Below the pieces are notes generated by a model, which did not search any database, was not told where the DNA came from, and was given only the letters and a program-made list of their open reading frames with translations. DNA of 64,000 nt from Verrucomicrobiia bacterium (GTDB lineage: Bacteria > Verrucomicrobiota > Verrucomicrobiia > Limisphaerales > Pedosphaeraceae). The stretch is from the NCBI GenBank assembly GCA_036268055.1, contig DATAUW010000018.1:1-64000 (forward strand), in the 5' to 3' direction. How positions within the stretch are numbered: the first letter of the stretch is position 1; each line of letters starts with the position of its first letter. Of this stretch, positions 1 to 64,000 are shown piece after piece. The translations under genes and the position numbers were made by a program.

Positions 1-243
1 TGCGCGGCAGCGCAGCCCTGCGCTAGATTGTCGGTCGTCCCTGCGAACTTGGTGGAGTGGCGGGTTCGTCCTGCGGTGCCGCGAAATATTTGTGGGTTTT
101 GTTGAGTGATTTGGGAGCTTTTGGTCTAGTCACGGCTCGCGAGTACGCTCGCCCTCCCATTAAGTTGGTGGGAGGCGTTGGTGGGGAATTATGTTGTTGA
201 ACGTAGTCGCCAGGCTTCGGGCGATCCGGTAGCTTATCGGCAA
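1..243. other. Intergenic lead-in with repeat fragment
   Basis: No convincing gene lies here. The first ~50 bases, read on the minus strand, contain a CAGGGCTGCGCTGCCGCGCA segment and a CCGACAATCTAG segment. The same words recur near 49.85-49.89 kb and in the last ~100 bases of the window, so this is one member of a dispersed palindromic repeat family. The remaining bases up to the next start codon show no clear promoter. Confidence 0.5.
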
Positions 244-1491
244 ATGAATCGCGTTTACTTGGTCCTCGCGTTTTTGCTGCTTGCATTGCTTCCGGCTTAC
301 GCCACCGATTGGCCGCAATTTCTTGGCCCGACGCGCAATGGCGTTTATCCCGGCAAAGACCTCGCCGCGACGTGGCCTACGGACGGGCCGCCGGTGGTTT
401 GGCAGAAATCCGTCGGCCAAGGTTTTAGCGGGCCCGCAGTTGCGAATCATAAACTGATTCTTTTTCATCGCGTGGAAAATCAGGAGACGGTGGATTGTCT
501 TGATGCGAAGGACGGCAAGACTCTTTGGACGTTTGCGTATCCCACCGCGTATGTGGATGACTTCGGTTTCGATGAAGGCCCGCGCGCGACGCCGAGCATC
601 GCCGATGGCCGCGTGTTCACGTACGGCGCGGAAGGCAGGCTGCATTGCCTGGACTTCGCCACCGGCAAAAAAATCTGGAGCGTGGACGCCAAAAAAGTTT
701 TCGGCGCGCCCAAGGGATTTTTTGGAATCGCCTGCTCGCCGCTGGTGGAGAGCAACGCGGTCCTGCTCAATATCGGCGGCAGCGATGGCGCGGGAATCGT
801 CGCGTTCGATCAGGCGACCGGCAAAGTGTTGTGGAAAAGTTCCGAGGAAGCCGCGAGTTACTCGTCACCGGTGGCAGCGACGGTCAACGGGCGGCGATAT
901 GTTTTCTTCTTTACCCAAAGCGGACTTGTGGCCGTGGACCCGGCCGACGGGAAAATTCAATTTCGTTACACCTGGCATCCGCCCACGCGCACGTCCGTCA
1001 GCACAGCGACGCCGCTGGTCATCGGCGATTTAATTTTTCTTTCGGCGAGCTACGGAACCGGCGCGATTCTTCTGCGCATAAAAGATAATGCCGCTGAGAA
1101 AGTCTGGTCCGGCGACGACATTCTATCGAATCATTACGCGACGAGCGTCGAGCACAATGGATTTTTATTCGGCATAGATGGGCGTGCTGACCCGGGATTT
1201 TCGCCGGAACCGAGTTTGCGCTGCGTAGAATTGAAGACTGGAAAAATCCGCTGGAAAGATTCTTCTCTCGGTCCCGCCTCGGTGACGCTCGCCGGTGATG
1301 AATTGCTCGTGCTCACGGAAAAAGGCGAATTGATTCGCACACCCGCGATACCCGATGGTTTCAAGCCTGACGCTCGCGCACAGATTTTGCCATTCCAGGT
1401 GCGCGCGTTTCCGGCGATTGCGGACGGTTATCTGTACGCGCGCAGCAAGGACAAACTGGTTTGCATTAATCTCGGCAAGGCTGGAAATTAG
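244..1491 (+). CDS. Secreted PQQ-like beta-propeller repeat protein
   Basis: 415-residue protein with a Sec signal peptide (hydrophobic residues 4-17, likely cleavage after an AYA motif near 20), so it should act in the periplasm or outside the cell. The mature N-terminus has the WPQFLGP-RNG motif typical of quinoprotein-like (PQQ_2) propellers in planctomycetes and verrucomicrobia. Blade motifs such as DGKTLWTF, TGKKIWS, TGKVLWKS and TGKIRWKD recur through the chain. In this family the blades often form a structural scaffold without bound PQQ, so enzymatic activity cannot be inferred. An upstream TTG at 178 would add 22 non-signal-like residues. The ATG at 244 places the signal peptide correctly and is preferred. 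Confidence 0.85.
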   Translation: MNRVYLVLAFLLLALLPAYATDWPQFLGPTRNGVYPGKDLAATWPTDGPPVVWQKSVGQGFSGPAVANHKLILFHRVENQETVDCLDAKDGKTLWTFAYPTAYVDDFGFDEGPRATPSIADGRVFTYGAEGRLHCLDFATGKKIWSVDAKKVFGAPKGFFGIACSPLVESNAVLLNIGGSDGAGIVAFDQATGKVLWKSSEEAASYSSPVAATVNGRRYVFFFTQSGLVAVDPADGKIQFRYTWHPPTRTSVSTATPLVIGDLIFLSASYGTGAILLRIKDNAAEKVWSGDDILSNHYATSVEHNGFLFGIDGRADPGFSPEPSLRCVELKTGKIRWKDSSLGPASVTLAGDELLVLTEKGELIRTPAIPDGFKPDARAQILPFQVRAFPAIADGYLYARSKDKLVCINLGKAGN

Positions 1492-1849
1492 AGGGTGTCT
1501 ATGAATGAGGTAGTGTTCAGCGGAGCTTGAATCCGCGATCCTGAAGTTCAAATGTTATATAGCTCCATTCCTTTTGCTGCGTTACAACCCTTGATTTGGA
1601 AAGAGGTGGCATCCTCCAACTTCCAAAAAATACCTGGCCTGTGATAAAAAATCGCGCCACCGGCCACAACCTCGTTGAGGTTGGGGAACTTTTTCATGCT
1701 GACCCAAGGTAGGCCCGAAGACGGGCCAACCTTGGGCTGCGTTCCACAACATCTTCGATGTTGTCCAAAGGGAATGAAGATCAAGCTCTGCCGAACGCTA
1801 TATCATTTATGGAAACGCTCTAATTTCCGCGTTCGCTTTTCATTGCTAG
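1492..1849. repeat. Intergenic region with two strong hairpins (repeat remnant)
   Basis: No gene is supported. Two hairpins stand out: 1703-1736 has arms CCCAAGGT and ACCTTGGG plus inner arms GGCCCG/CGGGCC, and 1746-1764 has arms ACAACATC and GATGTTGT around TTC. They sit between the convergent 3' ends of the propeller gene and the permease gene. The layout resembles the short dispersed hairpin elements that litter verrucomicrobial and planctomycete genomes; that comparison is from memory. A bidirectional terminator role is possible, but there is no T-run beside either hairpin. Confidence 0.45.
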
Positions 1850-2980
1850 TCAGGCGGCTTTGAGTAAACGCCGTTTTGCGAGCCAGTTGTTGAATTGGTC
1901 GAGCACCACGGCAAGGATGACCACCGCGCCGATGATGATCTGGCTATAGTTCTGGTTGATCTCGAGGATGACGATGCCGGTGCTGATGAGTTGAATCACC
2001 AGCGCGCCGAGGGCGGCTCCCAGCGCAGAGCCTTTCCCGCCGGACAAGCTCGCGCCGCCCACGACCGCCGCCGCAATGACATTCAACTCGTAGCCCTGGC
2101 CATCGCCGGAGGTTGCCGCGCCGTAATAGCCGATGGAAAGCATCGCCGCGATACCCGCCGTCAAACCGCCGTAAATGAACACACTCAGTTTCACGCGATT
2201 GACGGAGATGCCGCTGTACGCGCTGGCAAGCTCATTGCCGCCGATGGCATAAATGCGCCGTCCGGACGCGAGGCGCGTTAGGTAAATTGCCCCCATCACC
2301 GTGACCAATATCATGACCATGAGCGGCACGAGCGACAGGCCATCGCCGACTTCCCAGCGGATGAGGTTGCGAAACGCCTGGGGGAAACCGCCGACCGATT
2401 GGCCGTTGGTGATGACGAAGGCGATGCCGCGATAAATAGTCATCGTGCCGAGCGTGATGATGAACGGATGCACGCGCAACGCCACGATCATGCTGCCGTT
2501 GAAAAATCCGGCGAGCGTGGCCGAGCCAATGCACACGAGAATTCCCAGCGTGACTCCCAGCCACGGCGGAGCGCCGCTGGCCGACCCGTCCGGGCCAAAA
2601 TGTTGCAGCACCAGCGCGCCCAGCACGGACGCAAGCGCGTAGATGGCCGCGACCGACAAATCTATTCCGCCGGCGATGATGATGAACGTGGCACCGACGG
2701 CCATGATGGCGATGAAGCTCGTGTCCTTGGCGACTTGCGCGAGATTTTGGGCGTTGAGAAATTTATTTTTGGTGATGACGACCGGTTCCTGTTCGCCAGC
2801 GGCGTTGGTGCGGAACACGCGGACGCGTTCGCCCTGGGCGTTGGTCTCGAATTTGGGAACCTTGACGCTGCCGCCGAAAATCGTGAGCAACGCGGCGAGC
2901 ACGAGGATGACGACGATGAGGCCGCCTTCCTGAAGGCGCAAAGCGGACCGGCGCGGCACGGCGTGGGTATTTTGGGTCAT
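1850..2980 (-). CDS. Sugar-type ABC transporter permease (RbsC-like), orphan
   Basis: 376-residue polytopic inner-membrane protein of the BPD_transp_2 family (RbsC/XylH/AraH type). The family signature is clear: AIMAVGATFIIIAGGIDLSV around residues 92-111, then alternating hydrophobic segments and a glycine-rich cytoplasmic loop (VVGGASLSGGKGSALGA). About 35 polar residues (roughly 42-76, rich in E, N, R and T) separate the first membrane helix from the FLNAQNL motif; they are absent from E. coli RbsC and would form an enlarged periplasmic loop. No ATPase (RbsA) or binding-protein (RbsB) gene is adjacent: downstream is a convergent gene and upstream is about 1 kb of repeats. Partners must be elsewhere. 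The substrate cannot be told from sequence. Confidence 0.87.
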   Translation of the reverse strand: MTQNTHAVPRRSALRLQEGGLIVVILVLAALLTIFGGSVKVPKFETNAQGERVRVFRTNAAGEQEPVVITKNKFLNAQNLAQVAKDTSFIAIMAVGATFIIIAGGIDLSVAAIYALASVLGALVLQHFGPDGSASGAPPWLGVTLGILVCIGSATLAGFFNGSMIVALRVHPFIITLGTMTIYRGIAFVITNGQSVGGFPQAFRNLIRWEVGDGLSLVPLMVMILVTVMGAIYLTRLASGRRIYAIGGNELASAYSGISVNRVKLSVFIYGGLTAGIAAMLSIGYYGAATSGDGQGYELNVIAAAVVGGASLSGGKGSALGAALGALVIQLISTGIVILEINQNYSQIIIGAVVILAVVLDQFNNWLAKRRLLKAA

Positions 2981-3242
2981 GCGACGGGGGACGGTAACAA
3001 GGTTGGAGGCGGTGATTCAAGCGGCGAGCCGATACAAAAGCGGGGATGCCTATTTGTCTGATTTCCCTGATGCTTAACCGCGGAGGCGCGGAGGTCCTTG
3101 CGGACGGCCACTGGGGGAGGGATGGGGAGATTCTGCGGAGTTTGGATTGGTAATAGGAAATACGAGCTTTTATTCGTTTGGTGCTGGCGTACGGGCTTGC
3201 CTCGCTGCGCTCGGAATAGTGGGTTTGATGTGGGTGCGGATT

Positions 3243-3273
3243 CCCCCGGCTGAAGCCGGGGGTTAATGAGAAG
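3243..3273 (-). repeat. CTTCTCATTAACCC hairpin element, copy 1
   Basis: Perfect GC stem CCCCCGGC/GCCGGGGG with a four-base loop, followed by GTTAATGAGAAG. On the minus strand this reads CTTCTCATTAACCCCC then the stem, the same layout as copies at 50.0, 51.1, 60.1 and 61.6 kb. The flank is conserved while stem bases vary in a compensatory way, as expected of a REP-like element. Confidence 0.7.
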
Positions 3274-3505
3274 CGGTGGGGTTTTTGGGTGTTGATTTAA
3301 AAAATTTGGAGTGCTGGCGAGTCGTATTTGGCTTGAGGTCGAAATTAACTGGGAGGGTCCTTGCGGACGGCCACTAGGGGGAGGGATGGGGAGATTCTGC
3401 GGAGTTTGGATTGGTAATAGGAAATACGAGCTTTTTTCGTTTAGTGCTGGCGTACGGGCTTGCCTCGCTGCGCTCGGGATAGTGGATTTGATGTGGGTGC
3501 GGATT

Positions 3506-3536
3506 CCCCCGGCTGAAGCCGGGGGTTAATGAGAAG
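3506..3536 (-). repeat. CTTCTCATTAACCC hairpin element, copy 2
   Basis: Identical in stem and flank to the copy at 3243. It was duplicated as part of the 263-bp tandem unit rather than by independent insertion. Confidence 0.7.
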
Positions 3537-3771
3537 CGGTGGGGTTTTTGGGTGTTGATTTAAAAAATTTGGGAGCAATGGCGAACCGTGTTTGTCTGGC
3601 ATGAACTCAAATTAATGGGTCCTTACGGACGGCTATTGGGAGAAGGGATTTTTTTAGAGCAAAAAGAGAATGAGAGAGTGCGCCTCTCTTTAGGCGTCAT
3701 TTATCGGGAAATGTAAAAGAGGGAGGCGATGATTCATAAGATACTAACTATCAGTACTTTGTGCATTTCAA

Positions 3772-3800
3772 CCTCCGCGTCTCCGCGGCTCCGCGGTTAA
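3772..3800. repeat. 8-bp periodic CTCCGCGG-type repeat ending in GGTTAA
   Basis: A run of CTCCGCGK units with 8-base periodicity ends in CGGTTAA. The same kind of array occurs at 26495-26514, 60266-60293, 61388-61423 and 61715-61750, and in inverse form at 3073-3097 and 61221-61255. Confidence 0.65.
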
Positions 3801-3943
3801 AAACGGCTCAGCGGAAATTATTTTGAAAAAATTATTTTGCAATTTCGGTCGTGGTGGTTAAAAATTTAGTTGACGTTAATCAAGTAACGCTTGGGCGACC
3901 TAATTCCTCACGACCAAGTAAACGTGGTTTCAATCGTGACGGA

Positions 3944-4672
3944 ATGAATGTACCAATTTTCCTCGCCGCATTGAGCGGCGACAAGTCCAACACACCTGAG
4001 TTGCTCTACGTGTGGCAGCAAGCCACACCTGAGGCAAAGATCATCATCTTTTGCCTCTTCGTCTTTTCCATCATGGCGTGGTTCGTGATGTTCACCAAGG
4101 CGATCCAGATGCGCCGCGCGGCCAAGCTCAACCAATTTTTCGGCGCGGAATTCAAGAGCCAGAAAAATGTGCTCGGCATGTTCGACCGGCGTTTGCAGGT
4201 CGAGGGTTGCCCGCTGTTCATGGTTTATCAGGCGGGCAGCGTGGAATTGGACACGCGCTTAAAAAATCCTGAAGGCGGACGCAAACAATACGTCTCACTT
4301 AAAGGCATCGAACACGTGAAACGCTCGCTCGAAAATACCGTGGCGCAGGAATCGCTCAAGCTGGAGTCCGGTTTGATCCTGCTGGCGATTGCGGTCAGTG
4401 GCGCGCCGTTCCTCGGTTTGCTGGGAACGGTCTGGGGCGTGATGAGCACGTTCGGGCACATCGCGCAGCAGGGCAACGCGAGCCTGGCGGTCATGGCGCC
4501 GGGCGTGGCGGCGGCGTTGATCACGACCGTGGCGGGGTTGCTCGTGGCGATTCCCTCGATGTTCGGCTACAACTGGCTGGTTCACAATTTGCGAGTGATG
4601 ACCGTGCAACTGGACAATTTCGCGCAGGAATTGATTTCGAAGATCGAGACGGAATATCTCGAGGACAACTGA
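3944..4672 (+). CDS. tolQ: TolQ/ExbB-type proton channel subunit
   Basis: 242-residue MotA/TolQ/ExbB family protein. With its TolR partner it forms the inner-membrane proton channel that energises the Tol-Pal envelope system. Three membrane helices are visible: AKIIIFCLFVFSIMAWFVMF near residues 27-46, SGLILLAIAVSGAPFLGLLG past the middle, and VAAALITTVAGLLVAIPS near the C-terminus. The family hallmark GTVWGVM follows the second helix. A GTG at 3851 would add 31 polar residues; the ATG at 3944 gives the usual family length (~230) and is chosen. Its stop overlaps the tolR start by one base, implying translational coupling. The order tolQ-tolR-TonB/TolA-like-tolB-pal supports Tol rather than Exb. 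Confidence 0.92.
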   Translation: MNVPIFLAALSGDKSNTPELLYVWQQATPEAKIIIFCLFVFSIMAWFVMFTKAIQMRRAAKLNQFFGAEFKSQKNVLGMFDRRLQVEGCPLFMVYQAGSVELDTRLKNPEGGRKQYVSLKGIEHVKRSLENTVAQESLKLESGLILLAIAVSGAPFLGLLGTVWGVMSTFGHIAQQGNASLAVMAPGVAAALITTVAGLLVAIPSMFGYNWLVHNLRVMTVQLDNFAQELISKIETEYLEDN

Positions 4673-5091
4673 TGCGCCGCTTTTCCCAACGGAATTCGCT
4701 GGTGACGCTGAGTGATATTAATATCACTCCGCTGCTGGATTTGGCATTCGTATTGCTGATTATTTTCGTCATCACGACGCCGTTGCTGGAGAAAGGGCTG
4801 GATCTGCAACTGCCCGCGGGGGTGGGCAGGCAGGACAAGACGCTCCAGAAAAAAGATATTCACGTCGTCGAGGTGAGTTTGGCGGGTTATTACGTTCTCG
4901 ATCATAAGGCGATGAAGCTCGACCAGATCAGCCGCGTGCTGGAAGACGAATTTCGGGCGAACCCGAACATGCTGGTATTCATCCGTGCGGATGAAAACGG
5001 GAAATATAAATTGGTGGCGGATATTTTGGATCGGTGTGAGCGGATTGGGATCACGCGGCTTTCCCTGCGCGGAGATGCGCGGGAAAAATAA
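4672..5091 (+). CDS. tolR: TolR/ExbD biopolymer transport protein
   Basis: 139-residue partner of TolQ. It has a short cytoplasmic N-terminus (SLVTLSDINITPLLD), one membrane helix (LAFVLLIIFVITTPLL, about residues 24-39) and a periplasmic domain that in this family forms a peptidoglycan-binding homodimer. The aspartate of the ITPLLDLAF motif at the start of the helix corresponds to the conserved proton-conducting Asp of TolR/ExbD. The start overlaps the tolQ stop (TGATG), and the stop directly abuts the next start codon, so all three are probably one translational unit. Confidence 0.92.
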   Translation: MRRFSQRNSLVTLSDINITPLLDLAFVLLIIFVITTPLLEKGLDLQLPAGVGRQDKTLQKKDIHVVEVSLAGYYVLDHKAMKLDQISRVLEDEFRANPNMLVFIRADENGKYKLVADILDRCERIGITRLSLRGDAREK

Positions 5092-6036
5092 ATGAATCGG
5101 CTGGAAAAAAAATGCATTATGGCCAGCACGGCGTTTCACGGGACGCTGATCGGCATTTTATTGTTCGGTTCGGCGTTGATGCCGAGCCCGGACGACAAGG
5201 CTTTCAAACCGTTGACGGTTTATTCCGCCGCCGCGGTTTCCGATGCGCTTTCCAGCGGTGGAAATCCCGAGGCACGCGTGGCTCCGAATCCACCCGCGCC
5301 GGTCGCGCCGCCGCAGGAGCAAACTCCACCGACGCCGAAGCCGCTAGTCCAGCCGCCCGCGCCCAAACCGGTGGAGCAAATCGAGCCGCCCAAACCGCGG
5401 CGGGAAATTCCCAAGCCGCAGGAAGAGCGAGTCGAAATTCCGAAGGTTGAAAAAATCACCAAGGCGGAGAGGTTGAAGGCCGAGAAAATCAAGCTCGATC
5501 CCAAGCCGGAAAAGGCAGCGCCGGTCGAACCGCACAAAATTGTTTTGAGCAAAAATAATTTGAAACAGGCCGTGCGCAAAACGGACGACCGCGAACGCGT
5601 CGCGCGCGAAGCGGCGGAAAACGCGGCGATCGCGGCGCGCCGCAATGCGGCCAAGGAATTTACCTCGGCCTATCGCAGCCTTAGCAAAACTCTTTCGTCG
5701 AGCACGGTCGTGGAAGCGCCGGGCAACGGGGCGCCGGGCGAACTGTCCGTCAATTATCGCGACCTCATCGCCAGCAAATATTATAATGCCTGGACCGCGC
5801 CGACCGACCTGGACGATTCCACGCCCGTCGTCACCGCGTCCGTCACGATTGACCGCGATGGCAATGTGAAAAGCGCGCGCATCGTCACGCCTTCGGGAAA
5901 TCGCTCGATGGACCGTTCCATTTTAAACGTGTTGAGCGCGGTGACATTTTTTGAACCATTCTCTGCGTCCATGAAAGAGCAGGAGATGACCGTCAGCATT
6001 AAATTTAATCTATTGGCCAAACGAGGAACTGGATGA
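5092..6036 (+). CDS. TonB/TolA-like energy transducer
   Basis: 314 residues. One N-terminal membrane anchor (about 14-30) is followed by a long proline- and lysine/glutamate-rich spacer (about 60-150, repeated PKP, PPK and EK motifs) that could span the periplasm, a charged helical stretch (about 165-195) and a C-terminal TonB/TolA-type domain (about 215-314; YYNAWTAPTD then VTASVTIDRDGNVKSARIVTPSGN). The position between tolR and tolB is that of TolA, and the predicted job is to carry force from TolQR to Pal/TolB. The C-terminal domain reads more like the TonB family than enterobacterial TolA, which is common outside Proteobacteria. The stop overlaps the tolB start in ATGA. Confidence 0.88.
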   Translation: MNRLEKKCIMASTAFHGTLIGILLFGSALMPSPDDKAFKPLTVYSAAAVSDALSSGGNPEARVAPNPPAPVAPPQEQTPPTPKPLVQPPAPKPVEQIEPPKPRREIPKPQEERVEIPKVEKITKAERLKAEKIKLDPKPEKAAPVEPHKIVLSKNNLKQAVRKTDDRERVAREAAENAAIAARRNAAKEFTSAYRSLSKTLSSSTVVEAPGNGAPGELSVNYRDLIASKYYNAWTAPTDLDDSTPVVTASVTIDRDGNVKSARIVTPSGNRSMDRSILNVLSAVTFFEPFSASMKEQEMTVSIKFNLLAKRGTG

Positions 6037-7214
6037 ACAAATTATTCGGAAAGAAAATTTCAATCGCGTTGCTCGCGATTGCGCTCGGATTCGCGCGATT
6101 GTGGGCGGAAGACATCATTGTTCAAAAGGAAAATGATTTTGCCGGGTTGACGCCGCCGGTTCCGATCGCGGTCATGGGTTTTACCGGCGCGGTCGCGAAA
6201 GCCTTGAACTTCGATTTGACGGTGATGGGTTTCAAGGAAGTGCCAGCGGAATCTGCCCAATACGTTTTGTCCGGCAACAACAACGGCCAGGTGCAGGGAC
6301 AATTAAGCTCGGGGAAAAATGTTTTGCTCTCAAAAATTTACAGCGGCGGTAGCGAACGCGTGCAGGCGCATCGGCTCGCGGATGACGTCGTGTTGAAACT
6401 GACCGGCGTGAATGGAATCGCGAGCACCAAGATTGCATTCAAGGGAACGTCCGTCCGAGGCGAGGGGGAAATTTATATTTCAGACTTCGACGGTTACAAT
6501 CGCCAGGCGATCACGCAGGACAATGTCATTGTCGCCGCGCCGTGCTGGGTTCCGGGACATTTCGCGCTTTATTACACGTCGTATAAAATGGGTTCGCCGG
6601 ATATTTTTTATCAAAATCTTTCGACCGCCGAGCGCCGCAACTTCGCGCATTACGGCGGCATGAACAGCAGCGCCGCCGTCTCGCCGGACGGACGCCGCGT
6701 GGCGATGGTTCTGAGCAAGAGTGGCAGCCCGGATATTTTTGTGTGCGATGCCGACGGCAGCGGTTTGAAACAACTGAGCACCACGCGCGAGGCGTCTTCG
6801 CCGTGCTGGTCGCCGGATGGACGATGGATTTGTTTCGCGGCGCGGGTCGCGGGACGCCGTGCGCTTTACAAAGTGCCAGCGAATGGTGGACAGATGGAAC
6901 GCATCCCAACCAGTGGCATTTCCAATCCCTCGGAACCGGATTGGTCGCCTGACGGGAAGTGGATCGCGTTCACGGCGCAGATGGGCAGCTTCAGTATTTG
7001 CGTGGTGCCGTCGTCCGGCGGATCGGCCACGCCGCTGGTCGAGGGAGAAGACCCGAGTTGGTCGCCGAATTCGCGGACATTGGTATTTGTGAGGCGCGGG
7101 AGTGGTGGAAATCGCCAGTTGTCTTTGCTTGACGTGCCTACAAAACAAGTCAAGGATGCTGCCCGGGTTTCGGGAAGCAATTCAAGTAACTCACAACCCA
7201 GTTGGGCAAGATAA
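6033..7214 (+). CDS. tolB: TolB periplasmic beta-propeller protein
   Basis: 393-residue periplasmic component of the Tol-Pal system. It has a signal peptide (about 1-25, ending LWAED), an N-terminal alpha/beta domain and a C-terminal WD40-like (PD40) propeller. Blade motifs are easily seen: SPDGRRVAM, CWSPDGRWICF, DWSPDGKWIAF and SWSPNSRTLVF. TolB binds Pal, encoded next, and helps outer-membrane constriction at division. Start coupled to the preceding gene by a four-base ATGA overlap. Confidence 0.92.
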   Translation: MNKLFGKKISIALLAIALGFARLWAEDIIVQKENDFAGLTPPVPIAVMGFTGAVAKALNFDLTVMGFKEVPAESAQYVLSGNNNGQVQGQLSSGKNVLLSKIYSGGSERVQAHRLADDVVLKLTGVNGIASTKIAFKGTSVRGEGEIYISDFDGYNRQAITQDNVIVAAPCWVPGHFALYYTSYKMGSPDIFYQNLSTAERRNFAHYGGMNSSAAVSPDGRRVAMVLSKSGSPDIFVCDADGSGLKQLSTTREASSPCWSPDGRWICFAARVAGRRALYKVPANGGQMERIPTSGISNPSEPDWSPDGKWIAFTAQMGSFSICVVPSSGGSATPLVEGEDPSWSPNSRTLVFVRRGSGGNRQLSLLDVPTKQVKDAARVSGSNSSNSQPSWAR

Positions 7215-7232
7215 ACTTCCCACGGAATAACA

Positions 7233-7838
7233 ATGCACATGAAACTCACGAAGATAACTCATTTATTGGTGTTGGGGACTGCCCTGACAATCACCGCAGT
7301 TGGCTGCAAAACCCATCCGTTAAACCCGACGCCGCTTCAGGGTTCGCGCCAGCATATCGGTGATGCCTCTGGTCCTGGCAACGGCATGCCCATCGGGCAG
7401 AGCGACATTAACGCCAATCCCATCAGCACGACGAATGGCATTCCTCCGAACGAAAATGACAAACATAAAGATTGGGTGGAAGACCCGGGCGCGCTCAAGG
7501 CGCAGACGATTTATTTTGATTTCGACAAGTCATCCATCAAAACCGGCGAACAATCCAAACTGGATGACGTGGCCAATTATCTCAAGAGCAACCCCGCCGC
7601 CGCCGTGAAGGTGGAAGGAAATTGCGACGAACGCGGCACGGAAGAATATAACCGCTCGCTCGGCGAACGCCGCGCCCTCGCCGCCCGCGAATACCTCGTG
7701 AACCTGGGCATCGAAGCCTCGCGCGTGGACACCATCAGCTTCGGCGAAGACAAGCCCGTGGACCCTTCCCACAACGAAGCCGCCTGGTCCAAAAACCGCC
7801 GCGACGACTTCGTGGTGCTCACACCGCCGAAGATGTAA
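7233..7838 (+). CDS. pal: Pal, peptidoglycan-associated OmpA-family lipoprotein
   Basis: 201 residues. Lipoprotein signal peptide with lipobox TAVGC, making Cys25 the predicted lipidation site, then a linker of about 60 residues and an OmpA-like domain (about 90-200). The motif GNCDERGTEEYNRSLGERRA is diagnostic of Pal and includes the Asp and Arg that bind diaminopimelate in peptidoglycan. It anchors the outer membrane to the cell wall. Starts at 7233 or 7239 are both possible (MHM). Last gene of the five-gene tol operon, closed by a hairpin terminator. Confidence 0.93.
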   Translation: MHMKLTKITHLLVLGTALTITAVGCKTHPLNPTPLQGSRQHIGDASGPGNGMPIGQSDINANPISTTNGIPPNENDKHKDWVEDPGALKAQTIYFDFDKSSIKTGEQSKLDDVANYLKSNPAAAVKVEGNCDERGTEEYNRSLGERRALAAREYLVNLGIEASRVDTISFGEDKPVDPSHNEAAWSKNRRDDFVVLTPPKM

Positions 7839-7860
7839 TCGCGAAAAATTCTGAGTTTCG

Positions 7861-7895
7861 AAAAGGTGCGCTGGCATTCGGCGCGCCTTTTTTAT
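7861..7895 (+). terminator. Rho-independent terminator after pal
   Basis: Arms AAAGGTGCGC and GCGCGCCTTT around a nine-base loop, followed by a T-run. It lies about 25 bases after the pal stop and ends the tol operon. Confidence 0.8.
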
Positions 7896-8187
7896 TTACG
7901 ATGGACGATTTACGATTGACGCGCGATGGGCGCACCCATCGCGAAGAAATCTCCGTGGAACCAACACATCTCAGATAAATTTTTTTTAAGCTTCAAACTC
8001 CGTTGCCGTCAAACTATTGCATCACGCGAATTTGCGAATGAAAATAAACCCCATTATCGGATTGACGACCTCTTTTTAGGCCCGCCAAAAGCTCAAAACC
8101 ACCTAAATCCCCGATCACAAATCGTAAATAAAGAGTCTTTACTATCGTTCCGCGATGGCTTAACTTATTTATAACTTAGGAAAGTCT
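7896..8187. other. Intergenic region before tatA with a perfect hairpin
   Basis: A perfect 9-bp stem CGCGATGGG/CCCATCGCG around CGCA sits at 7922-7943. It follows a short run of reiterated ACGAT words (7899-7918). An open frame over 7926-8174 begins inside this hairpin, has no family resemblance and is not called. An AGGAAAG ribosome-binding site precedes tatA. No clear promoter could be assigned. Confidence 0.4.
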
Positions 8188-8469
8188 ATGAATGCAATTT
8201 TAGGTCTGTTCAATCTCGGTGGCGGCGAAATCATTTTGATTCTCGCGGTCGTTCTCCTGCTTTTCGGCGCGAAGAAATTGCCGGAATTGGCCAAGGGTCT
8301 CGGCCAGGGCATCAAGGAATTCAAGAAAGCCACGCGCGATGTGAGCGACGAAATGCACAACGCCATGCGCGAGACTCCCGAGCCTCCACCCCAGCGCAAG
8401 CTTCCCCCTGCGGTCATCGCTCACGAGCCTGAGCCCACCGTGACGCCGACGCCTAGCCAGAAGGCTTGA
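8188..8469 (+). CDS. tatA: TatA/E twin-arginine translocase subunit
   Basis: 93 residues. A short N-terminal membrane helix (about 12-29, [16 protein letters not shown]) leads into the hallmark hinge [23 protein letters not shown] and an amphipathic helix, then a proline-rich polar tail. TatA oligomerises to form the conduit through which folded proteins cross the inner membrane. A good Shine-Dalgarno (AGGAAAG) sits just upstream. tatC follows after 20 bases; no separate tatB-like gene is visible, so a minimal TatAC system is possible. At least one protein in this window (25464-24025) carries a twin-arginine signal. Confidence 0.93.
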
Positions 8470-8489
8470 TCCTGCAGTAACATTGCGTC

Positions 8490-9524
8490 ATGGCAATTGA
8501 GCCCGAAGAGGACCGTACTCTGGAGGAGGACGAGGGCGGGCCAGTTAAATCCTTTCTCGAACATCTCGAAGATTTCCGCTGGGCTTTGATCAAAAGCGGC
8601 GCGGCGGTCTTGATCGGGGTCATCATCTGCCTGCTCGCGGGCAATTACGTCGTAAAAATCCTCACGCGTCCGCTCACCAAGGCTGTTTCTGCCCGGCCCG
8701 GCACCAACCAGGTCGTCTCGGTATTTTTTGGCACAAATCGGCTGAGCATCTTTGACCTGAACAGCGCGCAGCAAAAATTGTTGAACCTCGGCACCAACCG
8801 GTTCGTCGCGCTGGACGTTACCCCCATCACGATTTCTTCCGGCACGAATCAAATTCAAGTGCTCGGCCTGACGGTGAACACGAACCTGGAGTTCACCGAT
8901 CAACCCAAACACATGGAGATGAGTTTGCTGGTACTTGGCCCGGCGCAGGCGTTCCTCGTGGGTTTTCATCTAGCGCTCTACGGAGGCATCGGGCTTGCTT
9001 CGCCATTCATTTTTTATTTCCTGGGGCAGTTCGCTTTTCCCGCGCTTAAGCTGCACGAGAAAAAATATTTCTATCGCGGCATCGGCTTTGCGCTGCCGCT
9101 GTTTATTTGCGGCGTGACCTTTTGTTATTTCGTCCTCCTGCCCGCGGCGCTGGCGGCATCGCAAGTCTATGCGAATTGGTTCGGTTTCACTTCCACGATG
9201 TGGGAGGCGGGAGATTATTTTGGTTTCGTCGCCAAATTTTTGCTGGGTATGGGACTTGGCTTTGAACTGCCGGTCGTGATTTTGGTGCTCGTGAAAATCG
9301 GGCTGGTGGATTACGCGCTCCTCTCGAAGATGCGGCCCTACATGATCGTGATCAACCTCGTGCTGGGCGCGGTGCTCACGACGCCGGAAGTTCTGACGCA
9401 AGTTTTGATGGCCGTGCCCCTTCAGTTACTTTACGAAATCAGCGTATGGATCGCGTGGTATTGGGAACGCCAGGAAAAGAAACGCGCCGCCGCGCAGGAA
9501 CGTGACCTGGGCAACCGTCCATAA
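8490..9524 (+). CDS. tatC: TatC twin-arginine translocase with enlarged first periplasmic loop
   Basis: 344 residues against ~250-260 for typical TatC, the multispanning receptor for twin-arginine signals. Family landmarks are present: FLEHLEDFRWALI at the N-terminus (E. coli THLIELRKRL region), ALKLHEKKY after the second helix, FELPVVILVLV, and LTTPEVLTQVLMAVPLQLLYE near the C-terminus. The extra length lies almost entirely between the first helix (about 36-52) and the second (starting about 150): a loop of ~90 residues where E. coli has about 20. This loop contains GTN four times (71-73, 81-83, 101-103, 118-120) with hydrophobic beta-like stretches between. The reading frame is intact. Confidence 0.92.
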   Translation: MAIEPEEDRTLEEDEGGPVKSFLEHLEDFRWALIKSGAAVLIGVIICLLAGNYVVKILTRPLTKAVSARPGTNQVVSVFFGTNRLSIFDLNSAQQKLLNLGTNRFVALDVTPITISSGTNQIQVLGLTVNTNLEFTDQPKHMEMSLLVLGPAQAFLVGFHLALYGGIGLASPFIFYFLGQFAFPALKLHEKKYFYRGIGFALPLFICGVTFCYFVLLPAALAASQVYANWFGFTSTMWEAGDYFGFVAKFLLGMGLGFELPVVILVLVKIGLVDYALLSKMRPYMIVINLVLGAVLTTPEVLTQVLMAVPLQLLYEISVWIAWYWERQEKKRAAAQERDLGNRP

Positions 9525-9558
9525 TTACTGATGGCGGTAGAAATTTTGGAATGCATTC

Positions 9559-9614
9559 CTGGGGAGCGCGCGCGTCTCGCGTGCAGTGGCTGGCGTCCCG
9601 TCAGCCACATATCT
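9559..9614. repeat. GC-rich dispersed repeat, copy 1 (GTGCAGTGGCTGGCG family)
   Basis: GGGGAGCGC, then CGCGTGCAGTGGCTGGCG, then CCACATATCT. A second copy with the same word order is at 59880-59935. Its imperfect inverted symmetry (GTGGCTGGCG against GTCAGCCAC) suggests a fold-back element. Confidence 0.6.
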
Positions 9615-9754
9615 CTTATCTCTTCGTGACTCAAGTCCGGCTCACTCACCAACAGCCGCCAGGGCGCGTACGTTCCTTAGGAAATGGCGGTTCGTTTCCA
9701 GCCATTCGATTTTAAACCGATTCGCACAAAATTATCGCCTCGGTTGAAAACCCC

Positions 9755-9782
9755 TTTACAAAAGCACGATTGCCGATAGAAT
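9755..9782 (+). promoter_or_regulatory. Candidate sigma70-type promoter for the TIGR04073-type lipoprotein gene
   Basis: TTTACA (9755-9760), 16-base spacer, TAGAAT (9777-9782). The predicted start of transcription near 9789 leaves a leader of under 20 bases before the ATG at 9806. Confidence 0.45.
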
Positions 9783-9805
9783 ATTTTTAACAGACACAAA
9801 TTTTT

Positions 9806-10246
9806 ATGCGTAACACTGTATATCTGCTCTTGGGTTCAATCACCCTCGCCCTGTTTGCCGCCGGCTGCGCCGGTCCCGAAGAAAAATTAGGCCGTGGTGT
9901 CAGCAACATGGGCGAAATCGTCCGCCAGAGCGAATTGCAGCGTTCCGTTGAGCAAAGCGGAACTTTTGGCGGCACTGATGTCGGCCTGACCACCGGTTTC
10001 GTCAAAGGCGTTGACCACACGATCGTTCGCACCGGCGTGGGCATCTACGAAATCGTGACCTTCCCGATCCCGCCGTATCATCCCGTGCTGACCGATTATA
10101 TGCCGCCCAAGTCCCTTTATCCGGACGGCTACAAACCCCGCAAATGGTCCGACGCCACGTTTGATACCGACCGCATGATTGGTTTCAGTGGCGGCGACGT
10201 AGCTCCGTGGTTTCCGGGCAGCAAGTTCCGCGTGTTCGACAATTAA
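9806..10246 (+). CDS. Lipoprotein resembling exosortase-associated family TIGR04073
   Basis: 146 residues with a lipoprotein signal peptide (lipobox FAAGC, Cys21). The mature sequence matches my recollection of the TIGR04073 pattern: KLGRGVSNMGEIV near the N-terminus, then GLTTGFVKGVDHTIVRTGVGIYEIVTFP in the middle, where small residues alternate as if in paired amphipathic segments. That family was named for co-occurrence with exosortase/PEP-CTERM surface-sorting systems; its molecular role is unknown. No exosortase or PEP-CTERM substrate is visible in this window. A promoter precedes it and a terminator follows. Confidence 0.75.
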   Translation: MRNTVYLLLGSITLALFAAGCAGPEEKLGRGVSNMGEIVRQSELQRSVEQSGTFGGTDVGLTTGFVKGVDHTIVRTGVGIYEIVTFPIPPYHPVLTDYMPPKSLYPDGYKPRKWSDATFDTDRMIGFSGGDVAPWFPGSKFRVFDN

Positions 10247-10270
10247 TATCCGGATTTGAATTTTCCGAAT

Positions 10271-10302
10271 CGCGCCAACATTCGTGTGTTGGCGCTTTTT
10301 TT
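10271..10302 (+). terminator. Terminator hairpin abutting the ispE start codon
   Basis: Arms GCGCCAACA and TGTTGGCGC with a short loop are followed by seven T residues. It ends transcription of the lipoprotein gene. The T-run finishes within a base or two of the ispE ATG at 10303, leaving ispE without a visible Shine-Dalgarno of its own. Confidence 0.75.
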
Positions 10303-11181
10303 ATGTCCGTAAGCCTGCAAAAAGATTCGCCCTGCAAAGTCAATCTGTTGCTCAACATCCTGGGCAAACGGCCCGATGGTTTTCACGAATTGGAAACCGT
10401 CATGCATCCCGTCCAATTCTGCGATCAACTGACTTTTTCGCGAAGCGGGCAGGGGATCGAACTCACTTGCAGCGACGCCACCCTGCCGACCGATTCCCGA
10501 AATCTCGTGCATCGCGCCGCGTCGTCATTTCTACAAGCCAGCGGCATCACCGACGGTGTGCGCATCCATCTCGAGAAAAAAATTCCCCAGGCTGCTGGGC
10601 TCGGCGGCGGCAGCGGCAACGCCGCCACGACCCTGCTCGGCTTGAACGAACTTTTCAGCGCGCCGCTGTCCTTGGAAAAATTGCACACGCTCGCCGCCGC
10701 CCTCGGTTCGGACATCAATTTCTTCCTGCAAACCAAGCCTGCCCTTGCCACCGGCCGCGGCGAAAAAGTAATTTCCTTCGAGCCATTTTCCGCGATGCGC
10801 GGCGCGGCCTTCGTGCTCGTCCATCCCGGCTTTGGAATTTCCACCGCGTGGTCCTATCAAAACCTCGCGCGCTTTCCCGCCGCGCTGAATGGCCAACCCG
10901 GCCGCGCCCAACGCCTGATCCAAGCGCTTCAGAAAGAAACTTTGCCCGCCGCCAGCCGTGAATTTTACAATTCACTCGAAGCGCCCGCGCTGGAAAAATT
11001 TCCGCTGCTCGTCTTGTTTCAGGATTTTTTCCGCGAGCACGGCGCGGCGGCAACGCTGATGTCCGGCAGCGGTTCTACGACCTTTGCCGTCGCGGAAAAT
11101 CTTACGCTTGCCGAAAAACTGGCCGAAGAATTTCGCAAAAAATTCGGAACGAAAAACTGGCTCGCCGTCGTGCCCGCTTAG
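10303..11181 (+). CDS. ispE: 4-diphosphocytidyl-2-C-methyl-D-erythritol kinase (IspE)
   Basis: 292 residues; GHMP-kinase family. Phosphorylates CDP-methylerythritol in the MEP route to isoprenoid precursors, in the cytosol. Motif 1 is SPCKVNLLLNILGKRPDGFHELETVM, as in IspE from other bacteria. The glycine-rich ATP loop is AAGLGGGSGNAATTLLGLN (about residues 97-115), and motif 3 is LMSGSGSTTFAV near 260. The frame is open from 10207, but residues before the ATG at 10303 read through the terminator hairpin and the previous gene, so 10303 is the start. It supplies precursors for, among others, hopanoids (hpnH and hpnJ lie downstream). Confidence 0.93.
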   Translation: MSVSLQKDSPCKVNLLLNILGKRPDGFHELETVMHPVQFCDQLTFSRSGQGIELTCSDATLPTDSRNLVHRAASSFLQASGITDGVRIHLEKKIPQAAGLGGGSGNAATTLLGLNELFSAPLSLEKLHTLAAALGSDINFFLQTKPALATGRGEKVISFEPFSAMRGAAFVLVHPGFGISTAWSYQNLARFPAALNGQPGRAQRLIQALQKETLPAASREFYNSLEAPALEKFPLLVLFQDFFREHGAAATLMSGSGSTTFAVAENLTLAEKLAEEFRKKFGTKNWLAVVPA

Positions 11182-11214
11182 AAAGCCCGCTTTATTTGCG
11201 CGCGATTCCCCTCC

Positions 11215-11336
11215 CAGCGGATCGCGGGTCTATGACCCGCAGCAATGCACGAATAAGATTGCCGCTCAAGGCCGAATCAAGCGCGGCTTGACCGGATGGA
11301 CCTTGCTGCGAGGTCATAGACTGCGATCCGCCAGGA
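11215..11336. repeat. Inverted-repeat pair around a ~55-base spacer
   Basis: The left arm (about 11215-11246: CAGCGGATCGCGGGTCTATG and on through ACCCGCAGCAA) is matched by the reverse complement of the right arm (about 11305-11336: TTGCTGCGAGGTCATAGACT then GCGATCCGCCAG) with few mismatches. Each arm can also fold on itself (GCGGGTC/GACCCGC). It lies between the convergent ispE and TPR genes and looks like a REP doublet (REPIN/BIME-like), and might also serve as a bidirectional terminator. Confidence 0.65.
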
Positions 11337-11340
11337 CTTC

Positions 11341-12210
11341 CTAATTCTCCTGCGACTTGCGCGGCGGCGTCATCTTCACCGGCTCATTGGCTTTCCGGTG
11401 CGCTGCCTCGATGCGCGGATTCCAATCGTCCCAGCTTGAAGCCCAATCATCACCGGTAAGTTTCATCCGCGCGCCCGGCAGGATGTCATCAAGATTTTTT
11501 AAATCCCGCAAAGCCCCATTGCGATCGCCCCACTTCAATTCCGCCTCGATAAGATTAAGTTGATTCTCCGGATAATCGGGAAATAATTTTACCGCCGCTT
11601 GAAGATGCGTCCGCGCCTTGCTTTTATTGCCATTGCCAATCGGCCATCCTGGCGCTTCAAGATAAAGCAAACCAAGATTGCGATCCGGCCCTGCAAAATC
11701 AAATGTAGGATCGAGCTTCAAGGCGATTTTGATTTCCGATTCCATTTGCCCAAGAATTTTCAATGCGCCAATGGTTTTGGTCTGCGCCAGCTGGCCGAGG
11801 TTCATGAATAAATAATAGTGCGCGGCGGCGGAATCAGACTCTCGGTTGATCACTTTTTTGCACGCGGCAATGCCCTCAGAAGCGATCATGGCACGCTGGC
11901 TATCGGAAGCGGCGAAGTCCGCCCAATCAAAACAGGCGCGGGCAAATTGCCATGCGGCTTCGTCATTACCGGGTTCCGTCTCGAAACGATGCTTGGCGGT
12001 TTGATAGGTTCGGCCAACTCGAACGGCAAACTGAGGCTTGCCAGGATTCGTCTGCGGATTGTCAGCTTTTGCGGAAAGATTTGAATGCAGAAGCAAGCCC
12101 AGGCATCCAATGATATGGCAGATGCTCCAAATCGTGCGAAAAGGGGCATCCCGCCGTTGAATGGAGGCCAAAGGACGCTTGGAAAAGGGCCAATTAAATA
12201 TTGCTAACAT
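11341..12210 (-). CDS. Exported tetratricopeptide-repeat protein
   Basis: 289 residues. A basic ~28-residue N-terminus precedes a hydrophobic segment (IWSICHIIGCLGLLLHSNLSAKA, about 28-50) that looks like a signal peptide or anchor. The rest is helical with TPR-like units: NDEAAWQFARACFDWADFA, DSAAAHYYLFMNLGQLA, KSKARTHLQAAVKLFPDYPENQLNLIEAELKWGD. The arrangement recalls TRAP-associated or lipoprotein-type TPR proteins, but no partner is adjacent and no enzymatic motif is seen. It is divergent from the small lipoprotein gene with only 31 bases between starts, so the true start could be slightly inside. Confidence 0.7.
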   Translation of the reverse strand: MLAIFNWPFSKRPLASIQRRDAPFRTIWSICHIIGCLGLLLHSNLSAKADNPQTNPGKPQFAVRVGRTYQTAKHRFETEPGNDEAAWQFARACFDWADFAASDSQRAMIASEGIAACKKVINRESDSAAAHYYLFMNLGQLAQTKTIGALKILGQMESEIKIALKLDPTFDFAGPDRNLGLLYLEAPGWPIGNGNKSKARTHLQAAVKLFPDYPENQLNLIEAELKWGDRNGALRDLKNLDDILPGARMKLTGDDWASSWDDWNPRIEAAHRKANEPVKMTPPRKSQEN

Positions 12211-12229
12211 AACGCTTTAGACGTATATA
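12201..12229 (+). promoter_or_regulatory. Candidate promoter for lipoprotein-hpnH operon
   Basis: TTGCTA (12201-12206), 17-base spacer, TATATA (12224-12229). The GTG start at 12242 is only 12 bases after the -10 box, so the leader would be about five bases. The -35 box overlaps the start of the divergent TPR gene. Confidence 0.4.
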
Positions 12230-12241
12230 AAGTAGCATCGA

Positions 12242-12454
12242 GTGAAATTAAATTGGAAATATAGCACGTTCGCCGTCGTCATAGCCATGACGATGTTGTG
12301 TTCGGGTTGCGGGGGCTTCAGTGCTTCACGCGGCGTATCTCCGTTAAACATCTTGATGCCCGCTACTTTGCTTCAGGCAGATCCCAAGCTGCCCTCATCC
12401 GAACCTGTTCCGCAAACTGCGCCGATCCAGCAACTGGCGCAAAGCCAATATTAA
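12242..12454 (+). CDS. Small lipoprotein of unknown function
   Basis: 70 residues starting at a GTG. Signal peptide KYSTFAVVIAMTMLCSGC with a lipobox-like LCSGC, lipidated Cys predicted near residue 23. The mature part is about 48 residues, rich in proline, serine and glutamine, with no recognised domain. It ends 15 bases before hpnH and is probably cotranscribed with it. Short leader peptides ahead of hopanoid genes are not something I recognise, so its link to HpnH is positional only. Confidence 0.6.
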   Translation: MKLNWKYSTFAVVIAMTMLCSGCGGFSASRGVSPLNILMPATLLQADPKLPSSEPVPQTAPIQQLAQSQY

Positions 12455-12469
12455 AATCTAAAATTATTT

Positions 12470-13879
12470 ATGCGATTCCCCTTGGCCCTGACGGCTAAAA
12501 TCGCCGGGCACATCATTAAACAACGAGTCAAGCGCACACCGAAATTCGCGATGGTGCTGCAACTCGAGCCGCTGCACACCTGCAACCTGACCTGCACCGG
12601 TTGTGGCCGCATCCGCGAATATTCCACCAGCCTCAAGGACATGATGTCCCTCGAGGATTGCCTCGGCGCAGCCGTGGAGTGCAACGCCCCGATGGTTTCC
12701 ATCTGCGGTGGCGAGCCGTTGATTTATCCCAAGATCGAGGAACTCGTGAACGGTTTGCTCGAGCAAGGCCGCATCGTTTACATCTGCACCAACGGCATGT
12801 TCATGCGCAAAAAAATGCGCGATTACATGTCGAGCATTTACAGCCCGGAGTTCGAGCCCACCCTCGCGAAGTTGCTTGAAGAAAAATTGGTTTCCGCCAA
12901 GGACGCGGACGAAATTCGCAAAGGCAAAAAAGATCGTGCCGTCATCAGCCCGAGTAAATGGACATATTGGAACGTCCATATTGACGGCCTCGAATACATC
13001 CATGATTTGATCGTCGAGCGCGAAGGCGTCTTCAAGGAATGCGTGGACGCCATCAAAATGGCGAAAATCCTCGGCTATCAGGTCGCCACGAACACCACCG
13101 TTTACAAGGAAACCGAAGTCACGGAAATCGAGCAGATGTTCGAATATTTTTCCTGGCTCGGCGTGGATGCTCACACCATTTCGCCCGGTTACGAATATGA
13201 CGCCGCGAAAAAAGACATGGTGAAGCGCCTCGACAAGCAGCCGGAAGATTTCTTCCTCACGCGCAAGATGACGCGCCAGAAATTCGCCAAGATGGAAGAA
13301 TGGGCCGAGAAATACACCATCATCGGCACTGCCGTTTACCAGGAATTTCTCGCCGGCAAACGCGATTTGACTTGCACACCGTGGGCTATTCCCACGCGCA
13401 ATATCCGCGGCTGGAAAGCCCCCTGCTACCTGATGACCGATGGTCACTACCCCAAGTATCAGGAGATGCTTGAGAAGGTGAATTGGGACAAATACGGTGT
13501 GGTGGACGGCGTCGCCCGCGACCCACGCTGCGAGAATTGCATGGTCCATTGCGGTTACGATCCCAGCGGCGCGCTCGGCACGAATTATCAGAGCGGTGAC
13601 ACTTGGAAAAACCTGAAATATAATTTCAGCGCCAAGCCCAAGCCTTCCGAAGCCGGCAAACACGTGAATGCTTTCAACGGCTTCTCCATCGGCAAAGGCC
13701 ATCTCGCCGAAGCCAAAGCCGCAATCAATTCCCCTCGCGCCGCGATGAATGGCGCGCAGGCAGCGTTCGCCAAACCAGCGGAATCGCATGACCACGCCGA
13801 CGGCGGCAGTTGCGGCACAGGTGATACCACCCAGCGCGACGAGTTGCTGGCGAAGATTGCGCAGAAGAAGGATGCGTAA
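12470..13879 (+). CDS. hpnH: HpnH-type radical SAM enzyme (adenosylhopane synthase family)
   Basis: 469 residues. The CxxxCxxC cluster motif CNLTCTGC (Cys38, 42, 45) and GGEPL (80-84) mark a radical SAM enzyme; the C-terminal CTPWAIPTRNIRGWKAPCYL and CENCMVHCGY segments are typical of HpnH/DUF3463. The known family reaction joins 5'-deoxyadenosyl to diploptene, the first step of side-chain building on C35 hopanoids. This copy is longer than the usual ~340-390 residues: about 45 extra residues (121-165, charged) after the TNGMF motif and a ~75-residue tail with a histidine/glycine-rich patch (HDHADGGSCGTG). hpnJ follows. No squalene-hopene cyclase is visible, so hopanoid production is inferred. 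Confidence 0.88.
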   Translation: MRFPLALTAKIAGHIIKQRVKRTPKFAMVLQLEPLHTCNLTCTGCGRIREYSTSLKDMMSLEDCLGAAVECNAPMVSICGGEPLIYPKIEELVNGLLEQGRIVYICTNGMFMRKKMRDYMSSIYSPEFEPTLAKLLEEKLVSAKDADEIRKGKKDRAVISPSKWTYWNVHIDGLEYIHDLIVEREGVFKECVDAIKMAKILGYQVATNTTVYKETEVTEIEQMFEYFSWLGVDAHTISPGYEYDAAKKDMVKRLDKQPEDFFLTRKMTRQKFAKMEEWAEKYTIIGTAVYQEFLAGKRDLTCTPWAIPTRNIRGWKAPCYLMTDGHYPKYQEMLEKVNWDKYGVVDGVARDPRCENCMVHCGYDPSGALGTNYQSGDTWKNLKYNFSAKPKPSEAGKHVNAFNGFSIGKGHLAEAKAAINSPRAAMNGAQAAFAKPAESHDHADGGSCGTGDTTQRDELLAKIAQKKDA

Positions 13880-13946
13880 GTATCTCAAGATGATGGACGG
13901 AGATACCTTTCCTTCTGCACCCAACATTTTTACAAAGAAGAAGTAA
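13872..13946 (+). CDS. Possible 24-residue peptide between hpnH and hpnJ
   Basis: An ATG overlapping the last codons of hpnH opens a 24-codon frame (begins MRKYLKMMDGD, ends with three lysines). A purine-rich AGAAGAAGG abuts the start too closely to be a good ribosome site. It may be chance; it is listed because it is the only open stretch between two radical SAM genes. No precursor-peptide family is recognised. Confidence 0.2.
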   Translation: MRKYLKMMDGDTFPSAPNIFTKKK

Positions 13947-13997
13947 TGCGCGAAAGCATTGAGTCTTGTCGTGCATCGTGACATCAAAATTTAAACT

Positions 13998-15449
13998 ATG
14001 AGCAAAACTCTATTCTTAAGTCCTCCTTCGTTTGACGGTTTTGATGGTGGCGCCGGTGCGCGTTACCAGGCCAAGCGCGAGATCCGCTCGTTCTGGTATC
14101 CCACATGGCTCGCGCAACCCGCCGCGCTCGTGCCGAACAGCAAGCTCATGGACTGCCCGCCGCATGACATTGACGTCAAGACCTGTCTCGCCGAGGCCAA
14201 AAATTACGACCACGTCATCATCCACACTTCCACGCCTTCGTTGCGCAATGATGCCCGCGTCGCCGAAGCCATCAAGGAACAAAAGCCCGGCACGACCATT
14301 GGTTTTGTCGGCGCGCACGCCGCCGTGTTGCCTAGCGAAACGCTGAAAGCGTCGCCTGCGATTGATTGGGTTGGCCGCAAGGAATTCGATTATACCTGCA
14401 AAGAAGTCGCCGAAGGCCGTCCGATTTCCGAAGTCACCGGTCTCTCGTATCGCAAGGACGGCAAAGTCGTCCACAATCCCGAACGCGAACTCATTCACGA
14501 CATGGACGCGCTCCCGTGGGTGACGGACGTTTACAAACGCGACCTCGAAATCGAAAAATATTCCATCGGCTACCTCAAAGACCCCTACGTCTCGCTTTAC
14601 ACCGGCCGCGGTTGTCCCGCGCAATGCACCTTCTGTCTCTGGCCGCAAACCATCGGCGGACACAAATATCGCGTTCGCTCGCCTGAAAACGTCGCCGCCG
14701 AAATGGCCCACGCTAAAAAACTTTTCCCGCAAGTGCAGGAATTTTTCTTCGACGACGACACCTTCACCGCGAACCTCCCGCGCGCGCGCGAAATCGCGAC
14801 GCAACTCAAGCCGCTCGGCCTCACGTGGTCGTGCAACAGTCGCGCGAACGTCAATTACGAGACGATCAAGCACATGAAGGATTGCGGCCTGCGCCTGTTC
14901 CTCGTCGGCTACGAATCCGGCAATCAGGAAATCCTCAACCGCATCAAGAAGGGCATCCAAATCGAGGAAGCCAAACAGTTCACGAAAAATTGCAAAGACC
15001 TTGGCGTCATCATCCACGGCACATTCATCCTCGGCTTGCCGGTCGAGACGCGCGAGACCATCGAGCAGACGATTCGTTACGCAATGGATTTGGACGTGTT
15101 CAGTATCCAGGTTTCACTCGCCGCACCCTATCCCGGCACCGAGCTTTACGAAATGGCCCGTCAAAACGGCTGGTTCGCCAAAAAGGACAAGACCGACATC
15201 ATCCACGACGACGGCTTGCAGCAATCCACGCTCGAATATCCCGGCCTGACAAAGGAAGAAATTTACGAGTCGGTGGATCGTTTCTATCGCACCTATTATC
15301 TGCGCCCGAAACCCATTCTGCGCATCATCAAAACGATGCTTGAGGACAAGGACGTCTGTGTGCGCCGCCTGCGCGAAGGCTATGAATTCTTCAGCACGCT
15401 CAATCAGCGTAAAAAAGACGCCGCGTCGGCAGCCTCGGCGGCAGCGTAA
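13998..15449 (+). CDS. hpnJ: HpnJ-type B12-binding radical SAM enzyme
   Basis: 483 residues. The N-terminal half is a cobalamin-binding-type Rossmann domain without an obvious DxHxxG, and the radical SAM core has CPAQCTFC (Cys206, 210, 213). The opening LFLSPPSFDGFDGGAGARYQ and then SFWYPTWLAQPAALVP are strongly characteristic of HpnJ, which in hopanoid producers is needed for the cyclitol-ether head group of bacteriohopanetetrol. The C-terminal alanine-rich tail looks unstructured. It lies 118 bases after hpnH and is followed by a strong terminator. Confidence 0.88.
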   Translation: MSKTLFLSPPSFDGFDGGAGARYQAKREIRSFWYPTWLAQPAALVPNSKLMDCPPHDIDVKTCLAEAKNYDHVIIHTSTPSLRNDARVAEAIKEQKPGTTIGFVGAHAAVLPSETLKASPAIDWVGRKEFDYTCKEVAEGRPISEVTGLSYRKDGKVVHNPERELIHDMDALPWVTDVYKRDLEIEKYSIGYLKDPYVSLYTGRGCPAQCTFCLWPQTIGGHKYRVRSPENVAAEMAHAKKLFPQVQEFFFDDDTFTANLPRAREIATQLKPLGLTWSCNSRANVNYETIKHMKDCGLRLFLVGYESGNQEILNRIKKGIQIEEAKQFTKNCKDLGVIIHGTFILGLPVETRETIEQTIRYAMDLDVFSIQVSLAAPYPGTELYEMARQNGWFAKKDKTDIIHDDGLQQSTLEYPGLTKEEIYESVDRFYRTYYLRPKPILRIIKTMLEDKDVCVRRLREGYEFFSTLNQRKKDAASAASAAA

Positions 15450-15466
15450 GACACAATTATAAAACT

Positions 15467-15498
15467 TGGCGGCGCTCAATCGAGCGCCGCTTTTTTTT
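15467..15498 (+). terminator. Rho-independent terminator after hpnJ
   Basis: Arms GGCGGCGCTC and GAGCGCCGC around a four-base loop, followed by eight T residues, about 20 bases after the hpnJ stop. Confidence 0.85.
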
Positions 15499-15559
15499 GC
15501 ATTCAACGCAGCTTTACTTCGTTCCACAACCATTCGACTTTGTTCTTTATCCGGCGCAT

Positions 15560-15576
15560 GATAACTTAAAGATAAC
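15560..15576 (+). promoter_or_regulatory. GATAAC direct repeat, candidate response-regulator site
   Basis: GATAAC-TTAAA-GATAAC, two half-sites one helical turn apart (11 bases), 40 bases upstream of the response regulator start. OmpR-family regulators commonly bind such direct repeats, so autoregulation is plausible. No binding evidence. Confidence 0.35.
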
Positions 15577-15616
15577 GGCCAATCCTTTTCGAGCGGTCGC
15601 CATTTTTAGAAAGCCC

Positions 15617-16297
15617 ATGCGCATCTTATTGATTGAGGACGAGCAAAAAGTCGCAGAATTTGTCGCGCGCGGCCTGCGCGCGGAACGCTTCGCGGTGGAT
15701 ACCGCCAGCGACGGACTGCGCGGCTGGGAAATGGCTTCCGCGTATAGTTACGACCTCGTCGTCCTCGATCTCATGCTTCCCGGCCTGAGCGGCACGGAGG
15801 TGTTGAAACGCATTCGCCGTCAAAAATCCCAAGTGCCGTTACTTGTGTTGACGGCGCGCGACGGCACGGCGGAGAAGGTCGAAACTTTTGAAGCCGGCGC
15901 GGATGATTATCTTACCAAGCCTTTCGCTTTTGCCGAATTGCTCGTGCGCGTGAAGGCGTTGTTGCGCCGTGGCACGACCGATCGTTCGAGCATTCTCCGC
16001 GTCGGCGATCTCGAGGTGGATCGTCTCGCGCAACAAGTTCGCCGCGCGGGCAAGCGCATCGAACTCACCTCAAAAGAATACGGCCTGCTCGAATATCTCG
16101 TGGCCAATGCCGGACGCGTCCTTTCACGCACGATGATCATCGAGCATGTCTGGGACGAAAGTTTTGAAGGCCTCACCAACATCGTGGATGTTTACGTTCG
16201 CCACCTGCGCAGCAAAGTGGACGTGCCGCACGAGACAAAATTGATCCGTACCATTCGTGGTGTCGGCTACAGCATCAGCGACGAACCCGAGCCATGA
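15617..16297 (+). CDS. OmpR-family response regulator
   Basis: 226 residues: receiver domain (about 1-115; acidic pocket Glu7, Asp8, phosphoacceptor Asp51 in VVLDLMLPG, Lys in LTKPF) and a C-terminal winged-helix DNA-binding domain (KRIELTSKEYGLLEYLV to RTIRGVGYSI). The subtype is closest to CusR/QseB-like regulators. An upstream in-frame start exists at 15497, but MRILLIEDE at 15617 is the canonical beginning. The stop overlaps the kinase start (ATGA). No transport or efflux genes are adjacent to suggest the signal. Confidence 0.92.
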   Translation: MRILLIEDEQKVAEFVARGLRAERFAVDTASDGLRGWEMASAYSYDLVVLDLMLPGLSGTEVLKRIRRQKSQVPLLVLTARDGTAEKVETFEAGADDYLTKPFAFAELLVRVKALLRRGTTDRSSILRVGDLEVDRLAQQVRRAGKRIELTSKEYGLLEYLVANAGRVLSRTMIIEHVWDESFEGLTNIVDVYVRHLRSKVDVPHETKLIRTIRGVGYSISDEPEP

Positions 16298-17700
16298 ACA
16301 CGCGCTCGATCCGATTTCGGCTCGTGGTTTGGTACGCCGGTTTGTTGATCGCGGTTTTTGTTTTGCTGAGCGGATTGATTTACGGCGGCCTGAAATTGTA
16401 TCTTGAACGCAGTCTCGCGCAGTCGCAAATCCGCCGCGCGCGGCAAATCGCCGAGACCCTGCTGGCAAATATTTCCGCCACCGGGGAAGCGCACGTGATT
16501 GACGAAATCAATTCGTGGTTCGCGCCCGAGACGAACGACCGTTTCATCCGCATCACCGGCGAAAACTCCACCGTCCTGTATCGCTCGACCAACCCGCGTG
16601 ACCGCAGTTTTGACGTGAACGCGGTGCCACCATTTGCTGATACCGGTGATAAAATTTTATGGCGAAAACAAATATTGCCCGAACACAAAGATTTGTTGAT
16701 CGCCGCGGTGCCGTACATAACTGCCAGCGGAAAACATTACCTCGTTGAAGTCGGCGCATCGCTGGAACCGGTGAAAGATGTGTTGCATCAACTGGTCATG
16801 TTGCTCGCGCTGGGGCTGACAGGCATGGTTGTGGCAGCGATTGGCAGTGGCTATTTCTTGGTGACTCGTGCCCTGGCGCCGGTGGACGAACTCAGCAGCA
16901 GCGCGCGCCGGATTACCTTGAACAATCTCAAGGAACGATTGCCCGCTGCGCAAACCGGCGATGAATTGGAACGCCTCGCCATTTCCTTGAACCACATGAT
17001 CGCGCGCCTCGACGATGCTCTCGAGTACAATCGCCGTTTCATTGCCGACGCATCACATGAATTGCGCACGCCGCTGACCATCATGCGCGGCGAATTGGAA
17101 TCGGTCGTCGAACAAATAGATCCGTCGCCCGAATTGCAGCGCAAAGCCGCCAGCGTGCTTGAGGAAGTCGAACGCCTCGCGCGCATTGTTGAAGGACTGT
17201 TCGCCATTTCGCGCCTCGATGCCGGTGAAGCGCAAAAAGAATCCGCACCGTTCGACTTGGGCGAACTCGCCACCAGCACTGCCGAACAAATGTGTCTGCT
17301 CGCCGAGGACAAGGACATTACCATCACCGCCAGCGCGCCCGAAAAAGTCATCGTCAAAGGCGACCGCGCGCGCGTGAAACAAGTCGTGGTCAACCTCCTC
17401 GACAACGCGATCAAATACACGCAATCCGGCGGCAAGGTGAATTTGCGCGTCTCTCCTCACGCCAGCAAAGCGATCCTCGAAGTTGAGGACAATGGCATCG
17501 GCATCCCGACCGATGCCCAGCCGCATATCTTCGAACGATTCTTTCGCGTCGAAGCCGCGCGCTCCCGTGAATCCGGCGGCGCAGGTCTTGGCCTCTCCAT
17601 CGTGAAATCCATCTGCACCGCCCACGGCGGCCACGTCTCCGTGCAGAGTACCGAAGGCGCGGGCAGTTGCTTCAAAGTCGAACTTCCCCTGGCGCAATAG
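16294..17700 (+). CDS. Sensor histidine kinase (CusS/QseC-like)
   Basis: 468 residues: N-terminal membrane helix (about 10-30), periplasmic domain (~31-165), second helix (~166-190), HAMP (~190-243), HisKA with His255 in DASHELRTPLT, and an ATPase domain with NLLDNAIKYT, DNGIGIP and GGAGLGLSIV. Cognate partner of the preceding regulator, to which it is coupled by a four-base overlap. The periplasmic domain lacks the histidine- or methionine-rich patches expected of a metal sensor, so the ligand is open. Confidence 0.92.
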   Translation: MNTRSIRFRLVVWYAGLLIAVFVLLSGLIYGGLKLYLERSLAQSQIRRARQIAETLLANISATGEAHVIDEINSWFAPETNDRFIRITGENSTVLYRSTNPRDRSFDVNAVPPFADTGDKILWRKQILPEHKDLLIAAVPYITASGKHYLVEVGASLEPVKDVLHQLVMLLALGLTGMVVAAIGSGYFLVTRALAPVDELSSSARRITLNNLKERLPAAQTGDELERLAISLNHMIARLDDALEYNRRFIADASHELRTPLTIMRGELESVVEQIDPSPELQRKAASVLEEVERLARIVEGLFAISRLDAGEAQKESAPFDLGELATSTAEQMCLLAEDKDITITASAPEKVIVKGDRARVKQVVVNLLDNAIKYTQSGGKVNLRVSPHASKAILEVEDNGIGIPTDAQPHIFERFFRVEAARSRESGGAGLGLSIVKSICTAHGGHVSVQSTEGAGSCFKVELPLAQ

Positions 17701-17774
17701 CCGTTCGCAACTTATTCCATCGCCCTCCCCGGAATAGAGGATTGAAAATAGAATGTGCCGTGGAATAATTCGGC

Positions 17775-18884
17775 ATGACCAAAATTTTTGCATTTCTTGT
17801 TCTCTTTTTCTCGCTGCTCTCTCTTCACGCGGATGACGTGAAACCTCCTGTTCGTTTCGCGATGATCGGTCTTGAGCACGACCACGCCAAGGGATTTATT
17901 CCCCTCACGCGTGGCCGGCAGGATGCGCAACTCGTGGGAATTGTCGAACCCGACCAAAAATTAACCGCGCTTTATGCCCGGCAGTTTCATCTCAACACCA
18001 ATTTATTTTATCCCACCCTCGACGCGCTGCTCGCCAAAACGAACATCGAAGCCGTCGCCACCTTCACCAGCACATACGATCACCCGCGCGTCGTTGAAAT
18101 GTGCGCGCCGCATCATCTTACCGTCATGATGGAAAAACCGCTGGCCGTGGACATGGCCGCCGCCCGTAGAATCGCCAATGCCGCGAAGTCTGGTGGCATC
18201 CCCATCATCGTGAATTATGAAACCACTTGGTACGCCGGCAACCATGCTGTTTATAAAATGGTGAAAGACGGCGAGTTTGGCGAAATACGGAAAATGGTCG
18301 CGCACGATGGGCATCGTGGACCGGTGGAAATCGGCTGCTCGCCGACTTTTCTCAGTTGGCTGACTGATCCGAAATTAAATGGCGGCGGCGCGTTGATGGA
18401 CTTCGGCTGCTACGGCGCTGATTTGATGACATGGCTGATGGATGGCCAGCGGCCCACGTCCGTCTTTGCCGTGACCCAACATATCAAGCCGGACATTTAT
18501 CCCAAGGTTGAGGACGAGGCCACCATCGTCATCACTTACCCGAAAGCGCAAGGCATCATTCAAGGTTCCTGGAATTGGCCCTACAATCGCAAGGATTTGG
18601 AAGTCTATGGCAAAACCGGTTGCGTCACCGTGCCCAGCAAAAATCTTCTCCGCGTGCGCCATGGCGATACCGCGGAAACCGAAACCAAGGTTTCTGATTC
18701 ATCCGCGATTGAGGGTCCCGCCGATCAGCTTGCGTATCTCGCGGCGGTGGCGCGGGGAGACATTCAGCCTTCCGGCCTCGCCTCGCTTCACGTCAATCTG
18801 GTCGTCACCGAAATACTCGACGCCGCCCGCAAGTCCGCTCACACCGGCAAGCGGATTGATTTGCCGCACGACCCGGCTTTTTGA
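17775..18884 (+). CDS. Exported Gfo/Idh/MocA-family protein, atypical nucleotide motif
   Basis: 369 residues with a Sec-type signal peptide (FAFLVLFFSLLSLHA, cut near 19). The Gfo/Idh/MocA fold is indicated by MEKPLAVD at about 116, IVNYETTWY, and GGGALMDFGCYGADLMTWL in the C-terminal domain. The first strand reads RFAMIGLEHDHAKG where the family normally has GxGxxG, so the glycine-rich dinucleotide loop is altered. Export without a twin-arginine signal fits a protein that does not carry a prebound NAD(P). Substrate unknown; such proteins often act on sugars. It stands alone, convergent with glmS. Confidence 0.8.
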   Translation: MTKIFAFLVLFFSLLSLHADDVKPPVRFAMIGLEHDHAKGFIPLTRGRQDAQLVGIVEPDQKLTALYARQFHLNTNLFYPTLDALLAKTNIEAVATFTSTYDHPRVVEMCAPHHLTVMMEKPLAVDMAAARRIANAAKSGGIPIIVNYETTWYAGNHAVYKMVKDGEFGEIRKMVAHDGHRGPVEIGCSPTFLSWLTDPKLNGGGALMDFGCYGADLMTWLMDGQRPTSVFAVTQHIKPDIYPKVEDEATIVITYPKAQGIIQGSWNWPYNRKDLEVYGKTGCVTVPSKNLLRVRHGDTAETETKVSDSSAIEGPADQLAYLAAVARGDIQPSGLASLHVNLVVTEILDAARKSAHTGKRIDLPHDPAF

Positions 18885-18918
18885 TGCGGGTTACTTTGCG
18901 AAACGGGCAAGTAATGGA

Positions 18919-20778
18919 TTACTCGACCGTGACGCTCTTCGCGAGATTGCGCGGCTTGTCCACGTCACAACCGCGCGCGACCGCCACGTGGTAGGAAAGT
19001 AATTGCAGTGGCATAACCGCCAGCAGCGGGAACAGGCATTCCAAAGTCGCCGGGACGTAAATAATATCGTCCACTTTCCCCGCCAGCGTCGTGTTGCCTT
19101 CCGTCGTGATCGCGATCACCGGGCCCTTGCGCGCTTTCACGACTTCAAGATTGCTCAAAGTTTTGTCATACATCGCATCGTTGGGAATCACCACCACGCT
19201 TGGCGTGTGTTCATCAATCAATGCGATGGGACCGTGCTTCATTTCCGCTGCCGGATAACCTTCTGCGTGGATGTAGGAAATTTCCTTGAGTTTCAACGCG
19301 CCTTCGAGCGCGACGGGAAAATTATATTGGCGGCCGAGAAAGAAAAAGTTTTTGGCCGTCGCATATTTTTTGGCGAGTTTCGCGATGGCGTCGTTGTGCT
19401 TGAGGATTTGTTCCATCTGGCCGGGAATGGCTTCAAGTCCCTGGATGATTTGCCGCCCGCGATTTAGCGACAGCATCCGTATGCGGCCCATGAGCAACGC
19501 GAGCAAAGTCAGCACTGTCACCTGCGACGTGAATGCCTTCGTTGACGCGACGCCGATTTCCGGGCCCGCGTGCAAATAAATGCCGCCGTCCGCCTCGCGC
19601 GCGATGGTGCTGCCGACGACATTGCATAACGCCAGCACCGTGTGGCCGCGGCGTTTGGTTTCGCGCAAGCTCGCAAGCGTGTCCGCCGTTTCGCCAGATT
19701 GGGTGATGGCCAGCACCAAAGTATTTTTCTCAATCGGCGCATTGCGATAGCGAAACTCGCTCGCGTATTCCACCTCGACGGGGATGTGCGCAAATTCTTC
19801 GAGCAAATATTCACCCACCAGGGCCGCGTGCCAGCTTGTGCCGCAGGCGGTGATGACGATCTGATCAATCGCGCGCAATTCTGCCGATGAAAGATTGAGC
19901 CCGCCAAACTTCGCCGTGCCTTCTTCAAGATCAACCCGGCCGCGCAACGCGTTCTCGACCGTGCGCGGCTGCTCAAAAATTTCCTTGAGCATGAAGTGGG
20001 CGAACTCGCCGCGCTCGGCGGCTTCTGCGCTGAATTCCAACTGACTGATCTGCACTTGCGCCGTGTCCGTGCCGAGACTGGAAACGGTGAAGCGCTCGCG
20101 CGAAAGCGTCACGACATCGTAGTCATTCAGGTAAACAACCTGGCGCGTGTGCGGCGCGATGGCGTTCGCATCGCTCGCAAGAAAATGTTCGCCCTCGCCG
20201 ATGCCGACAATTAATGGCGAACCGCGCCGCGCGCCGATGATGACATCAGGATAATCCGAGCAAACCACCGCGACGCCGTAAGTGCCGATGACTTCGCGCA
20301 ACGCCGCCGTGACCGCTTGCGCCAGCGGATGCAGCGAATCGTCGGTTTCTTTTTTTAAATTTGCGTAGTGCTCGCCGACCAGATGTGCGAGGACTTCGGT
20401 GTCGGTTGACGAATGAAAGCTGTGCCCCGCCTTGAGTTGGCGTTCTTTGAGGCGGTCATAATTTTCGATCACGCCATTGTGGACGACGGCAATTTTCCCA
20501 GACTGGTCGAGATGCGGATGCGAGTTTTCATCAGATGGCTGGCCGTGCGTCGCCCAACGAGTGTGGCCTATGCCCAGCGACCCATGCACTGGTTGTTCCT
20601 GCAGCAGCCGCGCGAGCCCCTCGTCTATCTTTCCCTTTTTTTTGCGGATGGCCAATTCGCCCGCCTCGATGATGGCCATGCCCGCGCTGTCGTAGCCGCG
20701 ATATTCCAGCCGCCGCAATCCCTCCAGGATAATTGGAGCCGCAGATTGTTTACCGATATAGCCGACGATGCCGCACAT
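18919..20778 (-). CDS. glmS: Glutamine-fructose-6-phosphate aminotransferase (isomerising)
   Basis: 619 residues, full family length (~609). Makes glucosamine-6-phosphate for peptidoglycan and LPS. The N-terminal glutaminase domain starts MCGIVGYIG with the nucleophile Cys2, followed by RRLEYRGYDSAG and HTRWATHG. Two SIS isomerase domains follow (ITACGTSWHAAL, ITQSGETADT, EGYPAAEMKHGPIAL), ending KSVTVE as in characterised GlmS. Divergently transcribed from glgC. I looked for and did not see a glmS ribozyme core in the ~120-base upstream gap. Confidence 0.96.
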   Translation of the reverse strand: MCGIVGYIGKQSAAPIILEGLRRLEYRGYDSAGMAIIEAGELAIRKKKGKIDEGLARLLQEQPVHGSLGIGHTRWATHGQPSDENSHPHLDQSGKIAVVHNGVIENYDRLKERQLKAGHSFHSSTDTEVLAHLVGEHYANLKKETDDSLHPLAQAVTAALREVIGTYGVAVVCSDYPDVIIGARRGSPLIVGIGEGEHFLASDANAIAPHTRQVVYLNDYDVVTLSRERFTVSSLGTDTAQVQISQLEFSAEAAERGEFAHFMLKEIFEQPRTVENALRGRVDLEEGTAKFGGLNLSSAELRAIDQIVITACGTSWHAALVGEYLLEEFAHIPVEVEYASEFRYRNAPIEKNTLVLAITQSGETADTLASLRETKRRGHTVLALCNVVGSTIAREADGGIYLHAGPEIGVASTKAFTSQVTVLTLLALLMGRIRMLSLNRGRQIIQGLEAIPGQMEQILKHNDAIAKLAKKYATAKNFFFLGRQYNFPVALEGALKLKEISYIHAEGYPAAEMKHGPIALIDEHTPSVVVIPNDAMYDKTLSNLEVVKARKGPVIAITTEGNTTLAGKVDDIIYVPATLECLFPLLAVMPLQLLSYHVAVARGCDVDKPRNLAKSVTVE

Positions 20779-20905
20779 AATAGATTTTATCGCAATCCAA
20801 TTTTGACTTCCCCAAAACGCCGCTCTGGCCGCCGTGGCATCGGCGGAAAAGGCATTTGACTTTAACTTCCCGCCGCCCGAAAAATAGTTTCACACTCAAT
20901 GCCAC

Positions 20906-20935
20906 TTGCCCTTGCGGGTCATCGCGGCTTATATA
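20906..20935 (+). promoter_or_regulatory. Weak candidate promoter for glgC
   Basis: TTGCCC (20906-20911), 18-base spacer, TATATA (20930-20935). The leader would be about 26 bases and contain the AAAAGGG ribosome-binding site before the ATG at 20968. Confidence 0.3.
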
Positions 20936-20967
20936 CACGTATAACTAACTATCAAAAGGGACCATCT

Positions 20968-22278
20968 ATGTCAGCACAAACCGGAAGGCAGTCGGTCAAT
21001 ACCAGCAATGTCCTCTCGATCATCATGGGCGGCGGGCAGGGCACGCGCCTGTTTCCGCTGACCAAGGAACGCGCCAAACCTGCGGTTCCGCTCGCCGGCA
21101 AATATCGCCTGGTGGACATCCCGATTTCCAACTGTATCAATTCCGGTTTGCGCCGCATCTATTTGCTCACGCAATTCAATTCCGCCTCGCTGCACCGGCA
21201 TATTTCCCAGTCGTATAAATTTGATCATTTCACCGGCGGCTTCGTCGAAATCCTCGCGGCCGAACAAACTTTGTCCGATGCCTCGTGGTATCAGGGAACC
21301 GCCGATGCTGTGCGGAAGAATTTGATCCACATGCTCAATCACTCGTTCGATTACCTGTTGATCCTGAGCGGCGACCAGTTGTATCGCATGGATTTTCGTC
21401 CCATCATCGAGCAGCATGCCGAATCGCGCGCGGACCTCACTGTCGCCACGATTCCCGTGAGCCGCCAGGACGTTGCGGGCTTCGGCATCATGCACATTGA
21501 CGCTGACCGTCGCATTACGCGTTTTGTCGAGAAACCGAAGGACCCCGCATTGCAGGACGCCATGCGCCTTGACCGCGGTTCGTACGCGAAGCTCGGCATC
21601 AAGGACGACCGCGAATTATTTCTGGCGTCCATGGGCATCTACGTTTTCAACCGCGATGTGCTCGTGAAGATGCTCGAAAATACCCTCACGGATTTTGGCA
21701 AGCACATCATCCCGAATGCGATCAACACGCACCGCGTTTTTTCGTATGTCTATCAGGGCTATTGGGAAGACATCGGAACTATCCGCTCGTTCTTCGAGGC
21801 TAATCTTGATGTGACTTCGGAATTGCCACGCTTCAATTTCTTCGACATGAGCGCGCCGGTCTTTTCGCGTCCGCGCTTTTTGCCGGGCTCGAAAATCAAC
21901 GGCGCGCAGATTGACCACGCGGTTGTGTCGGACGGTTGCATCATCAATCACGCGCGAATTTTTCACAGCATCATCGGCGTCCGCAGCATCGTTGGCGCGG
22001 GCAGTGAACTGAAACGCGTCGTCGGGTTGGGCTGCGATTATTATGAATCGGAAGCCTCGATTCGGGAAAGCAATGCGAAAGGGCGTCCGCGCGTCGGCAT
22101 TGGGTCCAACACGCGCATCGAGAATGCCATCATTGATAAGAACGCGCGCATCGGCGACAACGTCGTGATCTCACCTGCCGGAAAGCCTGAAAACATGGAC
22201 CACGAATCCTATTTCATTCGCGACGGCATTGTGGTCATCCCCAAAAATGGCGTTATCCCGCACGGGACGGTGATATAA
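20968..22278 (+). CDS. glgC: Glucose-1-phosphate adenylyltransferase
   Basis: 436 residues. Makes ADP-glucose for glycogen. N-terminal nucleotidyltransferase motif IMGGGQGTRLFPLT, then KPAVPLAGKYRLVDIPISNC and YQGTADAVRKN (about 107-117), and a C-terminal left-handed helix domain with hexapeptide-like repeats (SDGCIINHARI, IGVRSIVGAGS, RIENAIIDKNARIGD). The ATG at 20968 has an AAAGGG Shine-Dalgarno; the frame is open 23 codons further up but without homology. No other glycogen gene is adjacent. Confidence 0.95.
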   Translation: MSAQTGRQSVNTSNVLSIIMGGGQGTRLFPLTKERAKPAVPLAGKYRLVDIPISNCINSGLRRIYLLTQFNSASLHRHISQSYKFDHFTGGFVEILAAEQTLSDASWYQGTADAVRKNLIHMLNHSFDYLLILSGDQLYRMDFRPIIEQHAESRADLTVATIPVSRQDVAGFGIMHIDADRRITRFVEKPKDPALQDAMRLDRGSYAKLGIKDDRELFLASMGIYVFNRDVLVKMLENTLTDFGKHIIPNAINTHRVFSYVYQGYWEDIGTIRSFFEANLDVTSELPRFNFFDMSAPVFSRPRFLPGSKINGAQIDHAVVSDGCIINHARIFHSIIGVRSIVGAGSELKRVVGLGCDYYESEASIRESNAKGRPRVGIGSNTRIENAIIDKNARIGDNVVISPAGKPENMDHESYFIRDGIVVIPKNGVIPHGTVI

Positions 22279-22329
22279 TTTGGAATTCTTCCGCGCACTC
22301 GATAGACCGCGATAAGTTTAAATTTTTTT

Positions 22330-22653
22330 ATGCAAGTCGGACAGAAAGTCGTTTGCGTTGACGACAGTTTTCCCGGACCGCTGGCGAAATATTACGCCAG
22401 CCTGCCAGTGAAAGGACGCACTTACACAATCCGCGCCGTGTTCCTTGGCCGCGGCATTATGCACACGAAGCCTGGCGCTTCCGACGGCGAAGTCGGTGTG
22501 CTGTTGAAAGAGTTGCAGAACGGTCCCGACCCGCGCAACAAATATGGGCAAGAGCTTGGTTTCAATTCACAGCGGTTTCGTCCGCTGGATGAATTGGAGA
22601 GCACCGAGGCGCAGGAGCAGGAAGAAGAATTTGTTTTGGTGCACGATCATTGA
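22330..22653 (+). CDS. Hypothetical protein, 107 residues
   Basis: Small soluble protein with no signal peptide. The first half has a beta-rich pattern (GQKVVCVDDSF, KGRTYTIRAVFLG) like small SH3-type domains; the end is strongly acidic (ESTEAQEQEEEF). It sits in a clear gap between glgC and a methyltransferase gene on the same strand and has codon use like its neighbours, which supports it as real. No function can be assigned. Confidence 0.65.
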   Translation: MQVGQKVVCVDDSFPGPLAKYYASLPVKGRTYTIRAVFLGRGIMHTKPGASDGEVGVLLKELQNGPDPRNKYGQELGFNSQRFRPLDELESTEAQEQEEEFVLVHDH

Positions 22654-22690
22654 TTGCGCGATGGAACGACTATCTGGTTCAAGGTGAATT

Positions 22691-23275
22691 ATGAGTAGTG
22701 ATATTTGGGAAGCGCGTTATCAAAGCGGCGATATGCCGTGGGAAAAAGGCGAGGCATCGCCGGGCCTGGTGGATTTTATGGCGGCGCACCCAAACTTAGC
22801 ACGCGGAACAGTGGCAGTCCCCGGCTGCGGAACCGGACACGATGTGCGCATCTGGGCGCGGGCGGGTTTTGACGTGTCGGGTTTTGACCTCGCGCCGAGC
22901 GCCATTCGTTTGGCGCGCGAAAAAACCTCGCTCGTGGGACTGACGGCTGAATTTATCCAGGGAGATTTTCTGCGCGATGAGCCGCCGCAAAAATTCGCGT
23001 GGCTTTTTGAGCACACACTTTTTTGCGCAATAGACCCGGGCGATCGGGAGCAATATGTAAAAGCCGCTTTGCGCTGGCTCGCGCCGCAGGGAAATTACCT
23101 GGCCGTGAATTATTTGATCCCCGACAAGGACGGCCCGCCTTTCGGCACGACTCGCGATGAATTAATCAAGCGATTCTCGCCGCACTTTGATTTGATTCAG
23201 GAATGGGTTCCGCGCTCGTATCCGAACCGCACCGGCCTTGAACTAATGTTGTGGTGGCGGAAAAAGGCGCAATAA
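22691..23275 (+). CDS. SAM-dependent methyltransferase (thiopurine methyltransferase-like)
   Basis: 194 residues. Motif I is VPGCGTGHDVRIWARAG (about 43-59) and motif II VSGFDLAPSAIRLARE; the opening DIWEARYQSGDMPWEKGE is typical of the TPMT/TehB-like group, where the early W...PWE segment borders the SAM pocket. Enzymes of this group methylate thiols, selenium or halides, or a small-molecule hydroxyl; the substrate here is unknown. It may be cotranscribed with the hypothetical gene 37 bases upstream. Convergent with the YceI gene. Confidence 0.85.
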   Translation: MSSDIWEARYQSGDMPWEKGEASPGLVDFMAAHPNLARGTVAVPGCGTGHDVRIWARAGFDVSGFDLAPSAIRLAREKTSLVGLTAEFIQGDFLRDEPPQKFAWLFEHTLFCAIDPGDREQYVKAALRWLAPQGNYLAVNYLIPDKDGPPFGTTRDELIKRFSPHFDLIQEWVPRSYPNRTGLELMLWWRKKAQ

Positions 23276-23329
23276 AAAACGCGCGCCGGGATTTCACCAA
23301 CGCGCGCTTGAAATTAAAATCTTCGTCCG

Positions 23330-23998
23330 TTACTTCGCCTCGCCGGCCTTAGCCGACAAGCCCACCACCCAGTCAAAAGAAATCTTCACACCGGGGTCGG
23401 TTTTGAAAACGCCAAGCTTGACCGGGGGCTTCACGTTGAAATCCGCCATGCTGACAGGGACGGCTGCGGCGCTGATCTTCAACTTCGTTTTGTCCAGGCT
23501 CGTGATGCTCACCGGCATGGAAACCTTGTTGGTCACATTGTTGAAACTGAGTTCGCCCTTGGTATCGAATTGAAATGGCGTGCCGGGAGCGTGCGGTGTT
23601 TTCAGCGTCATCTCAGTGACGTGATATTTGATCCAGGGAGAAGTGGAAGCGTTCATCGCGTCCTGCATGACGTCGTCCATGCCTTCGTAGCCGTGAATAT
23701 TCTTGATCGAAGAAATGCGGATGGACACGTCGGCGGTGGCCTTGAGTTTTCCATCAGTGACGCCGCCTACATCCGCCTGTGAAGAATCCAGCACCACATT
23801 CGCCGGCACTTCGAGATAGCCGCCGATCAGCGAGCCTTCCATTGTCCAGTCATGCACGTTCGCCACGCCATCAATGCGGACCATGCTGCCAATGGGTTTC
23901 GCGCGATAGCGAACCATATCCTCCGCGCGCGCGGAAAGGGACAGCGCGAGCGACGCGGCAACAGCTAAAGTAACAGAAGCGATTTTCAGTTGATTCAT
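23330..23998 (-). CDS. YceI-family periplasmic protein
   Basis: 222 residues with a signal peptide (VTLAVAASLALSLSARA, cut near 25). The YceI/lipocalin-like fold is indicated by MVRIDGVANVHDWTMEGSLIGGYLEV, ITSIDK-type strands and DFNVKPPVKLGVFKTDPGVKISFDW at the end. YceI proteins bind long amphipathic lipids such as polyprenoids in a beta-barrel tunnel. Its start is 26 bases after the stop of the upstream Tat-exported oxidoreductase gene on the same strand, so the two may be cotranscribed. Confidence 0.85.
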   Translation of the reverse strand: MNQLKIASVTLAVAASLALSLSARAEDMVRYRAKPIGSMVRIDGVANVHDWTMEGSLIGGYLEVPANVVLDSSQADVGGVTDGKLKATADVSIRISSIKNIHGYEGMDDVMQDAMNASTSPWIKYHVTEMTLKTPHAPGTPFQFDTKGELSFNNVTNKVSMPVSITSLDKTKLKISAAAVPVSMADFNVKPPVKLGVFKTDPGVKISFDWVVGLSAKAGEAK

Positions 23999-24024
23999 AA
24001 ATGAAGTGAAAGGTTTGCGGTAAA

Positions 24025-25464
24025 TTAAATTTCGAACATGTCTTTGGAGAACTCCAGCGGCTTGCCTTCGACGATGGATTTGTTGGTGATGATGGCGGTA
24101 ACGGTGGCTTCAAAACCTTCCTGATACGTCGCCGCCGCCGTGCGGCTCTTCGCCAACCCAGTGATATAATCGGCCAGACCCGAAGGGTCATCGCCAAAAT
24201 TCGCGGCATAATCCGTGAGGCCCGTGCGCACCAAATGGCAATTTTTAACGAATGCCTTCAACGCATAATGCAGCGTGGATTCGGCGTAAGGCGACTCCTG
24301 CAAATTGTCGCCCGCCTTCACCGATTTTGTCGAACCCGCCGCCAGCGCGAGACCGCTTTCGTGGCGGAACTGTTCCTTGGACGCATAAATTTCCCAGCCG
24401 ATCAACGGCGCGTCCACTTCCTTGAACATCCACGCTTTGCTTTCACGTTTGGAATTAGCGGAACTGGATGCCGCTTCGTAACGCATCATCACCGCGGCGA
24501 AAGTTCCATAAATCATGTCGTATTCGCCATCAAAAGAATTCGCGAGCGTGGCGTCATACATGAAATTCGCTTTGCCCGGATATTGAATCAGGGATTGAAT
24601 CGTATCCGCGACATCGCGGCCATCACTCCAATTCATGATCGCGCCAAAACCCGTCACCGCCGTGGGCCGCTCGTTGATAAACCAGTTCATCAAATCAATT
24701 TGATGAATGCCGATCTCGCCGATGAGACCGAGCGAAGTGGTTTTATCGAGACGCCAATTAAGCGCCTTCTCGCGCTCGGGATTCGGCGAAGTGCGGCGCC
24801 AGCTTTGTTTGTTGTGCGATTGCGAGCGTGCCATGAGTGATTTGCCGATGGCGCCGTTGCGGATGAATTTCAAAACGTCATGCTTCACCGGATCGGAACG
24901 CATCTGCAAGCCCGCTTGAAAATTGCACTTCACTGCCGTCTTGGCGGCCTGGGCAATCGCGCGGGCGTCCTCGATGGAATTGGCCAGCGGCGCTTCGCAA
25001 TAAACATGTTTGCCCGCCTGCAACGCCGCGATGGTGATCTCACGATGCAAATGCGACGGCGTGCAAATGATCACCGCCTCGACACTTTTAAGTTCGAGAA
25101 CTTTTTTGTAATCGGTGAAAGCCTCCGCCTTCGGCGCAAACTCTTTCGCGCGATTCAGCCACGCCTGATACGTATCGCAAATCGCCACGACCGGTGCGTT
25201 GAAAATTTTCGCATCCGGCTTCGGCAGCAGCGCCAGCGTCTGCAACACCTCACGGCCCCAAACGCCGCAACCGATGACCGCGCACGCGACGGGCGGCACT
25301 TCGGAATTATAATGGGTTTCACCGGAGTCGGCGGTGTTCGTGTTGCTTTCGGCCAGGAGCGGCACACCGCCCATTGCCAGCATGAGACTGCCCACGGACG
25401 CGCCCTTGATGAAATGGCGGCGGTTGAAATCAGGATTAGACTTCTCGATGTCGTTTTGCGTCAT
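24025..25464 (-). CDS. Tat-exported Gfo/Idh/MocA oxidoreductase
   Basis: 479 residues from the preferred start. The N-terminus has a twin-arginine signal (FNRRHFIKGASVGSLMLAMGG), so the protein should be exported folded, with its NAD(P) already bound, through the TatAC system encoded at 8.2-9.5 kb. The dinucleotide loop is intact: VIGCGVWGRE; EAPLANS takes the place of the EKP motif, and LGLIGEIGIHQIDLMNWF lies in the C-terminal domain. Substrate unknown, probably a sugar derivative. The frame is open to an ATG at 25602 that has a GGAGG upstream, but the added 46 residues would bury the twin-arginine motif far from the N-terminus. Confidence 0.85.
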   Translation of the reverse strand: MTQNDIEKSNPDFNRRHFIKGASVGSLMLAMGGVPLLAESNTNTADSGETHYNSEVPPVACAVIGCGVWGREVLQTLALLPKPDAKIFNAPVVAICDTYQAWLNRAKEFAPKAEAFTDYKKVLELKSVEAVIICTPSHLHREITIAALQAGKHVYCEAPLANSIEDARAIAQAAKTAVKCNFQAGLQMRSDPVKHDVLKFIRNGAIGKSLMARSQSHNKQSWRRTSPNPEREKALNWRLDKTTSLGLIGEIGIHQIDLMNWFINERPTAVTGFGAIMNWSDGRDVADTIQSLIQYPGKANFMYDATLANSFDGEYDMIYGTFAAVMMRYEAASSSANSKRESKAWMFKEVDAPLIGWEIYASKEQFRHESGLALAAGSTKSVKAGDNLQESPYAESTLHYALKAFVKNCHLVRTGLTDYAANFGDDPSGLADYITGLAKSRTAAATYQEGFEATVTAIITNKSIVEGKPLEFSKDMFEI

Positions 25465-25537
25465 ATTGGTCCGGCGATTTAACCACCCTGAGACTGCCTT
25501 AGCGAGGCGAAAATTCAATCTCCCGCAACGTCGTGAA

Positions 25538-25780
25538 TTACATCTTTTTGCCCACCCAGTGGTTTCCGTCGTCAAACCCAGCGCCACCGGTCTTGTCACC
25601 ATTATTTTTTTCCTCCGTTATGCGAGCTGAAGCGAGCTTAAGCGGACTTATCCGAACCATCATCCGCTTCCGCCCGCTTTTGGCTCGGTTAACGTCTTGC
25701 GAAATCGCCTCCTCAATGGCGTTTTTTAGCCATTCATCCTTTTGAAAGCCTGATCGCCAAAAATCTCCTCGGATCTTCAT
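25538..25780 (-). CDS. Possible small basic protein, 80 residues
   Basis: An open frame starting MKIRGDFWRSGFQKDEW and ending HWVGKKM, with helix-forming charged composition (AIEEAISQDVNRAKSGRKRMM). It lies just upstream of, and on the same strand as, the Tat-exported oxidoreductase gene. No domain recognised and the ribosome site is weak. The frame can be extended upstream to 26044, but that part has no protein-like character. Offered as tentative. Confidence 0.3.
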   Translation of the reverse strand: MKIRGDFWRSGFQKDEWLKNAIEEAISQDVNRAKSGRKRMMVRISPLKLASARITEEKNNGDKTGGAGFDDGNHWVGKKM

Positions 25781-25980
25781 TTCAAAGAACCGTCCCCACG
25801 ATGCCACAATTCTCAAAGACAGTCCACCCTTCCATAGGTTACAAACGCACTTTCCCAATCCCGCATTTCCGCTAACGCCTTCGATGAAAAAATTCACGTA
25901 ACAGCTTGCCCTGAAAACTTTTGAACCAGTTGGGCAAATATTCTGGAACATGCGCCCGCTATAAAAGGTCATTGCTTTAG

Positions 25981-26433
25981 ATGATAAAACATTACACTTG
26001 CCGGGTGATGATTGAAGGGTCGGTTGTCGCGGTCTATGACGCATTGACGACGGAAGCCGGACTGCGTGGTTGGTGGACGCGCACCTGCGAGGTGGGCAAA
26101 CGCGTAGGCGAGCAATCCACCTTCCGCTTCGGCAAAATGCATAACGTGATGCGCATCGAAAAACTACGGCCCGACAGCGAAGTTTGCTGGCATTGCGTCG
26201 AGCAACATCACGACGGGCTCCAGCAGGTGGACGAATGGAAGGGCACGCAGGTTTCTTTTCGCCTGATGTCGCAAACGCCGGGGCGTACGCTTTTGGACTT
26301 TGAGCATCGCGGGCTTGCGCCGCAGCTCGAATGTTTCGCGATCTGCGAACGCGGCTGGGACCATTTTCTTAAAACCAGCTTGAAAAATTACGTGGAAACC
26401 GGCCGTGGCGAACCGTTCATCCCGGAAACGTGA
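25981..26433 (+). CDS. SRPBCC/AHSA1-family protein
   Basis: 150 residues. The pattern ALTTEAGLRGWWTRTCEVGKRVGEQSTFRFG, then WKGTQVSFRLMSQTPGRTLLDFEHRGL and WDHFLKTSLKNYVETGRGEPF, is that of AHSA1-like START-fold proteins (polyketide-cyclase/Hsp90-ATPase-activator superfamily). They bind small hydrophobic ligands in a helix-grip cavity. No catalytic role can be assigned. A soluble stand-alone gene, divergent from the small frame at 25780. Confidence 0.82.
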   Translation: MIKHYTCRVMIEGSVVAVYDALTTEAGLRGWWTRTCEVGKRVGEQSTFRFGKMHNVMRIEKLRPDSEVCWHCVEQHHDGLQQVDEWKGTQVSFRLMSQTPGRTLLDFEHRGLAPQLECFAICERGWDHFLKTSLKNYVETGRGEPFIPET

Positions 26434-26494
26434 TTGCAGACTTTAAAACCTGGCAGAGCAATCTACCTCCTCTCCCATTTCCTCACCATCCGTT

Positions 26495-26514
26495 CTCCGC
26501 GGCTCCGCGGTTAA
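26495..26514. repeat. 8-bp periodic CTCCGCGG repeat ending in GGTTAA
   Basis: CTCCGCGGCTCCGCGGTTAA, matching the end of the array at 3781-3800. It lies between the convergent AHSA1 and deacetylase genes. Confidence 0.6.
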
Positions 26515-26533
26515 TTTCACTCACTGCTGCATC

Positions 26534-27316
26534 TCAGCGGCCACTGATTTTTCGCGCGACTCGATGAGCAGCTTTCTTGAGCATCTCGGATCGGGAGAGC
26601 ACGAAGACGCGGTTCAACTCAAAGCTCGGCGTGCCCGAGGTATTGACGCCGAATTCCGTCGTGCAGGCGGTCGCATAACCCGCCTCACGCACGAGATCGC
26701 GGACGGCAGGCGTCCATTTGCCATGCGGATAACAGAAGTGGCGGATCGGCACGCCAAAAAGATCCTCGAGTTTTTTCTTGCTGGCGAAAACTTGTTCGCG
26801 CGCATCGGCAGTGGAAAGTTTCGCCAAATTGCGATGCGTCAGACTGTGCGAACCGATTTCCTGCCCGGCCTGCAGCCATGTGCGAATTTGCGCGGCGTCC
26901 ATCAACGGCTCCGGCACGTCACCGTGGACGACGTCCCATTCATTGCGCGTGCCGATCAAATCCGCCACGATGAATTGGATGGAACGCGCACGATGGTGAA
27001 CGAGGATTTCGAGCGCATTATCCAGAACATTGCAGTAACCATCGTCGAAGGTGATGACAAATTTTTTGTCTGCGTTGGCGGACGAATGAGCAATGTCATC
27101 CAGCGAGCCGGAACTGAAACCATGCTTTGCCAGCAGTGTGAGTTGCTCGTCGAAGCGTTCGGGCGTGACATAAAGAAACGGATCGCGAGCGCCGCGCGGT
27201 GCGGTGGCGATGCTGTGATACGTGAAGACCGGCATGCCCTGCGCGAAGAGACGCCGCTGTGCGGGCGCGAGAAAAAATTGGGAGGAAAGTTGGGCGAGCA
27301 CGTCAGCTTTGGGCAC
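26534..27316 (-). CDS. Polysaccharide deacetylase (CE4/NodB family)
   Basis: 260 residues. NodB motifs are complete: TFDDGY (residues 89-94, catalytic base and metal Asp), HSLTH (157-161, metal histidines) and HFCYPHGKW (motif 3, about 193-201). These metal-dependent enzymes remove N- or O-acetyl groups from polysaccharides. No signal peptide is seen from the GTG start at 27316, so it may act on a cytoplasmic or lipid-linked intermediate; this type is common in exopolysaccharide loci. First gene of the surface-polysaccharide region, divergent from the kinase pair. Confidence 0.88.
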   Translation of the reverse strand: MPKADVLAQLSSQFFLAPAQRRLFAQGMPVFTYHSIATAPRGARDPFLYVTPERFDEQLTLLAKHGFSSGSLDDIAHSSANADKKFVITFDDGYCNVLDNALEILVHHRARSIQFIVADLIGTRNEWDVVHGDVPEPLMDAAQIRTWLQAGQEIGSHSLTHRNLAKLSTADAREQVFASKKKLEDLFGVPIRHFCYPHGKWTPAVRDLVREAGYATACTTEFGVNTSGTPSFELNRVFVLSRSEMLKKAAHRVARKISGR

Positions 27317-27488
27317 GGGTGTCGCAAACTCGCGCTCCGTGCGGCAGGGCCGGATTAGCCTTGCATTTGGTCGTGAGTTTCATTCTATTGCCGCTGTCGT
27401 TTAGGCCCGAAAAATCAGGGCCAAATGGCGAAGCACAGCGTTTCTTTTATTTCAAAATGACTGGCGATTCCAGAGAATTTTTCCGGTG

Positions 27489-28130
27489 ATGAAAAGCGAG
27501 CATCAGCCGACGGGGCTTTGCCTCGCGGTGCTGGGATCAGACGGCGCCGGAAAATCCACACTGCTCGCGCGCCTGCAGGAATTATTGCGGCCAATTTTTC
27601 CCGAGCAGCAAATCATCCATTTCCGGCCCAAGGTCTGGGAAAAGAAAACCGACGGCGTGGTCACCGACCCGCATGGCCGCCCGCCGCGCAATGTCCTGCT
27701 GAGCTGGTTGAAAGTCATTTATTATTTCCTGGACCACTGGGCGGGTTGGTGGAGCATCGTGCGCCCCGCGAAGAAGCGCGGCACGCTCGTCATCTTTGAC
27801 CGCACCTTCGATGATTTGCTGGTGGATGAAAAACGCTACCGGTTGCAGGGAACCGCGCCACTCGTACATTTTTTACGGCGCATGCTTCCGCGTCCTGCTG
27901 CGACCTTCGTGCTTTCCGCGCCGGCAAAAATTCTGCGCGCGCGAAAATCTGAAATATCTTTGGAGGAGCTTGAGCGGCAGCGGAAAGTTTTTGAACGGCT
28001 GGCAAAATCAGACCGGCATTACGTTCTCGTTTCAGCCGCGGACGCTCCCGAAAAAGTGGCGCAAACGGTCTGGCACGACGTCCTGATCTGCCTCGCGGAA
28101 CAAAAAGAGAAGGAAAATGGACCCGCATGA
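27489..28130 (+). CDS. Thymidylate-kinase-like P-loop kinase of the polysaccharide locus
   Basis: 213 residues. Walker A loop GSDGAGKST (residues 16-24) and the DR-type motif VIFDRTFDDLLVD, in the fold of thymidylate kinase. The usual TMP-binding residues are not recognisable, and tmk proper is normally beside holB or other replication genes, so this is probably a specialised kinase. It is translationally coupled (ATGA overlap, 28127-28130) to an APH-fold kinase gene. Tmk-like proteins of this type turn up in exopolysaccharide loci, which is the context here. The phosphate acceptor is unknown. Confidence 0.75.
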   Translation: MKSEHQPTGLCLAVLGSDGAGKSTLLARLQELLRPIFPEQQIIHFRPKVWEKKTDGVVTDPHGRPPRNVLLSWLKVIYYFLDHWAGWWSIVRPAKKRGTLVIFDRTFDDLLVDEKRYRLQGTAPLVHFLRRMLPRPAATFVLSAPAKILRARKSEISLEELERQRKVFERLAKSDRHYVLVSAADAPEKVAQTVWHDVLICLAEQKEKENGPA

Positions 28131-29224
28131 GCGCGCCGATTTTTCGCAGCGAATTGTTTGAGACGTCCGGCGGTGCGGATTTTATATTGGCGGTGCGCAT
28201 CATCAAAAAATCCGGTGAACCGTGGCTGATTTTACCACAGGAACGCGAATTGGCGGTGCAAGGCTTGTCGCTCTATCCGGCACAAACGGCCTTTGCGAAA
28301 AGAGCGCGTCAGATGCTGGGCATCGCATTGCGACTCGGACTGCCGATGAAATCCGAGCGCGCCGAGATGCAGCTTTCGCGTGAAGATTCGTTCGTCCGGT
28401 TTCTTCGGGGCTTGACGCCCGGCGATGAAAAATCCTTTCCATCCTTCGCGATGCTCGCGGGAAATCCAAAAGCCACAGGACGTCGGTTTATTCTACTTTT
28501 ATTTTTCCACGGCAAACCAGTCTGCGTAGTGAAAGCGGGCGTCGGACCGGAAGCGCAGGAATTAGTGCAGCGGGAGAATTTATTTTTTCGAGCCGTGCCT
28601 CCGGGTACACCGGGTTTGCCAAAAGCGCGGTCGTTATTCGCATCGTCGCGCGTGAAAGCCTTGGCGATGGATTATGTGGCGGGAGATTCACCGGCGGTGG
28701 ATGCCTGTCAGGAAATCGGTGTCCTGCTATCAGCGTGGGTGAATCGCGAGAAGCGCGTGCAGTTGGAAGAAATCCGCGCGTGGCAACGCCTATCAAAAGA
28801 ACAAAGCGGCGACCCCATTTTTCTCAAACTGAATAGCGCATTCAAAGACACGAAATTCTGCGCAACCTTATTTCACGGAGATTTCGCGCCGTGGAATATC
28901 AAAGTAGCGAATGGCACATGGACGGCATTGGACTGGGAGCGTGGCGAAGCTGTGGGTTTTCCGGGTTGGGACTGGTTTCATTACGTGGCGCAATCGGCCA
29001 TCCTTGTAGAAAAATTATCCGCGGAAGCTGTTGCGCGAAAGTTGGAAAAGTTGCTGGCCGGTGAATCATTCCAAAAATATGCCGCGACGGCTGGAATTTC
29101 TGGTCAGGAAAAAGTTCTGACCGTCGCTTACTTATTTTATTGCGCTAAGATTTTGCGTCCCACGGAAGGCGCTGAAGTAGGAGAAAAAACCCTCTCTATA
29201 TTGGTTGAGCGCTGGTTGAAATAA
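28127..29224 (+). CDS. APH-fold phosphotransferase coupled to the Tmk-like kinase
   Basis: 365 residues. The C-terminal half has aminoglycoside-phosphotransferase/choline-kinase motifs: HGDFAPWN (250-257, catalytic Asp252 and Asn257) and ALDWERGEAVGFPGWDWFHY (Mg-binding Asp269). VCVVKAG near 132-138 may supply the ATP-binding lysine. The N-terminal ~115 residues match no domain I know. Such enzymes phosphorylate small hydroxylated substrates including sugars. Its start lies inside the end of the Tmk-like gene, so the two are probably made in fixed ratio and may work together. Confidence 0.75.
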   Translation: MSAPIFRSELFETSGGADFILAVRIIKKSGEPWLILPQERELAVQGLSLYPAQTAFAKRARQMLGIALRLGLPMKSERAEMQLSREDSFVRFLRGLTPGDEKSFPSFAMLAGNPKATGRRFILLLFFHGKPVCVVKAGVGPEAQELVQRENLFFRAVPPGTPGLPKARSLFASSRVKALAMDYVAGDSPAVDACQEIGVLLSAWVNREKRVQLEEIRAWQRLSKEQSGDPIFLKLNSAFKDTKFCATLFHGDFAPWNIKVANGTWTALDWERGEAVGFPGWDWFHYVAQSAILVEKLSAEAVARKLEKLLAGESFQKYAATAGISGQEKVLTVAYLFYCAKILRPTEGAEVGEKTLSILVERWLK

Positions 29225-29240
29225 CGCCGCAAACTCGCGG

Positions 29241-31133
29241 TTAATTTTTCAATTTCACGAGCAGCCAATCTTCCGAACCAAACCCGGCTCGGATGGTCAT
29301 GGGAATGGTTTGCACCACTTCAGCATTTATTTTTGCAAGCCAGTCGTTGAGCGGCAGGCCGATGACCTTGAAATCGCGTTGATTGAGGAGAATGTATTCG
29401 ATGCCGCGTTGTTGTAAATTTTCGCGGTCGTCGTTGGCCATGATGTGTTCGATGCGCCGCAAACCGAATGGACGCCAAAGTGACGTTTCGGGATAATCGG
29501 TGGCGATGAGTCCAAGGACTTTCACATCCGCGGGCACGACCGAACGCACCGGCGCAAAAGCGTCCGAACGCTCGCCATACACCGAATAGACTACCCGTGC
29601 GCGCTCGATCAGGCGGCTCGAAGTGGGCAGCCGCGCAAGAATCGTTTGCGCCGGCCATAGCGGGCGCGGCGGCGACAGAATTAAAACCACCGCCGCCAGC
29701 AGAAACACGATCAACGCGCCTGTCCGCCACCAAAGAGTCTGCACGATGCGTTCAAGCGAGCGCGGAGATAGGAGAAGCGGCATCAATAATCCGTAGTAAG
29801 GCGTCGCCAGGCGCGCCTCGGATGACAAACCGGATTTCGCCATGAACACCGCGAGCGAAAACCACGGAGAAAGGACAAGAGCCCAATGCCACAGTCCATT
29901 CGGCGGGCGCGGCAAAATGGTCCGCGTCCGTGAATATTTCCACGTCGCAACCAGGCTGAAGATCAACAACAGGCTCACGCCAAAACCCAGCCCGGCCGTT
30001 TCTTCCATTTGCAGTTCTCGCAGGACGATATGCGCCTGACTCGGCTCAAAATTTTCCTCAAGCTTCGCTTTGAGTTCGGGCGATTGCAACCGAAGCACCA
30101 TGCGGTTCCATGCGGAAGCGATTGGAAAAACCGGCGGCGTCAAATTCTGCACGGTCATCAAAATCGTGTTGTGCGTGAGATGCAGCGCGTAGGTCGGATG
30201 ATCGAAAGGCATGCCCTCAGCGGCAAAACCGGTCCAATCGTGACAATACTCGTAATTCACCACCGCTATCGGCAGGAAAGAACAAACGATACTGGCGACG
30301 ACGACCGCGGCGGTGGCAAGCCATTTCGTTTTTAAAAGTTCGAGCGAGGGCAAAGTTGCGAGGAACCACGGAAGCAACAGCGGAAGATTGCTGAGTTTGC
30401 TGCCGGCGAGCAGCGCGGCGGCAAGCGCGGCAAGGTAAAGATCAACCCGGCTTTTTGAATCGCGGGCGCGCAAAGCCAAATCAAATGCGGCCAGCGCAAA
30501 GGTCGCGCCAAAAAGGTCGTTGCCGATGCCGCCGGACTGGATCAAATAACTGTAGCCCGTTGGGAGAATCCACATCCAGCACCACGCCACGCGGCGTCTC
30601 ACGCCGAGCCGGGTCAAGGTGCTGAAAAAAAGTCCGGGCAACAAAAGGAACGAAGCAATATTGATGAGAAAGACCCAGCGATCCGTGCGCGTGAAAAGGA
30701 TCATCGGCGTGGCGAGCCATTCGAAACCGACCGCGCGGGTGTTCAGGCGATTGAAAGACGTATGAACCCAATGCCAGCGGTCCGCCGCAATCCAGTGCAG
30801 AATCCGCGGCATGCGGTAGGCGAGGGCATCGTAATTAGTCGGCGCATAAAGCAGCGCGCCGAGCAGCGTCATGCCCGCGATGATCGAAAATCCCAGCGGC
30901 AGAAAACGGTGAAGACGTTTTTTCTCGCGATAAAAAGACCACGGTTGAAAAGTTTGCGGATGTTTTTTTGCCCACAAAAAAATGGCGATTGCGGCCAAGG
31001 CGAAAAGGCATAGATAGCCGGGCTGATTGAGTTGGTGAACGCCTGAGAGCAGCCACCCGGCGCAATTCAGGAACGCGCTCAGGAGGATCCAGGCGGCCAG
31101 AAGCAGCGGCGTCTTCGCAACGGATTTGGACAT
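29241..31133 (-). CDS. GT39-like multispanning membrane glycosyltransferase
   Basis: 630 residues with about eleven hydrophobic segments, the first two near 10-30 and 40-55. The first large periplasmic loop contains NYDALAYRMPRILHWIAADRW, resembling the acidic loop of GT39/PMT/ArnT-type enzymes that take sugars from polyprenyl-phosphate donors. A soluble C-terminal domain of ~130 residues follows. It is predicted to add a sugar to a lipid-linked glycan on the periplasmic side. Convergent with the APH-fold gene (16 bases apart). A GTG one codon upstream of the ATG at 31133 is an alternative start. Confidence 0.75.
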   Translation of the reverse strand: MSKSVAKTPLLLAAWILLSAFLNCAGWLLSGVHQLNQPGYLCLFALAAIAIFLWAKKHPQTFQPWSFYREKKRLHRFLPLGFSIIAGMTLLGALLYAPTNYDALAYRMPRILHWIAADRWHWVHTSFNRLNTRAVGFEWLATPMILFTRTDRWVFLINIASFLLLPGLFFSTLTRLGVRRRVAWCWMWILPTGYSYLIQSGGIGNDLFGATFALAAFDLALRARDSKSRVDLYLAALAAALLAGSKLSNLPLLLPWFLATLPSLELLKTKWLATAAVVVASIVCSFLPIAVVNYEYCHDWTGFAAEGMPFDHPTYALHLTHNTILMTVQNLTPPVFPIASAWNRMVLRLQSPELKAKLEENFEPSQAHIVLRELQMEETAGLGFGVSLLLIFSLVATWKYSRTRTILPRPPNGLWHWALVLSPWFSLAVFMAKSGLSSEARLATPYYGLLMPLLLSPRSLERIVQTLWWRTGALIVFLLAAVVLILSPPRPLWPAQTILARLPTSSRLIERARVVYSVYGERSDAFAPVRSVVPADVKVLGLIATDYPETSLWRPFGLRRIEHIMANDDRENLQQRGIEYILLNQRDFKVIGLPLNDWLAKINAEVVQTIPMTIRAGFGSEDWLLVKLKN

Positions 31134-31399
31134 CACCGCTCTTGAGCGAAAAACTTCGCGCGGGTGGGCGATGGGCGGAGTTCGGTTGTTTTCATGTTCA
31201 AGCTGATTTGACCTGACGCGATGACGCTATTAAACGGAGATGACATTCGCAACGCAAATTTTGGTTGGGCTGTTTCGCACACGGCAGGGGTAAAAATTAC
31301 TTTTTAAATCTTCTGATGTTTTCGGCAACCGAGAATAATGAACCGGATCGGACGCGAGCTTGAACCGGCGGCCCGATTTGTCCAACATGGCCCGGCTGA
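31134..31399. other. Divergent intergenic region in polysaccharide locus
   Basis: About 265 bases between the divergent GT39-like and GT4-sensor genes. It is AT-richer than its surroundings (TAAAAATTACTTTTTAAATC near 31290-31310), so divergent promoters probably lie here, but no -35/-10 pair stands out. Confidence 0.35.
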
Positions 31400-33298
31400 A
31401 TGCCAACCAAGCTAAAAGTCCTGATTTCCGCGTATGCCTGCGAACCCAACAAGGGTTCCGAACCCGAGGTGGGCTGGCAATGGGCCTTGCAGATGGCGAA
31501 GTACCATGACGTGACGGTGCTGACGCGGACGAACAACCGCGCGACCATCGAAAAGGAAGTGGCACTGCTCGAAGGCAAACAACCCCTGCCGAAATTTTTC
31601 TATCACGATGAAGCGCCGTTTTTCCTGTGGCTGAAAAAGCGTTTCAATGCCGTGCGATTCTATTATGTGTTCTGGCAAATTTCGGCGGCGCGCGTGATCG
31701 AACAGCTCAACGCGCAACACGACTTCGACGTGTTGCATCACGTGACGTTTGCCGGATTCAGGTATCGCACCGCGATTTGGAACCAGGGCGTGCCGTCGGT
31801 GTGGGGGCCGGTCGGCGGCGTGGAATCCATTCCGTGGGATTTGCTGCCGTGGAAACACCCGCAATCGCTACTGCCGGAACTCGCGCGCAATGTAAATAAT
31901 TTCATCCAGTCCGCGCCGTTCCACGTGCTGCCAAAACGCGCGCAGGAAACCACCGTGACGCTCGTCTCGACGGAGGAGATGGAACGCGCCTTTCATCATC
32001 TCGGCCTGGAAGCCTTGCTGATGCCGACGATCGGTTTGCACATCAAGCCGATGTTGCCGCGCCACGGGCGTCCGCTTACGGAGCCGTTGCGGTTTTTGTT
32101 TGTCGGCAATGTGATCACGCTGAAAGGAATTGATCTCTCGCTTCACGCGTTGAAAGAGGCGCGCATCAATGCAGTTTTTACGATTGTCGGAGACGGGCCG
32201 TTCCTCGCCACCGCCAAACGAATGGCCGCGCAACTGGGGTTGGAGAAGCAAGTCATTTTTCGTGGCCGAGTGCCGCGCTCCGAGGCGCTCAATCTCTATC
32301 CCGAGCACGATGTTTTTTTATTTCCGAGCTTGCACGATACGGGCGGTTACGCGGTCATCGAAGCAATGGCCTGCGGCCTGCCCGTCGTGTGCCTCGACTG
32401 CGGCGGTCCGCGCGTCGCGGTAAAAGATGGCGCGGGCGTGCGTGTCCCACTCATCTCGCGCAAGCAAGTGATCAGCGGCATTGCCGAAGCCATGCGAGGC
32501 TATGCGCGCGACCGCGAGATGGTGGTCCGGCATGGGTTGAAGGCCCGTGAAGTGATCGTGGAACATTACGATTGGGAAAAAAAAGGCGAACACCTCAACG
32601 AAGTTTATCTGGCGGCGGCGAAAGAAAAGGCGTCGTTTCAATCCGCCAAAAAAACAACCTTCACCGGGACGCTGAGAAATATTTTCAATCGCATGTTCCC
32701 GGTGCGGGGGCTGGCGGTCTCGGCGTTGATTCTGTTTATAGTGGGCGCGGCGGGATTTCTTAGCTTGAATTACCTGAAGCGGGACGCCTCGGCGATCGTG
32801 GAAAAAACTTTGCCGGAACTTTCCAGCGCTGGCGCCGCCAATTCGTCATTGGCGGAATCTTTCAATCGCACGTTGTTGCTGGCGATGGCGGAGACGCCGG
32901 AGGAGCGCGCGGGGTATCGCAAGGAATTGGATAATTTCAACCAGCAGACCGAGAAGTCGCTGGAGTTGTACCGGCGGAAAATTTCCACGCGCGAACAGGA
33001 AGAGTTGTACGATCGCCTGATGGCGCAAAGGAAGAAATACGTGGCATTGCGGGAGCGGGTGTTGCAACTGGTGGATGCGAAAAAATCTACCGAGGCGCTG
33101 GCGTTGTGCAAATCAACGGTGTGGCCGGCCTACCTGGATTACAAATCGGCGGCGGAAAAAATGTTAAACGCCAACACGCAGGAAGGAAGAGCGCGGGGCG
33201 ATACCATCCTGAAAATCTGCACAATCACCCAATACGCCGTGGCCGGGGCGGGCATCCTTTTGTTCGCGATCGGCTTTACGATTGGGCTGCTAAAATAA
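31400..33298 (+). CDS. GT4 glycosyltransferase fused to a membrane four-helix-bundle sensor-like module
   Basis: 632 residues. Residues 1-405 are a complete GT4 glycosyltransferase: the opening LKVLISAYACEPNKGSEPEVGWQWA, RFLFVGNVITLKGID at the start of the nucleotide-sugar domain, the E-x7-E type motif in PSLHDTGGYAVIEAMACGLP (309-328), and HYDWEKKGEHLNEVY. After a basic linker the chain has a membrane helix (about 435-457, VRGLAVSALILFIVGAAGFL), ~145 residues of charged amphipathic helices (460-605), and a second membrane helix (606-631) ending at the C-terminus. This layout matches the 4HB_MCP periplasmic sensor of chemoreceptors, without HAMP or signalling domain. I know of no such fusion. 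The frame is uninterrupted. Confidence 0.85.
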   Translation: MPTKLKVLISAYACEPNKGSEPEVGWQWALQMAKYHDVTVLTRTNNRATIEKEVALLEGKQPLPKFFYHDEAPFFLWLKKRFNAVRFYYVFWQISAARVIEQLNAQHDFDVLHHVTFAGFRYRTAIWNQGVPSVWGPVGGVESIPWDLLPWKHPQSLLPELARNVNNFIQSAPFHVLPKRAQETTVTLVSTEEMERAFHHLGLEALLMPTIGLHIKPMLPRHGRPLTEPLRFLFVGNVITLKGIDLSLHALKEARINAVFTIVGDGPFLATAKRMAAQLGLEKQVIFRGRVPRSEALNLYPEHDVFLFPSLHDTGGYAVIEAMACGLPVVCLDCGGPRVAVKDGAGVRVPLISRKQVISGIAEAMRGYARDREMVVRHGLKAREVIVEHYDWEKKGEHLNEVYLAAAKEKASFQSAKKTTFTGTLRNIFNRMFPVRGLAVSALILFIVGAAGFLSLNYLKRDASAIVEKTLPELSSAGAANSSLAESFNRTLLLAMAETPEERAGYRKELDNFNQQTEKSLELYRRKISTREQEELYDRLMAQRKKYVALRERVLQLVDAKKSTEALALCKSTVWPAYLDYKSAAEKMLNANTQEGRARGDTILKICTITQYAVAGAGILLFAIGFTIGLLK

Positions 33299-34304
33299 AC
33301 GGCGGGGAATCCGGCTGCGCGGCCGGTGAATTGCGTTCGATAAATGTGGCGATGCGCGGCCAGGCATCCTCGAAACTCACGCCCGTCAGGCAGAAGGGAG
33401 TCGAGAACCGGCAGTAATCAGAACACGGTTTGTAAGGACAAGCCTTGCCCTCGAAGAATTCAGATCTTTGATGGATCGGCATAAACCACTCCGGCACCTG
33501 CGGGCCAAACAGCGTGAAAGTCGGGAGGCCGCAAATAGCGGCAAGGTGGCCGGGACCCGAGTCGTTGCCGATAAAAAGGCCGGCTTCATCAATGACGTTG
33601 AGCAGCTTGCTGATTGAGTCGGGCGCTAAGCAGGTTTTTTCGCCGGCATTTTGCCACCACGCCAGTTGATCGGGATTGCACAGCACCCGCACCTCATTGC
33701 CCAGGGCGCGAAGCTGTTTCACGAGCCGCGAATAATGCTGGAGCGGCCAGACGCGAATGGACCGGGCGGCGCCGGTGTGGATGAGAATGGCGCGGCTGCC
33801 GGAGCGCGGCTGAAAACGGAGGTCATCGCGGCTTTCAAGATCCAAATCCAGCGCTTGCGCGATAAGCCGCCAATGATCATACCGGTGTGCGTGAAGATCC
33901 CGGATGGCCAGGGCATCAGTGAGAAAAGCCTGGCTGCCAATGCGAGGAAAACCCAGCCGCCGTTTGGCGCGGCTCATTTTAAGCAGAACGTGGTCGCGGG
34001 GATCGTCGCGGCGGGCGGACAGGGCGGTGTCGAAATGTTCGCGCCGCACATTTTTCCGGAGAGCAAACATTTCCCGCCAGGGCCAGTGAAACAGATTGTA
34101 TTTGCTGGCGTGGGCAAAGGCGGTCCAGGGAGCATTAAAAGGCAGGATTTTCACTGATGGCCAAAACCGGGGTTGCAAATCAAAAGCGAAAGGTTTTGCA
34201 AGCACAGTGACATCAAACTGCTCGCTGGCTTTGCGGATGAACGGCGTGGCGATGGCGAGATCGCCGACGCCCCACAATTCAATAATCAGTAATTTTGGCT
34301 TCAC
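33276..34304 (-). CDS. GT9 (heptosyltransferase-like) glycosyltransferase
   Basis: 342 residues. Fold and motifs of the GT9/ADP-heptose:LPS heptosyltransferase family: KLLIIELWGVGDLAIATPF at the N-terminus, ILIHTGAARSIRVWPLQHYSRLVKQL for the nucleotide-sugar domain, and FIGNDSGPGHLAAICGLPTFTLFGP (the D-S-G-P-H signature). Soluble or membrane-peripheral on the cytoplasmic side. GTG start. Its 3' end overlaps the GT4-sensor gene tail-to-tail by 23 bases. Last gene of the minus-strand cluster beginning near 39.36 kb. Confidence 0.87.
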   Translation of the reverse strand: MKPKLLIIELWGVGDLAIATPFIRKASEQFDVTVLAKPFAFDLQPRFWPSVKILPFNAPWTAFAHASKYNLFHWPWREMFALRKNVRREHFDTALSARRDDPRDHVLLKMSRAKRRLGFPRIGSQAFLTDALAIRDLHAHRYDHWRLIAQALDLDLESRDDLRFQPRSGSRAILIHTGAARSIRVWPLQHYSRLVKQLRALGNEVRVLCNPDQLAWWQNAGEKTCLAPDSISKLLNVIDEAGLFIGNDSGPGHLAAICGLPTFTLFGPQVPEWFMPIHQRSEFFEGKACPYKPCSDYCRFSTPFCLTGVSFEDAWPRIATFIERNSPAAQPDSPPFILAAQS

Positions 34305-34405
34305 GTCATACGCGAAATTATTTCGCGAACTTAGCTTAGACCTTCAGGCTAACGCGCTCGTTCAAGTGTGTAAAGCAACGGCGCGGCAAAATGGCAGCGG
34401 GACCA

Positions 34406-35236
34406 TTAAATTTTCCAGCGGGACTTGGGATGCGCCACTTTGTGAATCGTGCGAACGCCCGGATTTGCGGCGGTGTAAAGCGAGTAGGAAAAAGGTTTCT
34501 GGGAATAGATGCCGCCGGCGAGACGCCGCGCGCGATGGCCGGCGACGAACAAGGGTTTCATTTTTCGCGCCCAGGCCGGGGCGGTGGCGGCGAGCATTTT
34601 TGCCTCGCGCTGGCCGGCTTCGCCCGCGCCGAGATTTGAGCCGGTGAAAGTGAAGGCGGAGGTGAATCGGCGCAAGACGCCCATCGGCGTGCGTTGTTGT
34701 AATAAGCGGACGACCCAATCCGCATCACCCGCCACGCGGAATTTGGGATCGAAAAAAATCTGGCGTTCGGAGATCACGCGCCGCCGAAAAAAAGTTCCGC
34801 AGGTGAACGCGGCAAGATGTGAAATCCAGGTATGGTAAAGCCGCGGCGTCTGGACTTTTCGATGGAACAAATAATTTCCGGCGGCATCCACGACAATGAA
34901 ATCGCCGAAGACGACTTCCACCTCGGGATTCGCCTCGAAAAATTCCCGCACCGCGGGCAACGCACTCGGGAGATATTGTTCATCGCAGTTAAGGTAGGAG
35001 AGAATATCGCCCTCGGCCCGGCGAAGGCCGCGGTTGATGGCGTCATACATGCCATCATCGTGTTCGACGAAAGCTTTTACGCGAGGGTCGCGCGGGAGCC
35101 AGTCGAGTGTGCCATCATCGGAGACGGCGTCCTGAACGATGTGTTCGAGTTCGACGCCCTGATCGGCGACCGACGCAATACAAAGCTTGAGCCAGTTGGA
35201 GTTGCGGAAACTGGGCGTGATGACGGAAAAGCGCAC
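34406..35236 (-). CDS. GT2-family glycosyltransferase (paralogue 1)
   Basis: 276 residues. GT-A fold: FSVITPSFRNSNWLKLCIASVADQ at the start, QDAVSDDGTLDWL with the acidic pair, GMYDAINRGLRRAEGDILSYLNCDEQYLP holding the central acidic motif. Soluble; uses a nucleotide sugar in the cytoplasm. Strikingly similar along its whole length to the GT2 gene at 41229-42065, including the SQKPFSYSLYTAANPG region at the C-terminus. GTG start. Confidence 0.9.
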   Translation of the reverse strand: MRFSVITPSFRNSNWLKLCIASVADQGVELEHIVQDAVSDDGTLDWLPRDPRVKAFVEHDDGMYDAINRGLRRAEGDILSYLNCDEQYLPSALPAVREFFEANPEVEVVFGDFIVVDAAGNYLFHRKVQTPRLYHTWISHLAAFTCGTFFRRRVISERQIFFDPKFRVAGDADWVVRLLQQRTPMGVLRRFTSAFTFTGSNLGAGEAGQREAKMLAATAPAWARKMKPLFVAGHRARRLAGGIYSQKPFSYSLYTAANPGVRTIHKVAHPKSRWKI

Positions 35237-35310
35237 GTTAAGTTACGCGACAGCGAAGCGGCCAAATTGCCGCCAGCCGCAGTGATGCGAAACGGGCGGA
35301 GTCATGTGCA

Positions 35311-36843
35311 TCAGCGGGCAGCGTTGGCGAGTTTGAAACGGCTCATGGCTGGTCGCGCGGCGGGTTGCAGAGCTGGCCCCAGAACCCCGCCGTTCAGTGC
35401 AATGCTCAATCCCACCGGGCCGGTAAAGAAAACCACGTCCGAATAAAGCGAGCCGAAGACAAACATAAACATGAGGACCTTGACGATGAAATACGCCAGC
35501 AGGAAACGATTGTAACGCGCAAAGTCAGGATTGCCGTAGCGATTATTGAGTTGAAGCGCACGAAAACCCGCGCCGAGAAACCAGAGGAAAGTAATCGTGC
35601 CACCCAGGCCGAAGGGAATGATGATGGATAAAGGACCGTTGTGATAATCACCGGCGAGGGTCGCGCCGGCTCCGGAAGTGCTGTCGGGACCGCGGTTGAA
35701 GCTGGCGCTGCGCATCATTTCGAGATCGCGCATGTCCATGGCCAGGCCTTTGCCCATCAGCAGGTATTGTGGCACGGTGGGCAACACTTCAGACCAGATG
35801 GCGAGCCGCCAATCGGTGGAAGCTTGGGCATTGAGTTCCGCTTCGACATCCAATTTTAGCGGCAAAAATGTCAGCGAGCGTTGGACCGTGAGCGGCAGTT
35901 TGGAAGCAAACGGAAGAACCAGGGCAAGCCCCAGCACGCCGGCCAAAAGGACCGCCGGCAGCAGGCGGCTGCGGAACAAGCCTTCAAAATAAAACAAGAC
36001 GGCGAATGCCGCGGCAAGCTCGATCACTTTGGAGCGATAGCCACCGAACAGGCTCGTGACCGCCAGGGCAATGACCAGCAAAATACGCCAAGCCTTGCGC
36101 ACGTCGAGAATGCCGATGATGCCATAGCGCGCCAGTAAAAGATAAACGATACCCACGCACGCGGTAGCCAGGCTCCCCAAACGGGTGATGCCGGAGCCCG
36201 TTTCAATCAGACCGGTGTTCGTAGCGGCATCCTGGGGGAAAAGGTAAGCCAGGAAATAAAGGGCCGGGCTGAGCAGATAAAGAATATTGCCGATGGCCGT
36301 GATCACAAAGCCGATGAAAAATAGATTTACGTAAAGGGCAGCCTTTCGCACGGGAATCCGAACTGCGGTAAGCGCAAAATACCCCACCACCCCTGACAGC
36401 AAAAAGATATAGCGTTTGCCGCCGCTAACTTCCGAACCCAGCGCGTTGAGTCCGATGCCGCCGGTAAAATAGGCGGTCCCTATGACAACTCCGGCGAACA
36501 GCAGCAGCGGGCGCGCCACCCAGGGCACGGATATAAATTTCAAATCCCGGTTCATCACGTACGCCAGAAACGAAAACCCGAAGCTGATAAAAATCATCAT
36601 CAGGCAGAACGACGGCCGGCCGGGGAGGAAATAAAGGCCCGCGCTCGAATTCCAACAGAAGATCAGCCAGGGATAATGAAAACGCAGAAAAAGCGGAACG
36701 GACATCAACACCAACAGCAGGCCTAAAGCGCCGTAAGTGGTCAAATCCTCAGGAGTCGCCAGCAGATAACCGACAAAAATCGCCAGGGGCAGGCAAATTC
36801 CGTAAATGATCAGCGATTTAAAAAGTGAAAAGGCATTCGTCAT
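35311..36843 (-). CDS. O-antigen ligase/polymerase-like membrane protein
   Basis: 510 residues with about eleven to twelve membrane segments and one large periplasmic loop (roughly 330-400: VEAELNAQASTDWRLAIWSEVLPTVP, then YHNGPLSIIIPFGLGG). A W-R-...-W loop followed by an H-N pair is typical of Wzy_C/O-antigen ligase family proteins, which polymerise or ligate lipid-linked glycans on the periplasmic face. Whether it is a polymerase or ligase cannot be decided. It is 74 bases upstream of the GT2 gene on the same strand. Confidence 0.82.
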   Translation of the reverse strand: MTNAFSLFKSLIIYGICLPLAIFVGYLLATPEDLTTYGALGLLLVLMSVPLFLRFHYPWLIFCWNSSAGLYFLPGRPSFCLMMIFISFGFSFLAYVMNRDLKFISVPWVARPLLLFAGVVIGTAYFTGGIGLNALGSEVSGGKRYIFLLSGVVGYFALTAVRIPVRKAALYVNLFFIGFVITAIGNILYLLSPALYFLAYLFPQDAATNTGLIETGSGITRLGSLATACVGIVYLLLARYGIIGILDVRKAWRILLVIALAVTSLFGGYRSKVIELAAAFAVLFYFEGLFRSRLLPAVLLAGVLGLALVLPFASKLPLTVQRSLTFLPLKLDVEAELNAQASTDWRLAIWSEVLPTVPQYLLMGKGLAMDMRDLEMMRSASFNRGPDSTSGAGATLAGDYHNGPLSIIIPFGLGGTITFLWFLGAGFRALQLNNRYGNPDFARYNRFLLAYFIVKVLMFMFVFGSLYSDVVFFTGPVGLSIALNGGVLGPALQPAARPAMSRFKLANAAR

Positions 36844-36932
36844 GCGTCAAACAAAGTTAAGCAAAATCATGGGGATCAACAATCATTATCTTGGTGCGAG
36901 TCACAATTTTTGAGGCGGTTAATCGGAAGACT

Positions 36933-38147
36933 TCAGAGGGCTCCGGTGAGGGTTCGGGCCACCGGCGCCGGGCGATTTTTTTTATTTCCACGAATGTAAT
37001 TCAATAAGGGAAATGAAAAAAAACGATAAACCAAAACCGACAGGCCAAACGTAAGCGCCATCGGCAGAACCGTCACTTCGAGATATTTAAAAATGGATCC
37101 GTTTGCGGACCCAAATTCTCCGCGGAACCAGAACAACACGGGTTGGTGGAACAGAAACCATTCGTAGCTGACAATGCCAATAAAGCGGAGGTACGAGGCG
37201 GACAAGATGCGCGCCGCCAGGCATTGCGGATCGAAGACGAAAAATAACAGAAGAAACGAAGAGGTTCCCATGAGAAAATGGGTTGATTCCGTGCTCCACC
37301 GTGTCGGTGTTTCCACGCTGTTAAACAGCCCTGTCCAAACTACCAGCATGCAAAATGTGAAAATTAAAAACACAATTCCAGTATAGCCGACGCAGGCCAG
37401 CGGTCGCCGCGAGGAATCAGCGTTGCCCAGCATCGTGAAGATCCCGGCAAAAAATACTCCCCAGGCGAAGAAGTCGAGCTGGCAGGGAAAGCGTTCCGTA
37501 AGCAGAAGCAATTCTTCACGCCCGCCGGAAACTGGCCACGTAACCTGCCGGACAATGAGGGGAACCGCTAACAAAATAATGGAGATGGTTAAGCAAGTCT
37601 TCGACAGATTAAGCCCCCGGTTGAGGAAAAATAAAATGGGCAAAAAGACATAGAATTGCGCTTCCACTATCAGGCTCCAGTAACAATCATTTATCGGGAC
37701 GGAAGTTTGGATGAAATTGGCCAGGCCGGTGACCCATAATCCGGCGGCTTTTAGATACTCCGGATTCCGGTAATGGAAGTAAAGTATGGCGGTGAATATC
37801 GAGAGGGATAGATAAAAAGGAGGCAGGATTTTGCCAATGCGCCTGCGCCAGTAGCCCGGAACATACCAGGCACGAGCATCCGCATGCTTTTTTCGAAAGA
37901 AGGGATACGAAATCAAAAAACCCGAAAGTACAAAGAAGATCGGCACTCCTTCGTTCAGGTTTTGGATCACTCTGCCGCCGAGCACTTGGAAAATGCTCGT
38001 GGATTTGGGGTTTACATAAAAGCCGTGGAAAAAAACCACCATTAAAATCGCAATCCCCCGAATGCCATCTAAAACGTCAAAATGCGCTCCCGTGCTTGGC
38101 TTAACCTCCCATCCTTTATTTGTATCTTTAGATTTTCCGACGTTCAT
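36933..38147 (-). CDS. Acyltransferase-3 family membrane protein (OafA-like), first of pair
   Basis: 404 residues from the ATG at 38147 (a TTG at 38165 is also in frame). Family features: HFDVLDGIRGIAILMVVFFHGFY at the N-terminus with the catalytic-type His, ten hydrophobic helices, NEGVPIFFVLSGFLISYPFFRK in the second segment, and CYWSLIVEAQFYVFLPILFF. These proteins transfer acyl groups (usually acetyl) to sugars on polysaccharides at the membrane. Its neighbour at 38235 belongs to the same family, so the glycan may be modified at two positions. Confidence 0.87.
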   Translation of the reverse strand: MNVGKSKDTNKGWEVKPSTGAHFDVLDGIRGIAILMVVFFHGFYVNPKSTSIFQVLGGRVIQNLNEGVPIFFVLSGFLISYPFFRKKHADARAWYVPGYWRRRIGKILPPFYLSLSIFTAILYFHYRNPEYLKAAGLWVTGLANFIQTSVPINDCYWSLIVEAQFYVFLPILFFLNRGLNLSKTCLTISIILLAVPLIVRQVTWPVSGGREELLLLTERFPCQLDFFAWGVFFAGIFTMLGNADSSRRPLACVGYTGIVFLIFTFCMLVVWTGLFNSVETPTRWSTESTHFLMGTSSFLLLFFVFDPQCLAARILSASYLRFIGIVSYEWFLFHQPVLFWFRGEFGSANGSIFKYLEVTVLPMALTFGLSVLVYRFFSFPLLNYIRGNKKNRPAPVARTLTGAL

Positions 38148-38234
38148 ACCAGCATCTGATTGCAAATGCTTTCCACTATGAGAAGCAATAAGGGATGAAG
38201 CAACCTTAATTTCAGGCGGAGCCGGCGCAATCCG

Positions 38235-39359
38235 TTAGTGGACCGCTGGGATTTTTGCGAAATGCGCCTTGAGTCTCAACATCGGTTGTTCCAGGCAATA
38301 GTAAGAGAGCATGGCCAGCAGGAACACGAAGCCAAGATTTTGGGGAAAGGTGGTTGCCCACTGCGCCAGTGACCACTGATCCGGAAAAGTGTTGGCCGTG
38401 TGTGGAATCAAGGCAATTTGCTGCCAGATGTAGAGACTGTAGGAGAGGCGGCCGATCCATTGCACGAACGCGAGATTGAGCAGCCAATAGGAAACCCCAT
38501 TTTGATTCAGCACCCACGAACCCATCAGATAACAAATGGAAATGCACTGCACGGTCGGATGAAGCATCACGAATAAGTGAAGCGGAAACGGGATGTCTAA
38601 GCGGCGGCAAGCCGAAGCCAGCAGGATATTCAAAAAGATCAGCACCAGGGCAGTCGCGCGGAATAATGCCGGAAAAAATCCAAATATTTTCGACATCTGC
38701 GGGCGGCGGCGGTCCAGCAGGAAGGCGAGCAGACAACCGCTGGCAATCGAATCGCCCTGGAAATAGAACAAATGATCCATCAAAGGATCGTGCCACATAA
38801 AAAAACGCAGGCATGGCGGCATCAGCATTAGAATGGGAATCCATATCCGGCCGGCAAACCGCGGGCCGGCGCAGGCCAGCAGCACGGGCCAAGTCAGGTA
38901 AAATTGTTCTTCCATGGCCAGGGACCACGTATGTTCCAGGGGCCAGGTGAATGGCTTGCTCCACACTCCCCACCAATTCGTGGTGAAGGTGCTTGCGGAA
39001 ATATAAGTGGACGCAGGAATCTCATGCAGCATCAGACCGCAGACGATGGCGATGACCAGGATGTAAAAATAATACACCGGCAAAATCCGCAACACCCGGC
39101 GTTTATAAAATGCCGTTAAACTGATCCTGCCGGTCTTCGCTTTTTCTTTCAGCAGAAGGGTGGTGATAAGAAAACCGCTGATGACAAAAAAAACGCGCAC
39201 GCCCAGCTTGCCGTCCGCCAGCAGGGACAGGCGATGAACGGAGAGCGTGGGAAAATTTTTGGTCTGAAAAGCGTGCGCAAACAAAACCACCATTATCGAG
39301 ACCGCGCGCATTCCGTCCAGCGAGGGAATGCGATTCGAGTCGGGTCGGCTGGTGCTCAT
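38235..39359 (-). CDS. Acyltransferase-3 family membrane protein (OafA-like), second of pair
   Basis: 374 residues from the ATG at 39359. Motifs match the family: IPSLDGMRAVSIMVVLFAHAFQ, GKLGVRVFFVISGFLITTLLLKE, EHTWSLAMEEQFYLTWPVLL. A plain membrane acyltransferase with no SGNH extension. It opens the minus-strand run of polysaccharide genes (acyltransferase, acyltransferase, ligase-like, GT2, GT9) and is divergent from the GT39-like gene at 39579. Confidence 0.87.
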   Translation of the reverse strand: MSTSRPDSNRIPSLDGMRAVSIMVVLFAHAFQTKNFPTLSVHRLSLLADGKLGVRVFFVISGFLITTLLLKEKAKTGRISLTAFYKRRVLRILPVYYFYILVIAIVCGLMLHEIPASTYISASTFTTNWWGVWSKPFTWPLEHTWSLAMEEQFYLTWPVLLACAGPRFAGRIWIPILMLMPPCLRFFMWHDPLMDHLFYFQGDSIASGCLLAFLLDRRRPQMSKIFGFFPALFRATALVLIFLNILLASACRRLDIPFPLHLFVMLHPTVQCISICYLMGSWVLNQNGVSYWLLNLAFVQWIGRLSYSLYIWQQIALIPHTANTFPDQWSLAQWATTFPQNLGFVFLLAMLSYYCLEQPMLRLKAHFAKIPAVH

Positions 39360-39578
39360 GTGCTTTCCGGTCAAGCGGGCGACAACCTAACAATCGGCAC
39401 CTGCCTGTCAATGGAAATGAAAATCGCGACTGCGGTGATGCACGGTCTCAGGCACGGATCGTTCCCGGACGCAATACTCGGCGATGCGGCAATGCCCGGA
39501 TGGAAATAACTGGGTCGGATTCGGCTGGGCGGACGGGTTTTTTCTGGAGTTGGCCAAGCGGTTGGTTAGTCTTTTTGA

Positions 39579-41210
39579 ATGGATCAGGCGGCAGGATTGG
39601 CAAAAAGGGACGAAAATGACCGGCGTGCAAAACGCCACGGCCAGCGGCTGGTGTGGTTTTTTCAGGCTTTATTTGTTGTCGTAATGCTTTTCCAGTTGGA
39701 CGAACCGTTTTTGGGCGCCCATAACGAACGGCAAAATGAAACCTTCGACATGGCCCGCCATGTCTATCGCGACGGCTGGCGGTCCGTGCTTACCCCGAAG
39801 GTTTCCTATAGCTGGCCAAACGCGCTCAAACAACCGTACACGGCCATGTTGATGGAAGTCCCTTTCCACGGGATCATTGCGTGGCCGTTCACCTACATAA
39901 CCAGCCACGAGCGTGCTCTGATGCGCCTCGTCTCAACGGCCTTCGCGCTCATGTCCATTCAGTTGCTTTACTGGATACTCTACTTGTGGGTTTCACCGGC
40001 AGCGGCGGCGGCGGCGGCAGGTTGCTGGGCTATGGCACCATTGGTTCTGCAATTTGGACAGGTGCCGATGCCGGACATCATCAGTACCGCGGGATTGTTA
40101 CTGGCATTTTGGTTCGCCTTGCGCGGCAAACTTCCGGCGGCGAGTCTCGGATTCCTTTTTTCCATGCTGGCCAAGCCAAACAGCATCGTTTTTGGTTTGC
40201 CCGTGCTGGTGGCGCTGTTGCTCGCGCGGAATTGCCGCTCGGTGCGAGACATCCTGCGCGTCTCAATCTTATGGGGCTGGCTGCCGCTCGTAGGAATCGT
40301 GGCGTGGGAGTTCCTAATCAATTATTTTACGCCCCCCACCGACATGACGATTCTGGATGTCATGGGCCGGTCGGGCGAAAACCGGCTGTTGCGGTTGTCG
40401 TTCTATAAATTTTTGTTCGGCTGTCTGTTTCCGATGGGCACGGGTGTGCTGGGATTTCTTGGAATCATTTTCGCGTGGAAAGGCGGAATCAAACGCCTCG
40501 CTCCCTGGCTCAAGGTCGCAATTATTTTATCGAACTTCGCCTTCATCGTGCTTGTCGTGCGCAAGGTGGCGGAGGTGCAATACACATTGATCATATTGAT
40601 CTGGTTGATCATGGCCGCGTCGTTCGGCTTTGAGTTTTTACTGGCGAAATGGTGCGAGAGCCGCCTGTGGCGAACCGGCCTGGCTGCGGCGATGATTGTC
40701 CATGTCCTCATGGCGATTTTTTTCACAGTGGACCTCAAGGGCTCGCGCGCACCCAACTATCCTGACATTGTCCGCGCGGGAAGTATACTGCCGCCCGACG
40801 CGCGAGTGATCGTTTTGTACCGCTATTACGGAGCGTCACCAGCGATCTGGCTGAATCGCAATGTCGTGGCGGTCGGCGGTTACAGTCCGTCATTTTTTCC
40901 TTCCTTTTGCGAAAAGGCGTTTGCCGCCGGATTCACTCATGTGATGATTCTGGACATGGAAAGCTGGCACGATCCCCATTCCCACGACAGTCCACTCGCC
41001 ATGATTAAACGGGTGCTGAATGTCGGGCATCCGAATCAAGACGCGAGCGTCACGGGTTTGACCAGTCCCTCCAGCCTATTTCGCCAATATTGTGATCTGG
41101 TATTCGAGCCGATATTTTCGGGATCGCGGGTGGTGCTTTATTCAATGGCATCGTTTCCAAAAAACAAGCAGCTTGGCGAAAAAATAATCCCGACTCAGCC
41201 AGCGAAATAA
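39579..41210 (+). CDS. GT39/GT83-like multispanning membrane protein
   Basis: 543 residues, about eleven hydrophobic segments. The first periplasmic loop (NERQNETFDMARHVYRDGW, then SWPNALKQPYTAMLMEVPFHGII) is of the PMT/ArnT type; the C-terminal ~110 residues are soluble. Only about 20% of this would align by eye with the other GT39-like protein at 29241-31133, so the two are distant paralogues. An alanine-rich low-complexity run (AAAAAAA near 140-146) sits inside a membrane segment. The ATG at 39579 is one of several possible starts. Tail-to-tail with the GT2 gene, 18 bases apart. Confidence 0.75.
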   Translation: MDQAAGLAKRDENDRRAKRHGQRLVWFFQALFVVVMLFQLDEPFLGAHNERQNETFDMARHVYRDGWRSVLTPKVSYSWPNALKQPYTAMLMEVPFHGIIAWPFTYITSHERALMRLVSTAFALMSIQLLYWILYLWVSPAAAAAAAGCWAMAPLVLQFGQVPMPDIISTAGLLLAFWFALRGKLPAASLGFLFSMLAKPNSIVFGLPVLVALLLARNCRSVRDILRVSILWGWLPLVGIVAWEFLINYFTPPTDMTILDVMGRSGENRLLRLSFYKFLFGCLFPMGTGVLGFLGIIFAWKGGIKRLAPWLKVAIILSNFAFIVLVVRKVAEVQYTLIILIWLIMAASFGFEFLLAKWCESRLWRTGLAAAMIVHVLMAIFFTVDLKGSRAPNYPDIVRAGSILPPDARVIVLYRYYGASPAIWLNRNVVAVGGYSPSFFPSFCEKAFAAGFTHVMILDMESWHDPHSHDSPLAMIKRVLNVGHPNQDASVTGLTSPSSLFRQYCDLVFEPIFSGSRVVLYSMASFPKNKQLGEKIIPTQPAK

Positions 41211-41228
41211 AAAGCCTGGGTGCGTTTT

Positions 41229-42065
41229 TCAACGCCGATTCGGCCACAACGGCGTCGGCTTGGCGACGTGTTGTGTCACGCGCTGGCCCGGAGAAGCGGG
41301 CGTGTAGAGTGAAAAATCAAATGGCTTCTGTGAAAAGGCTCCGCGTTTGAGCATGCGCAGGCGATGTAACGCGAGAAAAATCGGCCAGGTTTTCTTGATC
41401 CAGCGCGGAGTGCTGCCGGCTTTCGTCTGGCTTTCGCGGATGCCCTCGGCATTCAAGTTCAGGTTGGCGCCGGTCTCATAAAAGACAGAGGTGAAATGAT
41501 CAAAAACTTTCATGCGCGTGCCGCGTTTGATCATCTCCATCACCCAAAAAACATCGCCGATATTCCGCCAGCGAGTATCGAAGTAAAGATTGCGTTCTTC
41601 GAGTGTCTTACGGCGAATAAAAATCGCGCAGGTTAAATTCGAGAACCGAACCCAGATGTGATTTGGCCGCGGCAACAGCGATTTGCGATGGCAAAGATAG
41701 TTGCCCTGCGGATCCACCACGATCGTGTCCGCGAAAACCGCCTCGACCTCGGGATGCCGCGCGAAGAAATTGTGGACGGCCTTAAGTCCGCCGGGAAGAT
41801 ATTGTTCATCGCAATTCAAGTAAGCGACGATCTCGCCCTGGGCGCGTTTCAAACCACGATTGACGGCGTCATACATGCCCTGGTCTTTTTCGATGAAAGC
41901 CTTGACGCGTTTATCGTGCGGCAGCCATTCCTGCGTGCCATCATCCGAACAGGAATCCTGGACGATGTGTTCGACCGTCACGCCTTGCTGATCGGCAACC
42001 GAGGCGATGCACAGTTTGAGCCACGCCGAATTGCGGAAGCTGGGGGTGACGATGGAAAAATTCAC
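41229..42065 (-). CDS. GT2-family glycosyltransferase (paralogue 2)
   Basis: 278 residues. Same motif series as the GT2 gene at 34406-35236: FSIVTPSFRNSAWLKLCIASVADQ, QDSCSDDGTQEWL, GMYDAVNRGLKRAQGEIVAYLNCDEQYLP, FSQKPFDFSLYTPASPG. Most differences lie in the acceptor half (about 140-230), as expected if the two use the same donor but different acceptors. Its GTG start overlaps the stop of the GT4 gene upstream by four bases (GTGA), implying coupled translation. Confidence 0.9.
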   Translation of the reverse strand: MNFSIVTPSFRNSAWLKLCIASVADQQGVTVEHIVQDSCSDDGTQEWLPHDKRVKAFIEKDQGMYDAVNRGLKRAQGEIVAYLNCDEQYLPGGLKAVHNFFARHPEVEAVFADTIVVDPQGNYLCHRKSLLPRPNHIWVRFSNLTCAIFIRRKTLEERNLYFDTRWRNIGDVFWVMEMIKRGTRMKVFDHFTSVFYETGANLNLNAEGIRESQTKAGSTPRWIKKTWPIFLALHRLRMLKRGAFSQKPFDFSLYTPASPGQRVTQHVAKPTPLWPNRR

Positions 42066-43351
42066 GGATGCAGCGCGGGATGGGTTGCGGGCTTGGCTTC
42101 AGCAGCGCCCGCGCCAACGGAAACCGCTTCGACGCTGTGAAACGCCGCGGCGAGGTTGGCGAGATGTTGTTCGAAGTTGAATTGACGCCGGAAAATTTCC
42201 CGGAAGGCCTCAGCCGTCTGGCTCGTTATGCCCGCCAGGAGAGCCCTGGCGATTTGTTCCGGCGAGCGGACATCCACGAGCCCGGAATAATCCGTGGAAA
42301 ATAATTCCGGGATGGAACGCCAGCGCGTCGTGAGGATCGGTAGTCCAAAAGCCATCGCCTCGATCAGATTCACCGGCTGATTTTCATTTCGGTAATAAGT
42401 GGGAAAGCAAAAATAATCGCTATTGCGCAGCGCCACTTTTTTTTCCTCGCCGCCCACGAAACCGAGATACTTTATGTTCTGTCCTTCGGGAGTGGCGAGC
42501 AAGCGGTCGAATTCTTTTTTCTCCGCGTCATTCACAAAATTTCCCGCGATCATCAGTTGAATCGAGAGCCGCGATTTTTGCGCAGTTAAGGTTTGGTTCG
42601 CCTGGATGACGCCTTTCGCACAGTCAAAAAGCCCTTTTTCGGCAGTGCAATGGGCGAGGTAAAGCACCTTGAAGATATTCGGATCGCCGCCAGCGGCAAC
42701 AATTTCTTCAGGCGTGAGAGATTCTCCCGCGTTTAATTTTTTGCGGGCAGACAAACGCGCGCGCCGGCGGGGAAGAATCGTTTGATCGAAATCTGCGCAC
42801 GGATCGGGAACGCCATTATTCACCACGCGGATTTGTTTGGGCAAAAGTTTCTCGGCATCGGCGCGGTTGTAACGCGAGAGCACGATGCTGAGGTTCACGT
42901 CTTTCATCCAATGATACGTCAGGATGCGGGTGCGCGTGTGGACATGGGTTTCGAGCCATTTGCTCAGCCCGGCGGCGTGCCAGTGCAGGATAATTTTTTT
43001 GAAGAACGGCCGGCATAACAGCATCACGAACCAATCGCGGTAGAGTGCGGAATGTTTTCCCGGCGCGGGAATATAATAGAGCGTGGTCACGCCGTAGCGA
43101 TACCGGCACCAGATCGCCTGCAGGCAATAGCCAAATAGCAGAAAGATTTTGCCGACTTGCAAGTTCCCGATGTCTTCGAGTTCCTTGGAGACACGGGCGT
43201 TGACGTGATAACAGGCCACGCCGAAAGGCGAAGTGGATTTTCGATTCCGGCGGAGCCGCTGGTCACCGCCAAAACCTTCCAACATCAGTTGCACCATGTA
43301 ACTTTGACCATGGTGCGGCGGCGGCGTATGTGCAAAAATCAGCAGCTTCAT
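42062..43351 (-). CDS. GT4-family glycosyltransferase
   Basis: 429 residues. The opening LLIFAHTPPPHHGQSYMVQLML, IRVVNNGVPD in the linker, KVLYLAHCTAEKGLFDCAKGV at the start of the nucleotide-sugar domain and FPTYYRNENQPVNLIEAMAFGLPILTT (the E-x7-E motif) place it in GT4. Soluble or membrane-associated, cytoplasmic. It is the upstream partner of the GT2 gene, with overlapping stop and start. Unlike the GT4 at 31400 it carries no membrane module. Confidence 0.88.
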   Translation of the reverse strand: MKLLIFAHTPPPHHGQSYMVQLMLEGFGGDQRLRRNRKSTSPFGVACYHVNARVSKELEDIGNLQVGKIFLLFGYCLQAIWCRYRYGVTTLYYIPAPGKHSALYRDWFVMLLCRPFFKKIILHWHAAGLSKWLETHVHTRTRILTYHWMKDVNLSIVLSRYNRADAEKLLPKQIRVVNNGVPDPCADFDQTILPRRRARLSARKKLNAGESLTPEEIVAAGGDPNIFKVLYLAHCTAEKGLFDCAKGVIQANQTLTAQKSRLSIQLMIAGNFVNDAEKKEFDRLLATPEGQNIKYLGFVGGEEKKVALRNSDYFCFPTYYRNENQPVNLIEAMAFGLPILTTRWRSIPELFSTDYSGLVDVRSPEQIARALLAGITSQTAEAFREIFRRQFNFEQHLANLAAAFHSVEAVSVGAGAAEAKPATHPALHP

Positions 43352-43455
43352 ATTTCCCAGCCCGGCCTATCAATGCGCCCGGACGCGGGTAGAAGAAAAA
43401 TTCCGTTTGCAGAAAATACCGCGAGCAGATTCCTGAATAAAGCCAATTTTTTGGC

Positions 43456-44790
43456 TCAAGGCAACATTCGGTCGGCGTAATCGAGGAAAAATTTCCAATC
43501 CAGAGTGGTCATGGAATGTTTGCCGGGCCGAATGAAATAAGCGAGATGATCGCCCACGAGTTGGTTGGTCTCGGGCATGGCTTGTTGCGCATCCAGTCCA
43601 TTAACACCGAGCAAACGATAAACGGGTTCAGCGGCCTGCAGCATTTCAAACGTGCCGGTGGGATTGCTCCAGGTGTCCTCAGTCGTCTGGCCAATCACAA
43701 CTGGACGCGGCGCCACAAGTGCGATGAGACAATCCTGGTCAAAGGGCAGGTGACTGGGATCGCCGCCGAATTTCTTGAAGGCATCGTTGAACCAATGGGG
43801 AAAACTCTGGTTGATGACCTTCACTGACTCGCCGATTTTTCCACGGCTGGGCGCAGTTCCACCGCAACCGGCTTGCAGCGGCATGGCCACCGCAAAACGC
43901 TCGTCAAAAGCGGCGGCGAGAATCGTCGCCTTGCCGAGCCGCGAATGCCCCACCACCGCGATACGCTTGGCATCCAGCGTCTGATCCGTCACGAGATAGT
44001 CCGCCGCGCGCGAGAGACTCCAGGCCCAAATCGCAATGTCGCCGCCGGCGGTCGGCGGCATGCGGTTGGGCGCGCTGCCGGCGTGTTGGGCGAGCCACGC
44101 GCGCAAACCCGTCGTGGCGTTGTTGGTATCGGGCTCGATGTCGCCGTAATAAAATGTCGCCACGGCATAACCACGATCGATGGATCGCTTGATATTCCAG
44201 ACATTCACTTGCGCGCCGCGTCCGGCGTCGGTGGCGTGATAATCAATGCAACCCGGACAACCCTCCGCCATCCAACTGGCCGGCAGCGCAATATTCGTGT
44301 CGCTTGCGAGCGTATGATTGCCGCAAAAATTCATGCCCAGGAAAACGGGAAAGCCGCGCGACTTTTTTTCCAATGATGACGAACTATTTGGATGCGTATT
44401 GGGCGTCACGACCAGCAAATGAATGGCAGGCGCATTGATATCTTTGAAAAGTTGAATGGTTACTTCTTTCGCCGTCGCTTTGCCGCCAAAGAAATGTTTA
44501 TCCACGCGTTCGATTTTGAAATGCTCGTACTCCGGCGCGCTCGGCATCACTCCATACATGTAATTTTGAAAAAGTGCTTTGAGTTCGGGCCGACGCTGCT
44601 CGAACCATTGCGTCGCGTTCGTCACCGGCGTGCCGTCAAACATGACCAGCGGATTCGGAATTTCGGGATGCGATGGAAGCGCAGCCACGTCGGGAAAAGA
44701 ATTTGCGGCGCGCATATTCGCGATGCCAACGGCCAGCGCAAGGATTAAGACGAACGAGCGAAAAATTTTGGCAAATGGGTTCAAGTGCAT
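43456..44790 (-). CDS. CE15-type glucuronoyl esterase, secreted
   Basis: 444 residues with a signal peptide (SFVLILALAVGIANMRAAN, cut near 29). The alpha/beta-hydrolase nucleophile elbow is GHSRLGK (281-287, Ser283), the GCGGTAPSRG segment (308-317) matches the CE15 motif that lines the active site, and His425 sits in RPGKHSMTTLDWKFFLDYAD. CE15 enzymes hydrolyse esters of 4-O-methylglucuronic acid, classically lignin-carbohydrate cross-links. Bacterial members are often found with carbohydrate-degradation genes. Here it adjoins a polysaccharide-synthesis locus, so it might instead act on the organism's own uronic-acid glycan; this is inference. Confidence 0.82.
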   Translation of the reverse strand: MHLNPFAKIFRSFVLILALAVGIANMRAANSFPDVAALPSHPEIPNPLVMFDGTPVTNATQWFEQRRPELKALFQNYMYGVMPSAPEYEHFKIERVDKHFFGGKATAKEVTIQLFKDINAPAIHLLVVTPNTHPNSSSSLEKKSRGFPVFLGMNFCGNHTLASDTNIALPASWMAEGCPGCIDYHATDAGRGAQVNVWNIKRSIDRGYAVATFYYGDIEPDTNNATTGLRAWLAQHAGSAPNRMPPTAGGDIAIWAWSLSRAADYLVTDQTLDAKRIAVVGHSRLGKATILAAAFDERFAVAMPLQAGCGGTAPSRGKIGESVKVINQSFPHWFNDAFKKFGGDPSHLPFDQDCLIALVAPRPVVIGQTTEDTWSNPTGTFEMLQAAEPVYRLLGVNGLDAQQAMPETNQLVGDHLAYFIRPGKHSMTTLDWKFFLDYADRMLP

Positions 44791-44811
44791 TTGATTTGTG
44801 AAAATAAATAG

Positions 44812-45243
44812 TTACGTGATGAACTGGCGCGACTTGCTTACCGGCAGGGGCGCGAGATCGGGTTCGATGAATTGTGCCTTCGCTTCCCACGACCTGATGC
44901 GATCACGCGAATAAAAAAGCCGGAGGATTTTTTTCTCCAGCAACTGCGGTTGCCCATCGAGAAAAGCGTCGGCGGTTTCTGCGGGGCCGTATTCCTGAAG
45001 CGCCGTGTGCAGGATGCGTAGCCACGCGATGGTGATGGTGTGATGATAACCGCGGTCGAGTCCTTCAGGAGTATTATGCGCAGCATTCAGCGCCTTGATG
45101 GCCAGAGGCATTTTTTCTGAAGCTTCCACCAGGCCATGCCGCCGCAAATAAAGGTAAGCGACTTTGAGATGCGAACGATGACGCCATTGTTCCGGCGTCA
45201 AGGCGCAAGCCTCGAAAGCGCGAAGAAAGGTTTCGTCGTCCAC
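44812..45243 (-). CDS. Conserved hypothetical protein, 143 residues
   Basis: Small soluble, mostly helical protein. Conserved-looking features are WRHRSHLKVAYLYLRRHG near the N-terminus and DRGYHHTITIAWLRIL in the middle, with paired histidines that could bind a metal. I associate this W-x-H-x-x-H-L pattern with a widespread family of unknown function. GTG start. 22 bases upstream of the CE15 gene on the same strand, so they may be cotranscribed. Confidence 0.65.
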   Translation of the reverse strand: MDDETFLRAFEACALTPEQWRHRSHLKVAYLYLRRHGLVEASEKMPLAIKALNAAHNTPEGLDRGYHHTITIAWLRILHTALQEYGPAETADAFLDGQPQLLEKKILRLFYSRDRIRSWEAKAQFIEPDLAPLPVSKSRQFIT

Positions 45244-45300
45244 GAGGACTTTAAAGCGTAAAGCCGCGGTGAGGTCTAGCTTTTCTATCTAATAAACTTT

Positions 45301-45318
45301 TTTTGATATATCTCAAAA
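45301..45318. promoter_or_regulatory. Candidate operator of the toxin-antitoxin promoter
   Basis: Inverted repeat TTTTGATATATCTCAAAA (arms TTTTGA/TCAAAA), just upstream of the predicted -35 box. Ribbon-helix-helix antitoxins usually repress their own promoter by binding such palindromes. Confidence 0.4.
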
Positions 45319-45328
45319 GTATCCAGTC

Positions 45329-45357
45329 TTGAATTACATCCTGAAATCCTGTAGTAT
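45329..45357 (+). promoter_or_regulatory. Candidate promoter of the toxin-antitoxin operon
   Basis: TTGAAT (45329-45334), 17-base spacer, TAGTAT (45352-45357). The antitoxin ATG at 45364 is six bases past the -10 box, where transcription should begin, so the mRNA may be leaderless. Confidence 0.5.
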
Positions 45358-45363
45358 TCTTGC

Positions 45364-45603
45364 ATGAGTCAGATCACCTATCCGCTTGGATTGTCTAAGG
45401 ATCTGCTGGATGAAGTAGAGCACACTGCGAAAGAGACTGGATTATCCAACGCAGACGTGATCCGGCAAGCAATCAAGTTTGGCATTCCGCAAGTTCGGCA
45501 AACGGTATCTCACGAAGAGGATATATCCGAGGCGCTAGCCGAGACATGGGAAAAACTTGGGCCCGCTCCGCGCATCAATTATGACGCCATTGAACCGAGG
45601 TGA
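45364..45603 (+). CDS. Ribbon-helix-helix antitoxin
   Basis: 79 residues. The N-terminal ~45 residues (ITYPLGLSKDLLDEVEHTAKETGLSNADVIRQAIKFG) have the strand-helix-helix pattern of RHH DNA-binding proteins; the acidic C-terminus (HEEDISEALAETWEKLG) is the part that usually wraps the toxin. It would neutralise the MazF-type toxin encoded by the overlapping next gene and repress the operon. Local DNA upstream is AT-richer than the surroundings, compatible with lateral transfer. Confidence 0.82.
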   Translation: MSQITYPLGLSKDLLDEVEHTAKETGLSNADVIRQAIKFGIPQVRQTVSHEEDISEALAETWEKLGPAPRINYDAIEPR

Positions 45604-45901
45604 TGTTTGCCTCGTTGACCTGGGGATGGCGGCTAAAGCGCGCCCATGCGTAATTCTTTCCATTTCAAAAGCGGACAGCCAGCGCAATATGTCCGTGATC
45701 GCTCCTTTGACCAGCCAGCCGCGTGGCGGTGAATGTGAGGTGCCGTTTACCAAACCTCCGTGGCTGTTTGATGTGTCAGTGATCAACTTGATCGGCTTAG
45801 GCGGGGTGGACAATGCAAAGCTCGGGCGTTTCATCGGCCGAATGAAGCCGGAAACGATGGAGGCGGTTTCAAAAAGCCTCGTACGGATGCTTGGGCTTTA
45901 A
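45581..45901 (+). CDS. MazF/PemK-type endoribonuclease toxin
   Basis: 106 residues from the ATG at 45581, which overlaps the antitoxin gene by 23 bases. Family motifs: NRGDVCLVDLG at the start, ARPCVILS (the R-P-x-V-I-L core), and VIAPLTSQP. The loop between the first two strands is short, but Arg and the downstream Thr/Ser are present, so it is likely active as an mRNA interferase. A TTG start at 45557 is less likely. Toxin-after-antitoxin order and overlap are typical of type II modules. Confidence 0.85.
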   Translation: MTPLNRGDVCLVDLGMAAKARPCVILSISKADSQRNMSVIAPLTSQPRGGECEVPFTKPPWLFDVSVINLIGLGGVDNAKLGRFIGRMKPETMEAVSKSLVRMLGL

Positions 45902-45917
45902 GATAATTTTGTGCACC

Positions 45918-46496
45918 TTATTTCTTCTGCTTTTTGCCCACTTCCTTATGGCGAAAACAATCCACCGTGTGATCGTTCACCATTCCGGCGGCCTGCATCA
46001 TGGCGTAGCAGATAGTTGAGCCAACGAATTTAAATCCCCGGCGCAAAAGGTCTTTACTCATCGCATCCGACTCAGACGTGCGCGCGGGAACTTCGCCAAA
46101 ATTTTTTCGCGCATTCGCAATCGGCTGGCCGCCGGTGAATTGCCAGATGTAAGCGTCGAAACTTCCAAACTCTTTTTTCACCGCGAGAAAAGCCTGGGCG
46201 TTTTTTATCGTGGCGGCGATCTTGAGCCGATTGCGCACGATGCCGGGATCGCCGAGCAACTCTTTGGTTTTGCGCTCGCCATAACGGGCGACCTTCGCGG
46301 GATCAAAACCATCAAGCACTTTGCGATAATGCTCGCGCTTTTTGAGAATGGTATCCCAACTCAAGCCCGCCTGCGCGCCTTCAAGGATGAGAAACTCGAA
46401 CCACACGCGGTCGTCGTGGACGGGCACACCCCATTCCTCGTCGTGATAACGGATGGAAAGCTCATTGCTCGGCCAGTGGCAGCGTTGTTTTGTCAT
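45918..46496 (-). CDS. tag: DNA-3-methyladenine glycosylase I
   Basis: 192 residues. Removes 3-methyladenine from alkylated DNA in base-excision repair. Tag signatures: RCHWPSNELSIRYHDEEWGVPVHDDRVWFEFLILEGAQAGLSW at the N-terminus (the catalytic-region Glu and adenine-binding Trp/Tyr) and RGFKFVGSTICYAMMQAAGMVNDH near the C-terminus with zinc-site residues (Cys, His, His, Cys). Tail-to-tail with the toxin gene. Lysine-rich C-terminus. Confidence 0.94.
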   Translation of the reverse strand: MTKQRCHWPSNELSIRYHDEEWGVPVHDDRVWFEFLILEGAQAGLSWDTILKKREHYRKVLDGFDPAKVARYGERKTKELLGDPGIVRNRLKIAATIKNAQAFLAVKKEFGSFDAYIWQFTGGQPIANARKNFGEVPARTSESDAMSKDLLRRGFKFVGSTICYAMMQAAGMVNDHTVDCFRHKEVGKKQKK

Positions 46497-46681
46497 GCGG
46501 TTTTAGAATCACCGGCGGTGTCGCAAAATTCAAGTTCTTCGGCGACGCGTGCCCCCAACGCACTTGTGCGCCAGCCTGACGCATGAGCGCGTCAAAATTT
46601 ACGCGCTGGCGCAATTAGAACAGCAAAACCGGCCTGATTTTGAAGAAATCTCCATGGCTTGGATTATGCTGAAATAGAAGC

Positions 46682-46834
46682 ATGTCCAAAGTTTCAAATT
46701 CGGATACCGACCATTCAAAAATGGCGGAACCTACAAAGTATATTGTTCGTGCCTGTGAAAATCGGAAACGTCGTGAAGTGAAATCAGCGCCCGTGAACAG
46801 TCGTCCGCGTGTTCGCGTCAGCGTTGAAAATTAA
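46682..46834 (+). CDS. Possible 50-residue basic protein
   Basis: Short open frame from an ATG at 46682 to TAA. The protein starts MSKVSNSDTDHSKMAEP and ends in an arginine-rich tail (RPRVRVSVEN). It is the only coding-like stretch in the 46497-46899 gap. No domain, and no convincing ribosome-binding site. The remainder of the gap holds nothing I can interpret. Confidence 0.3.
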   Translation: MSKVSNSDTDHSKMAEPTKYIVRACENRKRREVKSAPVNSRPRVRVSVEN

Positions 46835-46899
46835 AGAAAGTTTGGTTTCCCTGTTGGGAATTAGTTTGTCATTGGCCAGCCGTTTTACCGGCTTGCTCA

Positions 46900-47982
46900 T
46901 CACAAAAACTTCAGCACTTTCTCCACTTCCTGTTTGCTCCCGATGATTAGCGGTGTGCGCTCGTGCATTGCCTTCGGCTGCTTGTCGAGGATGCGTTGTG
47001 TACCGTCAGTGGCAAGGCCGCCGGCCTGCTCGGCCATGAACGCGAGCGGATTGGCTTCATACAGCAAACGCAACTTTCCTTCAGGCGCCTTCTTGGTCTG
47101 CGGATAAAGAAAAACCCCGCCGCGAATCAGCGTCCGGTGAAAATCCGCAACCAGCGAACCGATGTAACGCAAACTATAACCGCCCGATTCATCCGACTCC
47201 GCCCAATCCAAATAGTTCTGGATGCCGTCGGGAAACTTGCGGCGATTGCCATTATTCACGCTATAAATTTTTCCACTCTCGGGCATCTGCACATTTTCCT
47301 GCGCCAGCACGAATGCCCCAATGCTCGGATCAAGCGTGAACATGTGCACGCCAAAACCCGCCGTGTAAGCGAGCACCGTGCTGCTGCCATAAATCACATA
47401 ACCCGCCGCCACTTGTTTGTAGCCCGGCTGCAACACGTCTGACTTCACGTCGTCCGAACTTTTTTTCGGGCGCTCCATGATGGAGAAAATCGTGCCGATG
47501 TTGACGTTCGCATTGATGTTGCTGGAACCGTCTAACGGATCGAAGAGAACAATATATTTTCCCTGGTCGCCGGAGTCAGAAATCACATGCGGCTCTTCAT
47601 CTTCCTCCGAAACCAGCAGGCCGATATTGCCGCGATAACCTAGGCAACGGACCAGCGTCTGGTTCGCGATGACATCCAGCTTTTGGACTTCCTCGCCCTG
47701 CACGTTGACCTCGCCAGTTTCCCCCACAATCTCCAACAATCCCGCGCGCGAGATTTGCGACGCGATAATTTTGCACGCCAAAGTGATGCCCGAGAGCAAC
47801 CACGAGAATTCAGCGGTCGCGTGAGGATTGCGGCCCTTGCGCTCCAAAAAATGCCGTTCAACCGTCTTAATCATTGATTTTTCGATCATATATAAATCGG
47901 AACGTGATTGTAGGGTGATTCCGTTCTGGGCGCAAACGGGAACCGGAGTTTTTTCTCCGGCGGGAAGAGCGTCAATGTCCAT
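46900..47982 (-). CDS. fbp: Fructose-1,6-bisphosphatase class I
   Basis: 360 residues from the first ATG. Gluconeogenic enzyme removing the 1-phosphate of fructose-1,6-bisphosphate. Class I motifs: VSEEDEEP (metal-binding glutamates), FDPLDGSSNINANVNIGTIFSI (active-site Asp and substrate loop), GYVIYGSSTVLAYTAG and GKLRLLYEANPLAFMAEQAGG. The conventional enzyme has ~330 residues, so an internal ATG at 47889 or 47874 may be the true start. AT-rich DNA with several TATAAA/TATAAT-like boxes lies just upstream of 47982, favouring the longer form or a very short leader. Confidence 0.93.
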   Translation of the reverse strand: MDIDALPAGEKTPVPVCAQNGITLQSRSDLYMIEKSMIKTVERHFLERKGRNPHATAEFSWLLSGITLACKIIASQISRAGLLEIVGETGEVNVQGEEVQKLDVIANQTLVRCLGYRGNIGLLVSEEDEEPHVISDSGDQGKYIVLFDPLDGSSNINANVNIGTIFSIMERPKKSSDDVKSDVLQPGYKQVAAGYVIYGSSTVLAYTAGFGVHMFTLDPSIGAFVLAQENVQMPESGKIYSVNNGNRRKFPDGIQNYLDWAESDESGGYSLRYIGSLVADFHRTLIRGGVFLYPQTKKAPEGKLRLLYEANPLAFMAEQAGGLATDGTQRILDKQPKAMHERTPLIIGSKQEVEKVLKFL

Positions 47983-48316
47983 AAGTATTTTATATCAAAT
48001 ATATTATATCTATTCACCAACGGGTTAATTTTAATCCCGAGCGATTAATACAGCCGATCTCTTCTCTCATCGGACGCTTGCGGTTAAAACTTTAGCGAAT
48101 TCAACAAAACTCTTCCGAATCTCGCCGTTCCCTTTTCTGGCAATTCGCCAGAACCGCCGCCTTATCGAGCATCCATTCCCCCATCCGATGCGTAAGTTAA
48201 TTAGAAGTTTATTATATGGTAACTTGTCAACTCACGCGCCGGAGGTTATGAATTTGGCCGCAACATGCGATTTGGGCAGCCATTCGTTCTGGTCTTTTTT
48301 CGACCAGCCGCTGGCA
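47983..48316. other. Divergent intergenic region, fbp / ECF sigma
   Basis: About 330 bases. The fbp-proximal 35 bases are almost pure A/T. An open frame extends the sigma factor upstream to 48188, but it lacks family similarity. Promoters for both genes probably lie here; I cannot assign boxes securely. Confidence 0.35.
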
Positions 48317-48910
48317 ATGTCGCGAATGGACCACGTGACCGAGGCAAGAACCGCAAATCACGAACACGAAATTGACCTGCTGCGCCGCATCAGCGACGGC
48401 GACCGCGCGGCGTTCGGCGAATTTTATGATCTCTATTCCTCACTGCTTTTCTCCGTGGCAGTGAAGATCTTGCGCGATCAAAAGGAAGCCGAGGACGTCC
48501 TTCAGGATGTCTTCGTTCAAATCTGGGAAAAGGCCCGCAGCTTCGATTCGCGCCTCGGCAAGCCTTCCAGTTGGGCCGTCACTTTCGTCCGCAACAAATC
48601 CATTGACCGCATCCGCGCCTCCCAACGCCGTTCGCGCCTCGTCGAAGATGCCACCGCCGAAATCGCGCCGTTGCAAGCCGATGCCCCCACCGCCAACGAC
48701 ACCGTGTGCGGCAAAGAGAAAGCCGAAGTCATTCGCTCCGCCGTCATTAATCTGCCGACCGAACAACGCCAGGCCATTGAAATGGCCTTCTTCTCCGGGC
48801 TCACACAAAACGAAATTTCCGAACGGCTGCGCGAACCGCTCGGCACGATCAAGGCGCGCATCCGCCGCGGCATGCTCAAGCTCCGCGAAAAACTGGAGGG
48901 CCGTCTATGA
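48317..48910 (+). CDS. ECF RNA polymerase sigma factor (SigK/RpoE-like)
   Basis: 197 residues from the preferred ATG. Sigma-2 region: FGEFYDLYSSLLFSVAVKILRDQKEAEDVLQDVFVQIWEKA (with the DVLQDVF core that contacts polymerase and -10 DNA); sigma-4 helix-turn-helix: LPTEQRQAIEMAFFSGLTQNEISERLREPLGTIKARIRRGMLKLRE. Starts at 48326 and 48188 are also in frame. The stop overlaps the start of the anti-sigma gene (ATGA), the usual layout of an ECF/anti-sigma pair. Closest in style to the group regulated by RskA-type factors. Confidence 0.92.
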   Translation: MSRMDHVTEARTANHEHEIDLLRRISDGDRAAFGEFYDLYSSLLFSVAVKILRDQKEAEDVLQDVFVQIWEKARSFDSRLGKPSSWAVTFVRNKSIDRIRASQRRSRLVEDATAEIAPLQADAPTANDTVCGKEKAEVIRSAVINLPTEQRQAIEMAFFSGLTQNEISERLREPLGTIKARIRRGMLKLREKLEGRL

Positions 48911-49782
48911 TAGATGAACGCCTTCAGGAACTGGCCTCACTGCATGTGCTCGGCGCCTTGACGCCCGAAGAATCGCACACCTTCGAGGCCGAGTTGCGTG
49001 GCAACGCCGAATTGCGCGAATTCGTCACCAGCCTTTCCACCATTGCGGATGCCGTTGCCGGTTCCGTGCCACTGGTCACGCCGCCGCGTTCGTTGCGCGA
49101 CAAAATTTTAGCCCAGGTCGAGTCGCAACAAAAAATCGTTCCCCTCGTGCAACCAGACGAAGACGACGACGACGAGAAATCCGTCACGTGGTTCCCGTGG
49201 GCGCTCGCGGCGTGCTTTGCCGTTTTGTGTGGCTTGCTCTTCATGCGGCAGAACACCTTGAACGGCCGCCTGAACGACTTGAATCAACTCACCGCCGCCC
49301 TGCAAGCCACCACCAACGGTTTGCAAAGCACGGCAATGGCCTTGCAGACCACCAACACAACCCTGCAATCCGCCGTCACCACCTTGCAGGCCAACAATAC
49401 CGAACTCGAACACGCCCTCACCGAACTTCGCAAAAACAACAGCCTTGCGAACATCAAAGTGACCGTGCTCAATGCGCTGCTTGCCGATGAGCCCAAAGCC
49501 GTTGCCGTATCCTTGTGGAACGAGAAAACGCAAACCGGCGAATTCATCGGCCAAAGCCTCACCCCGCTGCCCGCCGACAAGGACTACCAGCTTTGGGTCA
49601 TTGACCCGCAATACGGCACGCCCGTGGACGCCGGTGTTTTCCAGGTAGACAGCGACGGCAAAGTGCGCATCCAATTCAAAGCCAAGCAGCCGATCAACAC
49701 CGCCGCCAAATTCGCCGTCACCCGCGAAGTCAAAGGCGGCTCGCCCACCCCCAAAGGCGAAATGGTCCTCATCGGCGGCTAA
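48907..49782 (+). CDS. RskA-like transmembrane anti-sigma factor with leucine-heptad stalk
   Basis: 291 residues. The cytoplasmic N-terminus (1-90; ELASLHVLGALTPEESHTFEAEL) is a zinc-free anti-sigma domain, followed by an acidic run (DEDDDDE) and one membrane helix (about 96-113). The periplasmic part starts with a heptad array, leucines exactly every seven residues at 118, 125, 132, 139, 146, 153, 160, 167 and 174, with polar T/N/A/Q residues between, then the RskA C-terminal domain (about 180-291; VAVSLWNEKTQTGEFIGQSL, DKDYQLWVIDPQYGTPVDAG). It should sequester the preceding sigma factor until a periplasmic signal triggers proteolysis. Confidence 0.9.
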   Translation: MIDERLQELASLHVLGALTPEESHTFEAELRGNAELREFVTSLSTIADAVAGSVPLVTPPRSLRDKILAQVESQQKIVPLVQPDEDDDDEKSVTWFPWALAACFAVLCGLLFMRQNTLNGRLNDLNQLTAALQATTNGLQSTAMALQTTNTTLQSAVTTLQANNTELEHALTELRKNNSLANIKVTVLNALLADEPKAVAVSLWNEKTQTGEFIGQSLTPLPADKDYQLWVIDPQYGTPVDAGVFQVDSDGKVRIQFKAKQPINTAAKFAVTREVKGGSPTPKGEMVLIGG

Positions 49783-49830
49783 TCCCCCCAGCACGGCAGA
49801 GCCGTCGCTCAGCCGCCCGAAAGTCGGCAG

Positions 49831-49975
49831 AGACAACTGATATCCTAACGCATTGTAGGGCTGCGCTGCCGCGCAGCCGTCCGAAGTCCCGCAGGGACGA
49901 CAGACCTTAGCCCAGCAATTTATTGCTGGGTTGATTTCCTCCACAAACCAAGTCCCGACCGGGACGAAAGAATTA
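49831..49975. repeat. Composite palindromic repeat (GTCCCGCAGGGAC / CCCAGC-GCTGGG family)
   Basis: Three nested palindromes in series: GGCTGCGCTGCCGCGCAGCC, GTCCCGCAGGGAC, and CCCAGCAATTTATTGCTGGG, ending in a degenerate GTCCCGACCGGGAC. The last two parts recur in the same order at 60012-60098, and the first recurs at both ends of the window. The leading words TGATATCCTAA are shared with the copy at 63.92 kb. Confidence 0.75.
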
Positions 49976-50012
49976 ATCACTTTGGAATAAAATCCTTAAT
50001 ACTCGCCCATGA

Positions 50013-50048
50013 CTTCTCATTAACCCCCAAACTTTGGCTGGGGGGGGG
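50013..50048 (+). repeat. CTTCTCATTAACCC hairpin element, copy 3
   Basis: CTTCTCATTAACCCCC, then an AAACTTTGGCT loop and a G-run that pairs with the C-run. Unlike copies at 51.1, 60.1 and 61.6 kb it is not followed by the AACTGTT palindrome. Confidence 0.65.
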
Positions 50049-50202
50049 AATTCCATCACCCTAAAGACCTTCTTCTATATCGAACGAAGCGAGGCGAGCA
50101 TCCTCTTATCACCCGCACGAATTCACGCCGGTCAAAAATTTCCTCCCACAATTTGCCGCGTTGGATTCGTTTGAACCACGTCGCAGGACGACCGAATTCA
50201 GC

Positions 50203-50230
50203 TTGCCTTTCCCCTCAATTATTGCAAAAT
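50203..50230 (+). promoter_or_regulatory. Candidate promoter of the small RNA
   Basis: TTGCCT (50203-50208), 16-base spacer, CAAAAT (50225-50230, four of six matches to consensus). Predicted start of transcription near 50236-50238. Confidence 0.3.
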
Positions 50231-50235
50231 ACACC

Positions 50236-50320
50236 CCGCTACTGAAATTGGTAGCGGATGCGGCTCGCGGCAAATGACCGCCATCTCTTGTCTTGCGACA
50301 GGTGATCGGCGATTTTTTTT
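50236..50320 (+). ncRNA. Candidate small RNA with intrinsic terminator
   Basis: About 85 bases in a 580-base gene-free stretch. A 5' hairpin has arms CCGCTAC and GTAGCGG (50236-50257). After a ~20-base single-stranded linker, a terminator-like hairpin pairs CGCCATC...TGTC with GACA...GATCGGCG and is followed by eight T residues (50279-50320). The nearest upstream gene ends at 49782, so this terminator has no gene to serve. A weak promoter lies immediately before the first hairpin. It could instead be a fossil repeat; no known RNA family is recognised. tRNA-Tyr starts 44 bases downstream. Confidence 0.4.
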
Positions 50321-50363
50321 CGAGTGATGCGGGCGCAAACGGTGATGATTCACCGGGCCGGTC

Positions 50364-50449
50364 GGTAGGATACCCAAGTGGCCAACGGGGGCAGACTGTA
50401 AATCTGCTGGCTTACGCCTTCATTGGTTCGAATCCAATTCCTACCACCA
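50364..50449 (+). tRNA. tRNA-Tyr (GTA)
   Basis: Acceptor arms GGTAGGA and TCCTACC pair fully, followed by A and an encoded CCA. The anticodon stem GCAGA/TCTGC encloses loop CTGTAAA with anticodon GTA (50398-50400). The long variable arm of a class II tRNA and a GGTTCGAATCC T-arm are present. Length 86 including CCA. No integrase gene or duplicated 3' end was seen, so it does not look occupied as an attachment site. Confidence 0.95.
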
Positions 50450-50531
50450 TTTTTAAACTTCGCTAACAATTCATTTTCCACTTGCTTTGCCCCTTGCACG
50501 TTTGCCATCGGTTAGCCACATTGGGCCAATC

Positions 50532-50993
50532 ATGGATACCGATTCGCCTTCCTCGCTCGAATCAACCCCAGCACTTTGGAATCCGAATGCTGCGGCCTGC
50601 TGGTGTCTCGTGTTTACCCCGGTTTTTGGAATGTTCTTGCACGCCCGCAATGCGGAAAGTTTAGGGCGGCTTGCGGAAGCCAAGGCAAACCGTATATGGC
50701 TTTATGTTGCAATCACATTTCTGGCCGTTACTTTGTTTACCATTTTTATTCCCCGGTTTCCACCAGGCATCGTGAGACTGTGTGGACTTGGAATTCTTTT
50801 GGGCTGGTACTTCAGTGTGGCAAAGAAGCAGGTTCAATACGTCAAAGAAACCTGGCAGGACCAATATCCCCGGAAAACGTGGGGAAAGCCGATCTTAATC
50901 GCGATCGGAGGCTTGGTTGCCTATTTCGTTATCGCGATAATTCTTGGCGTCATCAATGCCGTTGTCTTTGGTCGGATCACTTCCGGCAATTAA
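50532..50993 (+). CDS. Hypothetical membrane protein
   Basis: 153 residues from the ATG at 50532. Three to four hydrophobic segments (about 20-38, 57-77, 81-97, 122-146). The N-terminal motif LWNPNAAACWCLVFTPVFGMFLHARNAESLGR looks like a family pattern I associate with small uncharacterised inner-membrane proteins, where a W-N-P-N-A-A motif precedes the first helix. No enzymatic residues. It stands alone after the tRNA gene. Confidence 0.65.
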   Translation: MDTDSPSSLESTPALWNPNAAACWCLVFTPVFGMFLHARNAESLGRLAEAKANRIWLYVAITFLAVTLFTIFIPRFPPGIVRLCGLGILLGWYFSVAKKQVQYVKETWQDQYPRKTWGKPILIAIGGLVAYFVIAIILGVINAVVFGRITSGN

Positions 50994-51079
50994 GCATCAT
51001 TTGCCCGCATGACCGACTGTCTAAAAAATATCTTAAATAGAAGCAGCGAATTGTCAGTTCAACGCATGAAGTCCAAGCA

Positions 51080-51152
51080 CTTCTCATTAACCCCCAAGCT
51101 TTAGCTGGGGGAATTAACGCGAACGAATACACGAAACTGTTTTAACAGTTTC
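51080..51152 (+). repeat. Composite element: CTTCTCATTAACCC hairpin (copy 4) plus AACTGTT palindrome
   Basis: The hairpin at 51080-51111 is followed by GAAACTGTTTTAACAGTTTC (51133-51152), 53 bases from start to start. The copies at 60137 and 61574 have the same two parts at a spacing of 52, so they form one unit. It lies between the convergent ends of the membrane protein and glycosidase-like genes. Confidence 0.75.
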
Positions 51153-51174
51153 GTCCCCAGACACGTCTCCACCC

Positions 51175-53352
51175 CTAAAAACTCACCGCGAATTTCACCG
51201 GCTGCGATTGATTGGTAAACCGAATCCGCAACAATTTCTCCACCGGCGAATACTCAAAATTCTGAACCACTTGCCCTCCCTGTGTGATGCTCTTGGGAGC
51301 CTGCGGCGATCGCAACAAAATCAATCCCGGAGTATCCGCCACCCCTTCAACCGCGAAAGAAATCGCATAGTCAGACCGGCTCGTTACCAAAGCCCGCGCA
51401 GCCGACGCCAAAATCTGCGGCTGCCGACCCTTCGCCGCATCCAGGTCGCGAAGAAAATAGCGTTTGCCCGGTTCAATTTGAATGTTCGTCTGCATCCGCA
51501 ATTCCGAATCGAATAAATTAACAAAATGCCCCGAAAGCACCTTCGGATCACCCGCCACCGATTCATCCAACCCAGCGGCAATCACGTACGGTCCGCGCCG
51601 AAGCAAAAGATAATTCGTCTCCCGCCATTTCAATTTGGCATCCGCCGCCGCTTGCTTCACCAACCTGACGACCGTTTCGTCTCCCTCCACACTTGCGGCC
51701 AAACGCGCCGGATTTTCGCGCGCCCAAATCACTTTTCCCCGACCGCATTTCCATTCCGTCGGCGTCGTTGAATCGTGGACAGCCGATTTGAAATCCAACC
51801 TTTCAAACAGATGTTCCCGCGGCGTCGCGTAATGATTTGTGCCGCTGTTCCACCAATCACGCACGCGATTGTAAGGATCGGAATCGTCATCGCAAACCAC
51901 CAGCACGCCGCCTTGTTTCACCCACTTGGCCAAAGCGTTGTGATACTCGGGATCCAGCGGCTTCATGCCCTGATAAGTCAGCAGCAGCACCTTGAAACCC
52001 TGGAGATAATCCGGCGCGGTCACATTTTCCAACTGCACCGGCGTCACCGGCAAACCGCGTTTCAACAAAGGCATCGCGAGGCCGTACATCTGGCTCAGAT
52101 GCGGATCACTCGGCGTCGGATCGCCGCGCTCAAACATCAGCGAATCACTCGCGAGCACTCCAACCCCGCGCGTGCCGCAATCCCATTCAATTTCCTTTTG
52201 ATCCAAATCATTCAGCGTATTCATCACCGTCTGCAACTCCGTCGCGTACGCGGGCGGAATGGATTTACGATTTTCACGGCTCGCGGAACGCGGATAGCGC
52301 CCGTTGAAAATGCGCTCCGGCCACGGCGCAATTTCGTAATGCGATACCTCCGGTTGAAACAGCGACGCCACCAGCGTTGACTCCCAATTCCGCTGATAAT
52401 CGTTCCAATCATGATTGGGATTGTCCTCGATGGGATCGTTCAAATACCAAACGCGCCTTCCCGTGGCCCGCACGAGATTCTGCATCGCGCCATATTCGAG
52501 AAACGCCGTTTCAAACGTCCGGCTGCGGACCTCGCCGCGAAAACGATTCGGCTCGCGCGATGTCCCCGTCCACACCTGCGCAATGTAACCATCGCAACCA
52601 TTCAATCGCGCCAGGCTGGACTCCGGACTGACGATCCCCCATTGCGCATAATTAAGCAGGCTGTGAGTAGGCACGTAACATCTCACCTTTTTGCCCGTGC
52701 GATGATTAAAGTCCTGTACGTAATCGAACACCTGTTGCAACGCGCGCCGATAAAGAAAATATTTCAACTTGGAACTGCGCCACTGGGCGTCTACGGAACT
52801 ATTCGGCGGCTGCCACGCTTCGCCGTAATAATTCTGCCACTCGCGCTTGAAACCCTCCGAATACCCGCCGCGCACCCAAAATTCCGGCTCCTCCAAATGA
52901 ATGGCTTCCGCTCCCGAATCCAGCGCGCGCTGAACTCCCACGCACAGAAATTTTCCGTAATTCGTGCCGGGGCACATGTAATAGACATCGCCGCCGTGGC
53001 CGATCTTGTTTCCGTTGCGCTCCGTCTGCGCTTCGTCCTCGTGGCTGATGCCGTCGAAGCGACCGTAAAAATAATCCTGATAATTCCCCCACGCGACGCC
53101 CGTCATCACGTGAATGCGATACCCATGATCGCGCCACGTCTGAATCCGCTCAGGCAAACTCGCATCAATGCCATAAACCAGTGCCACGTCCGCGCGCAAA
53201 TTTCCAAAACTGCTCCACGGCTTGCTGGTTTGAAAACAAGTGCGCTCCAAAATCTGTCCCGGATCAGTGGAAAACGGCGCTTCAAGATCCTCCGCCAGCG
53301 AGGACGATACCACCGAGAAAAGGGCAAGCAGGCTTAATTGTAAAAGGCGCAT
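51175..53352 (-). CDS. Secreted glycoside-hydrolase-like protein (GH42-like architecture)
   Basis: 725 residues with a signal peptide (LLQLSLLALFSVVSSSLA, cut near 20). Residues ~40-360 read like a TIM barrel: YRIHVMTGVAWGN, SGAEAIHLEEPEFWVRGG (a Glu at the end of a strand, in the place of a GH42-type acid), and a YGEAWQPP segment like that of beta-galactosidases. Residues ~440-560 resemble the trimerisation/amidotransferase-like domain (FKVLLLTYQGMKPLDPEYHNALAKWVKQGGVLVVCDDDS), and the rest is beta-rich. Substrate unknown. A hairpin lies just before its start. Probably scavenges oligosaccharides outside the cell. Confidence 0.65.
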   Translation of the reverse strand: MRLLQLSLLALFSVVSSSLAEDLEAPFSTDPGQILERTCFQTSKPWSSFGNLRADVALVYGIDASLPERIQTWRDHGYRIHVMTGVAWGNYQDYFYGRFDGISHEDEAQTERNGNKIGHGGDVYYMCPGTNYGKFLCVGVQRALDSGAEAIHLEEPEFWVRGGYSEGFKREWQNYYGEAWQPPNSSVDAQWRSSKLKYFLYRRALQQVFDYVQDFNHRTGKKVRCYVPTHSLLNYAQWGIVSPESSLARLNGCDGYIAQVWTGTSREPNRFRGEVRSRTFETAFLEYGAMQNLVRATGRRVWYLNDPIEDNPNHDWNDYQRNWESTLVASLFQPEVSHYEIAPWPERIFNGRYPRSASRENRKSIPPAYATELQTVMNTLNDLDQKEIEWDCGTRGVGVLASDSLMFERGDPTPSDPHLSQMYGLAMPLLKRGLPVTPVQLENVTAPDYLQGFKVLLLTYQGMKPLDPEYHNALAKWVKQGGVLVVCDDDSDPYNRVRDWWNSGTNHYATPREHLFERLDFKSAVHDSTTPTEWKCGRGKVIWARENPARLAASVEGDETVVRLVKQAAADAKLKWRETNYLLLRRGPYVIAAGLDESVAGDPKVLSGHFVNLFDSELRMQTNIQIEPGKRYFLRDLDAAKGRQPQILASAARALVTSRSDYAISFAVEGVADTPGLILLRSPQAPKSITQGGQVVQNFEYSPVEKLLRIRFTNQSQPVKFAVSF

Positions 53353-53397
53353 GGGACTTTGATGCTAATGCGCCGCGGCATATTCATGCAACTCTCC

Positions 53398-53423
53398 TGT
53401 AGCAGCGGTCATAGGCCGCTACA
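53398..53423. repeat. Short hairpin TGTAGC...GCTACA
   Basis: TGTAGC and GCTACA arms around AGCGGTCATAGGCC, between the end of rlmI and the start of the glycosidase-like gene, both on the minus strand. The core GGTCATAG recurs in the inverted pair at 11.2-11.3 kb, so they may be related elements. Confidence 0.45.
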
Positions 53424-54648
53424 GATCGAACTCGATATAAATAGTCTTGAGATATTCGCCCTCCTTGAAATTCGCCGCGTGATCGGGCGCGTGCCCAGTC
53501 GTCGCAAGTTGAGAAAATTTCCGGCCCGACTTAGTCGCCGCATTACGCACCGCGTCGAAAAATTCCTCCGATGAAACATGTGCCGAACACGAAGCCGCTA
53601 CCAAAATACCCCCGCGATTCAACGCACGAATACCGAGCACCGCCAACCGTTCATAAGCGTGAATGGCCCCCACGCGCTCCGTCTCACGCTTCGCCAGCGA
53701 AGGCGGATCGAGGATGATCAAATCAAATTTATTCTTGGTCTCTTCCAACCAGTCAAACGTGTCCGCCTGAATAAATTCGTGCGGACATTTTGAAATCGCC
53801 TTCATTTCGTCGTTCAGTGAAAAATTGCGACGCGCACTCGCCAGAGCGTGCGCGCTGATGTCGAGATCACTCACCGATGCCGCACCGCCACGCGCAGCGT
53901 AAAGCGAAAACCCACCGGAAAAACTAAACGCATTCAGCACCGAGCGCCCACGGGCAAGCTTCTCGACGCGACGGCGATTCTCCCGCTGATCGAGAAAGAA
54001 ACCAGTTTTTTGACCACGCAAAACGTCGGCCTCAAATCGCAAACCCGTCTCGAGAAAAATCACGGGGCCGTCAAGCGGCGGGCCATGCAAAATTTGTCCG
54101 TCAGTAAATTTAAATTGCGCGGCCGCGAGTGACTGAATATTTCGGCTCAAACGCAGGACGGCGCGTTCATGCGGGATATGTTCACGAAACGGTGAAATAA
54201 TTTCATTCAAACGCGGTAACCACGCGGCGGTATAAATTTTTAAAACCAGCGTGTCGCCATAACGATCCAGCACAAGTCCCGGCCACCCGTCGCTTTCGCC
54301 ATTAATGCAGCGATAACCCGTGGTGGCCGTATCGAAAAGATTTTCGCGCCGCGCGAGAGTTTCCTTGAGACGCGCGAGCCACCAGTTGGCATCCACCGTT
54401 TGCGGCTTGCCGGCATGAAGGATGCGCACGCGAATGGGCGAATCAGGATCAAACAAACCAATCGCGAGAAAAGCATCTTTGCGGTCGTAAACAACGGCGA
54501 GTTCGCCCAGTTCACCGGCCCGATTTTGTTCGCGCACACTCTCAGCGAACAGCCACGGATGCCCGCCGCGCACGATGCTCTCCGCCGTCGCCGTCACGCG
54601 CAATCGAAGACGTGGAGAATTGCGGCTCGATGAATCGTTGGCTCTCAA
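53419..54648 (-). CDS. rlmI: 23S rRNA (cytosine) methyltransferase RlmI-type
   Basis: 409 residues. An N-terminal PUA-like domain ([23 protein letters not shown] region) is followed by a central EEHEE-type segment ([21 protein letters not shown]) and a SAM methyltransferase domain ([30 protein letters not shown]; catalytic-region [24 protein letters not shown]). RlmI makes m5C in 23S rRNA. The predicted start is a TTG; no better upstream start is in frame, and the true one may be slightly further inside. Downstream of the REC-only regulator by 60 bases. Confidence 0.87.
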
Positions 54649-54708
54649 ACGCCGCGATCATGCCGTCCGATTTGTGGGAAAGTCGAGGCGATTGCGCGCG
54701 TTCACCGC

Positions 54709-55173
54709 TCAAGCGTTGATGGTCGGCTTCTCGGCGAGGATGACCCAATAAAGGTGCAACGCACGCATCATCTCAACGAGTCCTTCAAAGTTCACCGGCT
54801 TGACCAGATACGTGTTCGCGCCGAGTTCGTAGGCGCGGTTGACATCCGGGTCTTCCTTGGAAGAAGTCATGACCACGATGGACAGGCGTTTCAGGCCGGG
54901 CTGTTCGCGCACCCACGCGATGACCTCAAAACCATTTTTGCGCGGCATCTTGAGATCGAGCAACATCAGTCCAGGCAGTGGATGGAGAATGCGGTCGTGA
55001 AATTGTTCTTCGCCGCGCAGATAAGTGATGGCGTCCTCACCATCGCGCACGCGATGAAGCGGATTGCTGATCTGGGCTTGTTTGAAGGCTCGTTCCAGAA
55101 AGAAGACGTCGTTCTCGTCGTCGTCCACCAATAAGATAGGATGTATAGTTACAGCGCTCACAATTTCCCTCAT
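54709..55173 (-). CDS. REC-only response regulator (Rcp1/CheY-like)
   Basis: 154 residues, a single receiver domain with no output domain: [18 protein letters not shown] (acidic pocket), phosphoacceptor Asp73 in [21 protein letters not shown] and YLVKPVNF. The pattern after Asp73 ([10 protein letters not shown]) is that of Rcp1-like regulators that serve phytochrome or hybrid kinases. It lies 195 bases downstream of the hybrid kinase gene on the same strand, which is its likely partner. Confidence 0.9.
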
Positions 55174-55367
55174 GCCCGCGTCTCCCAGGCAAATCCGGAA
55201 GACATTTACTCCGAGACCGGTCGAACTTCAAGAAGTTCCAGATTAATTATTTTTTGGAGCGTTTGCTGCATACATAAATGACCTTGGGCGCATTCAGTTT
55301 TGGCAACCCGGAGGGTTACTTCCGCGCGCTGGGTGATCCCGCAACGGTTTCTGATTGCGCCTGTGTT

Positions 55368-57548
55368 TTATTTTTTGTCCAGAAGCTCCCGCACTTTCAG
55401 CGCGAGCGCATCAATCGTGTAGGGCTTCGTGAGAAATTCGCGGTCCTTGCCCAGTGTGCCGCGCAGGTTCATCGCTTCCTCCGTGTAACCGGAACAAAAA
55501 AGCACTTTCGTATCCGCAGAAATATTGTGCACGTAATCCGCCAATTCTTTTCCACCCATCTCAGGCATCACGACGTCGGTCACGAGAATGTCTATTTTAC
55601 GATTCTTATTCGCGTGCAATAAATTCATCGCCTGCCGTCCGTTCGACGCCGAAAAAACCGTGTAGCCAAGCTGCGTCAAATACGCCACGCCCAGTTCGCG
55701 CACCATCGGTTCGTCTTCCACCAGCAACACCGTTTCCGTCCCGGTGCGGCGTAATTTGATCGTCTCCGATTTTGCTTTCGTTTCTTCCACTGCATCCACG
55801 CGCGGCAAATAAACTTTGAAAGTCGTTCCCTGGCCAACCTCGCTGTACACCGCGATATGTCCGCCACTTTGCTTGACGATGCCGTGACAGGTCGCGAGGC
55901 CGAGACCCGTGCCTTTGCCTTGTTCCTTGGTCGTAAAAAACGGCTCGAACAATCGGGCGCGCACGTCAGGCGTCATGCCGCTGCCGTTGTCGCTCACCGC
56001 GAGCATCACGTATTCGCCGGGCGCGACTTCGCTGCGCATCTCGGCATATTTCTCGTCGAGCGTGACGTTCGCCGTCTCGATGGTGAGGCGCCCGCCCTTG
56101 GGCATGGCATCGCGGGCATTGACGGCAAGATTGAGAATGACCTGTTCGATCTGGCTGAGGTCAGCTTTCACGCGTCCCAAATTTTCGCCGGGATTGGTCA
56201 CGAGAATGATGTCTTCGCCGAGCAGGCGGCGCAGCATTTTTTCCATTTCGGAAATGCTCAGATTCAAACTCACGACCATCGGCTGCAACATTTGTTTGCG
56301 ACCGAAGGCGAGCAGTTGCCGCGTCAACGCCGCTGCCCGATACGCCGCCTGTTTCACGCCGGTCATGTGGCTGTGCGAAGGATGGCTCGGCTCCATGCGC
56401 AACAGCACCATGTCTGAATAACCAATGATCGCCGTCAAAATATTATTGAAATCATGCGCCACGCCGGCGGCAAGCTGCCCAATGGCCTGGACTTTTTGCG
56501 CCTGCAAAAATTGTTGCTCCAGGCGTTTGCGTTCCGTCACGTCGCGCGAGTTGAAAATAATTCCCGCCACATCAGTGTCGTCCAAAAGATTTTGCCCCAT
56601 CCCTTCGAGCGTGCGATACGTACCATCCTTGTGGCGAAAACGAAACGTGAGCCGTTCGGTATCGCCATTGGTTTTCAAGGCTTCGACGAAAGCTTTTTCG
56701 ACGATCTGCACATCGTCGGGATGCACGAACTCAAACGCATTTTTGCCGCGATATTCTTCCGGCGCGAAACCGAGCACCGAATAGATCGAGTGGCTTTCAA
56801 ATTGGATCGTGCCGTCCGCGCTGAGAATGGTGATGAGATCAAGCGCATTTTCCGTCAGCTTGCGGAAGTAAGCTTCGGTGTGCTGCAACTTCGCCGCCGC
56901 CTGCTCGCGCTCGATCACGCGGCCAAGTTGCGCGCCGACCTGCGACATGATTTTCAACAGCCGCGTGTCTGGCTCGTGTTCCACGCGCGAAAAAAATTCC
57001 AGCACGCCCGCCACGCCCGGCCCGATCACCAGCGGAAATGCGAACGCCGATATTAATTCCAGTGCTTTCACTTCGCCGGCTTTGGCAAGGGATTCCTCCT
57101 CCTGGATATTTTTCACCCAGACCGCTTTGCCGGTTTTGAAAACGCGCCCCGCCAATCCCATTCCTTTGGTCAAGCGAGATGCCTGCGTGGCGCGGCGAAA
57201 ATCTTCGAACATCCTTGTTTGCTCGCCGTGCCAAACATCGAGCGGCACCAAGTCCACCGAGCCGTCTTCCGCCGTGAGATACACATGCCCAATCGGCCAA
57301 CTGGTATAACCACAAATTTGATCGAGCGCGATTTGCATGGCTTCCACCACGCTCGCCGCTTGGTTCGCCGCCACGGTGATGGCCTGCAACAACTCCTGTC
57401 CCTGATGATTGTCGTTGAGATGTTGCACCGCGCGCTTGGCGATGGCTTGCGCCTCCAGACGCGCCGCGTTCTCGCGCGCAAGCTCAGTCTTGAGCCGCGC
57501 GATCTCCGCTTCCATTTCGTCCGCGTTGTGCATCATCTGGATTTTCAT
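55368..57548 (-). CDS. Hybrid sensor histidine kinase (GAF-PAS-HisKA-HATPase-REC)
   Basis: 726 residues from the ATG at 57548 (a GTG at 57557 is also in frame), no membrane helices, so cytosolic. A coiled-coil N-terminus (~1-45) is followed by GAF (~50-190), PAS (~225-350; SADGTIQFESHSIYSVLGF), HisKA (AAGVAHDFNNILTAIIGY, phospho-His), HATPase (DNGSGMTPDVRARLFEPFFTTKEQGKGTGLGLAT) and REC (VLLVEDEPMVREL, LVTDVVMPEMGG with the phosphoacceptor Asp). The GAF lacks an obvious chromophore cysteine. Signal unknown. Confidence 0.92.
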   Translation of the reverse strand: MKIQMMHNADEMEAEIARLKTELARENAARLEAQAIAKRAVQHLNDNHQGQELLQAITVAANQAASVVEAMQIALDQICGYTSWPIGHVYLTAEDGSVDLVPLDVWHGEQTRMFEDFRRATQASRLTKGMGLAGRVFKTGKAVWVKNIQEEESLAKAGEVKALELISAFAFPLVIGPGVAGVLEFFSRVEHEPDTRLLKIMSQVGAQLGRVIEREQAAAKLQHTEAYFRKLTENALDLITILSADGTIQFESHSIYSVLGFAPEEYRGKNAFEFVHPDDVQIVEKAFVEALKTNGDTERLTFRFRHKDGTYRTLEGMGQNLLDDTDVAGIIFNSRDVTERKRLEQQFLQAQKVQAIGQLAAGVAHDFNNILTAIIGYSDMVLLRMEPSHPSHSHMTGVKQAAYRAAALTRQLLAFGRKQMLQPMVVSLNLSISEMEKMLRRLLGEDIILVTNPGENLGRVKADLSQIEQVILNLAVNARDAMPKGGRLTIETANVTLDEKYAEMRSEVAPGEYVMLAVSDNGSGMTPDVRARLFEPFFTTKEQGKGTGLGLATCHGIVKQSGGHIAVYSEVGQGTTFKVYLPRVDAVEETKAKSETIKLRRTGTETVLLVEDEPMVRELGVAYLTQLGYTVFSASNGRQAMNLLHANKNRKIDILVTDVVMPEMGGKELADYVHNISADTKVLFCSGYTEEAMNLRGTLGKDREFLTKPYTIDALALKVRELLDKK

Positions 57549-57557
57549 GGCCTGCAC

Positions 57558-57787
57558 CAGACACTACGCGCGCCGCGGCTTTTTCGATGCCTCAATCGCG
57601 CGTATTCGCCCACAAGCCCACTCACTTAATTCGTCAAAATCCCCCTTTTGCCTAACCCCTTAAAACCAAGCCTCTTTGAATCCCTTTCCCAAAATGCTCG
57701 CCATCCCAAAAATCATCCTGCCAAAATCCCATTAATCCCCCAAAAACCCTTTTATTTCAATCATTTTAATAAATATTCAAATCCCTA
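57558..57787. other. Intergenic region before the sulfate transporter
   Basis: Divergent gap between the hybrid kinase and cysP. AT-rich with reiterated CCAAAA/CCCAAA words (57660-57760). No gene. It leads into the cysP promoter. Confidence 0.4.
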
Positions 57788-57815
57788 TTGACATAGTGTA
57801 GATTACTGCTAATCT
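57788..57815 (+). promoter_or_regulatory. Candidate promoter of cysP, apparently leaderless
   Basis: TTGACA (57788-57793, perfect), 16-base spacer, TAATCT (57810-57815). Transcription would start at about 57822, at or beside the ATG at 57823, and no Shine-Dalgarno is visible. Confidence 0.6.
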
Positions 57816-57822
57816 CTACCGC

Positions 57823-58827
57823 ATGAATAGATTTTTAACCGCTGCAATTGTCGGGCTGGCCTTCTCGGTCTCAGCTTTTGCCAGGGACGCCACCCTTCTC
57901 AATGTCTCCTACGATCCCACCCGCGAACTCTATCAGGATTACAACGCCGTCTTCGCCAAACATTGGAAAGACACCACCGGCGATACCGTCACCATCCGGC
58001 AATCCCACGGCGGTTCCGGCAAACAAGCCCGCGCCGTGATGGACGGTCTCGACGCCGATGTCGTCACCCTCGCGCTCGCCTATGACGTGGATGTCCTTTC
58101 CCAAAAAGTTCATTTCATCCCCGCCGATTGGCAAAAGCGCCTTCCCGACAACAGCACGCCTTACACCTCGACCATCGTTTTCCTCGTTCGCAAGGGCAAC
58201 CCCAAAGGCATCAAAGATTGGTCCGACCTCATCAAGCCCGGCGTCTCCGTCGTCACGCCCAATCCCAAAACCTCCGGCGGCGCGCGCTGGAATTATCTCG
58301 CCGCTTACGGCTACGCGTTAAAACAAAACAACGGCGACGATGCCAAGGCCAAGGAATTCGTGCGCGCGCTCTTCAAAAACGTGCCCGTCCTCGATACCGG
58401 CGCGCGCGGTGCCACCACCACCTTCGTCCAACGCGGCATCGGCGATGTCCTCGTCGGCTGGGAAAACGAAGCCATCATGGCCGACAAAGAACTTGGCAAA
58501 GGACAATTTGAAATCGTCGTGCCCTCCATCAGCATCCTCGCCGAGCCGCCCGTCACCGTCGTGGATAAAGTCGCCAAACGCCACGGAACCGAAGCCCTCG
58601 CCAAAGCCTATCTGGAATACCTCTATTCACCCGAAGGCCAGGAAGTCGTCGCGCGGAATTTTTACCGCCCGCGCACCGCCTCCGTCCTCGAGAAATATCG
58701 CGCCCAGTTTCCCGACCTGAAACTCTTCACCGTCACCGACGAATTTGGCGGCTGGCAAAAAGCCCAGAAGACCCATTTCGCCGACGGCGGAACCTTCGAT
58801 CAAATCTACACCCCCGACGGCCACTGA
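57823..58827 (+). CDS. cysP: Sulfate/thiosulfate ABC transporter substrate-binding protein
   Basis: 334 residues with a signal peptide ([15 protein letters not shown], cut near 20). The mature protein opens [20 protein letters not shown], and [31 protein letters not shown] (about 65-95) carries the sulfate-binding Ser/Gly residues of the Sbp/CysP family. [20 protein letters not shown] and [12 protein letters not shown] are further hallmarks. Periplasmic; delivers sulfate or thiosulfate to the CysTWA channel encoded downstream. Sbp and CysP subtypes cannot be separated here. Confidence 0.93.
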
Positions 58828-58864
58828 TTTCCTAATCAAAACTTTCAACCACCATATATATAAT

Positions 58865-59704
58865 ATGAGCACCCTCACAAAAACCGAATCTCCCGTTGCT
58901 GTTGCCGCCGCCACGCCGCGTCTTCCCGAACGCCGTCCCTTGGAACGCCTCCTCTCGCAACTCGACCAGCTCGCCGAAAATTCCGATCATCTCCTGCGCC
59001 GTCCCTTCGGCAACTTCGAGAGCGGCGGGCAAAATTATCAGTTGCCCCGCTACCTGTATCTTGGCCCGCAGGGTGGGGGAGACATCGTCCGCCTCGGCAT
59101 CTTCGCCACCATTCACGGCGATGAACCCGAAGGCGCGCTCGCGCTGACCCGCCTCGTCGCCGCGCTCGAAAAAAATCCCGCGCTCGCCAAAGGCTATTGC
59201 CTCTTCATCTACCCCGTGTGCAATCCGACCGGCTTCGAGGACAACACCCGCCACGCGCGCAGCGGCAAAGACCTCAACCGCGAATTCTGGCGCAACTCCG
59301 CCGAGCCCGAAGTCCGCCTCCTCGAAACCGAAATCTGGACGCACGCCTTCGACGGCATCATCACCCTCCACGCCGACGATACCAGCCACGGCCTCTACGG
59401 TTACGTCGCCGGTCACATTCTCGCCGAAAACTTGCTCGAACCCGCGCTCCGCGAAGCCGAAAAATTTCTCCCGCGCAACCGCGAAGTCAGCATAGACGGC
59501 TTCGACGCAAAAAACGGCGTCATCTCGCAAGGCTTCCCCGGAGTCCTGCGCGCGCCCAAAAACATGAAACAACCCCCCTTCGAGATCACCTTGGAGACAC
59601 CGCAAAAAGCCTCGCTGCACCTGCAAGTCGAAGCCTTCGCCGCTGCCCTGCAAACCATCCTCGTCGAATACCAATCCCTCCAATCCATCGCCCAAAATAT
59701 CTAA
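58865..59704 (+). CDS. M14-type deacylase (succinylglutamate desuccinylase/aspartoacylase family)
   Basis: 279 residues from the ATG at 58865. Zinc-site pattern HGDEPEG (His84, Glu87) with a second His in ITLHADD (His169); VCNPTGFEDNTRHARSGKDLNREF (119-141) matches the substrate-binding N-P-x-G and DLNR motifs. Family members cleave N-acyl amino acids or ester-linked peptides. Its place between cysP and cysT is unusual, because sulfate-transport operons normally run cysP-T-W-A. The start lies 37 bases after the cysP stop, so it is probably cotranscribed. Physiological substrate unknown. Confidence 0.82.
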   Translation: MSTLTKTESPVAVAAATPRLPERRPLERLLSQLDQLAENSDHLLRRPFGNFESGGQNYQLPRYLYLGPQGGGDIVRLGIFATIHGDEPEGALALTRLVAALEKNPALAKGYCLFIYPVCNPTGFEDNTRHARSGKDLNREFWRNSAEPEVRLLETEIWTHAFDGIITLHADDTSHGLYGYVAGHILAENLLEPALREAEKFLPRNREVSIDGFDAKNGVISQGFPGVLRAPKNMKQPPFEITLETPQKASLHLQVEAFAAALQTILVEYQSLQSIAQNI

Positions 59705-59879
59705 ACCAAATCCATTCTATCGCCCGCTGCGGTGGCAACCTTCGCGTCGCCACCGCGCGGTCTTTTTTTGCCATGCACCCCCAACCTGATTTTTCCCCGC
59801 TTTGAATCCTATTCCTTATCCGTGTTTTATTCGTGTTCCATCCGCGGCTAAAATTCCCCGGTGTCCGTCCGTCCGTGCC

Positions 59880-59935
59880 CCGGGGAGCGCACGCGCCCTC
59901 GCGTGCAGTGGCTGGCGCCCTCGCCGGCCACATCT
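59880..59935. repeat. GC-rich dispersed repeat, copy 2
   Basis: CGGGGAGCGCACGCG, CGTGCAGTGGCTGGCG and CCACATCT in the order seen at 9559-9614. Confidence 0.6.
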
Positions 59936-60011
59936 GAGAATTTCCGAAATTTATCCGTTCCTTGAAATTCAACCCGTCAACCGCCATCGGCGAAGGCGGA
60001 GCAGCGCCGCA

Positions 60012-60098
60012 GTCCCGCAGGGACGACCGAACTTAGCCCAGCCATTTATGGCTGGGTTTGCGTCCGTTACAAATCAAGTCCCGCAGGGACTAAAGAAA
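60012..60098. repeat. GTCCCGCAGGGAC / CCCAGC-GCTGGG repeat, copy 2
   Basis: GTCCCGCAGGGAC, then CCCAGCCATTTATGGCTGGG, then a second GTCCCGCAGGGAC. Order and spacing match 49885-49975, with compensatory changes in the central stem (AGCAA/TTGCT against AGCCA/TGGCT). Confidence 0.75.
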
Positions 60099-60136
60099 TC
60101 CCCGCATGGAACCAACGTCCACCCACTCGCCCACCG

Positions 60137-60293
60137 CTTCTCATTAACCCCCAACTTTAGTTGGAGGAACCACCGGGCGCGCAAAACCGAAAACTGTTTC
60201 AACAGTTTTCCCCACCCGTGTTCATTCCGTGTTCCATCCGTGGCTAAAATTCCTCTCCCTGTAGACCTCCGCGCCTCCGCGCCTCCGCGGTTC
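60137..60293 (+). repeat. Composite repeat module upstream of cysT
   Basis: Five parts in order: CTTCTCATTAACCC hairpin (60137-60167), GAAAACTGTTTC/AACAGTTTTC palindrome (60189-60210), CCGTGTTCATTCCGTG-TTCCATCCGTGGCTAAAA (60215-60249), TCCTCTCCC, and an 8-base periodic CCTCCGCG array (60266-60293). The same five parts, same order, occur at 61574-61750 in front of cysW. Confidence 0.8.
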
Positions 60294-60351
60294 AAATTAA
60301 ATCGTCCCTTCACATGCTCGTGATTCTTTGACACCCTAACCGCCAATCGCG

Positions 60352-61176
60352 ATGCCCAAAAAGAAATTCAACCCCCTGCCCGGATTCGGGCTGACGATGG
60401 GCTACACCTTGCTCTACCTCAGCCTCATCGTCCTGATCCCCCTCGCGGCGTTGCTCATAAAAACCTTCGAGCTTTCCTGGAGCGAATTCTGGCAACTCAT
60501 CACCAACCCCCGCGCCATCGCCGCGTACAAACTCACCTTCGGCGCGTCCGCCATCGCCGCCCTCATCAACTCCCTTTTCGGCAGCCTCCTCGCGTGGATA
60601 CTCGTTCGTTACGATTTTTTCGGCAAACGCTTCATTGATGCCCTCATAGATTTTCCCTTCGCGCTCCCCACCGCCGTCGCCGGCCTCACGCTCTGCGGCC
60701 TGTTTGCCGCCAACGGCTGGCTTGGGCAATTTCTGGTTCCGCTCGGCATCAAAGGAACCAACACCGCGCTCGCCGTCGTCATCGCGCTCACCTTTGTGGG
60801 CATGCCCTTCGTCGTGCGCACCTTGCAACCCGTTTTGCAAAACCTCGAACAGGAAGTTGAAGAAGCCGCCGCGACCCTCGGCGCGAGCCGTCTGCGCACC
60901 TTCCTGCAAATCCTCGCGCCCACATTATTCCCGACCGTTCTGACTGGATTCGCCCTCGCCTTCGCGCGCGCCGTCGGCGAATACGGCTCCGTCACCTTCG
61001 TCTCGGGCAACCTGCCGTTTAAAACCGAGATCGTCCCGTCCCTCATCGTCTATCAACTTGAAGAACACAACTACGCCGGCGCCACCGCCATCGCCGCCGT
61101 CCTCCTTGTCATCTCCTGCGCCATCCTCGCCGCCATCAACTGGCTCGAAGTCTGGACCAGCCGCTTCAACAAATGA
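60352..61176 (+). CDS. cysT: Sulfate ABC transporter permease CysT (CysU)
   Basis: 274 residues, close to the E. coli length of 277. Inner-membrane permease of the BPD_transp_1 family with about six helices. Family motifs: GFGLTMGYTLLYLSLIVLIPLAALL at the start, DFPFALPTAVAGLTLCGLF, and the EAA-like loop EEVEEAAATLGASRLRTFLQILAP that docks on the CysA ATPase. Pairs with CysW. A composite repeat lies 58 bases upstream, and ~610 bases of repeats separate it from cysW, so the downstream genes may have their own promoter. Confidence 0.94.
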   Translation: MPKKKFNPLPGFGLTMGYTLLYLSLIVLIPLAALLIKTFELSWSEFWQLITNPRAIAAYKLTFGASAIAALINSLFGSLLAWILVRYDFFGKRFIDALIDFPFALPTAVAGLTLCGLFAANGWLGQFLVPLGIKGTNTALAVVIALTFVGMPFVVRTLQPVLQNLEQEVEEAAATLGASRLRTFLQILAPTLFPTVLTGFALAFARAVGEYGSVTFVSGNLPFKTEIVPSLIVYQLEEHNYAGATAIAAVLLVISCAILAAINWLEVWTSRFNK

Positions 61177-61786
61177 CCCCAAATTATTTCCAACCCAATT
61201 TCTTTTACCGCCCATTCTTAATGCAGAGGCGCAGAGACGCAAAGGCGCAGAGGGGGAAAGATTTTTTCAAAAAAGACAAATCATCAATCCAAAGCGGTTT
61301 CATAAAATCGCCAACCTTTAGACTTTCCTACGCTGCCGAACCACCAAACAAAAAATTCCCTTTTCTCCCATTCGCCGTCCGCAAGGACCTCTGCGCCTCT
61401 GCGCCTCTGCGCCTCTGCGTTAAATTGGCGAACCCACATCAACAAAACCCAACCCACAATTTTGCGCCTCGAAATCTGAGATTTCTCCTCCCTCTCCTGC
61501 AACGCAGTTGCGGGGGAGGGGTGGGGAGGGGGCACGCCCAACAAAAAACCACGACCGCACGACAGTTCCAACGCCTCTCATTAACCCTCAACTTTAGTTG
61601 GGGGAATAACCCAGCGCGAAAAAAAGAAAACTGTTTCAACAGTATATCTCACCGTGTTTATTCCGTGTTCCATCCGTGGCTAAAAACTCCTCTCCCAGTG
61701 CCCGTCCGCAAGGACCTCTGCGCCTCTGCGCCTCTGCGCCTCTGCGTCAAATCAGCCTCTTCCACGGTTCACCCAATTCCATAACC
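61177..61786. other. Repeat-filled gap between cysT and cysW
   Basis: No gene despite lying within an operon. It holds GCGCAGAGACGCAAAGGCGC-type arrays (61221-61255), CCGTCCGCAAGGACC plus an 8-base CTCTGCGC array (61377-61423), and the composite module at 61574-61750. The CCGTCCGCAAGGACC word is the reverse complement of the unit start in the tandem array at 3.1 kb. Confidence 0.7.
61574..61750 (+). repeat. Composite repeat module upstream of cysW
   Basis: Same parts and order as 60137-60293: CTCTCATTAACCC hairpin, GAAAACTGTTTCAACAGT palindrome (from 61626), CCGTGTTTATTCCGTG-TTCCATCCGTGGCTAAAA (61651-61685), TCCTCTCCC, and the periodic CTCTGCGC array (61715-61750), here with CCGTCCGCAAGGACC inserted before the array. 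It ends 36 bases before the cysW ATG. Confidence 0.8.
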
Positions 61787-62719
61787 ATGCCCGGCGCCGC
61801 AAAATCCCGACTCAACCTCCGCCAATCCGCCTCCCGCCGCGGCGCGGAAGAATCGCCGCTCGTCAAGTGGACCCTCATCACCATCGGCCTCGCCTTCGCG
61901 CTCGTCTTTCTGCTGCTGCCCCTCATCAGCGTATTCGTCCAGGCCTTCGCCAAAGGCCTCCATTACTGGTTCGATTCCGTCACCACCGCCGATTCCCTTT
62001 CTGCGATTCGTCTCACCCTCCTCATCGCCGCCATCAGCGTCCCGCTCAACCTCGTCTTTGGACTCGCCGCCTCCTGGGCCATCGCCAAGTTTGAATTTCG
62101 CGGCAAAAGTTTTCTCATCACCCTCATTGATTTGCCCTTCGCCGTCTCACCCGTCGTTTCCGGCCTCGTCTTCATTTTGCTGTTCGGACTCCAAGGCTAT
62201 TTTGGCGCGTGGCTCGACGACCATAATATCCGCATCATCTTCGCCGTGCCCGGCATGGTCCTCGCCACCATCTTCGTGACGTTTCCCTTCGTCGCGCGCG
62301 AAATTATCCCGGTCATGCAGGCGACCGGTTCCGAGCAGGAACAAGCCGCGCTCACGCTTGGCGCGAGTGGCTGGCAAACCTTTTGGCACGTCACCTTGCC
62401 CTCCGTGAAATGGGGTTTGCTTTACGGCGTCATCCTTTGCAATGCCCGCGCGATGGGCGAATTCGGCGCCGTCTATGTCGTCTCCGCGCACATCATGGGC
62501 CAGACCGAAACCATGTCCCTGCGCGTCGAAAGTCTATATGAAGATGCCCGCGGCGAAACCGCCGCCTTCGCCGTCGCCAGCCTGCTCGCGTTGCTCGCGC
62601 TCGTCACCCTCGGTTTGAAAACGTACGTCGAATGGCGCACCCAGCGAAATTACGAACTCGCCCAGCAAGCCATCATTCCTCTACACTCCGCCCCCGTTAA
62701 AGATTCAGCCTCTTCATGA
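61787..62719 (+). CDS. cysW: Sulfate ABC transporter permease CysW
   Basis: 310 residues from the ATG at 61787, with a ~28-residue basic N-terminal extension before the first helix. Motifs: LITIGLAFALVFLLLPLISVF, DLPFAVSPVVSGLVFILLFG, the EAA-like loop EQEQAALTLGASGWQTFWHVTLPSVKWGLLYG, and GEFGAVYVVSAHIMGQTETMSL, typical of CysW. Partner of CysT. An ATG at 61676 would add residues encoded by the repeat module and is rejected as the start. The stop overlaps the cysA start (ATGA). Confidence 0.93.
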   Translation: MPGAAKSRLNLRQSASRRGAEESPLVKWTLITIGLAFALVFLLLPLISVFVQAFAKGLHYWFDSVTTADSLSAIRLTLLIAAISVPLNLVFGLAASWAIAKFEFRGKSFLITLIDLPFAVSPVVSGLVFILLFGLQGYFGAWLDDHNIRIIFAVPGMVLATIFVTFPFVAREIIPVMQATGSEQEQAALTLGASGWQTFWHVTLPSVKWGLLYGVILCNARAMGEFGAVYVVSAHIMGQTETMSLRVESLYEDARGETAAFAVASLLALLALVTLGLKTYVEWRTQRNYELAQQAIIPLHSAPVKDSASS

Positions 62720-63819
62720 GCATCGAACTCAAACACGTCAGCAAAAAATTCGGCGAAGTCAACGCCGTCAACAATGTCACGTTTTCCGTAAAGGAAGGCG
62801 AACTCATGGCGCTGCTCGGCCCCAGCGGCGGCGGCAAGACCACCGTCCTGCGCATGATCGCCGGTCTCGAACTCCCGACCGATGGCGATATTTTCATTCG
62901 CGGCCAGCGCGTGAACGACATCCCCGTTCAGAAACGCAATATCGGTTTCGTTTTCCAAAATTACGCGCTGTTCAAAAACATGACCGTGTTCAAGAACATC
63001 GCCTTCGGCCTCAAAATTAAAAAATGGCCGCGCGCCGAAGCCGAGGCCCGCGTGATGGACCTCCTGAAACTTCTCGGCCTCGAAGGTTTTGAGAAACGCT
63101 ATCCCCATCAGCTTTCCGGCGGCCAACGCCAGCGGGTCGCCATCGCCCGCGCCCTCGCGCCCAAGCCCAGCGTGCTCCTGCTCGACGAACCTTTCGGCGC
63201 CGTGGACGCCAAGATCCGCCAGGAACTTCGCGAATGGCTCGTCCACCTGCACCACGACCTCAACGTGACCACGCTATTCGTCACCCACGACCAGGAGGAA
63301 GCGATGGAAGTATCCGACCGCATCGTGATCTTTTCCAGCGGCGCGCTCGCGCAAATCGGCACCCCGCGCGAAGTGTACGAACAGCCTTCGAACGAATTCG
63401 TCGCCCGCTTTATCGGCGTGATGAATGTGCTCGAATGCAAGGTCGAAAATAAAATGGCGCGCGTTGGCGAACTCGAATTCCCCGCGCCCGGCAGTCCCGA
63501 CGGCGAAAACATCCGCATCGGTTTCCGCCCCTACGCCGTGCAAATCTCCACCGACCTCGCGCAATACCGCTACCGCGCGATCCTTCGCCGCACCTATTTC
63601 CTCGGCATCATGCTTCGACTTGAAATCGAGTTACCCTCCGGCCTCACCTTGCGCTCCCGCATGACCAAGGAAGAATACGCGCAACTCCAACTCTCCGACG
63701 GCTGCGACATCTCCTTCCACATCCGCCAATACCGCACCCTCGCCCGCGAAGGCTCCGGCCTCCCCCCCGAACTCCAAACCAACTACGTCGCCCCCCCCAC
63801 CATCGCCGAACACATTTAA
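62716..63819 (+). CDS. cysA: Sulfate/thiosulfate import ATP-binding protein CysA
   Basis: 367 residues. Walker A GPSGGGKTTVLRM (about 35-47), Q-loop VFQNYALF, ABC signature LSGGQRQRVAIARAL, Walker B VLLLDEPFGAVD and the H-loop THDQEEAMEVSDR are all complete. The C-terminal ~115 residues form a TOBE-like regulatory domain as in CysA. It powers the CysTW channel. Translationally coupled to cysW by a four-base overlap. It closes the operon; no terminator hairpin is visible, only a repeat fragment downstream. Confidence 0.95.
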   Translation: MSIELKHVSKKFGEVNAVNNVTFSVKEGELMALLGPSGGGKTTVLRMIAGLELPTDGDIFIRGQRVNDIPVQKRNIGFVFQNYALFKNMTVFKNIAFGLKIKKWPRAEAEARVMDLLKLLGLEGFEKRYPHQLSGGQRQRVAIARALAPKPSVLLLDEPFGAVDAKIRQELREWLVHLHHDLNVTTLFVTHDQEEAMEVSDRIVIFSSGALAQIGTPREVYEQPSNEFVARFIGVMNVLECKVENKMARVGELEFPAPGSPDGENIRIGFRPYAVQISTDLAQYRYRAILRRTYFLGIMLRLEIELPSGLTLRSRMTKEEYAQLQLSDGCDISFHIRQYRTLAREGSGLPPELQTNYVAPPTIAEHI

Positions 63820-63901
63820 AACCCCAAATTTGAACCGCGAAGACACCGAGAAAAACAAATCTGGGTTCCTTTCAAGGTGAATCTTCGTCCCCTTCAATCC
63901 A

Positions 63902-64000
63902 AGTCCCGCAGGAATAATTGATATCCTAAAGCATAGTAGGGCTGCGTTGCCGCGCAGCCGTCCGGGATCCAGCTTCGGACAACCGACAATCTAGGACACG
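63902..64000. repeat. Dispersed palindromic repeat at window end
   Basis: Starts with a broken GTCCCGCAGG, then TTGATATCCTAAAGCATAG, GGCTGCGTTGCCGCGCAGCC and CCGACAATCTAG. Matches 49831-49880 and, in reverse complement, the first ~50 bases of the window. It may continue past the window edge. Confidence 0.65.

Follow-up and report, generated by a model that had tools for sequence, protein, structure and literature searches.

A GT4 glycosyltransferase fused to an output-less, chemoreceptor-type four-helix-bundle domain in Verrucomicrobiota

Why should a glycosyltransferase end in a domain of the kind that chemoreceptors use as a sensor, and what could such a domain do there with no output behind it? 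The question is raised by a gene in a 64,000-nucleotide stretch of a Verrucomicrobiia bacterium, referred to here as the window. The known controls on the synthesis of surface polysaccharides are mainly transcription, kinases and second messengers of the cytoplasm. If a glycosyltransferase had an extracellular small-molecule sensor of its own, the environment could act on the polymer directly; such a protein would also pose the biophysical question of how a chemoreceptor-type sensor signals when its usual output helix goes nowhere.

Domain architecture and predicted structure

The gene is a single open reading frame, running from ATG to TAA without interruption, and is composed as follows:

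31400..33298, plus strand: GT4-4HB fusion gene, 632 amino acids, with the same fusion in 10 further loci
31400..32614, plus strand: GT4 glycosyltransferase domain, residues 1-405 (PF00534, GT-B fold), presumably cytoplasmic
32615..32695, plus strand: basic linker of low model confidence (pLDDT), residues 406-432, variable in length among homologues
32696..32764, plus strand: first membrane helix (TM1), about residues 433-455, with G449 and G452 invariant (hydropathy, conservation)
32765..33214, plus strand: predicted periplasmic four-helix bundle (4HB_MCP_1), about residues 456-605 (PF12729, PDB profile match, structure)
32867..33142, plus strand: conserved residues of the putative ligand pocket (alignment, ligand contacts from PMC10735184, conservation test)
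33215..33295, plus strand: second membrane helix (TM2), about residues 606-630, with the family-specific end motif GFxxGLF/LK (motif count in tails and MCPs)

The first-pass annotation had read the gene as a complete GT4 domain continuing without a break into a membrane-bound tail that resembles chemoreceptor ligand domains, and this description holds. Pfam places Glycos_transf_1 (PF00534, E = 4.4e-29) at residues 228-368, and profile and GT-B fold together assign this part to GT4. It carries a D-x7-E-like motif, HDTGGYAVIEA, where E-x7-E is expected, and is a predicted enzyme with putative retaining catalysis. The tail matches 4HB_MCP_1 (PF12729) at residues 438-597 with an E-value of 8.8e-24 and a score of 84.5 bits, well above the curated cut-off of 27, and with an E-value of 9.5e-25 when used alone as the query. 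Hydropathy analysis gives two membrane segments, at about 432-458 and 606-632, on either side of the bundle, and the protein stops 2-3 residues past TM2. Pfam yields no HAMP match after the 4HB region, where there is also no space for one, and no match to MCPsignal or any other output domain after TM2, as had been noted from the sequence. Identity with a Wzz polysaccharide co-polymerase, a chain-length regulator, was considered and rejected, no Wzz profile matching at E up to 1. A scan for promoters and terminators gave sites no more numerous than in shuffled sequences.

The AlphaFold2 model, built with homologue alignments, comprises a GT-B fold followed by helices at residues 433-470, 472-496, 500-525, 531-559 and 563-630, which make up TM1-alpha1, alpha2, alpha3 and alpha4-TM2. 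A four-helix bundle is thus predicted between the two membrane helices, with pLDDT values of 81-91 in the full-length and 89-96 in the tail-only model; the only correction to the layout initially proposed is a small one, namely that TM1 and alpha1 form one continuous helix, as do alpha4 and TM2. The stretch between the enzyme and TM1 has a pLDDT below 50 at about 415-433 and is probably disordered. The best Foldseek matches of the glycosyltransferase domain are MshA, BshA and PimB (MshA, 5.7e-18). Searched against the PDB by sequence profile, the tail is nearest to the ligand-binding domain (LBD) of the chemoreceptor MCP2201 from Comamonas testosteroni (5xub, E = 5.1e-11), whose sensor is also the nearest solved fold of the predicted bundle. 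The latter superposes on citrate-bound MCP2201 (5xub) with a Z-score of 18.6 and an rmsd of 1.7 Å over 141 residues (VIA-align); middling Z-scores come readily for helical bundles, but here structure and sequence concur. On malate-bound MCP2201 (7wrm) the TMt is 0.93 and the rmsd 1.5 (Foldseek). Taken together, the HMM, profile-to-PDB and fold comparisons rule out a chance lookalike of the 4HB family.

A conserved pocket within the bundle

In MCP2201, citrate and malate are held inside the monomer via R81, T104/T105/T108, R135, Y138, R142 and Y172 (PMC10735184). When the window protein is aligned to this receptor, R490 corresponds to R81, T517 to T108, R544/Y547/R551 to R135/Y138/R142 and Y581 to Y172; F513/N514/T517 stand at T104/T105/T108, T104 not being conserved. 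Every one of the 11 fusions has the equivalents of R135, Y138, R142 and Y172, and R544, Y547, R551 and Y581 are near-invariant across sequences of 30-50% identity. Among 14 family members, the seven MCP2201 contact positions (T104 excluded) are more conserved than random residue sets: none of 20000 sets was as conserved, whether drawn from the whole domain or from polar residues only. The motif RxxYxxxR is present in every fusion (11/11) and in 13 of the 14 members of alignment A1; among 20 MCP-type 4HBs of the order, only 7 carry it. The R81 equivalent is less constant: L053, L054, L123, L224 and L225 do not have it, and the ligand may therefore not be the same throughout the family.

Since all fusions retain the MCP2201 pocket, the tail is a probable ligand-binding domain, beyond sharing a lookalike fold. 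Its ligand would very probably be a small, probably anionic, periplasmic molecule, and the pocket would offer citrate- and malate-like acids and other small anions as candidate classes. These residues strengthen the original comparison of the tail with chemoreceptor ligand domains. They weaken the accompanying suggestion that finished polymer is the signal, a small internal carboxylate pocket being better suited to a small acid or anion.

The membrane helices bear marks of their own. TM2 ends in GFxxG or GFxxC in 14 of 14 tails (GFxxC in one), and GFxxG is found in 0 of 20 MCP-type 4HBs; the membrane-helix glycines rank among the most conserved positions. The span from the end of the glycosyltransferase to mid-TM1 varies from 31 to 54 residues among homologues.

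Occurrence, ancestry and genomic neighbourhood

Relatives were retrieved with the full-length alignment; a contig scan with the tail alone as query gave no match. The window gene included, 11 distinct fused genes are found in several Verrucomicrobiota families, so the domain order is shared by related genomes. Fusions occur in G007 (60% identity), G028 (53%), G269, G114 and G105, in two genomes from further families of the class, G815 and G755, and in the named records of a Verrucomicrobiales MAG (L111), a Spartobacteria MAG (L112), Pedosphaera sp. Lake Baikal (L115), a subdivision 3 MAG (L116) and a Prosthecobacter MAG (L123); some of the named records are the same genomes as G-labelled ones, and the figure of 11 counts distinct genes. 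In G127 (L052:7648-10746), two GT4 domains of different lineages stand in tandem before the 4HB tail in a protein of about 1030 amino acids. Outside Verrucomicrobiota, no 4HB was found among the 80 best loci within the flanks examined. That an assembly error or a frameshift has united two separate genes has next to no likelihood: the genes do stand apart in some relatives, but 11 distinct fused loci from independent assemblies, the Verrucomicrobiales, Spartobacteria, Pedosphaera and Prosthecobacter MAGs among them, rule it out. At contig ends of G259 (C33, C34 and C280; L055, L057 and L221) there are 4HB genes and the start of a glycosyltransferase with 78% identity, which suggests near-identical repeated fusion copies split by assembly; L055 and L057 were accordingly rejected as stand-alone 4HBs, being probably fused genes cut at the contig ends.

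In three genomes, glycosyltransferase and 4HB are separate adjacent genes. The 4HB gene begins about 90 bases past the glycosyltransferase stop in G077 (L114), its ATG overlaps that stop codon (TAATG) in an Akkermansiaceae MAG (L120), and in G108 the GT4 that precedes it belongs to a different lineage. Because close homologues of the enzyme exist without any 4HB (G053/L118, L119 and Chthoniobacter L121), the glycosyltransferase can evidently do without the sensor. Free-standing 4HBs of this clade are encoded at a distance from glycosyltransferases, which argues for a role of this domain that does not need the enzyme. The genome of the window itself encodes such a free-standing paralogue of the tail (C1:156970-157617; L002, L059), a TM-4HB-TM protein in a 243-amino-acid frame without an output. 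By eye, dehydrogenase-complex-like genes lie on one side of it and a serine/threonine-kinase-like gene on the other, and no glycosyltransferase was seen nearby. A related free-standing group (L227, L228, L231 and L242, from G822, G626, G833 and G498) comes from another family of the class and has a short, different sequence after TM2, FxYGFFVPLTAxxERL.

In the glycosyltransferase tree, the fused enzymes form two well separated lineages, that of the window and that of Prosthecobacter with the second glycosyltransferase of G127 (100/100); the G108 enzyme with its adjacent 4HB represents a third. In the 4HB tree, every output-less 4HB, fused, adjacent or free, falls into one clade (100/100), which adjoins two MCPs, one from the window's own genome and the other from G040. 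Two fused GT4 lineages and a single 4HB clade argue that one 4HB lineage was joined to glycosyltransferases at least twice. Such repeated joining, together with the three adjacent gene pairs, is strong evidence of a functional linkage between the two, and it does not give the direction of influence. The window's contig also carries two chemoreceptors with 4HB and MCP signalling region (C18:91165-91743 and 87129-87602; L003, L032), which follow the fusion at a distance of about 55-60 kb downstream. The first of these has no HAMP match in Pfam, and few MCPs have a 4HB as closely related to the tail.

The fusion gene lies among the following conserved neighbours:

26534..27316, minus strand: polysaccharide deacetylase (PF01522, 5.2e-24), syntenic
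27486..28130, plus strand: thymidylate-kinase-like P-loop kinase (PF02223, 2.7e-7), syntenic
28127..29224, plus strand: candidate APH-like kinase (motif HGDFAPWNIK...LDWE, by eye), syntenic in many loci
33276..34304, minus strand: GT9, heptosyltransferase-like, convergent (PF01075, 2.9e-18), syntenic in 5 fused loci

The synteny of several of these genes extends to relatives both with and without the tail, and farther off there are a GT2, a Wzy-like membrane protein and acyltransferases. Its predicted gene content marks the locus as an envelope or exopolysaccharide cluster. The motif suggests an APH-like kinase as the product of 28127..29224; Pfam and NCBIfam returned no match naming the family of this product or of the Wzy-like neighbours. 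Genes resembling nucleotidyltransferases (by eye), thymidylate kinases and APH-like kinases are fused in differing combinations in L123:1481-3778, as a frame of 765 amino acids, and in L120:1866-3212, and gene fusion is therefore common in this cluster.

Possible modes of action and comparison with known systems

We favour, with a probability of about 0.5, the reading that the protein is a membrane-tethered GT4 with an output-less 4HB sensor of chemoreceptor ancestry, in which binding of a small anion alters association and hence glycosyltransferase activity. The enzyme, acting in the envelope or exopolysaccharide pathway, would be held at the membrane with its tail in the periplasm, where the Arg/Tyr pocket would take up a small ligand, probably a carboxylate or otherwise anionic. 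The ligand would then shift the association of the bundle and the glycine-rich membrane helices, either between dimer and monomer or with a membrane partner of the pathway, and the glycosyltransferase hung from TM1 would change its oligomeric state, its partners or its local concentration, and with these its activity.

In MCP2201, the signal passes from the C-terminal part of alpha4 through TM2 to HAMP, and the LBD is able to drive foreign outputs (PMC10735184). Its dimer constant is 32 μM without ligand and 0.042 μM with malate, a difference of ~1000-fold, while citrate favours monomers; these constants come from isolated domains, and the authors doubt that the oligomer changes freely in the full receptor (PMC10735184). 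Rigid helix-to-enzyme signalling in the chemoreceptor style is unlikely in the fusion, because the chain ends just past TM2 and the linker that would connect the enzyme to TM1 is of low confidence and variable in length. For the same reasons direct allostery on the glycosyltransferase, the mode of action put forward in the first-pass annotation, is doubtful. Our preferred reading is instead that the ligand governs how the protein associates, either with further copies of itself or with partners in the membrane, via the TM1 glycines and the GFxxG of TM2. A more specific proposal, which we put forward tentatively and at somewhat less than even odds, is that of a kinase-free sensor-synthase in one protein, its glycosyltransferase gated by a periplasmic ligand through the C-terminal 4HB, by oligomerisation and not through TM2-HAMP, with a new output-less 4HB clade that includes the free-standing partners.

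The same features might be read as those of a mere membrane anchor or dimerisation scaffold, taken from a chemoreceptor, which holds the enzyme near lipid-linked acceptors and senses nothing. The lack of a cytoplasmic continuation after TM2, the flexible and variable linker, the conservation of the membrane-helix glycines and the several close homologues without a tail all fit such a role; a 145-residue periplasmic bundle, however, would be superfluous for anchoring, and the near-invariance of the internal R544, Y547, R551 and Y581 would be unexpected, which makes this unlikely in our view, if still to be reckoned with. Alternatively, the 4HB could act on a polymerase, a flippase or export, and be joined to the glycosyltransferase just for co-expression or stoichiometry, leaving the enzyme itself unregulated. 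The separate 4HB gene directly after the glycosyltransferase in three loci is consistent with this, as are the fusions among other cluster genes (the 765-residue frame, the double glycosyltransferase of G127). A domain with no cytoplasmic output must also work via membrane or periplasmic contacts, and since different GT4 lineages have been joined, an interface specific to the enzyme may be absent. Yet the recurrent fusion or adjacency is specific to the GT4 gene and not to other genes of the cluster, and the Wzy-like gene is not always nearby in the stretches examined; we regard this explanation as improbable.

Glycosyltransferases with a fused sensory part are known among regulated polysaccharide synthases: BcsA carries PilZ, and NfrB a c-di-GMP-binding part. 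Both sense cytoplasmic c-di-GMP, whereas the sensory part of the fusion is predicted to be periplasmic. Wzz-type co-polymerases also have a helical periplasmic domain between two membrane helices in a polysaccharide pathway, but the fold and pocket of the tail fit the chemoreceptor 4HB. MshA, BshA, PimB and the exopolysaccharide enzymes EpsE/EpsH have the GT-B fold and the GT4 profile in common with the fusion, and we know of none with a C-terminal membrane sensor. MCP2201 (5xub, 7wrm) has the four-helix bundle between two membrane helices and shares R135/Y138/R142/Y172, but continues to HAMP and an MCP signalling domain, whereas the fusion has an enzyme before TM1 and ends after TM2; having no MCPsignal, the fusion is not a chemoreceptor, and it likewise lacks the HAMP of sensor histidine kinases. 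The 4HB_MCP sensor modules described by Ulrich and Zhulin (2005), as cited in PMC11237719, belong to the same family and also place the sensor between two membrane helices; in those modules an N-terminal sensor drives an output, whereas the 4HB of the fusion comes after a biosynthetic enzyme, at the C-terminus, and has none. Our literature search found no paper describing a 4HB_MCP-glycosyltransferase fusion, in line with the first-pass annotation, which knew of no such architecture. Both domain families are well known; new are their combination, the inverted order that puts the sensor after the enzyme, and the loss of the output.
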